Assembly: GCF_947623445.1 (NCBI RefSeq)
Contig: NC_135248.1
Coordinates: 14,765,820 to 14,829,819 of the forward strand
DNA from: Clavelina lepadiformis
Taxonomy: Eukaryota; Chordata; Ascidiacea; Aplousobranchia; Clavelinidae
DNA length: 64,000 bases
Direction: 5' to 3'
A model generated the notes under the pieces. The model saw only the letters and a program-made list of their open reading frames with translations, had not been told where the DNA came from and ran no database searches. How positions within the stretch are numbered: position 1 is the stretch's first letter; the number at the start of each line of letters is the position of its first letter. The position numbers and the translations under genes were made by a program. Shown here one piece after another: positions 1 through 64,000 of this stretch.

Positions 1-505
1 TCATCAATTCTCGATTTATCATCCGGGCATACGGTGTCCAAACACATGCAATCATCGATGGCCTTCTGCATGTACTCGCGTTCCTCGTTATCGTCACACT
101 TGACTTCGATTAGAGTCCCAACAAAATTGGGTGTACAGCACTGACAGTACCCTGCAAATTCCCGTGTAGCGATGCTATTTTTAATCGTTAGGTTTTTACT
201 AGTTTAAGTATTGCTACAGTCTCGTCACAAATGAATCGCTGAACAAGCTATTGGTGCAGTAGAGTTTTGGCAAGCTTTATACTGACTGCCTTCTCTTGCA
301 TTTTCGCTTTTGGCGTGACCAAAATTATTTTGCACAACTTAACCTGTAGGTTCTCCAGTGTCCTGATCAACTGTCCTAGTGCCCAGACACGTGCCCACGC
401 ACCGGGTGACATTTATCTTCGAGGTCCAGCATTGTATGCCATCGACGGTGACGTTCAGGACCATATTATCGACAGTCACTTTGCAAGTCGGTTCTGGGAG
501 CACAC
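1..505 (-). CDS. C-terminal cystine knot (CTCK), cut by the window edge
   Basis: Exon 344-505 encodes PTCKVTVDNMVLNVTVDG then CW, RCVGTC; exon 1-151 continues YCQCCTPNFVG, VKCDD and DCMCLDTVC. The C...C..G.C...C.CC...V...C......C.C..C spacing is that of the mucin/VWF CTCK dimerisation knot. The junction is phase 1. No stop codon is seen before base 1, so a few residues or one more exon lie outside. Confidence 0.87.
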
Positions 506-3500
506 CTGGAGAAGTACATCTGCAATTACTAACGGGTCATCATCAACACTACCGTTGCACCGGGACAGTTGTCTGGCGGTGTCATTCGTGTTTATTTTAG
601 GCAAGCGCACTCACAGTGTTTGCAGCAGCAAAGCGTGTCGGGATCGTCCTCTATCGTCCCACCATTCTAGAAAGCAAAAGCAAGTGTGTGAGAAAGTTAC
701 ATTATTTCAATTACATCGACCCATGCAGGTAAATACACTCCGACAGTTGTCTTCGTCCACCGGTTCGCAAGAGAATTTGTCAAACGGCACGACCTCTGGA
801 CAAACACCATCGGTGTTGTTGCACTGGTATCCCTTGCAAACGTCAGCGTCATCTGTCCACGAGTGATTGACCTGGAAGCAGTTTTTTCACTTTGGTAAAC
901 AGCGCATTTCCTGTTCATTGATTTTTACTTTGATCTTGCAGCAAAGCACACCGCTTATTTGTAGACATGAGTACATGCTTACCGGATATACTACTCCGCC
1001 TTGCACGCATTTCTCGCATACGCATTTGTACTCTGGGCAGCATTCCAGTGCACTTTCATTGCGGGGCCGGACCTAAAAAGATGAAAAAATCAAAATATAA
1101 GCAAGGCAACGTATTTAAAGCCATAAAAAACCCTTAAAACAGGTGGAAATCTTCCGTTTATCGTTCAAGGGCGATTTTAATTGATGCAAAATCTTACTTC
1201 CTCTGTCTTGTACCCAAGCGTGCAGTTGTAGTCATACCACGTGTCACATTCAATTTTTAGGAGACTGTCGGGCTTGCAAACACATTCGTACGTAGGGCAG
1301 CAGGGTGTCTCATGGGAAGGGCCCGTGCTCACTTTCTCGGTATATTCAGGACAAGATAAAGAGTTCGTGGGACATAATAGATAGTCTTTCCGGCATTCAC
1401 ATTGGAACTCGGAGCAGCAGGAGGGTTGAACGGACGTAGAATTCACCGCAATTGCATTCAGGAGACAATTTTCTTGCTCGTATTGTGTCTGAGACATGCA
1501 ACTATTCCTTGGGTCGGTGATCTTTACTTTGTGACATGATGTGACGTCAATAGAGCAAAATCCGTCATCGCAAATTTTTTTTTCCCTTTCCTCGATGCAT
1601 TCCTTGGTGACGTTACACCCATCTTCCATCTCTGTCCAAACCTCACCCACAGCCTTGGTTTGCCCGTTGTCCAGTAAACACACATCGCACTTACATTGCC
1701 AAAGCGGGCAGCAATAGTCGGTGTCCGGGTCTTTTCTACCAGAAATTTCAACAACGGAAAAACTGGCGTTGCACGTCGGCTTTGAGCACCCGCTTTCCCG
1801 GCATACCACTACCTCCTTCGGGCAACACTTCTGCAACAGATTTTCACTATCGTTTTGAAACTGCTTGTATGCTGGCAACGACTGCTCGTCCGGGTATTGC
1901 TGTGGACGATACCGGTAACCTTCGGGACATCCGCATTCGCACGACTTATTCTCACAACAATCGATTGTACTGTTGTGCGTCATGACTATCTCACCAATGT
2001 CACATTTGACATCGTTTTCTGGACAATTCAACTTGTCAGGAGACAGACAGACGCAGGATGGGCAACAATTATTGTCCACATTTGGGGGCTGCATAACCTG
2101 GTTCGTGGGGCAATTTGTGATGTTCTCACAATGATCTCTGTTGTCATTGCAAACGATTTTCCATTCTGGGCAACATAACTGCTTCTCATTCTCCTTTTCG
2201 CTTTGCTCGACGACTTTTAAATATGATGCTGTCGGTACGGGCTTCGTGTTGTTGTAATCATTCGGACAGTCATCACATACGCAGACTTGCTGCTGACAGC
2301 AATGTCCCTCTAAAATTTCTACTGATTCGGAACTTTGCCAGTAAGAACAGTTTTTGACATGCTTGTCGCACTCTTCCTTCAACCTAGTTGCGTTTGTTAT
2401 GCATTGACATTTCTTGACTGGGAAGCACTCATCTTCTTCCGTTGTCACCAGTTCGCTTCCGTCCTCCGCGCATGTGGGGGGCGGTTTGTAACCTTTCGGC
2501 GGCTCATGGTCGACTTCTTCGTACTGGGGGCAGCAATTGTAATCCTGCATCTTTATCAGAGTTTTGCAAGGACCGGAAGCGTTCCTGCCCCAATGTTCGC
2601 AAACAGTTTCTAGAAAGCTCTCAGGGGCACATTCTGCATCACATAGGAATAATTGTTTCAGGTCTAGTTATTTTGTCACTATTAAAGTGGTAGTAATTGA
2701 TCGGTCCTAGAGAGTTATTTAAAATGTCAAAGCAAGGCATAGTCTCACCACAAGTGTAGTTTTCACAACACGGATCCGTGGAATTCACTTTTATCACAAT
2801 TTCGTTTTTATTGCAAGATTTCTTATATTCTTCCCTGCTTGAGCATCTTCCTCTGGGATCAGAATTAATTTTGCTCTTGAAGCAGCCAGTGCCGAGTCTG
2901 TCACTTGTGCAGATATATTCAACTTCGCAGCCGTTCACATCAGATTCGTTAAAGCTCTCACCGCGCTGAAACGAGATAAGTCGCTCTGAAGTAAGGATGC
3001 AGAAAATAGTCTGCCGATATCTACTTAAGAAAATGTTTGTGAAATCCATAACGATTCTTGTGCGTTTATCTTCGACTCATATGTTAATGGAAAGAAACCC
3101 GATTTGCTCGCCGAGACAGGGTGACCAGGGCATAAAGGATGTGAACGATATGTTTTCGTTTTCACAGGCATGTCGTTAAACGAATTAGCGTGGTTTTGTG
3201 CTTTCAAAAGCACTTAAGATACTTGCTGAAACATTGCGGATTCAATGACGATAATTCAACTCACTTTGACTTGCACGAGGGTATAATCGATGATGCGCCA
3301 GCACACGTCACACTCCGAAGTGAAACAGCAGCCCTCGTCGTCAACTGTGACCAATTTTTCGCCTTCTCTTGGAATGATTGCATCTGACTGTCCGATTTCG
3401 CATTCTTTGCTCTTGCAGTAATATTGCTCGCAGCAGCTGCCACACGCTCCTCTCGTGTCGACGGTGTTATTGACGGCGACAACCATGCATTTCTGGCATT

Positions 3501-6500
3501 CTGGTTCCCCCGGACAGAGCGCTTTATTGCAAATACACTCAGGTTCCTTGATGGGACATCCGCATTTGTCGGTATCAACGTCTGCAATGAACCAAAGCTT
3601 TAGACTTAAACCACGTTTGGTGACATATTAAACAACGTCATTTGTCCGTTTACCGATGAAAGGTAGTTTACAAAAAGTAATTGTAAGAATTCTGTAGTTA
3701 GTAAATGACAGGAAAATCTAAGTCACCGCACAAACACTAGTCGCTCACGTTCTGATGTGCACCCATTCGAATCAGTGCAGGTCTTCCTGTCGAATTCGCA
3801 GGCATCAGTCGAAATATTAGGACAACCACAATATTTTGTAGGGCATTCTTCATCTGTGAAAAGGACGACATAGGGTTCTTCGCATTCAAGGTCTGGTTGG
3901 TTTGGGCATTGGCAAGTTTTTTCAGGACAGCAAAGGCTCTCTTCTTGCCCTTCCTTAACCACTAACTCTTTGCCGTCTTCGCAAATCGGATCGTTCGCAC
4001 ACTCGCAGCCTTAATAAATATCGAATTTTAAATCACTCTATTAAATAATTTCTTACTTGGTTTTATTTTCATTGAAGACTGATGTTTCTTTCATAAGCTG
4101 GTTGCTTTTGTTTTTCGGCGTCACGTTATTTTTTTGTAGAAGAAGATAAATGAGTGGCACAAATGTGCAGCAACGTCAAATCGTACATCTTTGACCAAAC
4201 TTACATTCTGGTTTCTTGCATTCTATTGCACCGGCCTTCACTGCCACTTGTCCTTCTGGACAGGCGCAACCGCTTGTTAAAACGCTCTCGTCGCAATCTT
4301 GGTTACGATTCTGGCAGGTCGCTTCCAACAAGCACGTTTTGGTGCATTCTTTGTACTGCAGATCGCCGAAACAATTCACTGCAAAATTCAATTCAAATAT
4401 GAAAGAAGAGTTTACCATCAACTTTCCAAATCGTCATCACCATCACCTGTCTGATTTGTTTGAACACAAGTCGCCTGGTCGTTTTCTGACAATTGGCATT
4501 CTAACGTAAACGCCGTCTCTATAGACTGAGTACCCGGGTAACACTAAAAATATTATGGTTATTTCGAACAGTTTCCTCTACTACCAAATCGGGCCAATAA
4601 ATACAAACTACCATAACACAAATTGTGAATCGCGACAAACGCGCGAGTGGCCGAGATTGCACAGACCGGACGGTGTTTACTTATGTAACAATTAGCTAAT
4701 AATGTATGCAACGCCGCGAGTGGATACTATCCATAGCACCGTCGTCATTCTCCCGAATTGTGTTGAAAATTTTTTTCTCAATGAAGACGAACCTTGCCAT
4801 AAACTGTAGCGTCGTGTTCACATTTTGATATATATTCTGTGACATTCACAACTTCATCACATTCCTCATATTTTGTTGAATTAAAGACCCCACAAGTGTC
4901 ATTAGGGCAGCGGCAGGCTTCTGGCAACGCGTCTTCCTCAAAGCTGATTAGAAGAACAAAGGTAAAAATAATCGTAACTTTGATTGACAAAAAAGTTGAT
5001 GAAAACGGAAGCAATGCAATGCACAAAGTTTTAAATTAAAATTTACTCTGAGCAATCCCTGCACGAGGGTTCGCCATCAGTACACGGAGTCGGGCATGCT
5101 TCGCCTCCCACTTGTTGTTCCCAACTATACCCGAAATCGATTTTGCTGCTGACAACACTTCCGTTTTCAATCAGGAAATCATCATTTCTATCGTTTGAAC
5201 ACGATCCTGAAACCAACGTTAACATTCCAATGATGCATTTCCAAAAGTGTGTTAAATTATATCGCGATGACATTAGTTTAAAACAATAAAAGAGTTTCTA
5301 GCTACTGCTGCTGCTGCTCTTCATCGTTCATCCCAAAAACTAACCGCAAAGGCCGTAAGTGTTGTTGTGCACCGTCCTGGGAGAGACCGTTATTTTAACA
5401 AAAGGCGTTCCTTCAGCGTCGATAGTATAGAAGAGAACCAAACCCGCCTCCTCGATTGTGACGTGTATGTGGGCTGTGTTGACATCGATCCTCAGACCGT
5501 TTCGGTGCCATGGAAAGCTCACATAGCTGTTGTTGACTTTTATCTGTTGAGGTCAATTTTGTTTTAAAGTCGAGTCTTGATGCGGACTTGCTCACACACT
5601 ATTCTCAGAGTGAAAAAATTCAGGGAAAGTTCTCACCGATTGAGCAATGCTAGTATTGGTTGTCTGATCCAGAACAACTGTCGTGCCTCGCCAAATTACA
5701 TTAATCACCTTGTGGCACTTGTTTTCCACGCTTTCAACGTCAAACTTACAGTCTGTGTTGTCACTGCGTCAGATAAAAACAACTTTTAGAGAATACAACT
5801 TTCGCGACAGAGGAAAGCGAAGCAGTCGCCATGTGCCATGTTTGTGCAAAGCATTTGGCAGGAAGCTGAAGAAAATTTTGCTTTTGCAATAAATTCTTTT
5901 GCTTGAAAGCAAGTCTTTCTCAAAACAAGGGAAGGTCATCGTTACCTGATAATTTGTAAATCTTCCGAGTCTTTGAACTCCACCAATGTGTAACCGCATT
6001 CTCCACGGAAAGTGTATTGGGCACCGTCAAATGTTTTGTAGTGGTCCACGCCGTGTATCAGGCATTCACCTAAATATTTGCAAAAAGATTTCTAGCTGAA
6101 GCCACCTTGAATGCTTAAAATGTAAACTCAGTAAAAAGACCGAACGAACGAGTTGGTTGTTACTGACACCCATTTACCTATGATGTAATAAAACAATCAT
6201 TTAATTGGACGGGTCATAAATCGATCGGTATCTGTGACCAAACTACTCTAAAGCACTTACACGCACACTCCCACGTCACGCAACATGGTTCCTCCGAATC
6301 GGTCCTTTCAACCGGGTCGTGTCCATTGACGCATTTAGGCTGCTCAGTGAGTAAACAATTTGCGGTTGGACTCTTAACAATTTGGCATTCTGTATCATTG
6401 CATTGACACCAATGCGTCCAGCACTCGTCGTCTGGGTACACCCATTCATCTCCGTTCTTTTTAAAAGGAAATACGTTTTTTAAGTAATGTTGTTCAGACG

Positions 6501-9500
6501 AACATATCTGATGTTAAACAACTATTTTGTGTAGCCTTTTGGATTCCTGTATACAAGAACAGAAACACGTCTCGGTTTACCTCATATTGGTTGTCATATG
6601 CAGTACAATAGCGAGGTTTGCATATCTCAACTGTACAGCAACCATCTGCGAGTTCCTTGTTTTCCGCCAATATTTCGGAATCTGTACAGTTGGGTTTCTT
6701 AGGACACGTTGTATTGTCGCACTCGCAGCTGCAATATTCAAAATGTCAACGTTTAATTTTATTTTAGAATTGCATAACAAGTAATTGAAGTCAAAGTCAG
6801 AAACATTTGGGAGAGACTCGTCCACGGTCATAACTTTGACGTACGCGTAATTACAAAACACTCTTCTTTACCTGGTTTTATTGCAGCAAGGACTCACTTC
6901 GTTAATAACCTCCTTCTCATGATCGCCACACTCATCAACGGTACAGTTTGTGAAGTCGCACTCACATCTGGTTGTCGGGCAGCATTCGGTCGAAACCTTT
7001 CACAAAAATAAAGCGCTGAGACCAGCTGCAAACGCAATAACTAACCGTGTTACGTGTTATACATCTTCGATCAGGATGAAGCCGATGTCGCAAGTTGTTG
7101 TTGGACAATTGGCGCGTGTTTGATCACACACGCATGTGAAATTTGAACAACACGGATCCGTTGACACGTCCGCCTGTAGAAGAAATAGCGTTGAGACGAA
7201 AAGCACTTGTAGTTTTGGCCGAACTAGACAGGGTTCACCTTAAGTTCCCAGTCCTCGCAAGACACATTGTTGGAAGTCACGTTGCATTCAATTCTTCGAC
7301 ATTGATACCGTTCACAACAGGTGTTATCTTCGCACCTGGTGTCGTTGGATGAGGCCACACCCGCTTCGGTTGTCAAAACCCACGACTCACATTCCTCACA
7401 AACAGGCTTAGCTGGGCAGTCGCCCGGCTTGCAGACTAATACAAACAATACGATTAAAAGAAATGTTGGCAAGTCGGTATGGTGGTATCGGGAAATCTGT
7501 AAACCGCAGCTTACGAAATAAATTTCACACGTTCAGACAAGTCCTACCGCATCTGCTGTCCACGATACAGTTCTCGCATTTAACTTCATCTTGCGTCGTG
7601 CAGCCGGCAGATTGACAACTACGACTGCCGATGCAGCCTCTCGATCTCTCGTCCAGTTTCATCTCAGGACAAACGCACTCCAATCGGGCACAGGTGAAAT
7701 TTAAAGTCTCGTTGAAAATAATTGTACTTTTCAATATCTCTGGCGCAGTGCAATTTTTATCTTCAATGGCCTGGTACTTTTCCAAACACGCTATTAACCA
7801 AGTAGAACAGAGGTTAGGATTCATCAATTGCAATAAAGGGCTAAAATAACGCATAAATAAAATAATCATCGATTTCTACGTTACATTAATTCGATTCTTT
7901 AATCCGGCTCATGTAAGGATCTCATTTATTTCATAAAAGTATAATGAGAGTTTCGTAAGCTTTTATAAATCTTGAAAATAGAAAACATGCCGGTGTCTTT
8001 CTTACAGCAATTTTGGCCATCGCAACAATCTTTCGGTGATACTCCATCTACCCAATCCTCGCAAACTGGAACCACACATTTGTATTTTTCGCAACAGCCG
8101 TCTTCGGTCCATTTATCAAATTTTATGTCCAGAGTGCACTCGGGCGGCAATTCACATTTAACCTTCTCACATGGGTGCGAGCACTTCATGACTTGGCAGC
8201 ATTCGTTGCTCTCGGCAGAATCGCGTTGGAGTTCCTTCGGCCATTTGCATTCGGTCTCGTTAGTCGGGCATAATGTCGGGTCGCACACACATCTGCAAGG
8301 AGAAAAGCACATTGCTGACATTGACATTGAAACACATTGCTGCTGACATTGCACATTGCAAATTGATACATTGTTTTAAACTTTATATAAGCAGCGACAT
8401 TAACCGGCACAATGCACGCATTGAACAAATAGTATATAAACATACGTGTTGCAACAGTCGCTTTTATTCAGTTGGGATCGGTAATATGAGACGCATTCGC
8501 TCTCTTCGCAATGACTGTTGTTATACACCCTTTTTTCTATTTGTTTTACGGGGCATCCACCGCTGCTGTTCAGCTTACAAACCTAAGCCAAAGGTAAACT
8601 CAAAGAGAAAATCGATACCATATGAAATTTAGTATGCGCCTTGGTCTTACATAGTGGACAACTTCGCAATCAAATTCATCTTCGACTGTCCAACTTTTTC
8701 CGATTTCAAAAAATTGGCTGGTTTCATTTTCCATACAAAATTTCTTGCAACTCTTTTTGGGACAGCAGTTGTCCGTTTGGCATAACAGGCTTGCTTCAAC
8801 GCTGGAGTTTACCTGGGTCACCTGCATTTTTTCGCACACTTCGCAATTCGGGTCGGGGGGACAATTATTTTCCCGGCAAACTACGTAGAAAATAAAGCAG
8901 CTTATCAACCGTTTGTGGTCGAGCCGTGGTGCCCGAGGACGGCACAACGTAGGGCATCTGGGTCGTCCGATGTCGGAAAAAAATCAAAACACTGCTACAA
9001 GCTACTTCAATCGATTAAATTATTCACCGCAAGTGCTGTTTTGGATGCAACCGCATTCCGATATATCATGGTTGTGGCATCCGTCTTGTGTGCAGTTTGC
9101 TTGTTTAACGCAAGTCGAGTTGTAACTCTCCTCCGGCGATGGACAGAAGCAACAATTTATTCCGTCGACAGTTTCATTTAATACCTTTGGAACGGGGCAC
9201 GTGCCGTCTGATGTTGGCGCACATTCATCCGTACAAGCTGCAAGTGTCGATGTAAGTTGAATTAATCGACTGCATTACTAAGGTTCAGCTTTACCAGCAC
9301 GACAACTCACTACAGCTTGACTGAAGGCAGCATCCTGCGGGTATTCCATCCTCGGTATAGTTAGAATATGACACTTTCGTGCATTCCGAATGACAAGTTC
9401 GAGCAGGTCCGGGGCATTTTATGGAACTAGATTCTACTTTGCATTTTCCATCTTCCCGAACGCACTTCAGTTGATCGCAATCGTCGTACTCCGTGTAGCC

Positions 9501-12500
9501 AACATCCTGCCAAAACACTTAAAACTAAAAAAACAACCGAACAAACACAACCTGTTTCCTCAGCTTACAAGTAAAGTCGTCAATTTGCATGGGAGAAAAA
9601 ATTACTTTATTTCCCCGAAGCTGAAGGCGATTTTTTAAACTTCAGGTCAGTTGGACGTAGATCGATGTTTGATAATACCAACCGGACCTTGCTGAATGAT
9701 ACGACGGACGTTTAACGTTACAAGGCTTTGTACATTCCTTACCCACTTCTCATCGCCGTAAGGACAGGAATCACACTGACACTCGTAGTAGACGCAGCAT
9801 TGAGTCGTATTGATCGTAACCAACTGCTCGTTTTCTTCGCAGCTAGGCCTCAAGGGACATGTCTCGTTCAAACAACACGAACAACATTCAATCCGGATCT
9901 CGTAGTCATCGCAAAAGCTGTCCACTCCCTGCAACAGAAGACAAACTTCTGACCTCCAATTCAGAAACGAGATTTTCTTGCTTTGGGCTAAGCATAGTCA
10001 TCATTCATCCCGGTACGCACACGACAAGCTTTGCTCACCTGATATTCGTTGAAGCAGGCGAGCCCATATCGCTTATCGCAAAGGACAGAGTTCTGTGCTC
10101 GATTGCTGATGTCATTAGCCTTTCTACACTTGATATCTTTAACGGTGTCGTATTGAAGATTGCAGAACCCCGACTCTTTATATTTTCTTATTTCTTCGAA
10201 ATCCCCTCCATATATCAACGGCTCCTTCAGGAAATTCTTCCAAGGCAACCACAGGCAGTGTTCCTTTGACTTATCCGGACAACCTGGAAGCAATTTGTAA
10301 TGTTGGACACTTCAACTAAGCTTCTCTTAAATGAAAAACTAGCAAAACTCTTAGCAATTTGTGGACTGCAAGTATTTTCGGTAGAGGTAACGACAGCGGT
10401 TCCCACAAGAACATTAATTAGTTTTCTCCGACAGAACATTCAGTGAAACGAACGCAGCTTTGCCGAATATAGTAGTTTGAAATTATCGTTATATCTATTT
10501 TATCTAAAAAGTAATTTTATTGTATGCTCTAAGTAAAACAACAATTTTTTACTTGGAGGAGTCGGACACTCATCTTCAAAGATGCATGAATTGTTTTCCT
10601 TGTCGTAAAACTTTTCATTTGGGCACCTGGAAAAGATGATTTTTAAACGGTTTACAAAGTTTATATGAGTGACTGTATATATCTGTCTTTGAAGGGAATT
10701 CGTACGTTGGGTAGCAGCCTTCGTAACAGCCGTCGATGAACGAATTGGGTTCGCACGTCTTAATATGCAATCCACACGTCCTATACTTCCACAAACATTC
10801 TCCGTCCTTTTCGTTGTAGGACTCGCACATCGCAGCTACAAACAGAAGAAATATCGTTAATGGGTTGATTATGACGCTGTCTATGAGGCTTGGTACGATC
10901 ATGCATTATGCGTGGCATTGTACCACTGCATGCCCTCGAAAATGTCCGAGAGAGTTACGGCAAAACGTTTCTGTACTCACGACAAAGATCTGGTTTTCGC
11001 CATTCAATGAAGACGTCTAGATTCGAGCATGCAAAAACGTAATCGGCGATCGCGTCGCAGAAGCACTCGCAGTCGCCGCCCGAGTCGCAGGAACAAGTCG
11101 CAGTTACACATTTTTTGTAGTATATCCACGGATCGACCTGAACGGAAAAAAATTATATCTTCAAAAAGAGTCTTCGTCAATTTTAACTAATTCTCCGGGT
11201 CGTATCATATGAAACTTCTCAAAACAATGTTTTCTAAATTATTTGTCGCCGCCATGAACCTGTCATGGATGATAAGAACAAGTTCATAGAAGGCTTAACC
11301 GTCGAAAGGTTGAATTAAAGTTTAAACCAGGAAGCTTCGAAAAAGCTGAACTAAATTTATTTGTACCGTGTAATGGCAGACGCTGAACTCTTTGTCCAGG
11401 AGAATATTGCATTTTTCTTGGGCCCAGGAAAGTTTGTGTCCGCAATCAGGAACACGATCAGTAGTTTCATCCGCGCACAAAAGATTAACTTTCCAAGCGT
11501 TTGCAAGTTTGCTCGCTGATGTCACAGTCTCTTTGGTAAAGACCCTGAAATCGTTCATTGACTCGCCATCATTGTCTCCACACATACCGCAAGTCTGGAG
11601 TTTCTGCAACATGAAGAAGTATGCAGAGAGTTATCAGCTTAAAGTAGTGCCACGAGGGATCGATGCGACAACAGCACACTCACTTTCATCTCTTCACTGA
11701 ATTTGATATAAATTCTCATATTCCTGTCCCAAATAATTGTTATCTTTTGCTCATTTGACAGGTCCGCAACTATAATCGTATATGACCCCTTGATGAACTT
11801 TTTAACGACGATGACTTCGTGATCCTCCGTGTTTGACCTCCAAAATAATCTCTCAATAATAACCGGCCGGCCCGTTTCGAAAGAAACCGCATAAGCCTGG
11901 AACATACGCAGCATTGGTAGTAAGTTAATACAGGAAAAACCACAGTGACTGCATCAACCTGTCTATAGGTTATTTGGTTTATTTACCCCGAACATGGCGT
12001 GAATGGTTGTCCCACACATAGCCGTGTTTGAACCCGGGCAGTAACTGCTTTGGGCCTTTATCCAAAACTTGTACGAGTCCGTGCTTAAGCTGCATTGGTC
12101 GGTCGCTAGGGTGTACTCGCAAGCTCCAAGGAACTGGTAATGACGATCGTCAAAAGTCGTGTAGAATGAACCTGCGGTGAAGTCGCACCTGGTGTAGCAA
12201 TTAACTTCGGACACTGTTCTCCATCCTTCGCTCGTGCAATTTCTGTACGAAAAAGCAGTTTTTGAAATTATTCCCGAAGTGGTTTAATATTTTCTTACTC
12301 TTTTATTTCTGGTTGAAACTATTAACGATCATAAGGTGTTGTCTTCGTTATTAAAACAAAAGTAGCAAATGCGACGTCTCATCGGCGCTTGGTTACCTCT
12401 TCAATGTAATAATACTGCTGATTAAATGTATTGATACAAACTATTGTGAAATCAGAATACAAATTATACAAGTCATCATTTTTGCAAAACCTCACATTTT

Positions 12501-15500
12501 TGAACATCCGTCTCTTTTAATGGTGCCTATGGAATACTGGCTACCTCTTAAGAAACACGGGCACTCTTTCGGGTCACGACAGCTTCCATCATGGTAAACC
12601 AAGCCCTCTGGGCAAATGCATCCTTGAATTCGATAGAGGTTAGTAAGGGATAATGCCCGCAAGAAAAGTTGCTCAGTGCAAAATTGCACCACAACAACTC
12701 ACCCGATTGACATTCGCGAGAGGGACACGTGCTTTCTAAACGATTCTGACAGGTCCTAAGGCAAGCCGCGCCCACATCTCCAGGATCAAGCACTCCACAA
12801 TTCTTTGCGATCAAATTCCCATCACAAGTTAGAGTGACATTTTCCGAATCAACTGTAAAACAGCAAGTTAAGTAGAATTTGTCAAACCCGCTGCGAATAA
12901 AAATTGACCTAAATGACTCACACTTTTCGTGTCCCGGACAGGTGACTTTGCCGCCGATACAGAAACTGAAAAAGAATGAGTCATATTTTATTAGATGCGG
13001 TCTTTACTCAAAGCGGGTCATGTTTAATTCTTCACCATATGTCGGAAACAGTGCTGTGCACAACCTGACCGGGTGCTATCCATTCGCCGTTATGGAAGCA
13101 ATAACACTGATTCAAAGGCACGCAAGTTTGCCCGTCTTTGGATAGAAACTCGCCTGCAACAAACAAAATAAGGTGAATAGGGAAGTGCTTAAAAACACCG
13201 ACACATTCCAACTATAAAGTCAACAGGTGCTTAAGGAAAGGATATCTTTAAAAATCGCTTTTACCCTCCACACAATTGCAGCCTTCCACTAGTACACTGG
13301 GATCGCAGTGGCCGGGTTCCATTTGAGATCTACAAGTCTTTCCGCACGATGTCGTTGCCACTTGATACAGTTGATTAGCAGGACATGAAATTTCTGTAAA
13401 GTCGGGGGACTTCGGCTTAGTGAGAAATCTATCGAACGATAAGCACGCCTGCTTTTATTTTCGTGTCTGCGTTCACTCACCACAGAATCCTTCTTTCCTC
13501 CAATTGGCATATATACCGTAGTGAGAGCAGGCGAGCGCGTATGCGGCCACAGCGGCGCATTTGCAGTCCGACGTGGAATCGCATGCACACACGTCCTGTT
13601 TGCAATTCTCGTAATAGGTGTCACATATTACTTTGCCTTTGCAAAGAGCGAATACTGGATCTTCGCAGATTCCTCGGCAATATTTCTCAGCGTCAGCAAC
13701 TAAAACAAATATAAGCAACTAACCTAACAGCGTAACGACCAAAACAAGAGAGCGATGTTGGACGGGAAAGGTTTCATATCTGTAGACGTAGTTGAATGAA
13801 CTTTTGACACCTCACCATAATTAGCTTCGCAAGCTTTCACCGTGGTAGATCCTAAACATTTGTAATCATAGCCCCAGGATTCAGCGAATGGTTTCGCGGC
13901 TTCTATTACGCCTTCCCTCGAAGTAAAATCGTCGTCGGATTTTCCGTTGTATCTGCCGGCGAGGCCACAAATCTTGCCTGCAATGTTAACCGTGAAATGA
14001 AATTGAAAATGGTGCTTTAATACAGTTGATTGACTTTTTCGTGTCTTCCAAAGACGACTCCAAACCTTTCATAGACGCTGGCGCCGTTGTCATTATAGTT
14101 TGGTGGCGATCCCAAATTATAGATATTCCGTTGTATAAAATCGTCACCATGATGTACTCGGAAGATAGCCTGTGCACCGATATTCCGCCTTAACCCAAAC
14201 AGACGTCGATTAAAAGTTCCGACCATGTCAAAGCAATTCGATAAAGGTATTGGCGCCAAATCGTGTGTTGTTACTCACAGAAGAGAATCGAAAATTTTTG
14301 AAACACCGACAACTTACTTGTGTATAGAGGTAGAGTTTTCGTCGGCATGCCGCTGTTCAATATCATGTCGCCGCCATCGAAAAGTGTAAGAAGGGGATAA
14401 TGACTCACTGCATTTATTACAACTTCCACCTGCCTATAAGTTTAAAAGGAATAGGTTATGACAAGCCAGCGTCAAAGCAAGACCGATGAAGCGAAACAAA
14501 GTTAACATGATTACCAAATAATAGCGAGATATAAGAAGCCTTACTCAAGACATGCAAATTTCGCCCCTTCTCCGCAAGGTTTTGTGTGAAGCCAGATCTC
14601 AAAGTTATGTCTAGACGTACAGTCGTAGGTAAAAACTAAGGGGCAATTGGCAGCCGGAAAGTCGAAGTTTTTTCCATCAAAACTAAAGTAGTGGGAGAAG
14701 CCATTCGCCATCGCAATGGCTGGGCACTCGTTGTCGGTACAATGCCAACCGCCGGATTTGCAGGTGCTGCGCATAGAAGCGTTTAAAGGTGTCGTCATGA
14801 CAGCAATAATATTTCGTCCAAATCATCGTGCTTGGACTGAATACAACGACAAAAAGAAAACAGAAGAAAATATAATATTTGATTGGCACCATGTGTTGCA
14901 ATCTTCTTTGCGTTTTTCGCTGGGTTTAAAGACAACGTCGTCTGCATAACAAGGACATTTTTCCCTGGACACGCACCACGAATTTTCCTCGTCCCAAAAA
15001 TCATCTAAAATATTGAAACTTTAATAAGAACAAGAACTTTTGAAATTATTGTAACGAAAACCAAAACACGGACACTGCAAATAGGGTTAAACAATTGAAA
15101 ACTATGCACAGTATGTGCATTTATTATCCTGCAAACAACATACCGAAATATAAAACTAACATATGAAAATAGCAGCTGTAAAATACAATCGAAAAACGAG
15201 AGATGTTAAATGGACTCGCCACTTACCCCCGGGACACTTGCAACCCTCTCTACATGGGGTGTTGCAATCCTCGGAAATTTGATTTTTACAGGTTTTCACG
15301 TAACACGGGGCACATTCAGAGAACACCTGATTCTCCGGGCACTTTGGAGCTAAAAAAGGGCAGGAGTGCTTTACTGATTTACTTTGGAGAAATTCTTTGC
15401 GATGTGTTAAAACATTTACGAATTGAAGCGAAAACTTTGCGCGGCTTCGTATGTTAAATTACCACCTACCACACGATGTCACTGTTCGCCAATCTTCCAC

Positions 15501-18500
15501 TTTATACTGATTCCAGGTACTTTCTGCGGCATAGGCGGCAACCGCTGAGCAATGGCAGTTGTCTCTTTTCATTAGATCGCATCTGCAGGCGTCAAGCATA
15601 CACGCTTGGTAATATTCAGTATGGTCAATGTGAAACCTGGAATTGTTGAATGCCTCTGAGAGCAGCACGTTGCAAACTTTGTTCTCCAGGACTGTCTGCA
15701 TTGTCTTTGAGCCGATTTTTAAATGTCAAAAATTAGCCACAGTGTACAGATTAAGTGCATCATAATACTTTTATGAGAATGTATCATATTATACCATTGC
15801 CACAGCGTTAATAAGCAAGAGGGGTTTTCCCGTTGAAATTTAAACGTCATGAAACGCTTACCGCTTCCCTCTCTTCCTTTTCCGGGCATTTTGCTAATTT
15901 GTTGGAATAGCTGCATGTCCTGCCCTCCTCCTTTTGTACCCATTTATTCGCCAGGGCCACAAAGTCGCCATTGACCACATCGTCATCAGGATCTCCGTTG
16001 TAATCTCCGCACAAACCTTCCGTGTCGGATTTGTAATCGTCCGGCACGGAGAGTAATACCGAGAAGGTGTCCAGCGATATGGCGAGTTTCACGTGTTCAA
16101 CTTTCACATAAACCACTCGCCAGCTACTCTCGGAAACACGAAACGACATATCGTTGAACGGGATGTCGATTCTGCGAACATGAAAAGGGGTTGGAGAAAG
16201 TAAGCGCGGCAAACGATAAACTTGTGTATTGCGCGCCGATGGATGAACTTCTCGGTGCTGCTATATACTTCGCTAGGAAAATTTTGCTTGCGACTCTTTG
16301 AGACCGATTTAAAAACTATCATTTATGCTGTTTATGAGATCCATGGCATTTACTGATCAAACGAAAAAATGTAACAACGTAAAACAATCTGAAATGTTTT
16401 ACTCATTATAATCCAGTTTCGCTTTTCCGTCGTCAAAAATCTCCACCTGGTTGGCCCCAACTTTTATTTTCACCAAATGGTTACAAGATGTCGACGAACT
16501 AACGCAGTTGTCTTTGCGACGAACATAAACCTTTGAAGGAATAAATCGGCATTTACCTTATTTACAGTGGCTTAAACATAAACATGTTCTTGTGGCTAAT
16601 TAATCTGGCAAAGGTAGTGACAACAACTTGCTTATCAGTATTGCACTGTTATTCACATTTCGCCAACCTAAAAGCGTGTACGCATCAAGGCTGTAAAATA
16701 GAATTACCGAAATGGCCAAATTGGTGGTGATACTCTTTCTACCGAACATCTTGTACAGGCAGGATCCGGTGAAGGTGCCGAATCTCCGGTCAAAAGTTCG
16801 GATGTGGTCCATACCGAACAACGAGCAGGTTGCAGTCTTTGCTGTCTTGTGTTGTGTGAAGACGGGCTTGGGTTGGTTAAAAACTTCACCATCAACGTCA
16901 AACATTTCTGCAGAAGATAAAACAACGTTCATGATTACCTAACAACAAGAATAAAAAAAAGAGCGGAAATAATACGCAATTCAGCCACAAATTACAAGAT
17001 CACGTTAAGTTAAGTATTCCAAGTAATTTTATTATAGCAGCTCAACTGTACTGTCACTTACTATAGCTGCACTTGTAACCGGCGTACGGAAATAAGCATT
17101 CGCAAGAATAGTTTCCGTTGCAGATTCCGCCATTCAGGCAAAAACCATCCGGACAATTAGCTGAAAAACATATGAACTTGACCCTAAATTTAGAAATTTA
17201 AATTGACCCTAAATAAATCTTTACTACCACAAATTAATAAACATTTCACTACATCATGCATTTAGGGATAGACAAACAGACGTATACTTGACAGACAGGC
17301 GTATGTAACGGCTCAACAAACATGGACGTTCAAGTAAGGTTCTTCGACCACAGTACTTATAAAGTTCTTACGTTAACCGAATTAATAACCGAACAGACGA
17401 AAACTTACGTATAAGTTTTCGTTTATACGTTATGAGGAAGCCTTTGTCTTGGAAACTGAGGTCGGACACAAACTGCAACTTGAATTTATTTTGAGTTGAT
17501 TCAAACTGGCCTCGGAAGGAACGTCCGCAGTATTTATTTTCACTGTTCAAAAATGGATCCAAAGCGAGAAGGTAATCGCTCCTGCGTTACGATGAATATA
17601 GCAGTTGTTATATGAGCAAAAAGGTTTTAAAAAAAAATTTGTTAAAAACTTGTCAGAAATAAAGTGAAAGGGCATTTCAGATCGACTGCATCGATTACGT
17701 GTATTTGAAAGATCGTCATTGTTGGGCAGCCCACCCATTGCAAAATGCCGGGTAAATGTAGGAACTTTGGTGGCCGGCTCACAGACAAAAACACAAACGA
17801 AATCAACCAAAGTTAAACGCCACGCGAAATGGTCGCAACCCAAATATACTTACTTGCATGTAGGACTCTCCTGGAGTTGAAACCCCTGTGTGGTGAAGAC
17901 CATTTTATAACCTTCGTCTGTATCAAAGTTCCACGTACAGTTTTTTTCTGCTGGGTAACTCAGTGGATAGCGCGGTGTTGCGATGTTACCCGGCTCATTT
18001 CCAACATAGATATCGCCACCACAAGCTAAAAAAACACTAAGTTGAAATTGTGCAATCTGTTTTTTTTATAGGGTCTAAGGCAGGGAGGTCCAACCAGCGG
18101 CCCGCCTGAGATTTATTTTTGTGCGGCCCGCTAGTCATTTTCACTCCAAAAGTATGTACTTCATGCACCCATTTTTCTTGAAATTTAATAGGTTTTGCGG
18201 CCCATTCAATTATTTCAAGTGACAATGCGGCCCACTATAATAAAAGGTTGGACATCCCTGGTCTAAGGGAAACTTGCAGAATTAACGAATGAGACTTCTG
18301 ATCCCAAGCTTCTCAATTGTAGATTAAAGCGATAACAACCAAGCATTAAAAACGTATTTACTTAAGCCAACAAAATGCAGAAAATTTAACATTAATAGCT
18401 TTAAAAAGTTATTTTTTAGCCAGGCAATCAAAACACGTTTAGAAAAACAACTCACGTAGTTCGGGGCAAAGGTCAGAGTTGCAAACCAAAATCTGCTCAT

Positions 18501-18839
18501 CATCTTGGCCATCGCAAATCCCATCACAAGTCCGCCTGCGCCATGTGATGCCCGATCCGCAAGTTTTGGAACATTTTGTCCAGCCACCCCAATTTTCCCA
18601 TTCTAATAACACAATCTGATACATTTAAAACTGTTCATGGTCAATAACAACCATAAGCGGTTTAATAATATTATTTTTTTCATCTATTAGCACAAAAGAC
18701 GAAGACGATCATCTTAGCATCAAAATTACCTGCTGTTGCAAAGTTGGTTGCCCAAAAGTACACGATCAAAATTACCTGCTGTTGCAAAGTTGGTTGCCCA
18801 AAAGTACACGATCAATCTTAGAAGGATTTGGTGTCTCAT
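1..18839 (-). CDS. Giant secreted VWF/gel-forming-mucin-like protein, partial at C-terminus
   Basis: I read about 56 exons summing to about 10.6 kb (about 3,530 residues) from ATG 18839 to the left edge, where the frame is still open. The order is signal peptide, TSP1, CUB, EGF, D1, D2, D', D3, WxxW, cysteine-rich linker, D4, VWC-like array, CTCK. The D1-D2-D'-D3...D4...CK ground plan is that of VWF and gel-forming mucins, which assemble disulphide-linked secreted multimers. WxxW (CysD) modules are typical of MUC2, MUC5AC and MUC5B. The TSP1-CUB-EGF front end is not part of the vertebrate plan. I see no Ser/Thr/Pro-rich mucin exon, so it may be a matrix or haemostatic-type protein rather than a heavily glycosylated mucin. 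Splice phases agree at most junctions. Exact orthology is not assigned; the family call is secure. Confidence 0.93.
615..4009 (-). CDS. VWC-like array, including one unusually large exon
   Basis: Exons are 3727-4009, 3265-3581, 2749-2965, 1198-2633, 983-1072, 737-871 and 615-666. The 1,436-nt exon 1198-2633 alone encodes many CCP..xCxC modules, whereas every other exon of the gene is at most about 320 nt. Recurrent CCPxx(V/E)CxC and CPxxxxxC motifs and N-glycosylation sites fit VWC repeats. The donor at 737 (GTATTT) was picked on phase and is tentative. Confidence 0.82.
4205..6070 (-). CDS. D4 assembly: fourth VWD, degenerate C8, TIL
   Basis: VWD exons are 5946-6070, 5637-5763, 5345-5543 and 5047-5206. 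They begin C-L-I-H-G-V-D-H-Y-K-T-F-D-G and end NTYGLCGSCSNDRNDDF, preserving a CXXC (CGSC). Exons 4793-4943 and 4447-4543 look like a reduced C8. Exon 4205-4378 is a TIL (C-T-K-T-C...SGCACPEG). The arrangement matches VWF D4 upstream of the VWC region. Confidence 0.85.
6261..9506 (-). CDS. Cysteine-rich linker exons between WxxW and D4
   Basis: Eleven exons: 9311-9506, 9028-9237, 8651-8880, 8446-8582, 8006-8292, 7549-7790, 7239-7435, 7063-7173, 6872-6996, 6581-6728 and 6261-6456. They encode repeated CC..xC and CxCxxxxC clusters with many N-x-S/T sites, resembling degenerate VWC or mucin Cys-rich modules. The start of exon 7790 and the phases around 8006 are less certain than the rest. An open tail beyond 8006 (to 7926) is intron read-through. 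I cannot assign each module to a named family. Confidence 0.75.
9743..10283 (-). CDS. WxxW (CysD-like) domain
   Basis: Exons 10039-10283 and 9743-9928. The first carries W-L-P-W-K-N-F, then a GDFEEIRKY segment, IKCRKAN, and L-C-D-K-R-Y-G-L-A-C-F-N-E-Y-Q. The second begins with a C-D-D-Y-E-I-R-I-E-C-C closing motif and moves into a VWC-like module. This is the known WxxW family pattern found in gel-forming mucins and CILP. Position after D3 matches MUC5-type proteins. Confidence 0.85.
10553..12242 (-). CDS. D3 assembly: VWD, C8, TIL
   Basis: VWD exons are 11987-12242, 11684-11896 and the first part of 11367-11603. They run from F-Y-T-T-F-D-D-R-H-Y-Q-F through WDRNMRIYIKFSEEMK to TCGMCGDNDGESMNDF. 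C8 spans the end of 11367-11603 and 10981-11137 (...C-E-C-F-C-D-A-I-A-D-Y). TIL exons are 10706-10835 and 10553-10626. Unlike D1 and D2, this VWD keeps a full CXXC (CGMC). Confidence 0.88.
12496..12851 (-). CDS. D'-like TIL/E module between D2 and D3
   Basis: Exons 12703-12851 and 12496-12622 encode a TIL-type module (CGVLDPGDVGAACLRTC, then GCICPEGLVYHDGSC and PCF). It sits exactly where VWF and mucins have the D' region. It precedes the third VWD domain and supports the D1-D2-D'-D3 reading. Confidence 0.82.
12922..14766 (-). CDS. D2 assembly: VWD, C8, TIL and linker exons
   Basis: VWD exons are 14545-14766, 14318-14433, 14066-14188 and 13816-13977. C8 is 13481-13699, TIL is 13265-13393, and linker exons are 13065-13153 and 12922-12965. 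Diagnostic pieces are H-Y-F-S-F-D-G-K-N-F-D-F at the VWD start, GLAGRYNGKSDDDF near its end, and D-C-K-C-A-A-V-A-A-Y-A in C8. The VWD motif reads CGLAG, so one cysteine of CGLCG is alanine. I joined 14188 and 13977 using phase; the ORF running past 14066 towards 13986 is intron read-through. Confidence 0.87.
14890..16907 (-). CDS. D1 assembly: VWD, C8, TIL, TIL-associated
   Basis: VWD exons are 16708-16907, 16403-16530 and 15862-16171. They contain a C-S-L-F-G-M-D-H...F-D-R-R-F-G-T-F start and a GLCGDYNGDPDDD calcium-site/end motif. C8 is at 15470-about 15704 and includes the C-H-C-S-A-V-A-A-Y-A signature. TIL is at 15227-15349, with a following cysteine-rich exon at 14890-15004. In this VWD the second CXXC cysteine is replaced (GLCGDY), so the oxidoreductase-like motif of VWF D1 is not complete. 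Confidence 0.9.
17062..17160 (-). CDS. EGF-like domain exon of the VWF/mucin-like gene
   Basis: A 99-nt phase-1 exon encodes CPDGFCLNGGICNGNYSCEC then a C-terminal loop with one more cysteine. Six cysteines in EGF spacing and the exon symmetry (1-1) are typical of a shuffled EGF module. Confidence 0.88.
17409..18025 (-). CDS. CUB domain of the VWF/mucin-like gene (two exons)
   Basis: The exons are 17854-18025 and 17409-17581. The first starts with CGGDIYVGNEPGNIATPRYP and continues to an NCTWNF segment. The second has DYLLALDP, then YCGRSF, and ends QFVSDLSFQDKGFLITYK. These match the start, central and closing motifs of a CUB beta-sandwich (C-G-G...P..YP...C.W...YL...CG......F.SD.....GF...Y). 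The intron between TSP1 and CUB carries a hAT-like element at 18081-18260. Confidence 0.9.
18081..18260. mobile_element. Non-autonomous hAT-like element (MITE) in intron
   Basis: The 180-bp element starts cagggaggtccaacc and ends ggttggacatccctg (imperfect inverted ends). It is flanked by a perfect 8-bp direct repeat gtctaagg at 18073-18080 and 18261-18268. Interior has three gcggccc motifs. Eight-bp duplications and CAGGG ends are hAT hallmarks. It sits in the TSP1-CUB intron and has no coding capacity. Confidence 0.88.
18456..18602 (-). CDS. TSP1 exon of the VWF/mucin-like gene
   Basis: The exon reads WENWGGWTKCSKTCGSGITW, then RRRTC, and ends with a further CDLCPE-type cysteine cluster: the W..W..C...CG pattern and six-cysteine spacing of a thrombospondin type-1 repeat. 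It is a phase-1 exon bounded by TTATTAG and GTGAGT sites. The WxxW core suggests C-mannosylation, as in other TSRs (inference). Confidence 0.9.
18719..18812. repeat. Perfect 46-bp tandem duplication at the signal-peptide exon
   Basis: Two abutting copies, 18721-18766 and 18767-18812, are identical. The right copy holds the last codons of exon 1 and its GTAATT donor; the left copy lies in the intron and repeats the same coding end and donor. Confidence 0.97.
18776..18839 (-). CDS. Exon 1 of the VWF/mucin-like gene: start codon and signal peptide
   Basis: The ATG at 18839 opens a short basic then hydrophobic leader (MRHQILLRLIVYF...) ending in an Ala-Thr-Ala type cleavage context. The exon ends in phase 1 at a GTAATT donor after 18776 and joins in frame to the TSP1 exon. 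The exon end and donor lie inside a 46-bp tandem duplication described separately. This ATG was chosen because it is the one that gives a signal peptide and a phase-compatible donor. Confidence 0.85.
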
Positions 18840-20399
18840 TGTTGCTTCCATTGCGCTGCGTGAACATGCACCTTTTCTCTTGAACCTTGGCAAAGTAAAC
18901 TCTCCCCCTCTCTTTACGAAAACCTTAAAAGCTCAGGAATATTACTCTCAGTTGAAAGTAATATCAAAGTAGGCCTATTGCTGAGTTAAACCCAGCAGTA
19001 TGGTCTGGAACGTTAACGCTGATCCCCTTATATAGCGAGAAATTCAAACAAAGACCAACACAAGGCGGATCTTTTAGGCGTCGTGAATTTAAATTTTACA
19101 GCCTTGACATCCTAGATCCGGGAATATTAAGGAACGGGGTTAACGAACAAATCCAAATTGGAGATCCTGTTTGTAAATGTATTTAACCAAACGTTATTCA
19201 GAAAAGACTGAATCAGGTTTTTTATTGCACGATTTTTGCAGCGCCATTGTTTGAGTGCACTTAAGTGCAAAATAAATATAAATAATTTTAAGTGCTTCAG
19301 GGTTTTGAAATATGATGTCGGTGTAAAAGTATCCTTGGTGTAAAAATAAGCGAAATTACAAAAATTACTTATAAAAAGGTTTTAAATTTTTTCAAAATTG
19401 AGAAAATCTTAAGACAAAGCACACAAATGGCGCCAAGGTCTTGGCAAATCAGGCTAAATCAACAAAAATTTAAAAAAATAAAATCTAAGATTTGTAACCA
19501 CAAAAAATATATACCTACAGAAAATACAGAAAAGTGCATTTCGATTTCACTGGATAGAAATTGAAACTTTGCGACCTTGTTGAAGTCAAACTTCTCACCA
19601 TTTCCGTAGGCGTAATATAATGAGAACAGACAACCATTCCTCAGAATGCTTACCCTGGACATTGATTTGACGTTTGTTGAAGTTGAAACTAACGCTGTGC
19701 TAGAGGTTGCTTCATCGTTTGGTTGGTTAGACTGGTGTTTAAGCTATCGTGTTTCCCAAAACATCTTAAGTTGGTGTAAGTTACAAGTCGAATAATCATA
19801 TTTTTGGCGACCCAGTATTCACCATATACACCACTACACCATATATGTACCATGTATCTAATATTGGCAACACATTTAATCTTCAATCTTATTTTGCTAT
19901 CTTGCGTGTTATGCGTGTTGTGTGTTATCTCTGCCCAGATCGTTTAGTTCCATCTTTCTTTCGATGTTCCAAGTATCTAATATGGGCACCACATTGGCCA
20001 TAATCGACCGACCATTAATTGTTGATCGTGCTTTCTCTACGGTCAGTAAAAAGCATTGACCGTAGTTATCTGGCACTTTACCACCAGCAATATTCGTGTT
20101 TAGTAATTACAACACGGAACTAACGAGCAAATCTTTGAAGGAAAAATACCATTTATTATACAAAGAGTGACTATACTTGCTTCAGATCAAAATTCTTATC
20201 AACGTAATTTTCAAAATTAACATACAGTTATCGCATACAAACATATAGTTACAGTTATGAGGACAATTATTATACTGTTCAAATGATTTTATATCAAACA
20301 AACTTTTTATCGGTTTAACTACCATTATGCTGGCTATGAAGGAATTAATAATGCAGACAATATATTCTTGCTGTGCATTGTACACCTTTATAAAACCCG
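18840..20399. other. Intergenic, VWF/mucin-like gene to MS4A-like gene
   Basis: Apart from the TATA candidate near 19030 I see only AT-rich sequence. The short ORFs here have no domain, no splice logic and no codon signature. It contains the 5' flank of the left gene and the 3' flank of the MS4A-like gene, both minus-strand. Confidence 0.6.
19024..19034 (-). promoter_or_regulatory. TATA box candidate for the VWF/mucin-like gene
   Basis: The minus strand reads TATATAAGGGG about 190 bp upstream of the start codon at 18839. This is a good TATA consensus and the spacing allows a short 5' UTR. No transcription start is visible from sequence alone. Confidence 0.5.
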
Positions 20400-22363
20400 T
20401 TATTGTAAATAAGCGGGTAAGTGATCTTGGTCGCTGGCTACCGGAGGATGATTTGTTCCTAGTGTTTCTTGCTGCTTCCGTTGAACGTCGCTAGAGTACA
20501 GTTGATCAATTGCTCTGGTCTGGGTTGTGGACGAGGATGAAATCTGTGGCCTTTGTTGAAACACAACAGGCATAGCAGGCTGTGGGGCTATTCCTTGGAC
20601 CGGTACCGCTTGAATAATATAACCTGGCTGTGTCTGACCGGGTTGAAGATCTTTGATAAAACAATGTAAGATTGCATTAGATCAAAATAACGTTATCAAA
20701 GCTTAGCACAATGAAAACAAAGCGATCACTTACTTTGGACAAATTGAGGTTGTTGGTTGGGTGAGCTTGCTAAGTAAACAACTCGATGATTGGAGCCCAT
20801 GTATCCCTGAAGTAAAGTTTATGAAGTTAAAAATTGAATGAAGTGAAGTTTGCAGTAAATACTTGGTCTAAATTGTCACCTCTTCATAACATCCATTGCA
20901 ACATCCCGGGAAATGGAGGCAAAAAGCCAAAGATACGCTCACAATAAGAAGGATAAAAGATACGAATGCCGCGATGGTGATCGTTATTGCCAGACTATAA
21001 GTAAGTCTCTGTGTTATGATTAACGTGGTTTTTATTAGGCTGAGACGTTGCTACCGTTATAATTACAAGTACAAGCAAAAAACATAACTCACAGACGTGG
21101 GGCGGATAACGACAAAAATTTCCAGGATGAACAGCATTGCGGAGAATACCGCTCCAACGATGCCAAATCCTATGTGAGATTGGATCTAAGTGAGACATAT
21201 GTGGATACGTTTACATCAGCAAGTTATTAAAATTATTCAGAAGATGCTGATTTGTTTAGTATTTTATTAAACGGGTACTGTTGTTAGGTAAAATGTTTGC
21301 TTGTGGTGCTCACAAGGCGAGATGTAGTAGTGTTTTTCCTTCCAGCCGCTATTCCAAGACCACCAGCAACTATCACCTAAAAAGTGAATGTTTAGTTGAA
21401 TACAACTCTAACCCTAACCTTGATCAACTTAACTACTGAGATGGTTTCAGACGCCGCGTTATTGACTAATTCTAACTTAAATTTGAAACAAATTAGATAA
21501 ATTTTTTTGTTTAAATATTAAATTTTGTCGAGCGTTTGGTAAGCGGACAAAAAATAACGGTTTTTGTCCGGAAATGGTTTCATTAATTAAAATTATATTC
21601 GTTTAAATCTGAAAAATGACTTTATTGCATACGAGGAGTAAAGTAATCTTAAAATATAAACTTTTTTACCCAAACACCGCACCATATTCCTTGTCCAAAG
21701 CTGTACGTAAGCTGTATGTAATGGCCAGAAACAGATTCTATCTCACGGCCGGTTACTACAGCTCCCAACACAACACAAAATGATCCAAGAACAACTTGTG
21801 CAATCTAATAATGAAGTAGATTAAGTAAATGATTTAATTTAATACGTAATAAATTAATAAAGATGTTTTAATGCTGGAGGGACAAAATGATGAAAAAGCG
21901 AGACTAAATAGCAAACAATTAACAATGTTTATTTTTTTAAACATTGTTTTTTGAGAAGCCCATAATCAATTTATACAGTTTACAATTGCGAGGTTGCAGT
22001 GGAATACACTTGGTTACTAATTAAGTTAAGATTTAATTTATTTTAAAATTTAAAAACGAAGGTCATTTTCACCTATTACACATTTTGTTTAAATTTACTG
22101 GTACAAACCGCAATTCTGTTGAGTGCGCTCATTTTACTTGAAGTGGAAGTCTGTTGAGGTCGAGATTGCGTCACAACTTGTGCCTGTGGCTGCATCACAA
22201 CTTGTGCCTGTGGCTGCATCACAACTTGTGCCTGTGGCTGCATCACAGCTTGTGCCTGTGGTTGCATCACAGCTTGTGCCTGTGGTTGCATCACAACTTG
22301 TGCCTGTGGCTGCATCACCGCTGACGTGGCAGGTATTCGATTAAAAGAACACGACGTGGCCAT
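20400..22363 (-). CDS. MS4A/CD20-like four-transmembrane protein
   Basis: Seven exons in consistent phase give 332 aa: 22109-22363, 21670-21804, 21314-21376, 21093-21185, 20880-21008, 20734-20806 and 20400-20650. TM1 is AQVVLGSFCVVLGAVV. TM2 crosses exons 2-3 with the MS4A-like G-I-W-C-G-V-W...GGLGIAAGR. TM3 is IVGAVFSAMLFILEIFVVI; TM4 is LAITITIAAFVSFILLIV followed by a Cys-rich juxtamembrane HFPGCCNGC. The N-terminal tail is a six-fold octapeptide repeat; the C-terminal tail is Gln/Pro-rich. MS4A proteins are plasma-membrane tetraspans in signalling, calcium flux and chemosensing; this one's ligand is unknown. The exon 5 start (21008) was chosen because a nearer acceptor breaks the frame. 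Confidence 0.82.
22171..22314. repeat. Six tandem 24-bp repeats in exon 1 of the MS4A-like gene
   Basis: Six head-to-tail 24-bp units differ at only two positions (acaa/acag and ggct/ggtt). On the minus strand they encode MQPQAQVV or MQPQAQAV six times. The array length is a multiple of three, so copy-number change would keep the frame. Confidence 0.95.
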
Positions 22364-25300
22364 GTTCAAAAAAGTTTGTACAGGAATATAAAACCACTAG
22401 ACAGATAGTTGGCAAATAGAATGTTTGCACACGACAAAGTCAAAACATAACTTAAATGTTGCCGTCATTTTTATTAAGATTGAAAGAAACAGAAACAAGA
22501 AACAGAAAGTTATTTTTGTTAATTATGTTGGAAAATTGCATGGTCCAAATACGCCAGTCAACGCACTTTTTAACAGTCGTCTTCCATATTATATGTATCT
22601 TTTCAAATGGCTACATTATAAATTTCAAATTTGTTTCAGTATTATATAACTGCTGTCAAATACAATTTCCTGAAGCTATTTGAGCTTTTCCCTTAGTATC
22701 TTTAAGAGCACGAGCACTTATCAAATATGAAATTCTTCTTACAACAACGAACATGACGTGGAAGTGACAAAAGTTGTTTTTTCTTTTTGTCGTCATTCTG
22801 AGAACAAAATGCTGAGAACAAAATTTCTGTACTTCCCTTTGTCTACGGCACGTTTTATTGCTAAATGTGCGCTGTTTACGCCACATGACAGATATGACGG
22901 TTTTCACGGATGACGATTTTTAATCAATATTACGCCTGTGTTTACCGCCCTGGCAAGTGATGGTTTGCTGATAGAAAAGTTGTGCTTTTGTGGACTATTA
23001 GACTATATTGCGAATAATTCTTTTCAACTATATATACAGTAGTTTAAAATTATAAAACAAAGATCTAATGTTTACAACCAAAAGCCAGTAGTTTATCGAA
23101 GAAAGTTGTGGAAAAATTTCTCAAAGTTGTCTTATCAGAACTATCAGTAACAGCATTAGGCTCACTGTTTTTGCTTTGTTATGCACGGAAGCTATATACT
23201 TTGCTTCAACGCATATAAAATTAACAATATTCTCGAATAATCACGTATCTTGTGCATCTTATAAAAACAAGCAATATTTCAAAGAAATCACATTAACAAC
23301 ATGGTTACCTTGAAAAACTGAAATGTTTTTATTAAAATCTCATGCTATTGATCTACACATTATACGTATTCAGTGGGCTTACATTTATATTCGAATTCAC
23401 ATAAAATGCTACAACGCTTTAAAACAACATAAACTTGGCGTCTATTTTTGTCGAAAGAGAGGATCTCGTCTTTTGCATCTCTCTTTTCACGCCCAAAACT
23501 TTCTGATACTGAGAATTGGGTTTATACATACTTGTGTACGCCGTCATTTCATCTTCATAAAACTCCACAGACGTAAAGCAGCTTTGTTCATTGTGTTATG
23601 ACTCACAAACCACACAACCGTATGACAGGACTCGTATCACGACATCTATCGTAATACATGACTCTTGCTATTTTCAGTTCCGCTCAGCCAAGTATATTGT
23701 GAAACTGACTGAAAAAAAATCCCATAAATTTCCATTTTATGTTTTAGATTTAGTTGTTTTGACTTTTTAAAGAGGAACCGGAGACAGTTTGACCTTTTTG
23801 TTAAAAAGGTTGAATAGACGCCGATCCCGAAAATGTCGACCAACATTTTATCCTTCGTCGTTTCAGAATTGTTGACATATCTGTTTTCAAGAAACATTTC
23901 GACGAATGGATTTGACGTCACCGAGTTGATTGTGTGTTCAAGTACATATCTGCTCAATATAAAATCGTTGAAAAGTCATTTTAGCCAACGTTGTTAGCAT
24001 TTTTGACGTTGTTTTTCATTAATTCAGATTATTTAATAGTTGACCAATGTAATGATAACTGAAAAAAAAAGTGCAAACTTAATTTTTCTCAATTTATGCA
24101 GAGCAATGTTGCCATGTAAGCAAATAAATTTGAACATGGCGGCCGTGTATCTTGGATTATAAGATACCGAAAGATGGCGTTGTTCGAAAACGTCGACTAT
24201 ATTTAACGTCCATCGTTATGTTTTTGTTAACTTGGATACGCAATAATTTTGTATTTTAATTAAAAGATTTGATCAAGTGATCAATGCATGAAGTTTTTAC
24301 GTTATCAAGCAATGCATCCTGCTCAGACTTTAGCAATGGAATACTGTCTTGGTGTTCATTCTATGCAGGCATTACATAATTGGACGTCAGCGTCGACTTT
24401 CGCCAGCCCTTAATTTATATAATCTCTAAGTGACAATTGCTGTGATTACCACAATGCAAAACAACTCTCTCTTAATACTTTTGATTACCTGTAAACACTA
24501 GAACTATTACCGAAAAGAAGCTTGTACATATAACTTGCTGCTTGTCACCTGTTACGGTAATTTAGTGTTTATTCTTTTACGTTCTTGCAACTTGGGCTTA
24601 GCTTATACCGCAGTTTGCGGTTCAGTCTATTGCTACACTCGCTCATATTTAGACACTAAATATATCAAGAAACACATCACGAAGCTTTAAAGATGACATT
24701 TCTAATTTTTTTTATACCAAATAAAAGTGCTTGTAGCGATTGCTAGAGCATTTTCGCCTCTTATTGTTCGATCGCATGCTTCGCTTTTTTCCTTGGTAAC
24801 GCAATCTCGTCGGGTATCTAATGTTTTTATTTCCGATGTCTATGTGTCATAGCCGTAGATAAAAGCTCATGTTTATATAGTATCTATGGTCCTAGCCAAA
24901 AAGAAAATATGGTTGGCCCGGCCTAATGCGGCGCATACAGTCGTTGGGTAGTTTGCCTTGCGCGATAGATATTAGTCAACGGTGGGCGAACTGCGGCTCG
25001 CCGACATGTTTTTTGTGGCTCTTCTAGTTGAATACTAATATTCAGTATTGTTTATTATCCATGCATTGTTTACCATATTTGTATTGACACTACTAATTTT
25101 GCGGCTCGCTGCATTGGTGTTTGTACTTTGTAGCCTAGCTTTCCTCCTACTCTTTCCTCGAAAAAGTTTGCCCACCCCTGATATACGTCATCATGAGGGC
25201 AATTGTGTTTTTACCTAAAAACGAAAAATTTTGACCCAAAATGCAAAATTTTTTACAAATGTGAAAAAAAGGTTTTTTTGACAAAGAGGCAGTTACTGGT

Positions 25301-26386
25301 GTATGTGTAGACTACTACAGTACTAGGCTAGGCTTAGCACAAGCAACTGCGAAACTCATGCAGCTAGAGCTTAGCAATAACATTCATCATTACAAATACA
25401 CCAATGGTAAGCTGGCCTTCACTTATTTAACGTTAAATTTTTTTGTTAAACAATTAAGTATACGCTTTGCTTAAACCTGTTACCTTTTGAAACCATTGTA
25501 TTAGGCTCATTTCTGAAAACTTTTGACCTAACCATAGCTTTTGACTTTTTTTGGCAATTGACTGATGATGAATGATCATTTTTGATTATTACATTTAAAT
25601 AGATGATACATGGTAGTGTCATGAAATAAGCAATGCATTTTAGTGCTGTATGATCACCCAATTTGTAAGGCACTAGTTTGCGGTGTAAGCTATTTATTAC
25701 TATTTAGAGTTTGTTTTAATATCTACCACCTTGTAAACTGTTATGGAGCTTTTATCTTAGTGTGTCAATGCACTGTTTGTTTACTCCACTATTATACAGT
25801 AATTTAGTCAAGTGTGCTGTGTGTGTTAACATCTATTTTTATTGGCGCCGTGCATTGCTTTATTTGTGTGTATAATTGTCGATTTGTATAACTGCTCTTG
25901 CACTGCCGCATTTCTTTACCATATACTTGTGCATCGCTTTTAGCTTATTTCTTGTGATGTGTTGTTCCGCTATCGTCGAGAATCTAATTGGTAATTAAAG
26001 CATCGCGCTTATTTTGTCGTTGATTCTGTGTTTTTTTGGTGTTTGGTGCTTGGCTGTGAAGTGCTTGGGCAGCAATGATGTCATTCTACGTTGAGGTATT
26101 TCACTAAAGGATTTAACTAAGTATGGTAACTTCGGTCGTACATGGTTGGTCGTGAATTCGGGAGATGAACCTGAAAGTAGTCGACTGACCGACTGTCGGA
26201 AAATAAGTATTGCAGTAGAAAGTAACAACTTAGGTTAAATGTATCAAATTTTTTAATGTTTATATTTTAATCATGTAAATGTGATGACTTAGGCCCTGTT
26301 TACATGAACTTGCTGATAATGTATCAAAGTCTAAAAGCACTGAAGTAGCCTATTTCCAATGAAGAATGTGTCGCAAGAATCATTCT
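22364..26386. other. Intergenic between divergent MS4A-like and ZDHHC1/11-like genes
   Basis: Sequence is AT-rich with only short chance ORFs; none shows a domain or joins to a neighbour. It holds a degraded hAT-like element at 24977-25180. Both flanking genes read outward from this interval, so it must contain both promoters, but I see no convincing TATA box. Confidence 0.6.
24977..25180. mobile_element. Degraded hAT-like MITE
   Basis: About 204 bp, with a right end gtttgcccacccctg and a left end caacggtgggcgaactg. The flanks atattagt (24969-24976) and atatacgt (25181-25188) match at 6 of 8 positions. The subterminal gcggctcgccgacatg and ttttttgtggctcttctag closely match the reverse complement of the right end of the element at 39795-40115, so both belong to one family in opposite orientation. 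Confidence 0.7.
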
Positions 26387-29380
26387 ATGCACCGAGATAA
26401 TTCATTTGTGAGGACTAATGGATGGACATTTCCATTAAACTGTTTGCAGGTCAGGCACTTAGCTTAGTTCATATATACCGGTGATACATTAAACTCATGA
26501 AAAGTATGGCAGTTCTTGTCATAAAAACATGCATGCAAACGACCAGTTTTATTTTTGTTATTAATCTGTGTGAAAGTAAAAAAAGTTTGATGAAAGTTTG
26601 AGGACACCTGCTGGACATACCCCTTGCTCACACATTTCATATTTACTTGCACGTGCAGTGTAACTGTAAGATTTGTTTAAGATTTTTATCAAATATACAT
26701 AAAAAATACAAAATGGCATTACTTTATGAGTAGCAAAACAGGGCTGGTGTTCACAGTTCTTACCATGGGTGTATTTCAGAATGAAATGGTTGTGGCAGTG
26801 TGTAGAGGTCTAAATTATGTGTAAATTTGTAGATATTTGCAGCAATTGTCATACTCTTGTGTGGTCTCATGTTGTTCGGTGTTGAAGCTCTCGCACTTCC
26901 AACTCAAGGATTGCCGGCAGCTTATCTGGTAATATTTTTATAATCTTATAACTGCTTTTCACTTATTTATTTCTGATAGTTTTATGCGTGTCATTTTTTA
27001 CAATGTATTACCAGTATATTGCCATTATGGTATTCATGTTTTTTTATGAATGGTTAAGTCTTTGAGAACTTGCTTGCATCAACTGATTTATGTTGCCAGG
27101 CTTTCTAGTCAGTATATCTATTACTGCTCATGGAATCTGAATGATACATAAGTCGTGGAGGAATTTTTTGCGGATGTGCAACAAACTTTTTTTGACCAGT
27201 ATTCGTATGTAGTTAAAAGTTCACCATTTTATTTAAACAGTGCATTGGCTTATTGTACATCATCCATATTGCAAGTTATGTTGCCGCCACGACAATCAAC
27301 CCAGCTGATGACAACTCAATAAGGCAGTTTATAAATCGTTCCAAACCAATTCCTGTCTTTGATAGATCTCTTCACAAGCATGTTATTGAGAACAATTATT
27401 GCCACATTTGTGAAGTTGCTGTGTAAGTTTTTGCTTTTTCAGCATATATTTTAGCATAATGTGATGGCTTATGCTTCAACGTATTATAATTTAATATATT
27501 ATATATGGATATATATTTTGCTTAGTATATATACCCTATAGTTGTATTACTATTGGTATATTGTTTGTATTTTTTCTAAGTGTTGTATTTTTTCAATGCG
27601 TGCTCTTAATCAGCCTCAATGCTAAGTACCCCAACTATGACAAAGCGTTGCTATGGTGAATATTTGTTGTGTTGTTTGCCAGAGGTGAGCAGAGCAAGCA
27701 CTGCAGCGTTTGCAACAAATGTGTGGCTGTATTTGACCACCACTGCAAGTGGCTCAACAATTGCATTGGCGAGAAAAACTACCGGCAAGTGTAATATGAA
27801 TGATACCTGTATTGTATGGATATTACTGATATATATATATGTGATACGTGATGTGTCTAGCAACGTTGCTGACTTGCTGTTGACCAATTGTCAATCTTAA
27901 AGTAAACACACTTTTGTTTTGCAGAATGTTCCTCCTCACGCTGCTATCAGGGACATTGGCTGCAGTTGGGATGCTGATTGTGGGCCTGTACGTGCTTGTT
28001 GGTGGGGTGCAAGATTTCAGCTTTCTGAACCAAGGTAAGAATAATTTGTGAAGCTGAAATTTTCTTTTCCCGCCTCTTACCAATAATATGAGTGGCTGAT
28101 TCAACTGATGTAACCACCAGTGTTTGAAATAAATGAAAATCCGAATGTGGATAGAAATCGTGGCTACATTTAGATCGTAAATTTGTCCTCGTAGGTACTT
28201 GGTGGAATGAAGCAAATTCATCCAGCCCTGTCCAAGTCACTTTCTTAGTTTTCATCGGCGTCAAAGTTTTCATTCTCCTTGTTAGTATTATTTTGCTCGG
28301 ACAGCTCTTTGGCTTTCATCTTATGCTCGGTAAGTTGACTTTGATATAAACTTGTCTGTGTGCTGGTGTCTATTGGTGAATATGTGTTTTTGGTAATATT
28401 TTCTGGCGAAGGAAAGTTTGTGACTGCACATCGTCATTAATTCCATTTATTTATTAACTTAGTCAAGAATGGGTTGACTACATACGAATACATAAAAGGA
28501 AGGTTAAACAAAAAAGAAGTGACAAAGCGAGCAAAAGCAGATGCAGTCGTTACTCCTGCTGCTGACAGCGGGGCAGTTTGCAACGATATGCCGGAAGTTA
28601 TCGAAACACCGAGGTCCACTCAAAATCTGTCGTCAGACGTTTTGACCGAAGTCAGTTTGCCGCATCAGACAGTCATAGTCGACGTGCAGAGCAATGGTAA
28701 ACATGGAGATGTCATGCCAAAACACGCTCTTATTAAAAATACGTCCAATGAAAAACTGGTAAATGGCAATGGAATTCACCGCAAGATTCCTGCACCGCCT
28801 TCTACAGTGAGCACAGATGAGCATGTCATTAAGCACAACTTTGGTTTCACAAATGATGAAGGTTTGGATGCCGGCAGCCCGGTTTTCATCGACCCAAACT
28901 TAGTTTCGTTAAACAATGTCAAGGAATTTACAGATCCCAACCACAGAGCTCATCAAAGTGCTGCTTCACCACAGAAATCTGACCAGGTATGAATTCACCA
29001 TGTTCTTCTTTGTCAAAGCATCCAAGTATTTTAAAATACTTTTTTTGTTTCTTTGATTTTTTTCTTACCTTCACCTTTCCCTGTTCCAGCCTCCACCCAA
29101 GAGGCGGCAGAAAAAGAAGCGTAAGAAGCCATCCACATCTTTAACTCTTGAAGACAATCCTCGTCGACCTCTTCCACCTCTCTCAACGCTCCCAGAGTCC
29201 CCAACATCCCACCATCCCCTTCCTGATCTCACATTTACTCCTCTCAAAGAGGATGAAAACTTTGTCTCAAAATCCGATGATCTCATAATGGGAACTCGGA
29301 AGGGAGGGAAGAAGCTTCCTCCTCTATCAGCGGCGAGCTCAATTACCTCCCTGTCGAGCTTGAACTACTCCGAGGTTTGA
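26387..29380 (+). CDS. zdhhc1/11: DHHC-type palmitoyltransferase, ZDHHC1/ZDHHC11 class
   Basis: Eight exons total 1,503 nt (500 aa plus stop): 26387-26449, 26833-26928, 27241-27422, 27683-27784, 27925-28034, 28195-28329, 28463-28986 and 29090-29380. The enzyme transfers palmitate from acyl-CoA to protein cysteines at endomembranes. The N-terminus has the [11 protein letters not shown] motif typical of this class. TM1 and TM2 are in exons 2-3, and [11 protein letters not shown] follows TM2. The zinc-binding block runs C-H-I-C...[11 protein letters not shown]...[18 protein letters not shown], so the catalytic DHHC cysteine is intact. TM3 is in exon 5 and TM4 in exon 6, followed by a TTYEY motif. 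The long tail is polar and ends with a lysine/arginine-rich patch (RRQKKKRKK) and a proline-rich stretch. The intron after exon 4 appears to use a GC donor. Confidence 0.93.
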
Positions 29381-32192
29381 GAGTTCTCATTTAAACCACG
29401 CAGCGGTATTTTGCACCTGTGCTGTTCATGATTGAATGGGGAATTTGTCTGCTGGTTTGCATCTGCTTTAAGATTATTAATTATTAATAATATTAATGTT
29501 CTTAACAACACTGTATAGTTCCAGTGCCTTTAATACATATTTTTATTTTACTTACCGAAAAAAATGTGTGTGATGTTGCTCTGGTTGTCATTCATCGTAT
29601 GCACTATTAGCCGTGTTTCTTATTCTGTGTCACTGTTGAAATGTTTTCACACTGTTTTTTGTTTTTGCACTTCATTTATAGCAATTTCTTAATCTTGTAC
29701 ATAGTAAAAATAGCATTTATTTTAATTGTTTATTGTTCTTTGTTGTATATTTTTTAATACATTTTTTTTGCTTATTTGTATTTATTTGGTTGATGAAAGC
29801 GTTAGGTCAGTGGGGTCCTTTGTACTTCATTTCTTGCACTTTACAATTCTTCATATTTTTTATGACTGTGGTTTTTGCATTTTTTTAACATACACGTTTG
29901 TTGCAGAGCTTTGTCCTGCTGTCAATGTCATCACGTTTAGGCCAAAAACGAATCTTGAAATTTAATTGTACATGACTTCGTATAAAGATTCATAGCCAGT
30001 TGCGAGTCATAAAATCCATGTGGTACACCCATGCCTCATATTTTATTGTAGGCAGTTCAAATATTGACCAAGGCGTTGTTGTTGAAATACTATTTGCTTT
30101 GGGCTTGACATATTGTCGAATGATTTATGTCACGATCAAGTCCTATTATGGCGAAGGTAAGTGCTGGTGCGTTGTTCGACTCCTTACTCAGAAGGTTGCT
30201 GCTTCAGTTGTCTGTTACCTTCACTCATATATTTAAGGAAAAGAACACGACCTTCTTAGACCTTAGTTCAAGCCTTTATTCGAACTGATGTCCTGCGCGC
30301 AGGCAGTGCAAAAACGAATGGGGTGATAAACGAACGTACAGTGCGGAAATCAACACGTGCTGGGAGCATCCCGAGGGCGCCAACCAGCGACAAACTAAAA
30401 AGCTCCCCAACGGCCGCTTCACTATTTTAATAGGTTAGTGTCAAAAGGTCAATGAATGGTCGTTATATGATAAGTTTTTAGTTCACAAATTCCTTGTGCC
30501 AGCAACTTGTGTTTTGGCTCTTTTATTGACCTAGCAATGTCACTTGTTTGTTGCTGAACTACATAGAAACAACCGTTTAATATTGTGTTTGCAATATACT
30601 TAAAAGTTAAAACATATCAGATTACCAGTATCGTATTTGAGTGTCGTTTTTTCGACTTTTATACACTAAGATTTTTATAAGTTGGAATGAATGTGCCAAA
30701 TAATCACAAAGTTATGATGCCAGTTTCTTTGGTTTGGGCTAGCTGGTACGACCAAACTGTGAGATACGGCGACCTATGGTAAATTGAGCTGTGTGAAGTC
30801 CGTAAGGTGTCGCTTTCGACCAAAACAGCAAAGCAAATGAGGAAGCGAATTCGTAGGTTGAAAAAAGTGTGAACGCGAAAGTAGAGACACTTAAATAAGT
30901 TTAAATGTATTCTGCTCCAGCTGCTAGGGCTAGGCAGTTTAGCGTTTAATGTTTATGACTGTTTGGTTCGCTTTTTTATGAAATGTAGAGATTTTTTGGG
31001 TCTAGTACAGAAGTGCAAAATCAAAGGACGTCACAATTTGAGTAGCTTGGGTCTAATATACAAGTGCATCCTGTGGTTGTGCACTTCTACATTAGACCTG
31101 ATTTGTTAAAGCAAACATGCAGTGGCCTGCCAGGAGAATACAATGGAAAAAGCTGCTGTATACCCAGACATCTTTCAGTAGAGCGTGACATAAAAGTAGT
31201 GCAATCATAGGGCAGGGGAAACGCCCTAACCTTGAGACATCGTCTATTCCGACACGGTACAAGATTTATGGGGAATTTCTTTCGGTGAATGCCAATGTGG
31301 TAGAAGTAGAACGTAGAGCTGAATTCCAAGCTGTGACTAATAGGAACAGGTATGGTCAAACTAACTTCCTGCTGAAAGCAGTTATAGAATCGTTTGTCGA
31401 GAAGAAACGTTTCCTTTTTTAGGGAGATGATCTCTAGTATAGGACAAAATTTTATGTGCTGTATAGTGTATTTACAGTAAATTATAGCTTAGCCTTATGC
31501 GTTGTATGTCAGTGTAGGCCAGCACTGGTGTAAGACCAGCCGCACGTAGTATGATTACGAAGTAGCTTTTTTATACCAAGACATGTGTGTGACAAGAACT
31601 GCTACAAGCTTGCAGGTTGCCTGGCTTTGCTTTGCAATTAGCTTTGCAGAATTGCAGGTTTCACAAATCACCCTTACGAGAATACTTATATAGCAAGTCA
31701 GCTATGGCTGCCCTGTTGACGTTTGGAGTCTGGTAAATCGAACAATAAAATAGCACACCCAGTAGACGTGACAGACAAGTTTTACAAAATGAAAGAATGC
31801 TCGTCGAAACAATTGAAATATGATTTGTCATATAGTGTAGGGTTACTACTCGGCAGTGTTCTGTGTTTGCAAGTAACTGAACCTTATTACTCAAACATTA
31901 CGTAAACGGATGAGCAGAAAAGGGGATGTTGTTGGAACACTAGCGCCAATTCCTTCAGCAACTTGTATGAAAATCTTAATTTGTCTCTCACTTTACGAGT
32001 GAAGGTAATTTAAACAATTAACATGTATAACTTACTTCACAAAGCAGAACATATTGATTCTTTCTTAGTAAACTTCACAAGGTTCGTTTGAAACTTAAAA
32101 TCAAAAGCTGATTGTTATGTTACTTGATCAACTGAATCTGTTTGCAACTAATGTCGGAGCTATCTGGCCGAAAGCCCTTATGATCGCTTGAA
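29381..32192. other. Intergenic between ZDHHC1/11-like and SAMD9-like genes
   Basis: The first few hundred bases after the stop at 29380 are T-rich and probably 3' UTR. The rest has no supported gene. A small hairpin lies at 31049-31098. Both neighbours are on the plus strand, so the SAMD9-like promoter is in the right-hand part; no motif stands out. Confidence 0.55.
31049..31098. repeat. Short inverted repeat with a third copy upstream
   Basis: The left arm gggtctaatatacaagtgca (31049-31068) pairs imperfectly with tgcacttctacattagacc (31080-31098) around an 11-bp loop. A direct copy, gggtctagtacagaagtgca, lies about 50 bp upstream at 30998-31017. This may be the remnant of a small palindromic transposon. 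Confidence 0.6.
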
Positions 32193-35100
32193 ATGGCAAC
32201 GTCAAAAGACGAAGATCGGTTGTCAGGTGTATGATCTTATGTAATAGTGAATTAACCTGTAGCCTGACGACTAAGCTGTTTAAAGTATTGCCGTTTGCTT
32301 TTGTAGGACTTTGTCAATTTTGTACGAAATACATTGCAGTTACGACGTTTACTACCGAGTCCTCATCCGGAATAACCGACAGTGATGTAACAATCATCGG
32401 AACCGGTGAATTGATAAAAGAAGTCGAAAATGGTCTGAAAGCAAGTGGCTACACAGTGGCCATTCCATTATGTGGTGGTCGCCTTGAACAGGAAAATCTT
32501 ATGTCTCGTGTGCGTCACGCGAAAACGAAGTGAGTATATTGCTAACCTTTGAGATTATATTTTGTTCTTTCCGTGTGCAGTTTGGCTTAAAATCGTACAC
32601 GCATCGGTAGGCGCGAGCGTCATATTCAGCCTGGTTATCACTATGTCATATGATTTCCTAAGCAAACATAGACAGGGAAGTCCACTGTTTGTCTTACTGA
32701 CTTACTGTGCCTTTACGTCAAACGGTGTTTTGTAGAAGCTATTTACTTTAATTTTACGTTTGTGTCACACGACTGTTTCTAACAGGGTTATAATACTGAC
32801 CAAAGAAACGGCCAAGGAACTTCAAGCTTCATTTGAGATTTTATACCAACCGTTTTTGTTACAAATTAAGAACACAATCATTTTCTATGAGAAAAGATTA
32901 CCACAAAGTAAAATCAGACAAACATTGCGTCATTTTCTGAGGCTAAAATTGCCTTCAACATCGTCTGAGCTCATGCAACACATCGCTGAATTTATGGAAG
33001 CGCAAGAACACGCAGGTAACTGTTTGAAGAACTGATTTAGGTATTTTAAGGTAGTAGCCTTTAGCTTGTTGTAGCTTGTAGGCTACTGCAACTGTAGATG
33101 TATGAACAGCATGGGATTTTAACTACGTCACTACCAGACGAGAGAGTTTTGCGTCGAAATGGATTATATTTGCGAGATCGGTAAACAAACAATTTTTAAA
33201 TTAAATTAGGCAATAAACCTTAGCTACTGTCAACATTATAGCCTACGCCGCATGAACAGTTGGCGGTCTGCTTACCCTGTAGATTAGCATTCTCGTCAAC
33301 ATGGGAATTTCCCTTGTTAAAAACTTCGGTTTCGCTGCGCTCTCACTTACCATTACGTTGGCTTTTATTGTGATATAGTGGGGCCGCCGGGCACAGGCAG
33401 ACCCTGAAACAGTGGTTCTCAACCGGGGTGCCATTTGCGTTTCGCTAGGGTGCCGCGAGCTATTGCACATTATTCCCTAGTCAGGATATATGGTAGCGTA
33501 CTGTGATGTTATTTTGAAGTCATAAACTTTTATTATACCGTAATACCGGTACTATGTTTGAGGTCACAAATGTTATTGTATGAGACTTTAAATCGTTAAA
33601 TAAAATGTTCATGATATGGTACCGGTACTGTAGTCTATTGTGTTTTTCGAAACTATTTTCAATGTAGCATTTTGATTTCAAACTTTACACCTATATGATG
33701 CGAAGCTCTTAGGTTCGACTGTGGGTGCCGCAAAATCTAGTTGTTGTTTGCAGGGTGCCGAAAGCCAAAAAAGGTTGAGAACCACTGCCCTAAAACCTAT
33801 TCACTACACAACCATACCAACGGCAACACTACAGATTTATTGTTATAATATCCTATATGCCTAAAGTTACGCGTTGTAGAAGTATGGGCAAAAGCTTATT
33901 TCCCAAATCAAACAATCTACTTTTCATTTTTAACTGCTGAGGTTTTGCTTTCGAACAGATAGGGTTTACGTACACTGTTGCCAGCATTTTTAGTTCTTGT
34001 TTTGTTACCAACCAGTAGTCACATCACTTGCAAAAGCTCCAACTCAGTTTCTTATACATTGGAAAACATCTAACATACGTGTAGGTTTTGTAAGACCTAT
34101 AAATTGAACAAGAATTTTGTAAGCACTGTTAGTCTACTCTACGTTGGAATGCAAGCTATAGGCTATTGCTGGACGCTTGCAAATCGCCATGCTTTTTTTA
34201 GCTAATACAGCTCTTGAAAGAACTAGCAGTTTCTTTTGTATTATACGTCACTTTAAGAAACCTAAAATGTAAAATGCCAGCTATTCAAAACTGGCATAAC
34301 TTTTGTTCTAACTGTACTTACTTTTTTTTCTTGCAGCGCGTATAAATCTCATTGAGCCAAATGATGTGAAAAATCATTATGTGGAATTGCTTATCCATTC
34401 AATATTAAATCCGACTGGGTTGACAACACCTGCATCACTTTGTGTGGACCTTGTCCAGGAAAAATTTACAGCAAAATATGGCTCATTTACATACGTTTAT
34501 GCTCCTGGGTTTAATTCGTTTGTTAATGAACGTCCTGGGTTTAAGATAAGTCAAGGCCTGCTTTGTCAAACAAATGACGGTGCTTTACATGCATCTGGCT
34601 GGATGGAGAGAACGGAAGCTCTTCGAACCCCATCTAATGGTAGCAGCTTTTATAATGCCTTACTGGCCAAAAACGTTGCTCGTATACCAGTAGACCCAAA
34701 CAATGAATGCGCGTCAGCAGCTGAAAGAAAAGAAGACAACCTAAGTAATAACAATCGCAATGCCCCTTGTGATACTACACGCACAGGCGAATGGGTTGTT
34801 GAGTCCATAAAGCAACAAAATCTTCCTCCCAAATCAGATGAGATGGAATGGTTGTCGAACCAACTGAAAGTAAAGGATGAAGATCCATCTTATTTTCTCC
34901 TTTGTAGCAAGCTAGATTCAGGAAGTGATTTAAAGGGCGTTGCAAATATACCATGGCTGAAAGTGTTTGACTTTGATCGTGAAAGTAGAAATATTGGTCT
35001 TTTGTCTGGTATTGAAAAATGCATTAAGTCTACCAGAAATTTGACAATATCCACTAGCAATGATGTTTCAAAACCCTTGTCAGAATGTGCAACTGACTGG

Positions 35101-38100
35101 TATTTTCCACTTGGATTTTCAGATAGACAAGACACCATACATGATAGTCAACCGTCGAAGTGGTATTCCTCAGTTAAAAACAATTTAGAAAACCAATATT
35201 TAGAAATGAATGATTTTTGTTTGTTGAAGTCACTACCTGTATTTCTTATATTGTGGTACAGCAAAAACAAGGATACATTGCAATGCCTTAACTTGGTGCT
35301 ACTACATCTGTACTCGGTAATAAAGGATCCAAAACGAGTCATTCTTTGCACTGATGAAAATCCGTCGGAAATTCTAAATCAATTCATTTATAAAGACGAG
35401 CTATTATCTTCTGTTCGTGTCATCCCCATTCAAGATGTATGTTACTGCCTAGCTCAAGCTGGTATTCCACAGCTTCCTAAGCCTGGCACAATATACCTGC
35501 CGAGAGCTATAAATGATGAATATCCAAACTTGACCTCCGTGGAGGTTACAGACGATATTCTCTGGATTCGACAATTTATTGAACTTTTACCAATCCGCAA
35601 TTTAGATGAAGTTAAACAAAAAGAGTCCATGGATGCTGGAAAGGAGTTTGTGAGAGGTGGAATTATAACATGGGATGAACTCGCAATGGGTAATATTGCT
35701 GTTAATAGAGATGCCCAAAAGCTGATTTATAGTCAAATTCAAAAGCACATCTTGGATGAAAGAAGAAGCTTGATCATAAAAATTTTGCATGCACCTGGTG
35801 GTGGGGGAACAACCTTTGCTCGTCAGCTTCTCTGGTATCTGCACACCGAGGTTCCTTGTGGAGTCGTACAACCTTCTCCAATGCTACCTACCACACATCT
35901 TGTTGAATGTGTGGAATTTCTCTTTGAAAAAACTGTGCTACCAGTTGTGCTTTTGATTGATGGCACAAGTGATTTTGAAATAGAACAACTCTATGGAAAC
36001 TGCAACTATGCGATAGTCATTTTACATGTGCAAAGATATATCGGAGACATCAAGAATCGCTATGATTCTGTTCGCCAAACTTGTTATCTTCCCGGGAGTG
36101 TTAGCCAGCAGGAAGCTCAAAAGCTGTGCAAAGTCTACTCCACATTTTCTCCAAGTCGTAAAGAGGCGCTGAAGTCTTTAACAAGCAACTGCAGTGATGA
36201 AAAGCTTCACATATACGAATATGGTTTGACGGCATTCAATCATGAATTCAAAGGTGTTAAAAATTATGTGAATGGTTATATGGAGCTCCAAAATCAAGGC
36301 TTTACGTTACAAGCACTGCTTCCTTGGCAAAAAGTTGTTGCTTTTTTATCACTGGTTATGTACTATGGTCAAAGCGGTTTGTTGAAAGCTGTTTTTCATC
36401 ACTTGATAAAACCTGAAGACCGTAGTATGTATGTATCATTCAATGATTTAAATTTTTCTGGGCAGCAGTTCGTTATCGAAAGCAATGGAGAATGGAAAAT
36501 TAATTATTACATCATTGCCAAGGAAATTTTGGAGCAGATTCTTTTGCGGTCAGGTCCAAAACATGAAACCAGCCAACACCTTTCCGTAGAAGCGTGTAGC
36601 AATCTACATGAATTGGTCATTGACTTCATTTTGATGCTAAAAGAAGCTATGAAGGGAAGCAGTTCAGATCGTATCGTAAAAACTTTGGCTGACACTATAC
36701 TTAGACGGGATTACAAGGATATGCTGGACATAAATGACGAGCGAAAATCTTTGTCCAGATTGCTCGAAAATATACCTCTTTGGGAGAACAGGATCAAAAT
36801 TTTGCAAGAACTAAGTGAAGCTTTTCCTGACAATGTTGAATTCCGTGCACATTTAGGACGGTTACATAATCTTAATGGAGATTTTGCCAGTGCTCAAGAA
36901 TCCCTAAAATATGCTCTAGAACTGCGCACAAAGGCTCGAATTGGCTCTCCTGACAACATGCGAGCTAGAATCCTTCACATGCTTGGGTTTGCGTTTCTGC
37001 GCCGGGCAAAATCTATCGTAAATGACAGACATGGTATTCAACCGAGGGAAGTAATACCTGACTTATTGCATTATGTTAAGGAAGCAATTAAGTACTTTAA
37101 TGAAGGTCGCCGCTATGCAACATACAACTTGAGTTATGGCTACATTGGTGAAGTGAGAGCTAGGCTTTTTGTTGCTGGATATGTCCACAAACACATTCCA
37201 GGTGGTTGTCTTGCTGCTTTTAACAATACTCTCCAAAATGTTGCCCTGAGCCAGTTCATCAGAGAATCTCACTCAGCCTGTGATCAGAGATTAGCAGAAT
37301 GTCAGCGCTATACCAGTGATGCTGAGCTGAAAAAGATTAACCATTACCTGTTTTCACTACAAAAGTTCCACCAGTTCTACAAAGGAGTAACAAGCAGATT
37401 AAAAATATGGAGCAAGTTCAATAGCAACATTCCAATGCAGAGAAGTGAAATTGCAAGTCTCAAAATGCAATACAATTCATCAGAAAACGTACAAGCTCCA
37501 TCGCTTGAAAATGTAAACAACAAGAGAGATGTGGATAAAATCATACGATTGTATGAAAAAACCATTCAAGAAATCTTCTTTAAAGATTTGAAAGATGTTT
37601 ACATATCTTTGGATATGCACGGTTGGCTTGAGGCCATTCGCCATCCTTTAGCAGATGATCACCATGAGCTTGTCAACGTTTTGCATATTGTGGAAAGGTG
37701 GAAAAGCAGAAATGAATTGGGCTTTGCAACCTTTTACCTGTATGTTATCTATTTTGTATTGGCTATGTACTACCCTGGGCAAAAATTAAACATGGAATAC
37801 ATCGATAAGTGCAAAGAATTGCGCCAAAGCATGAAGGCCAATACCAACTGGACACTTAAGAAGCTGTTCACTCAAGAATGGCTTGCTGTGCATGATGATC
37901 TCACCATTCGCAAATTGGTTTCCCGCAACAAACTGGGGGAGTGGGACAAAGACAAAAGATTCTGGAAGGATCCACAAAAGATAAAGTTACTTCAGGTGTG
38001 CGCTGGCACAGTCACAAGATCGTCTCATCCCCTGCGTGGATCAATTGCTTTAACCATTCCGTTCCAATTTGCCCGTCATTCTTTGGAGGTCTATTTCTTA

Positions 38101-38313
38101 CCGATTCGATATGGTCTTGTTGGAAACCGCTATTCAGAGCAAAGTCAACGTGTTGAGTTCTTCATCGGTTTCAACTACGAACGAGGCGCGGAAGCTCTAT
38201 CGGTTCGCAAGCTCGAGCGAAGTACGTGCAAAAGATGTAGAAAAGTTAAAGAAATCATCACCCTGCATCAGGAAGAAAAGGAAAAATGCATGGACTGCAT
38301 TCAACAGCGTTGA
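32193..38313 (+). CDS. samd9-like: SAMD9-family STAND-type NTPase with a TIR-like N-terminus
   Basis: Four exons: 32193-32226, 32307-32529, 32786-33015 and 34337-38313, in continuous phase, give 1,487 aa. Residues about 38-145 alternate DVTIIGTG / ELIKEVENGLKASG / YTVAIP / LMSRVRHAKT / KVIILT / NTIIFYE, a TIR-like beta-alpha pattern where vertebrate SAMD9 has a SAM domain. Residues about 164-225 resemble a winged-helix segment (YVYAPGFNSFVNERPGFKI). The SAMD9 core follows: FVRGGIITW, a P-loop GGGGTTFARQLLW at 650-662, Walker-B-like LLIDG with D704, a helical region, TPR-like repeats from about 994, and a C-terminal OB-like segment from about 1377 (VEFFIGF). The tail has two CxxC pairs (1460/1463, 1480/1483). 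Vertebrate SAMD9 proteins are cytosolic antiviral, growth-restricting factors. The start ATG is the first in frame and its short exon joins in phase. Confidence 0.88.
33016..34336 (+). other. Third intron of the SAMD9-like gene
   Basis: A 1.3-kb intron bounded by GTAACT and TTGCAG. It is the longest in this gene and carries the hAT-like element at 33410-33787. Nothing else recognisable is present. Confidence 0.8.
33410..33787. mobile_element. Non-autonomous hAT-like element in a SAMD9-like intron
   Basis: The 378-bp element begins cagtggttctcaacc and ends ggttgagaaccactg, perfect 15-bp inverted repeats common to hAT MITEs. Flanks ccctgaaa (33402-33409) and ccctaaaa (33788-33795) match at 7 of 8. 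Subterminal ggtgccgc motifs occur near both ends. No transposase is encoded. Confidence 0.9.
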
Positions 38314-39580
38314 CATAAAACCCACATTTTCATGGCTAAACGTGCTTTTATATGAACTTTATAAGCATTTATATTTTACATGCTTTTATATGAACCGTCG
38401 TTTGTTATGTTTTCTTTTATAGTACTATGTTACGTTTGACGCATTTTACGGCTGTGTTATTAGATTATGTATATCTTCTGTAAATACTTGACGATCCGTA
38501 TGTCGCCCTATAAGATGCTACACCGTTCTTTTACAATCTCCTTGTTTGTATCAAACTATAGCTTTCTTACTTGGTAAAATCATAAGTGGTATCTTTTTAA
38601 CCTCAACTGAATGAACTTCAAATGTTAACACACTATTTATTGCGGCAAATAGTATAATCTTATTCATTGGCATCACCCAGTGGTCATTTATTTTTAATTG
38701 TGTATACAGTCAATTAATAACTTAATTTGTCAATTACGACTTGTTTAAATATTTGTTTCGGTTAGCGCCACATCACGTGGGTATTTTCCATTCGAATATT
38801 TCTTTTACTAATACTTTTAGTGATCTTATTTTTGATATAGAGTCATCAACTAAGTTCAGAATACTTTTTATTACATTTTATGTGATTTTATTATAATTGG
38901 CACTACCAATAGATTGTATCAAACGAGCAAATGACAGATCGTTTAACGTTTAACCGGCAAAGGCTTAGTAGCCGGATAGCAAACTCATAATAGCAGAATA
39001 AAAAGAAAACAAGATAGCCTAAGTTAAAATATTACGTTTACACACTGCGCAATTTGCCTTATTATCGTCAACACGTATACCACTGTTTGTTAAGTTAATA
39101 GTTAACCACTGGCAAGACAAAAAATGTGTCTGCAAATCTATTAATTTATGTGTGTTTTACAGAATTAAACTTTTCTTGTGCTCATTTTAGGCCTATTTAT
39201 CTTTAACAGCTAAGTAGTTACTCATTTGATTAACATTTTTGATATGTGTTATCATTGTTTATTTTTGTTATTTTGATGCATATTTTGCAAAATACTGTGC
39301 AACACACTATTGTTGCTTTTCAATAATGGAAACTTTCCTAGCGTTGTATAGCTGTTGCCTATTTGCTTTATCCTGACCTACAACATTACCCAACCGATGA
39401 GGAAGTGCTCACACCCATTGACTGGCGGTATATCGATGAAAAGGTTTGTGATATTGGGATCATATCTCCTTTCTCCATTTTTGCGAAAGGTAATTAAAAT
39501 TTAAAATCAAAATTTTTGCTTCGATTACTTCAACTTAGACTTGAATATCAAACTTGATAAAACACCACGTAGGTTCATAT

Positions 39581-40470
39581 TAGGGTTGGATTATCCGGAT
39601 AGCGGTTAACCGGTTAACCGCAGGGTTTTTTTCTATTTGATATCCGGATATAAATCTGCCGGTTAACCGGTTAAAAGAGTATCGTTGCTAATGCGTTTTA
39701 CACTTTTTAATAAGTTTGAACATTCTTTGTTACGTAGAGGCTGACTCCCGCTGAGCGCAATTAAACCTTTTTTCACACTTCTATTGTCTTATACCAGGGG
39801 TGGGCAACCTTTTTGAACCCGAGAGCCGCTTTGGTTGTTAAATTTTTACTGACGAGCCAAGTCATAAGAACTTATGACGTCATAAATAGTTATATCGTTT
39901 AATTTTTCCATATCTGCATTCCTCAATCGAAAAATATCATTAAATTTGAATAATTAACAACTTGTCATGAATGCTGGCCTAAATAAGAAAAAGAAAAAGA
40001 GAGAAACGTTCATAAACGGTAGTCTTGGTAGCCTATACAATTTCTTTGAAATTTTACGATTCGACTAGAAGAGCCACAAAAAACATGCCGGAGAGCCGCA
40101 GTTTGTCCACCCCTGTCTTATACTTTCAACTACGGTACTCGTAAAATGCACGAGTGAAATTTAGTATCACGTCACAAAGAAAGCATAATGAATGATTGAA
40201 TGATGCATTGTGCTTTATAAGGAGGGCGTTGCAGAAGCAGTGAACATTAAATTTGCGTGATTTTTCTCGTATTCGCTCGTACTGCGCGTGTGCGTAGATC
40301 TGCAATAAAACTGTGTAATGATTTTACAATCCATTTTTCATGCAAACCTCGTGAAATCGATTGTTTCACTTAGCAGTTATCTAACCGGTTAACCGGTTAG
40401 ATAAATTCCAAATATACGGATATATCCGTTATCCGGATAGTAAAAATTATTGATATCCGAACTAACCCTA
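39581..40470. mobile_element. hAT-like MITE, host of a nested insertion
   Basis: Ends are tagggttgg...aactaaccct a, flanked by perfect 8-bp repeats gttcatat (39573-39580 and 40471-40478). Subterminal regions on both sides carry ggttaaccggttaacc palindromes and tatccggata motifs. Without the nested insertion and its duplication the element would be about 561 bp. No coding potential. Confidence 0.87.
39795..40115. mobile_element. Second hAT-like MITE nested in the first
   Basis: The 321-bp element starts caggggtgggcaacc and ends gtccacccctg. It is flanked by perfect 8-bp repeats tcttatac (39787-39794 and 40116-40123). It shares its subterminal sequence with the element at 24977-25180. It inserted after the host element. 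Confidence 0.9.
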
Positions 40471-40619
40471 GTTCATATGTAGGCACAAACAACCCATATT
40501 TACAAACAACAATAAGTCAGTTGGTAATAAAGAAATATGAATATATCATAAAATGCAAAATCAAGAGCTTAATACTTATATGCGCTGTTTTCCTTTGTAA
40601 CTCAGGATCGCGGTCGTTG

Positions 40620-41340
40620 AGAATTCCCTGCAGTGGTTATGGCAGCTCTGCATTGAATTGAACCAGATAGTCGAGTATAAAGAAGAGCTTTTCAGATGAT
40701 GATATTTGCCGAAAGATTTTACAACACTAATGTTTGTATTTATATGAACAAAAGATCTAAACAGGGTCGGTGTTTTATTGCAAAAATAAAAGACTTTCCT
40801 CTTTTGCTGCTCAACATAAAGAATTTGTTACCTCTGCTCTGCCAATTTCTGTAAAATTCTTTGCATCGAGTACAACCATGAAGACAGGATCGTCGACGTT
40901 GGAGCTGATGACGTTTAATAGGACAACTCCATCGTCCTCATTTGAACCTTGAGGATTCTTTACAAAGCTCGGCGCTGAAGTGAAGTATCTCTTAGTTATG
41001 AATAAGCTTGAAACTTAAAAATGTTTTTCACCGAAAAGTACAAGAATTAACATGTCTACAGGATGGTCAAGTGATCTCATTAACCATCAAACGCATTTCC
41101 TTGGTTTCTGTATTAATCTTGTATGCATTGTTGGGAAGAGATTCAGACGACCAGTGCAATACATTTTCAACGAAAACAATTTTCAGCGGAAATCTGGAGC
41201 CTATATTTATGCAATTTAAAGAATATCATCATGGGCACGCTCCTCTCACCTATGTGTTTCTTTCCATTGTATTTGTCATAATTGATGCGAAAAAGATCAA
41301 TGAGGAGTAAACTCTATTTTTGTACATTCGGGCGGAGAGA
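40620..41340 (-). pseudogene. Decayed tandem copy of the last four exons of the carotenoid oxygenase
   Basis: In the same order as the intact gene I see relics of exon 9 (about 41225-41340), exon 10 (about 41090-41175), a near-perfect exon 11 copy (40832-40990) and a relic of exon 12 (about 40620-40665). The exon 9 and 10 relics carry in-frame stops and lack the clear intron. The exon 11 copy is the same length as the original (159 nt), open, has both splice sites, and its protein differs at 7 of 53 residues. The exon 12 relic has lost the Leu-His-Gly reading. I call it a pseudogene overall, while the exon 11 copy could still serve as an alternative exon. Confidence 0.75.
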
Positions 41341-42223
41341 CAAAATAAAAAAACCGGGAACAATTTTGACTAGTATCGGAACACACAGATTTTACATATT
41401 TTCAAAAAGCAGACAGTTTAATTTAATCATCTTTGTCTCTTTTATTCTTCAAGTTTCCCGAAGTCTGTCGACAGCAATTAGGCTTTCAAACAATCATTAA
41501 AGCTGTTATCCTGTCGTTGCAGCAAATAATCAACTGGGGGCTGATGTAATACATAGGCTACTGGCAACTTCATCAATTCTCATTGCTGTTTTTTGTGTTG
41601 GAAAAATATTGTTGATCATCGGTAGCCGGATGATAAGTCTGATCTGCGCAACCTTTGGCCGCAAATTATCAACAAGCAAGGTTATTGGTTTAGCGTTAAA
41701 ACAATATTGAACAAATATAATCGCCGAATTTGCAGTGATCATCACCTTGACATTGCACCGATGTTGATAACTACAAAATGGTTGGCGAAGTTGGCGAACT
41801 ACTGTAAATTGTTTCCAGCATATTGTAAAAATACAGCACGAGTAACAGTATAGTGTGCAACAGTCAGTTAAAAACTGCTTGGTCAGTAATAGGACAGAAC
41901 AAACTTGAACGAAAGAACCTAAGCCAACAATGTGACAGCACTAAACCCGTGCACACAACGGCGCGACCACCAGTTACTAATTTGTCCTCTGTTCTCTGAC
42001 TCATATTCTATCTTTGCTTATAACTTCTTACCTCCCTTTCACAAAGTCTTTAACCAAAGTCCTCGAAAAACTTAAAACGTCTTTATGCTCCTCAAGTGAA
42101 CGTTTTTGTGCAGGGCAACTACTACTTCTAATGATATGATTACAACTCAAAAAAATTAATTTGTATTTTACATAAAAACTTTAAAGCAAAAAGCCAACGT
42201 CTAAATATTTATACACGAGCAAA

Positions 42224-45200
42224 TCATAACGAAGAAGTAAAAACGCCATGTAGCGGATATGGAACTCTTGCGTCAACCTGCAATCAAATAAAAATTAAAC
42301 TGGATATATTTCTTATGGAAGAATTGGTATGTTGTTGATTTTACCTCCGCTCTCCCTATTTCAGTGAAAGTTTTCGCATCGAGTACAACCATGAAGACAG
42401 GATCGTCGACGTTCGAGCTGATGACGGTTGAGAGGACAACTCCATCGTCCTCATTTGAACCTTGAGGATTCTTTACGAAGATTGGCTCCGAAGTGAAGAA
42501 TCCCTGAAAATTAAATTAAAATGATAAATATTTTAGACAAAAAATCAACTGAGTCAACTATAGTTAAAGAATAAATATAAATAAATAAATAAAAAAAATT
42601 TAATAATTTTGTAGCTTAAGTCTATAAATTGATTAATTATTACAAACAAACGAAATAACTGACGTCATTGGACAGAATTATGTAACTAACTGCAGTCGCT
42701 GCTTGAGCTGCTGTTCAATAGACATCATATTTGTTAGAGAGCAATACTTCGGTATAACGACTAACTGAACTTCACCTTTTCTTCCCACCAAAGCATCTGT
42801 TTGGTTTCTGTGTCAATCTTGTACAGTTGATTGGGGAGAGCTTCATTTGAACCAACACAGTAAATGTACCTACATCATACGCAAAACGTACATTATTAAT
42901 GGAAGTTTTGCTTAATTCAAATTTACACCTTAATATTGATTGAGTAGGCTACAAGTAAAATAAACTGCAGATAAAATTTGTCCTGCCAGGTTTCTTCGCA
43001 AAGGTCGTGCATCGTCCCACCTGTATTTTTTCCCATTGTTTTCGTCATAATTAATACGAGGAAGCTCGAGCATGAGGAGATTGTTCTTTTTCCGGATTTC
43101 TTCATCATAGAGAAGCTCAGGGGTGAGGAAAATGGATCCGTCTTCCCTCTTTTCCGCTCGAGCTTGGCACCCGGGCAACGTAACTAGATTCTCGCCTAAT
43201 CAAAGAATAGAATTACAAAAAATAAAGATCTCTTTAAGCCTAAGCAGTTTACGACTTGAAAAGGCACACGAAAAGGGCAAAAGGTTTTACAAAAAAACAA
43301 CTAAATTTTTGATTTTTTTTACGAGTTTTATCTTAGCACCTATCGATAAAAAATGCACCAATATGTTAACCTGCGTATCTTAGTTTTAATTTGATTTAAA
43401 ATCTTATGGTGGTTTACCTTTGGGAATGCTTTCGTCGACATCTAGAGGTAGAACATATCTCTGAGGCCCAGAAAATGGAACCGTTTTAAATTTCTGGAGA
43501 GCTTCATCTTTTCCTCTCATGATATCCAAGCCACTGTGAGATAAAATTTAAGGCAATAACTTTAGTTAACGTACTTCAATGGCTATTTAATTTCGTTAAT
43601 TGGAGGATATTCTATATAACATAATGGTTTTATCATTGTAACAGTAGCCTAGATAACCTTAGATAACTTTATTAATAAGATCTACAATGTTGCTTGTCAC
43701 TTACAACCATCTGAAGGTTTCGCCATCCGCGCAACACATGTCAACAATGAGGAAAGTTTTTCCTTCCAATGTTTCCTCGTAGGCGTTGACGTGATGAAAG
43801 CAGAAAGTTCCTTTTGCCGCGTATTTGACTGGAATCGCTTTCTTAGTTTGTTTGTTTATGACGTGGAACTGCGTAACAAAGAAAATTAAAAATTGGATTG
43901 CTAAAGTAAATGGATATGTGCAACAGACTCTTGGGTAGTTGCGTACGAACAAACTGCACCAAATGCATTGTTTGCATTAAGCAATATTAACAATCAATTA
44001 TATCAATGATTCTACGCTGATCAAGTTTTCATGAAAAAGATGAACCATAGATATCTTACAATTGATTCTTTTGTCTTGTCCATGTACATGTTGTCCATGA
44101 AAGCGTTCCATGTAAAACGCCACTTAAGCATCTTGGTGGCGCTAACCCGAACCGGTTGGTCGTGCAAAATGAAGTGTTTTTCAGATAAACCGAAGCTGCA
44201 AAAAAGCGTGCACCTGTTGTATACATGTAAGCGTATATCTAAAAATAGATTTTTCTTAAAAGAAACATTTACTTCACTGCCTCTCATTAGGGAAATTAAA
44301 GAATTTAGATTGTGACGCATTAAGCCTCATTAAATCAAAAAGTATTAAAATCATGCAACAGCTTTTACACAGGAAACTTTTCAAAGATGTTGAACAAGCA
44401 CTTTCCAAAGTGACTGATTTCGGATTGAACTTACCTGTGAAAATAGGAAGGGTTAAACTTGTCATCCATCGGGACTCCGGTGTGGATTTCAAGATCCTGC
44501 ATCGGGTCTTCCTTGCTCATGCTCTCAGCAGGAACTCTCACAACGCTGTACTGGAAGTTTTTGCCAAAACTTTGACCAACGTTGTAATAATCTCCATTCG
44601 TGTCTGTTGGATAACGTCACTAATTAGTATAAATTAATCTCTCGACTTACAAGAATGCTATTGCGGTAAACAAGGATACTGTTGAGATTAAAGATTAATA
44701 CCAACGTTTCAATAAAGAAATAAAGAATACTTTAACCTAAACAGATTGTAAATTGTACATAACACAAAAGGTTTCAACTGTATTAGATAAGTGTATTAGA
44801 TGTATTAGAGTAAATTAGACTGTATTGGGTAAAAATCTTGCTTATAATACCGTAATGTGGATGTGCCGTTGACATGGAGACGTTCAAAAAGTCTCGGAAA
44901 AAAACGAAGTTCTTCTGTTCAAGTGTCTCTCCGTCGATCCTGTGCGCAATTGCGGCATCGGTCAAAGCGTAATAAACGTTGCCGAGATTGGCGAGGTTCA
45001 CGCTGCAGTTATCCATTCTCGGGAAAGAGGTAAACTGACTGAAAAACCTGTGCAAATAGAACTAACAAAATGGGTGTAAAGTCAGAAAAATCGAAATGTG
45101 TTTTTGACTTTTATTGCCTTGCTTTTTCGACAGTTGTAAGAGCGTACGAAGAATGTTTTTATTGTGATTTTCCTTCAAGTTACAGAATGCATACGTTGTA

Positions 45201-46295
45201 TGATGGTAATGTTACTTCCTACTGTAGTGTAGCCTACATAAAACTGTAACTACTTGTCATGTAATGTGCAGGTGCAGTAAAGAAAATACTTATACAGTAC
45301 ATAAACAAAAATCCTGTTACCTTGAAAATATGTTCTTACAAGGATCCGGCATAGAACCAGTTCCAAAACTTCCAACCAGTATCCGGTTGTGTTTGTGGTT
45401 TATCCTGTACGACTCGCTCTCGATAAACTTTGCCATGTAACTCACTTTTCCTTCTGAGATGGTGAATCTGGAAAAATAGGTAAAACATTATGTACTTTCA
45501 AATGAAGTTGAACATCCACTAATACCGCAAATCCGATAATAACACTCAAAACTTTATAAAACATAGAAATCTTGTAAATATTACAAATGCCGTCATCTCT
45601 ATGCTATGTCTGTTCCGCTTCGCTTAGCGCAGTTGGTGTGGTGAAGGCGTGTCACACTGTTTGCAGTGTGCGTGGCCACAGGGTTAAAAATATGTCACGA
45701 ATACGCTAAATGCGTCACGATCACATAAACCACAATTAAAAAGCTGTTGGATATGACTTGCAACTTAAGCACAAAGTTCAATTATAAAACATAGTCCATA
45801 CGTACTTGTGTATGAGCGCCTGGCCGTCGAACCAATGTTTAAATGTGTCAGGGCCGATGTCGTATTCGCCTGGGCCATTACGTAACACTTCCCCATTCAA
45901 CCAGAACGGAATGTTTCCTGAAATTCGATACAACCAATGACGAAGCAAAACGATTGCCATAAACAAAAAGTGAAGGTACTACTCCAAGGGTATTAAACTT
46001 TAGATCATTGTAAATCCGTGGAAAGAATTAGGTTGGCTTTATTACTGCAAGTAACGTCAGTCAGTGACCGTACCAAGTCATTGACGTCATCTGCTAGTGG
46101 TGGCCGCACTCACAAAACCTAAGAGATTAGGTTACCTTTAATTCGACATTCAGTCGCTGGTTTGTTTTCACCATTGCCAAGTCCAGCTCCAACCGGTGTA
46201 AGTGTCTTGCCTTTCGTAGTCATAGTTGTTGAATATCTTTCGTTACTGTTTATAGAGTACCCTCTGTTAATTGTTCTTAAAAAGTTTCTCAGCAT
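42224..46295 (-). CDS. bco-like: Carotenoid cleavage oxygenase (BCO/RPE65 family)
   Basis: Twelve exons total exactly 558 codons (557 aa): 46136-46295, 45806-45917, 45321-45468, 44851-45047, 44435-44603, 44060-44195, 43705-43868, 43428-43533, 43021-43195, 42776-42869, 42345-42503 and 42224-42277. This family uses a four-histidine ferrous centre to cleave carotenoids (or isomerise retinyl esters in RPE65). All four ligand contexts are visible: TAHPHY (exon 4), PSYFHSFGL across exons 5-6, FHHVNAYE (exon 7) and PLHGVF (exon 12). GNIPFWLNGEVLRNGPG, PDPCKNIF and LIVDMCC are further signatures. From ATG 46295 the first residues MLRNFLRTINRGYS are Arg-rich and Asp/Glu-free like a mitochondrial leader, as in BCO2. 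An upstream in-frame ATG at 46334 would add 13 residues. BCO1, BCO2 or RPE65 identity is not resolved. Confidence 0.94.
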
Positions 46296-46334
46296 TGAAA
46301 ACAATAACTTAGGCCTATTCAAGCCTAGAATCAT

Positions 46335-49300
46335 GAACAAAATAAACTTAGCCGGCAACAAAAACTGTCTCTATGGAAACACTGATACTTGTGCGGCATG
46401 AAACAGTCAATAAAGCAGATCCACTAAGACTAAGCGCTTTGCCGTTGGCAACTGGGCCTCATTGAAACCTACGCGCACATCTTATAAGCCGCTGTTATGT
46501 AATCTTTCTCTATCGATGCTTGTCGACCAGACGTACGTGTTGGGGAAAGTTTCCTGCCGTCATCAATGACTTGCAAAAAATTTTACTCGATTTTGTGCTA
46601 TTGCATAACAAGTTAATAATTACTGTGTAAGTTATGTTAATGATGTTACAGTTAAGCTATGTCTATAGAGTTTCAGATATGATTTAAAAACAATTTTAGC
46701 ACAGGATCAGTGAATTTTGTTTGATTGCTATACCCACCAACTACGCAACGTCTCGTCAACTTTCACAACGGTTATTACTGATTGTAGCAAGTTTTAAGGT
46801 TATTTATTTTTTAGAATATGTCATGAGGGAGTGTTTTCTCCAACGTTTTACAAAACACATTGCACGAATGTTTCTTGTTCGATCAACCAAATTGTTTACT
46901 TAAATGTACAGTCATAGTTTTAAAGAAATAGTTCTTTGCTGGTGTTTTCATAATGCTTCGATGACGTTAAAATTGGCGCTCATATGACTTCATATTGTGC
47001 ACCTTTTCAAACAGCATTATTATAGCTGAAGTTTTGACATCACTTCTGCTTAACCTTAAAATACAGTTATGAAATGTTGTTTTCGTTTCAACGTTATAAC
47101 GACATAACGATACACAGCATATACTAACCTCAACCGATTGTGACGACATATCCGGTATCAAGTCAAGCAGCGTTTTCTAAATTTTGCTAAACGAAAAATA
47201 CATTAAGCTGTCAGCCACTAAAACTTATTTGCTGTCCCTGTACAGGGTACAAGAGTATTTTTAACGTACCACCTGCCTGTTGTCAAATCTCAGCACATGC
47301 CTAGTATTGGGGAAATAATTTTAAAAACTACCACCATATTAGATGAAAATCAATCAAATCCCTTGTCAATCAAATTGTTCTGCAGTTTGTATTATTCGCT
47401 TTTTACGTCAACACAGAATATCTTTCATTCCATGTTTGGTAAGTGCTTTACTCGCCTTTGCAAAAACCCAAGCTCATGTTTTTAAAATCGGCAAAAAGTT
47501 TTATGGGTAAACTTTACTCCCAAATTTTAGTAAAATGTTAAAGGTATTTTCACATTTTATACTACACTCATAGCGAGTAGCACTCATAGCGAGAAAACGT
47601 GTTTTCATTTAAACATCTTTTTTGCAAACACGTCAAACCACACATCGCTCTATGAGCTGTGCCAGTTTCCTCGAACGTGACTGACGTCTCGTCAAAATAT
47701 GACTGGAGAGCTTTTTTCATGAAGTTTGTCTTCAGAACCATACAACGGGCAGTGAAAAAGCAGAAAATAAAATGGACATTTTTAAATACTTTTATTCCAA
47801 GTGCTTTTTTATTGTTTGATCTGCAAAAGTTGATCTTGCTATTAAAATCATTGCATGGCGTATCTGATCGCTGTAAGACCTACATCATATTTATGCTAAA
47901 TTATATATTGAAGTTATACTTGCTTAAACAATGACAAGTGTAACTTACACGAGTTAACTCTGCAACTTTTTTAGACAGCAAACAGACTGGAATAAACTCT
48001 GAGCGAGAATTGAAATTAAATTTGGAAAACGAAGTTGTCTTTCTAAAAAATCTGTGGAATGAGTGGCCGTGGTCATCCATTTAATTTATCGCCGTTGACG
48101 TGTTGGATCGAAAGACATTATTAGCTGATAATACCATGCGTTTGTCCACGTGAAAAAATGAAAAAAAGCAATGGAAACCTTAAATCGTGAATAAAAACAA
48201 TGATTATACCCGCATGCTTATGACAGCTAGCACGGCTGCTAAACCCAAACTTAGCCAGCCTAGCCTAATCGCATATCTTCAACAACGGGCTCCGTAACCT
48301 ACATACGGTGAAATGGTCACTCTGTTTTGATTTATCACATCTCAAGCAGGTTTACTTCTAAATAACTTTTTGTCTGCAGTCACCATGTCACCTGTGTTCT
48401 TCAAGACGTTCCTCGTCAATTTCGTTAATCGGTAGGTGGCGGAAGAGATTTATCGTGCCGAAATCTATGTTTTAATTTTTGCGCTTTTGCTTGTGGTCAC
48501 TGTGTTATGAGCAAAGTTGCACGTTCAAGGTTATTCAGTCGTTGACGTTGTAGACTCAGCTTAGTTGTCAACACATCATGTATAAACCTAACCTTAACCC
48601 TAATTCATGTTGTTTAACTTCAACAACAATTTGCACTTGACTAAAATAACTTTTTTGGGTGAAATTTCTATGAACCAGCTTTGGCAAGGGGTCTGAACCT
48701 ACGGTAAAGTATTTACTTTCAAAATCCTTTGGCATTGTGGTTGTGATTTGTGTTAGAGTCATTCAAGGTCTACAAACTTTTATATCCTTCATGAATAATT
48801 CAAAAACCAAAATACATAATACTTTATCATACCTTATCACAATATAATATCATATGCAATATCATATCTTTATTCGACGAATATATTATCGGCAAGTAAT
48901 GCCTTTCTGCTTCTTTTATAAATCTCAAAGCACTTATTTATATTTCCTTTAGTTTCTTCTTACACATTTAGTATAGGATGATATTACAAAGACACTTTAT
49001 GACACAATTTTTGTGCACACGGTATGATAATGACCTAATGGAGTACCACGGATAACAGTTAGAATAAGAAACGTGACCTACTTGAGAAAGGACTGATAAA
49101 AATCACGACAACCTTCAACCGGCGTAACTCTGGACAGCTGTAGGCAAAGTAGTTAATATAATCTGATGAACAAAATAACGAGCTGAAAGCCAACACTACT
49201 TGCCGTAGGGTCTCTCTCGCATGGCACACTTCGAAGTCATTACCTATAGGCGTGCAGAGGTTTTGTCGTAGTAGTTTTGAGATGTGGAGTATGGAATGTT

Positions 49301-52300
49301 TACAAAAGCTTCTAGCAAAACGATTAATATTGTTGATTAAGGTGTTTATGTAAGATTATTTCCTAGAACTTTGGGCTAGGTTGTAAAAGAATTTAAAGCT
49401 TTAGCCAAAAAGTTAGGCAAGGTAGGTACTTGGAATATGCAGTAACTGGTACCAAATTTTTCAATTTTATTTAACTGTAACCCCCAAATTAAAGTAGTTT
49501 ATTGACGTTCAAGCAAAATGTGGTGTTGAATAGTCAGCTTGAGATGTATTTTCTTGATTGTTAACAAAAAGTAAGTTTTGCCGATCAAAAATCAATCAAA
49601 ACATTAAAACATTGTTACATTGTATCAAATGGTCGTTGAGTTGATTCTTTGAAACACAGAAATGTCGGAACTTGCTTGCACTGAAGCTAACAAATTGTTA
49701 CAGTAATTGTTATTGGGGCAATTGCCCTTTCCCAAAACGGACTGGCTGCAGAAAATGCTATGTTCAACAGAAATTTTGTGCGTTACATTGAAACAAAAGT
49801 AAGAAAGAACAAGTGAAACAGAACAAATTAAAAATGTTACTACGACGGAAGCGGAACGCTCACTGCTGTTGGGCTCGGGCGTTGTTATGAGCCGCGGTAT
49901 TGCCACGACATACTTCAAATTGCTATCTCAGCCTGTAGGACCATTCCGATGCTTAGCGAAGCTTAATTGGACTGATAGTTAATATCGAGCACAGTCCTGA
50001 TGTTGCGACCTTACCTCGGGCTAGTTAGTATTGTTGAACGAAAAATATCTGCTTGCCTCTGTGTGCGGCTTCTTTGTGCACATAAGCAGTAATATTTGTG
50101 GCAGCTGTATTAAATTGCGTATCTCGCTAACTCGAGAATGCTTTGACGACTATCGCTCCCAGAAGTCAACTCGCCATTTTGTAAAGCTTCGTCATTGTGA
50201 TGTAATAATCACATTGTAACTGCTATCACCGGGTTTAAGTTTTACAGTTTGTGATTCTTTGTATCAACAGGGAACGAATTTTCAACCCGAGCGTAAATAG
50301 TGGAAATGAAATTAACGATATTGTGGTTTATTTTACGTTGTCAAACAAATGGAAATTAGCCAAAAACTAAATGAAAACGTTTGCAAATAAAACGCTGTCT
50401 AACGAATTTCCGTATCTAGAATATCTGCGGGTGATTCCGGTTTTGTGACGATGAATATTTTATTTGTCTTTCAAAATTGGAAGTTTACATTAAACGACAG
50501 AAGCCAAACCGAGGTGATCACGTGAAACCTCTCATATTGTTTTGTCAGTTATGCCACGTCTTAGGCCTGGATTATGCATGATTTGCTGAGCCTGATGCAC
50601 AGAATGGAATAACTTTCATCTATGTTTCTATAAAACTATAATTAGTATAAAATTGGAAAATATCAATAAACTTTGATGAGACCGACCTCGTGTCAACAAC
50701 ACCCAAGAACCGGTGCAATAACGTACCATAAGATAAGCGAAGAGAAATTGCTCAGGTAGCAGCCAATCAGGGAGAAAATAATTTTAAAATTGCCCAATCA
50801 CAAAATCACTGCAGGTGCCAGAGCGGAAATGGTTGACTAGTTTCGAGAAATATAACGAGCGTCTTAGTAAATAATTTGAGCTAATTTTGTGAGTTCTGTG
50901 TAATTATTACTTTTTATTACTGGGTGGGCGGTAGTTAAAACCTGTAAATATTGGGAAATAATTTGCACCATAGGAAAAGTAATTATCGAATTTACGAGAT
51001 GGTTATAACAGGATCGTAACTTGGTTCTGCCAGCATTCAAGTTTTTAAAGCTTTAGCCTTTGTAGTTACGATGACTGACTTTTTAATGTATGGGCCTTCT
51101 GTATATTCATCTCGTGCCTTTTGCTTGCCGCGTGGCTTGGGAAGAAAAATTTTTTAATTACTATTCTTGGAGATCATAGCAATTCTTGTGCTTGGTACAT
51201 CAGACAAACGTCATTATCATAAAAATTCCGATGATGTAATGGTTAACAATCCCTATACGATCTATAAATGAATGAAGACATATACGCAGTTACGCACAAG
51301 ACAGCTTTGAGTGTTTGTTTTTGATTACATAATTTGGCGAAACGCAGAGAAGAAGTCTTTAATGGAATGTTAGATTTACTTCTAGAAGTGTCCGTATGTT
51401 ATTGCGTGAGATGAAAATAGAAAAAATTAATTATAATATTTTTATGTTTGTTTATTATCCAATAAACATCCAGACATATTTTCCGCCGTAACTTGAAGCA
51501 TAAATTGAAAGAGGGAGAGTAAGAAATATTTTTTTTAAATAGTTTGTGAACGATAACAAAAGGTTTGTTAAAAACACGTGACATTTATAACACGGCGAAT
51601 ACGATATAAATAGCGGTCAGCTGTGGCAAGATTTAAAAAGAAAATGTTGAAAGGCAAAACACGGATTTCTTTTCCTCGTCATGCGCAAAATTTTTGTTCC
51701 AACGGACACCTGATCTAATTTGGTGAACAAGTTATTGTTTTCCATAAATATTTACGTCTTGAAATTTCTGTATAAAAATAACAAAGAGTTTAGAAATGGA
51801 GGAAAACTATTGTAAACAAGAACTGTAGGGCATGGTAGCGATTAGAATTTATTTTAGGAACATGTTTCTCCGCGTGCACCCGCATTGATTTCCTATTTTT
51901 CATTGTTTGTCGCTGCTGGATTAAGCGTAACTCGGTTTTCGCGACCACCGAGAAATTACAGCATCACTGTTAATGCGTCGAGCGGCGAAGTCGGCTTAAA
52001 CTTAACTTCATTTATTTACGTTCATGGAGGTCGGTTTATAAATTCAAGTAATTTGTTGGAAATTGTTATGGAAAGAATTAAAACCAAGTCTCCGCGAGCA
52101 CTTCACAACACTTAACGTTGTCTGGTATAGCGCGATGTTGGCGATGTTGACGATGTTTGGTGATGTTGGTTGATACCGAACTGCCAGTGCGGTGTATTTG
52201 TGTTCATTGCAATTTAGGTTCATACAGGTTCATGCTTGCCAGGGTTACTTCCAGTTATGCTAGTTACGCCTTTTAGGTTTTTTCTGAAGCTTTGGCCATT

Positions 52301-53004
52301 TTCTTGGAACATAATGAAGTGTTTGTGCATTTAGTGCAGCTGTAAGGTTGGGTTTAAAGCCTTGTATTGACAGCATAGTGTAAATGACCTTTTTACAGAC
52401 CGTCTTGAAATCTGCAGTTAGGTCAACAGCACAGTATTAATGGTTGTATTACTCTAATAGCAACACAAAAGTAAGGATGTGAACAGTTCTAACTACGTCC
52501 GTACAATTTTGTGAATGAGCTTGCCAGCCGACAACTTATGGTTTCCATTGTTGTTGTCAGATCCTTAGAGCTACTTGTAATGCGTCATCAGTCATCTCAA
52601 TGCTATTTGACGTTATTAGTGTTATTGTAAATTATCACATGATTCATTTGTTACTTTGTTGTATACTCTTTAATTATGGTTATGTATTTTTCAATCAATT
52701 TAGTTGTAGCTTTATACATGATTTGTAGTTACCGTCATCCACTTTGAGCAAGGCATTAATTTTCTTTCATTGAAAGATGTATTTGTCATATTTCGATAAC
52801 GTTAATACAATGTAATTATGAATGGTCCAGATTGGAATGTGCAATTGCTTCTGCTTAATGCTTACATGCGGTAGTAGGCTGATAGGGGGATGTGGCGCCC
52901 GCGGGGCTAGCTGGAAATTTGTTGGGTATGACTGGATTAAACTGAAAGAGAAACGAAATCTATACCAATACAAACTCGAGAAGAATTGCGGCTGATGAGT
53001 TATC
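46335..53004. other. Large intergenic interval without a supported gene
   Basis: This 6.7-kb stretch is AT-rich with scattered ORFs under 100 codons that show no domains or splice partners. One isolated candidate first exon at 48385-48431 is listed separately. The first part must include the carotenoid oxygenase promoter; no strong TATA motif is visible. Confidence 0.6.
48385..48431 (+). other. Candidate orphan first coding exon
   Basis: An acceptor-like tgtctgcag is followed by an ATG in good context (caccATG), a short reading frame MSPVFFKTFLVNFVNR and a GTAGGT donor. I could not find a downstream exon that continues it. It may be chance. Confidence 0.2.
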
Positions 53005-56000
53005 ATGAAACCCACTGACACCAAATGGAAAGTTCTTCTCCACTTCTTGTACGTCGTTTCATGGGAAGTGGATGCGAGGCTTGCATGCCAGAAGAGACGG
53101 GATGAAATCATTTTGGGGACCATAATCATCCCTACCAGTTAGTGAATATTTTTGTTTTTTCTCACCAATTTCTAATCTAGAGACACTTTTAATTAGTTCT
53201 CAGACAAGCTTAGTAGAAAATATGTTTAAGATGTCTGTGCAGTATCAAATATTTCCATCGTGCTTTAAACCGCATGGCCGCAACAGCTCAAGTTATTGTC
53301 TTTATTTCACGTTTGTTTGTGGAATAAATCTTCGGTGATTGATAAAGTTACCAAACACTGCGCTATTTACAGCTTGCAATTTTGTCTTGTCATCTTTCAC
53401 ATTGATTGCCTCTGAATATTTCTTGGAGAATTTCGCAGAGGTTTACAAAGTTGTCTCTTCTGTGATTTTCTTTTATCGTGGTTTTTCGAAAATATAATCA
53501 ATACAAGAAACGTAAATTATTAATAAGTTTATTTATTCCTATCTTTTATTAATTAATCGTCAATGATCATAATTAATAATCAATTCTTTAGCTAGCCGTC
53601 CCATTGCCCCAATCACCACCCCAAGGAGATCTTCATTTGGGAAACCGGATCTATGTTGCGGGAGACGCGCATTCAACTCGGAGATCAACATCTGTTGTTT
53701 GGGGAAGTTGATCAACAAGAACGAGATGATGTGTTGTCTTAATGGAGCCGTTGTCCCCAGAGTGAGTCGTTGGTAAGGGGCTTAGTTGCTATACTGGTTT
53801 GACTGCATAGTTTTAGCATCCGTGATATAGCTCGTGTTGAAACGTGGTACGGTGTTACGTGTACGCTGTAGTAAGTGTGTTATAGAGTTGTGCGATATCA
53901 TGCAATTTACCTATTTCCTACAAGTGAATTTCAGCGATTAATCTGATGAATGCACAACATCTTTTTTAAATTGCTCATTATGAGAACTTAGTTTTTGCGT
54001 ACATGCAGATTTTTTAAATTTGAACGAGCATGATTGGTTCGTGCCGACTTGATATGGGTTGCGAACTAATGACGTTTGCTTCTGTAAAGTTTGCCGCCAT
54101 ATTCCGCGAGTCTTTCAAGACGTCAGTGGCATGTCTATAAATTTTTTGCGTCGATCTTTAGTTTAATTTCACTTTTTTCTCTTTTTGAACGGTGTTGTTC
54201 GATAAATTCTATTTATTGCGCTTCTTTAAATAAAGGATTGATTTTCCTGTAAAGGTGGTCAAGCGGCCAAAACCAATGTTCGAATTATCAAAAACTCAAT
54301 ATAACCTGATAATAAATAGTAAAAATACGTAAATAGTAACAGTAATCAGTAATAGTCTGTAAACTTTAACAGGAAAATTATGCTATGTGTTTGACTAGAT
54401 ATCAGCTGATCGAATAAATGTGTAAGTTTTTCGCGACCTACTGTAGCTTGGTCAGTAGCCTGTAGCGTAATTTGCACAATACGCAATACTCTTGGTCCGC
54501 TAATGACAACAACGACTCGAAGGTTTGGACTTTTTTCTGAGCTCCAAGATAACACCAATGGTAATATCACCGAATTAATAATCTTCAGAGACATTTTATT
54601 ACACATTTTGTGACATCCTCTGCATGTTTTACGAGCACCAAGGTTCTTAGATAATACGCTATTTTGAAAACTCAATTATACGTTTCAGGTGTAAAGCCTA
54701 TGTTTGGTCAACACTGCAAGTACAGTATTTAAACCTCACTATTAATTTGTATATTTTAATCGTTTCATAAACGCCGTGAAATGTGGACGTATGTGTTGGT
54801 TTTGAGAACAGGCTGGTATAGGGGTTAGGAGGTTGAAGTTGTAAAACTTCTTTTCAGAGCAAATTTTCTTCCACAAACAGTTATTATCTGCCTTAAGCCT
54901 CCATACCATCTAGACTATAATACCTGGTCATCGTTCTTTCAACTATGAACGATCTAAATCGGATTATCAAGTACATTGTACTTCGTGCAAATGCATCGCG
55001 CATTGCAGGTGGCATTCTTTTTCGTTATTTCTTAATCAATACGCCCAGCAGAAAGTCTGTTACGTTTACAGCATTCTTTGTTATTGTATTACAGATATTG
55101 TGTTATCACAGACTGCGTGTAGTATTTACAAACCACGATTAAATTACAAGATCAAAGATGCTATAACTGGACATACGATCGTTGTTTTTGCGGTCTTAAG
55201 TCGGTTCTTCTTCCACGGTAAACCGAGAAACTAAATAACCACAGAGACATGATTGTTGTTGCTTAATAATTTATTTTATTAAAATTTGAAAAACGGCCTC
55301 CACCGTAAAATGATCAAGGCAAACAAAGCTTATGAAGGCTACCAGGCTACCACTTAAGTGTAAGATGGAGCGATAAAAAGTGACAAGGTTATAACACACG
55401 CAAATAAAACAAAAGCAATTAAATGTATTTATACGCTCAACAAAGTAATAACCTGAATATAACACAAGTTTTAAGACCTTGACACTTTCTTCACGGTAAC
55501 ATAAACTTTTATCTTTTCCATTTCGATCAAATCAACATAAATCATAGCGTTGTTTCGATTAAAGTTTACACTAATTACAAGATTACCTCTGTGTCATTAC
55601 TGGTTACTGTTTTTACGCTTTGTATATTGCATACTGAGCAAAGTAAGTTAAAGGAATTTAAGTTTTTAGTAAAAATTGTGTATAAATAACCTGGATGCCG
55701 ATTTATGCAGCTTATGACATTTTGCAGCTTATGCTATCCCACCTCAAAATGGATAATAACTGAACACGATCGACTGACTGACTTAGAAACAGAATATTCA
55801 AGTCTTATTGAAGCGTTTGATTATTACATGGAAGACATCACTGTGTGAGTACCAACAGATACCATCCAAGGTCAAATGCATTGGTTGTTATTAACTTTGA
55901 TTGGATATTTTCTAAAAGTCTGTCGCTTGAAATATAAATTTTACGTTATCTTTAATATATATAAACTGTAAAAACAACTACCGATATCTTTAAGAAATGT

Positions 56001-58230
56001 TGATAAAATAGAAATCGTTAGCCGGGTGACGAAGAAACGTTGGTGTTTTTACCTGTCTGTTTGGAAATGTTTTATCGCTGTCGCGTTTTTACCCCACTCA
56101 CCATAACTTTGTTTTTAAAACCGGTTGAGCAAATTTTATATCGAAAAGAAGTACATTATAGCTTAACTTTAGAATGTGGTTTGTCAAGTCAAGTCATGTT
56201 CACCTTGTAAGTTCTCTCGAAATTCTATCACAACACCAAACAACCAAGATAATCTAAACTCCCCGTATACTTTGGTCGTGTTGGCACGATAGGGATCTTT
56301 CACTTCTTGATCAAATCTAACATAAACGAAATCACAGATTCAGTAAAGATTATCCCGCCTTATCACAGGAAAGTTATAACGCTCGAGGAAGAATTAGAAC
56401 TGTTGGACTCTCAGGCGAACTCGCTTTATCGGTCCTTTCTGGTCGAGATTGGCTCGGGGACAAGCGAAGATCCAAGCGAAGTTGACTACATCATAAACCT
56501 GGTATTGTTGCGTATGTAAATCTTGAGAGTAAGTTTTGTATCTTGGGAAATAGCAAAATTTTGAAACAGACTTTTATGATCAAAAAGCGCAGTTGTCTAT
56601 TTCACCTATCAATAAATTACGTGCATTATACCTTGTGTGTTTTCGTATATAAGTACTTTAATTTACATCCTGTGGCACACCTTGTCAGCCCTGCTCTGGT
56701 ATATTACACTGGCTACTGAGGAGAATTAGAAACTCATTAAGTGCAACGTTTGGTATCAAATGTCTTAAACAGATCCTCTTTCTGAACACAAACGAAGCAA
56801 GCATTGACAACGCCAAGAAGAGCTTGAACGCTTTGGATGGTGCAAGAGAAGAACTACAACGTGACCACGTTTTACCTCCGACTAAGAATTCCCCATCAAA
56901 ATCAAAGGAAGAGACACCGATGAGCGGGCAACTGGCTTCTCTTCGGAGCGAGATGCAATCCTTAAATTCAAGCATTGAGACGGCCACATCCATGCTGGAT
57001 ATGGTGGGTTTGATTCCTACTAAAAAAAGAACTCTTATCATCCAAATACTTCAAATACCTCCAAATACATTCCGAGATTGACTACATTCAATGTCGTTTT
57101 CTGCATTTCTGCATCCATGGAAGAACTAAATTTCTTCATCCGCACTTTAATCTTGATCTTTTTAAATAGTTTATCCCGAATCAGATTTTTTGAAATAGAT
57201 AAGATTTTACCAATTATCGTTAATTTATGACCTTTGCATTTTCCAGACAAGACATGAAATCGGGAGCATTCTTCCGGACTTCGACAATCGCGAAGAGATC
57301 GAGCGGATCGTGCTAGAGAGAGGCGAAGTCCTGGAGGAAATAAATCATCAAAGCCTGGAGCTTCGCTCGACTAGAGCAAAACAGAGGAACATCGCTGACA
57401 TCCTCGCTATCCTGAGAGCGGATCAGGATCTCTTGGCTCACAAGAGGACGATGTTAGACGGTCTCCTGGATGAAGTTCTTGCCATGGAAAAGTCAATGAG
57501 AGAAGAGTTATCGGAAATGATGCTGCAGCGATTTGAGGAAGGAATCCCCGGCGATCGTCGTGTTCTATCACGGGCTAAACGGAGCATGGCTGAAGAAGAG
57601 GCGATGAACGTTCGTCAGTTAACCGCTTTGTTCCCGAAACTTCTTCCTCCTCCAGAAAATAAACCTTCACCCACTTCACCTTTCCATAATGATCAGCTGG
57701 AGTTTGAAGAAGAGACAGATCCTCCTGAAATAATCGAAAAAGTCACAACCGCATCCGGACCCAACTCAGATGCTCTCAACACAAGCCGGACCCCGTGCAA
57801 TTTCACAGCCTGGGACCGGTTTGTGAATAACTTTGAGCGGCGGACTGCTCTTGTTACACTCGATCTCGTTGATATTGAAGGAGCCAGAGATGAAATCGAA
57901 ACTTCGTCCGTCCCCTCAAAGAAGATCTTCGTCCGTCCCCTCGAAAAAGAGAGCAGGATTAAGATCGACTTCAACAAACACGGACACGGGGTCTCCGCGG
58001 ATCCCGAGTCGAATCGCTATTCACGTAGAACGAAGAGGAGCGTTGAAGTAAAAAAATACGTCATCAGTGATGACGAAATAAAGCGTTTCCAACGTAAGAA
58101 AGCGGTTCGCGAATATTCCTTTATTGCGTCTCTAAAAGATTTCGAAGGCTTCCATGTAAGTGAAAGCTTCAAAGACACGTTCATCAAGTTAATAAGACGC
58201 AATAACCTGGAAATATACGGCCCGATGTAG
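53005..58230 (+). CDS. Unrecognised secreted coiled-coil protein with dibasic sites (exons incomplete)
   Basis: Supported exons: 56338-56501, 56773-57003 and 57247-58230 (stop 58228-58230), joined in phase. A likely internal exon at 55711-55842 is also coding-like. A possible first exon, 53005-53137, starts MKPTDTKWKVLLHFLYVVSW with a signal-peptide profile and a GTTAGT donor. Phases between 53137, 55711-55842 and 56338 do not match, so at least one exon is missing. The last three exons are Glu/Lys/Arg/Leu-rich with heptad-like helices, for example TLEEELELLDSQANSLY. They contain dibasic sites RAKRS and RRTKRS, one CNFT sequon, and a Pro/Glu-rich linker. I do not recognise a family. Secretion and furin-type processing are inference. 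Confidence 0.55.
53138..55710. other. Long intron or spacer within the unrecognised gene
   Basis: If 53005-53137 is the first exon this is its intron, otherwise intergenic. Sequence is AT-rich. ORFs at 54346-54675 and 54945-55142 look like chance. I could not find the extra exon needed to correct phase. Confidence 0.45.
57902..57951 (+). repeat. 25-bp tandem duplication inside a coding exon
   Basis: Two adjacent 25-bp copies (cttcgtccgtcccctc then aaagaagat or gaaaaagag) differ at only a few bases. Because 25 is not a multiple of three, copy one is read as SSVPSKK and copy two as FVRPLEK. Confidence 0.9.
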
Positions 58231-60579
58231 GTTGGGGCCAAACTTCAGATATTTTCTTCTGTTAAACTGCCTCATATAGAACTTAGTTGCCCGCATAAAC
58301 CTCATTTACATGTTTGCACACAATTGCAAATTTTAATGGAGGACGAATGCCTCTTCATATAGGTATTACTGGGGTTGAAAAGGATTGAAACCTACAGTAC
58401 TTGTACCAAATTGTTTCATTTATAGCAAAATCAAAGCAGATTTATTTATATTAATATATCGCCATTATCACACTATACAAATTCAGTTTGAGCTTTTAAT
58501 AGTACTTTTGACATTTCACGATATTTTTTTTGGCTTTAATATTAGAGTCTGAACAGCATAACTAGTTTGATAAGTTTGAATTTATACTACGTTCGAGGAA
58601 CTGTTTTTTTTTATTTCACTTTGTTTCTTTATTAGGAGTCGATGTTACGATAAGTTGCTTATAACTATTTAAATACATTGCTTGCTTTTATCACCTAAGT
58701 CGTTAATTTAAAACTATATTTCTTATATTTTTACATTTAAGTTTGGATTTTGCTTCAATTCAGTGAAATCAAACTATAATAACGCCAGTTTGACGTCAGC
58801 AAAACGTAGATTTTTCTGGTGTTTTATTATTACGCTTTGGCTCCGTTTTACCAATGAGCTGCTATAATTCAACAGCAGACGTTTTCCTATTTTGCTTCTT
58901 GCAGTGAGCAAATATAATTATAATATAGACTTACGTTGTAAGTAATCTGTGACGTGAATTAGATAGATTAATACTTTGCATGAGTGCTTGCTTTCAATGT
59001 AAAATATAGAAACGCCTTGCTCAGTTGCAGCCCTCTGCAACCTTTTGGAATGTGAGTTGGGTCAAATGTGTTCTATTTATCGTTGAAAAGCGATCTATCT
59101 CGTATGAGATCGTTTCGTTGCCATCAGTAACATCTGCGATAAGCAAATACACATCTCGAACAAAATGCCGCGAGAGAGATTATTTTTATCTTTGTTCAAG
59201 ACCGCAAAGCACCTTCAAAATACTTCCCGGCCATGTATGGTTGGTGGAATGTGTCCTCACTTTGTTATCGTTTCATCAGACGGAACAATTTTAAAGGGAC
59301 TTTTTCACACATAAGACAGCTTTTTAAATAGTTTGTATTGAGTTCATCGGTAATACTTGCATGTGTTGACAATGTAAAATTTCAAGGTATTTTGACTAGG
59401 TTTTTTGAGTATTATGCACAAGGTTGTGCACGATTTTGTTCTGTTTTATTGAAACTGTATTTTGTAGTTGTTATTGTGCTGTCTTTAACTACAACAAAAA
59501 TACTAAATCAGAGTGATATACGTGAGTTTGTGATATTCTTTTAAATTAAACTGAACGTCTATGATTTGGCGATAACAGGCTTTGATGTTAGAGTGCTCAT
59601 CTCTTTAAAGTTCTCCCATCCTCATGAAAGCTAAAAATGTTGCCAAACATCGAATTTATAACCTTTCTCTCTATTATATGCTGTTTGATGATATGAAACA
59701 TCCACAGAAATCTTGCTTCTACAGGATATTATGACCGTTTGGAATTGCCGCTGGGCAAACTGCGCTCTAAAAAGTCGAGTGTTAAAGTTCAAATCGATGA
59801 TTGGTGGGGAAGTTGCTGATATTTCATCAAAAGCGCAAATAAATGAGATAATTTTTCACTGCATTTTAAAAACTCTATCCAGAATTTTTGGCTGATTACC
59901 TGCTGAATATGGCTAAATTAAGCTAATTTTGACCACATAATATTTAATCTAAAGTTGGAATACACTTGATGCCTAAGCAGACCTATAAAAATCATAAGAC
60001 GCTACAATGAGCAAAATGAACATGACAGCCGGTGATGATGCATTCATGTTACCAAGCCAAGTTTAACCTCGGCCAAATGTACTCACGCGGGCACAAACAC
60101 GTCAACACGAATAGCTGAAGCGTTTTTGCGAATTCACCACCATAACAACACAATAGATTCAGACCCACATATATCTTCACTTCTAGCTTTTACTTTAAAG
60201 GAAACAAAAGGATATAGTTTTAGATACTTAACAAATAAAAAAAAAACACTCAGAATGATCAGAAAATCCGACAAATACGAACGACGCCAATTAATTAATT
60301 ATATTAAAGTTACAAGCGGCATGTGAAAACTTGGCGACTAATTTTTTATGGCTGGCCAGTAAAATTAGTCAACAAAAGAGCATTTAAGAGGCTGTCTTAT
60401 ACACGAGTACGAATTCTTATCAGAACGAGGGTACAAAGTAAACCGCCAATAAACATAAACATAAATACATAAGATAAATCTGAAATTAACAGTTTCAAAT
60501 AACGCAAAAACAATGCAAACATTACTTTGCGAAGGTTGTTTCAAACCAATTTTCAATGGTTTTCATTCTTCTCCATTTC
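58231..60579. other. Intergenic between two convergent genes
   Basis: The flanking genes end here from opposite sides (stops at 58230 plus and 60580 minus), so this holds two 3' UTRs and spacer. It is AT-rich. ORFs such as 59025-59294 show no domain and no splice context. Confidence 0.6.
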
Positions 60580-63500
60580 TTACTTTCTTCCTTCTGTCCA
60601 AATTATTACATTTATATCGTTGACGTCATTTAAACGGCATGACACGTCATTGGTGGTGACGTCGATTATCTCCAGCTGAGAAGCGCCAGCAACAGCGATA
60701 TGGCGATCATACCTAAAAAAACAAAAAATTTTTGCAACACTTTTCTTTGTTTTTGTAGTTTTCGCTTCTAACGAAACTAGCTTAAACGTTGACTGCAGAA
60801 CTTCTTCAGCCACAAAAGCGAGAATAACTCAACGTGTGACGTAAAATGTGATTGTGTGAAAACAATCAGTTGTTTAACATCTCACCACGTGCTTGCTGCC
60901 AACATCCTGCTTCGGGATGTCCAAGGTACGTTGGATGGATCTACTGGATCGGACAAGCCATCCAAAACGTTCACGGCGCCGTTCGAAGCGTCAAGATACA
61001 TGATATCGCCTATCGAAGAAATTATTTCTTTCAAGTGAAATTTATCATCGTTCTTTAAAGATTAATAGTATGCTTACAATCCAAACGTTACATAGTCTGA
61101 TAAAATCGTAAAAAAGCAATCAAAAGCAAATGGTCGTGGTAAAGTCAATCCAACCATTATGGGATTAGCACTAGAATAAGATGAAGTGGGCTAAATACCG
61201 TGGATATAGCAGCTAATGAGCTTCACTGTAAACACCAGTTTGAATTGTTTGCTTACCGATCATCTGCGACGATAAATAGACAGCAGCCGAATCCGACCCC
61301 GAAAAACGTCCCACGAACGTGACGTCAGATAGCATAAAATTGCTGTGGAAATCCTAACATTGTGAGAAAAATAGAGTCGATAAAGTAATTTTGTCAAATG
61401 TTTATGCTTGAAATGATGCTTCGTTTGTGATATGAATAGAATCAATTAGGTTTAAAACATAATCGGTTAGATACAAAGATTCAACTTGTAGTTCAAACTT
61501 ACGACAATTGCAACGAGTTCGCCGTAGTCTGTGACATTGAGTAACCTGATTAGTTGTCTCTCCGGAAACAACCTTACAACGTGTTTTCCATCGCCTGACA
61601 CGTGCTCTTTGCTGTAGTCAATTTCTGCATGTAAATAAATTAATGGTTTGTATAGTCTGGTACGTTAGATCGTTTAATTTTGAACTGAATCTAACTAGCA
61701 ATTAACTTTGCTGGCATAATTGTTATAGCTTTTTATTTTGAGTTTAGTTTCTATTTTAAGAAGTTTTCTTTCAGTTTGGTTTAATTCATTGTTATGGAAT
61801 GAAAAAGATACTGATAACTGTGATAAGATACAGATCTTTAATAACTTCTTTAGCATATCTTTGTATTTTCTTTGTCAAACAGAGCTCATACTATTTGCAA
61901 ATCATTTCGCAGCCACAGCAAATCAAATATTTCACCAATTTTTTCTCAAAATAAAACAACTCTTGATTAAAATTACCTTCCCCGGTCGCCACTACCCGCC
62001 CTGACAGATACTCGACGCTCAGTGTACGCGAGGAATCCCCTTGGCACGTGACATCCAAAAGGCCACCAATTGGCCGATACGCGAAGTGTTTAGGGACGCA
62101 GTTGTAAGGTTGAAGATCGATGACGTCATTGTCGTACAGCAAGGTCGAAAGGTCAAGTTTATAGATTTTCTGACAAAAATTTCAACTTTTCGTGCTTATA
62201 ATTTTCGTGCAGAAGAAAGAGTGACAATAAAATTCTAGATGATAAACAGAATTAAATAATTAAGGATTATTCGTCACCGGCGACTCTCTTGTATTGTTGA
62301 AATGTTGACAATGCCACAATAGCAGAGCAGGTATTACGCTTTTTTCTCTTATAATTACAATCAATAAATTTTGAACAAACCAATTATATTGTCAACGAAT
62401 GTTCGATGCGAACAATCTGTAGCTTTGTTTTGTCATAAAATAATAAAATCCGCATGCATTATTGTACTCGTTTGACCCACCGGCTGGCCTTTGTGCGCGA
62501 CAAATCCGTGCTTTATTTCTTCATTTACCGAACTCTCTGGTGGCAAAAAGAAATTAAATACAGATAAATCTATATCATTGCTGCCAGCAAATGGCTGTAT
62601 TTGAACTGAAGAATGGACACCGGGGACGCTGGCGGCATAAATGACTTGCAGAACCGACATCCCACATGTTTGATCAATCCAAGATAACACGAACAACTAA
62701 AAAAAAATCAAATTACACTAAAAATTGCTTTTCAACTTTGTTAAAATAGATTTTGTTTCGTTTACAATAAGAAAATAACTCATTTGAAATTTTAATTATT
62801 AACAAAGTATTCTTATTAACATTAAAGCTACCAAATGAAAAAAGAAAAATGTGAAGCAAGTATTTAGGTGTAAAATGTACTTGAACACTTCTTACGAGTT
62901 CAACGTAACTTTAGTGCTTCGCAATGAAAAATAACTTTCACGACAGACTACAAGACGTTATTTAATGCTGGGATGCCAACAATTGCAACGTTTTCAATCA
63001 AACCTGGTCAGAGGAGGCAGCATAATGAAGAGATACAGGGAAAGCGTCGGTTGCGATCACTTCAACCAGTTTATGCAATCTCGTGTCCAAGACAACCAAT
63101 CTGTTCTCGTCCGGTTGAGCCGCATAAACAAACCTCGATCCAACTGACACTGCACTGGACCATCTACACTGTGGTTCGCCTTCTTTTGTGCTTTTGCAGA
63201 GTTTGTTCTGACAAGACAAGAAACTCTGTGATATTTACTAAAGGGTAGTTTAATTGAAAACTGTAGTCTATTGTTGGGTTATTGAAGTTCCCAAAGCAGC
63301 GTTGTTATTCCAAGCGTTGCGTTTTTATGGTGCATTATATATAAAATTAAAACATTTCATTCTTTATCTCTCAGGTTTATTTCGTCCAGGCGATACCTGC
63401 TTTAATAAGCCAGGAACCATGTCAGTGGCATCTATTCGTCGAAGAATGGCGCAGTTCTCTGAACTGATCATCAAAATGCCTCCTCGATGAAAGACAAAGT

Positions 63501-64000
63501 AAGCTGCAAGATGTTTTGGAGCTGTTTCTGGATGATGTCGATTATAAATGATGAAATTGTGAGCATAAATACATCTATCAGACATCTCATTAAATCTTTT
63601 TACACCAACCTGTTTGCAAAGTTCCGTTTTCAACAAATACAATTCCGTCGTTTTCATCTAGACCGGCGTTGTTGCTTGCTACGCAGCTGTAAGCTCCGCT
63701 ATCTGAAGGCAATGCTTGGTTGATGTGGACCTCGGTGTTGTTTTCTGCAAAAAGTAAAAGGGTCATATCATGTGTAATAATTGCTTAACTGCATTAACTT
63801 AAATCGTTTAAGTTTTTACGAGTTAATATGCAACCTTTCTACTTGTAAACTCCATAATGGTGAAATGACACATCCCCGTTCATCAACACGTCTGATTTAA
63901 AGAAATGTACAACAATGACGTGATAAGCTTACCCATTATGAGGTACCTTCCGCTATCAACATCCAAATCTTCCCCATTTTTCATCCATTTTATCAGGGGA
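60580..64000 (-). CDS. fstl4/5: Follistatin-like 4/5 orthologue, C-terminal half (partial)
   Basis: Ten exons in consistent phase: 63933-64000 (open at edge), 63610-63744, 63397-63521, 63004-63207, 62481-62696, 61977-62169, 61503-61624, 61257-61353, 60886-61009 and 60580-60712. The first two end an I-set Ig domain (PLIKWMKNGEDL...DSGAYSCVASNNAG). The rest follows the distinctive FSTL4/FSTL5 C-terminus: VFHRGGILMI, a VYAAQPDENRLVVLD block, a VLSW block, GFVAHKGQP-KIYKLDLSTL and a final DVTTNDV...WTEGRK stop. Vertebrate FSTL4/5 are secreted neural glycoproteins with Kazal, EF-hand and Ig domains upstream; those exons lie beyond the right edge. The region probably forms a beta-propeller (inference). 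Confidence 0.9.

Follow-up and report, generated by a model that had tools for sequence, protein, structure and literature searches.

The gene at positions 32193 to 38313 of the window (the whole 64,000-nucleotide stretch of Clavelina lepadiformis DNA analysed here) is best read as a real tunicate SAMD9-family gene with a divergent TIR-like N-terminus, a presumed homotypic signalling module in the slot that holds SAM or DEATH-fold domains elsewhere; we put the probability of this reading at about 0.6. The head recurs on a divergent paralogue on contig C7 (LOC143465358, P0026), referred to below as the sister. New here, as judged from the predicted proteins, is that the window gene lacks AlbA_2, the tRNase domain, which the sister keeps. 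Our analysis suggests that the SAMD9 sensor platform swapped its output part during evolution.

The window gene comprises four exons with GT/AG sites and intron phases 1, 2 and 1, and encodes an open product of 1,487 amino acids (Table 1). This bears out the exon coordinates and the in-phase splice to the body that had been proposed in an earlier note on this DNA. Codon statistics give the best score to the own forward frame of exons 2 and 3, with 6 of 66 non-coding open frames scoring as well for each; for sister exon 2 one reverse frame outscores the true frame, and the separation is poor. Intron 3 harbours a 378-nt element (window 33410-33787) with perfect 15-nt inverted ends, CAGTGGTTCTCAACC, which resembles a hAT-type MITE.

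Table 1. Predicted features of the window gene, in window coordinates
Feature	Position	Strand	Basis
Exon 1: start codon and 11 codons; followed by a phase 1 intron	32193..32226	+	splice model; sister has a similar tiny first exon, phase 1
Exon 2: TIR-like head, first half; followed by a phase 2 intron	32307..32529	+	homologous sister exon, intron at matching place
Putative TIR-like core, residues 37-159 (intron 2 inside the span)	32381..33005	+	profile comparisons, moderate
Exon 3: TIR-like head, second half; followed by a phase 1 intron	32786..33015	+	splice model; sister counterpart
Exon 4: SAMD9-family body and stop codon	34337..38313	+	homology, splice model
Conserved N-terminal domain of the body, residues 172-235	34363..34554	+	alignment; common to other tunicate-like records and amphioxus P0020
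SIR2-like region, named from its place in the family; conserved PWLKVFDFD motif	34885..35643	+	family position only
P-loop HAPGGGGTTFARQLLW, Gly at the usual Lys position	35788..35835	+	family signature according to the available text of PMC5445408
Walker-B-like strand LPVVLLIDG	35938..35964	+	by eye
TPR-like repeats, residues 983-1052	36796..37005	+	weak Pfam TPR matches
Region at the family's OB-fold place, residues 1381-1450	37990..38199	+	conserved with P0020 and P0026; fold by position only
C-terminal CxxC...CxxC, possible zinc ribbon	38227..38298	+	by eye

By homology, the last exon encodes a SAMD9-family body. A database search returned 25 proteins at E≤1, its own record included (24 others). 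Matches to the body comprise one Clavelina record at 49% identity (P0002), 17 ENA records at 37-44%, which are probably from tunicates, two Branchiostoma proteins at 29 and 32%, one of them named SAMD9-like, and three lamprey proteins at 29-30%; P0025, probably bacterial, is 21% identical to the window body. Over the core from the SIR2-like to the OB region the best E values among the Branchiostoma SAMD9-like and lamprey matches go down to 5e-174, and in a search of the PDB a human SAMD9 chain matches the body at E=3.4e-5. The P-loop reads HAPGGGGTTF and has both elements described as the family signature in the available text of PMC5445408, namely a Lys-less GGT/S in place of GKT/S and an upstream His. 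Family homology (amphioxus, lamprey and the PDB chain) and the Lys-less P-loop thus agree with the SAMD9-type STAND body assigned earlier. Pfam gives only weak TPR matches (best TPR_19, E=0.015, under the cut-off) and no match to the domain at residues 172-235, which by eye only resembles a winged helix (LOTUS-like). The SIR2-like and OB folds of the window protein are presumed from their position in the family.

By eye, the head follows the strand/helix order of a TIR domain, and from the comparisons below we judge it quite likely to be a very divergent TIR-like domain. Up to E=10, neither Pfam nor PADLOC nor NCBIfam yields a TIR match for the window head; the best library match of this head is a PADLOC ThsA model (E=0.031), and its few matches look like chance. 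For the sister head TIR_2 is the sole Pfam match (E=0.0081, 17.1 bits; E=0.0058, 17.6 bits when trimmed; E=0.12 within the whole sister protein), with no TIR match in PADLOC or NCBIfam. Neither head therefore scores above the cut-off of a curated TIR model, which for TIR_2 is 28 bits. We then compared the heads with a profile of 23 TIR sequences (7 TLRs, 12 other Clavelina TIRs, 3 bacterial and 1 plant), which replaced a first, too narrow profile of 17; a second Sinorhizobium TIR with an irregular-looking start was kept out of it. In unfiltered HMMER comparisons with the 23-sequence profile the sister head scores 13.0 bits, equalled by none of 2,000 shuffles and none of 271 ORFs, and the window head 3.0 bits, equalled by 66 and 4, respectively. 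The corresponding values with the 17-sequence profile were 7.2 bits for the sister head, equalled by 5 of 2,000 shuffles and none of the 271 ORFs, and 0.2 bits for the window head, equalled by 301 shuffles and 30 ORFs.

Profile similarity to TIR beyond chance emerges from hhalign, in which the window head scores 21.7, the sister head 24.6 and the pair of heads 23.8 against the 23-sequence profile. These scores are equalled by 0 of 200 shuffles for either head and by 0 of 250 column permutations of the pair; with the 17-sequence profile the pair had reached 18.9, with none of 300 permutations as good and the best of them at 18.8. Non-head segments of 130 residues, taken from nine SAMD9 proteins drawn from 26, do not reach 21.7 in any of 188 cases (best 20.0). 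The similarity nevertheless stays below that of genuine TIRs: nine of the 23, each left out of the profile in turn, score 36.9-123.9, far above the window head. Two other identities for the head, AlbA_2 and the SIR2-like region, were ruled out, since the sister carries the head together with both. The earlier proposal that the first 162 residues form a TIR-like domain thus stands as far as the hhalign controls and the TIR_2 match of the sister reach, and it falls short in that Pfam finds no TIR in the window head.

The failure of every library to recognise the window head as TIR would also fit a real fusion with a different kind of head, a small alpha/beta domain that is perhaps confined to the lineage and TIR-like only in its pattern of strands and helices. 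The hhalign score of the window head lies nearer to the best non-TIR segment than to the weakest genuine TIR, and searches of the PDB reached no TIR, single heads giving chance matches and the head pair none. We nevertheless consider a non-TIR head rather unlikely, given that the sister head on its own matches TIR_2 and nothing else in Pfam, that the single heads and the pair outscore all their shuffled or permuted controls, and that AlbA_2 and the SIR2-like region are excluded as its identity.

The AlbA_2 domain of human SAMD9 is a tRNase that depletes tRNA-Phe and acts as the effector (PMC13245274, PMC12331169); the domain is core to the SAMD9 family but lost in some members (PMC5445408), each according to the text available of these sources. 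We built an AlbA_2 profile from P0020 (amphioxus), P0021 (lamprey) and the sister; it recovers these three by construction, and it also recovers P0022 and P0024, where the match is cut short by their start. At its usual place the domain is absent from the window protein and from all of P0001-P0019, the best stray match (7.3 bits) lying far downstream in P0005. AlbA_2 is retained in the sister, in amphioxus and in one lamprey protein; the sister copy is without the acidic RE motif that directly precedes the conserved FxxDVVS in amphioxus and lamprey. The window body starts instead with the domain common to amphioxus P0020. Hence the description of the body as otherwise SAMD9-like needs correction, as the tRNase domain too is missing from its place. 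No SAMD9 chain came up when the PDB was searched with this profile of animal SAMD9 AlbA_2 domains, so that the tRNase catalytic residues cannot be mapped by that route; the best match was 9ylu (CbCash, E=1.8e-4), above any other chain.

Since the window protein is without AlbA_2, its output would have to pass through the head and/or the SIR2-like region. Together with this loss, a glutamate (Glu103) that by eye sits at the catalytic-Glu place of TIR domains, after the third strand, could point to a catalytic TIR which, when the STAND part brings copies of it together, would cleave NAD+ or produce a nucleotide signal in place of the lost tRNase. We regard such a catalytic head as improbable: the position lies outside the hhalign-aligned stretch, the sister has no Glu there (MAFFT places a gap, and by eye the residue is Gln), and a Glu is common also in TIRs without known activity. 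In addition, the available text of a 2020 survey (PMC7075850) names SARM1 alone among animal TIRs as having known NADase activity. NAD+ cleavage by the head is accordingly the less likely output, and the NADase role put forward in the earlier note finds no support. It is likewise doubtful that the two genes embody an effector swap, in which the sister would combine the tRNase with a non-catalytic TIR scaffold and the window gene would have dropped the tRNase and kept a Glu-bearing, NAD+-cleaving TIR; if true, the swap would have taken place inside a single antiviral STAND family of animals and would resemble the effector modularity of bacterial defence proteins.

The joining of the head to the body can be assessed at the sister locus. 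In a search for SAMD9 bodies we detected two loci in the genome assembly (209 Mb, 95 contigs; 210.1 Mb, mostly in nine pseudomolecules, in the available part of the published genome report, PMC10884593), the window and C7, whose bodies are 33% identical; the locus counts are lower bounds, and P0002 as query recovered the same two. The C7 body, too, is preceded by two exons, which are homologous to window exons 2 and 3. At both loci a phase 2 intron splits the head, after HAKTK in the window and after HAKFK on C7, and the next intron is a phase 1 intron. In BLASTP the two heads match at E=9e-9, with 24 of 77 residues identical (31%). We had spliced the C7 gene independently before the annotation was compared; the NCBI model LOC143465358 coincides with our splice from residue 6 onward and joins head to body, and the sister gene matches an NCBI Clavelina lepadiformis protein at 100% identity. 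The first five residues differ, as NCBI uses a tiny first exon, which was then located in the DNA and ends in phase 1 as in the window. Because the sister locus repeats the arrangement, with the same head, phases and order, and an independent NCBI model joins the parts there, the fusion of exons 1-3 to the SAMD9 body, as claimed earlier, is confirmed by homology.

Within the window, the first ATG in the frame of exon 4 comes only after the conserved start of the body, and the large exon is therefore unlikely to start a protein itself. That exons 1-3 are a separate small gene, as the stop at 33035 in the unspliced reading of exon 3 might hint, is highly improbable in view of this missing ATG, of the strong exon 4 acceptor in the phase supplied by exon 3, and of the sister locus. 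Elsewhere in the genome the window head finds only itself and one match at E=8, at a locus without TIR-like features, and the sister head finds only itself. A database search with residues 1-240 of the full-length protein gave 2,810 candidates, none at E≤10; this is a weak null, as database proteins sharing residues 163-240, P0003 for example, were also missed.

According to the available text of PMC13245274, SAMD9 is modelled as a STAND protein that is closed by intramolecular contacts, opens to oligomers on sensing and acts through an N-terminal effector. As described in the accessible part of PMC5445408, this N-terminal position is occupied by SAM in vertebrates and by CARD, Death, Pyrin or FIIND in other animals. 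For the window protein with a TIR-like head we envisage that the C-terminal half, with the TPR and OB regions, acts as the infection sensor and keeps the molecule in its closed state. Detection would open the STAND-like NTP-binding domain and lead to oligomerisation. The clustered heads may then form a platform for homotypic assembly or signalling, most likely by recruiting other TIR proteins; 62 PF01582 and 82 TIR_2 matches in the genome are possible partners. The sister carries this head on a body in which AlbA_2 is retained. What we infer here from sequence for the window protein is its TIR fold, oligomerisation, signalling and antiviral role.

Human SAMD9 is an antiviral tRNase, and the N-terminal domain varies between animal groups. 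Like SAMD9 and SAMD9L, the window protein has the SIR2-like to OB core, the Lys-less GGT P-loop with its upstream His, putative TPR-like repeats and a variable N-terminus (compared with the available text of PMC5445408 and PMC13245274); unlike them, it has a TIR-like head in place of SAM or DEATH-fold domains and is without AlbA_2. The sister shares the head, the intron phases 1, 2 and 1 and a SAMD9 body, but its body is divergent, keeps AlbA_2 and is without the domain at 34363-34554, and its head has no candidate catalytic Glu. Plant and bacterial TIR-STAND and TIR-NLR proteins (e.g. Roq1, a PDB match of a TLR TIR) also place a TIR-type head on a STAND platform, but their NTPase and repeats are unrelated or distant and their TIR is plainly recognisable. 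A metazoan TIR-STING fusion (PDB 6wt6) likewise joins an animal immune sensor to a TIR; the sensor is a different one, and the 6wt6 TIR matches TLR TIRs at E=1.1e-10, whereas the window head reaches no TIR in the PDB.

In the open-access literature, as far as its text was available, SAMD9, a TIR domain and a STAND NTPase come together only in work on bacterial Avs5. No open-access title on SAMD9 with TIR concerns a SAMD9-TIR fusion, a search that could miss subscription work, and the fusion is not found among the matches listed for SAMD9 with tunicate and TIR. The matches listed for SAMD9 with amphioxus or tunicate do not contain SAMD9 at all, and this result carries little weight. TIR is not mentioned in the available parts of PMC5445408 or PMC13245274. 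A TIR-like head in two divergent paralogues, one without the tRNase domain, would mean that the SAMD9 platform is open to rewiring towards a different output. It would link SAMD9 with TIR signalling in an invertebrate chordate, and it opens to direct test the question of which part of the family is the exchangeable effector.

A tree of 25 body sequences, from which the window's own record (P0001) and the partial P0019 were dropped, pairs the window with P0002 (100/99) among the ENA records. The C7 sister sits on a long branch and groups with the amphioxus and lamprey proteins (94/88, not starred). If this tree holds, which we take as a lead only, the head would predate the split of the two body types and would have been lost or replaced elsewhere. 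P0002, which NCBI lists under Clavelina lepadiformis, shares 49-53% identity with the window protein and has no closer copy in the genome; a cryptic species, mislabelling or a lost paralogue are alternative explanations.

Elsewhere in the window, the plus strand at 56662-58230 carries long open frames that contain basic clusters (SRAKR, SRRTKR) and match nothing in Pfam. On the minus strand an exon at 15850-16260 encodes a von Willebrand factor type D domain (E=1.8e-9), and further cysteine-rich open frames at 1-13 kb, without a Pfam match, look related to it. In the genome at least 82 exons match TIR_2, many in two dense clusters of near-identical copies at about 0.7-3.4 Mb on C4 and about 22.4-23.9 Mb on C5 (e.g. 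L050, L056, L048). For PF01582, 15 of the 62 matches lie in open frames of 987-1,021 amino acids on contigs C2, C3, C4, C5, C6 and C7 (L005-L014, L020, L023, L026, L027). The one such frame read fully is an LRR-TM-TIR Toll-like receptor whose TIR is interrupted by an intron.
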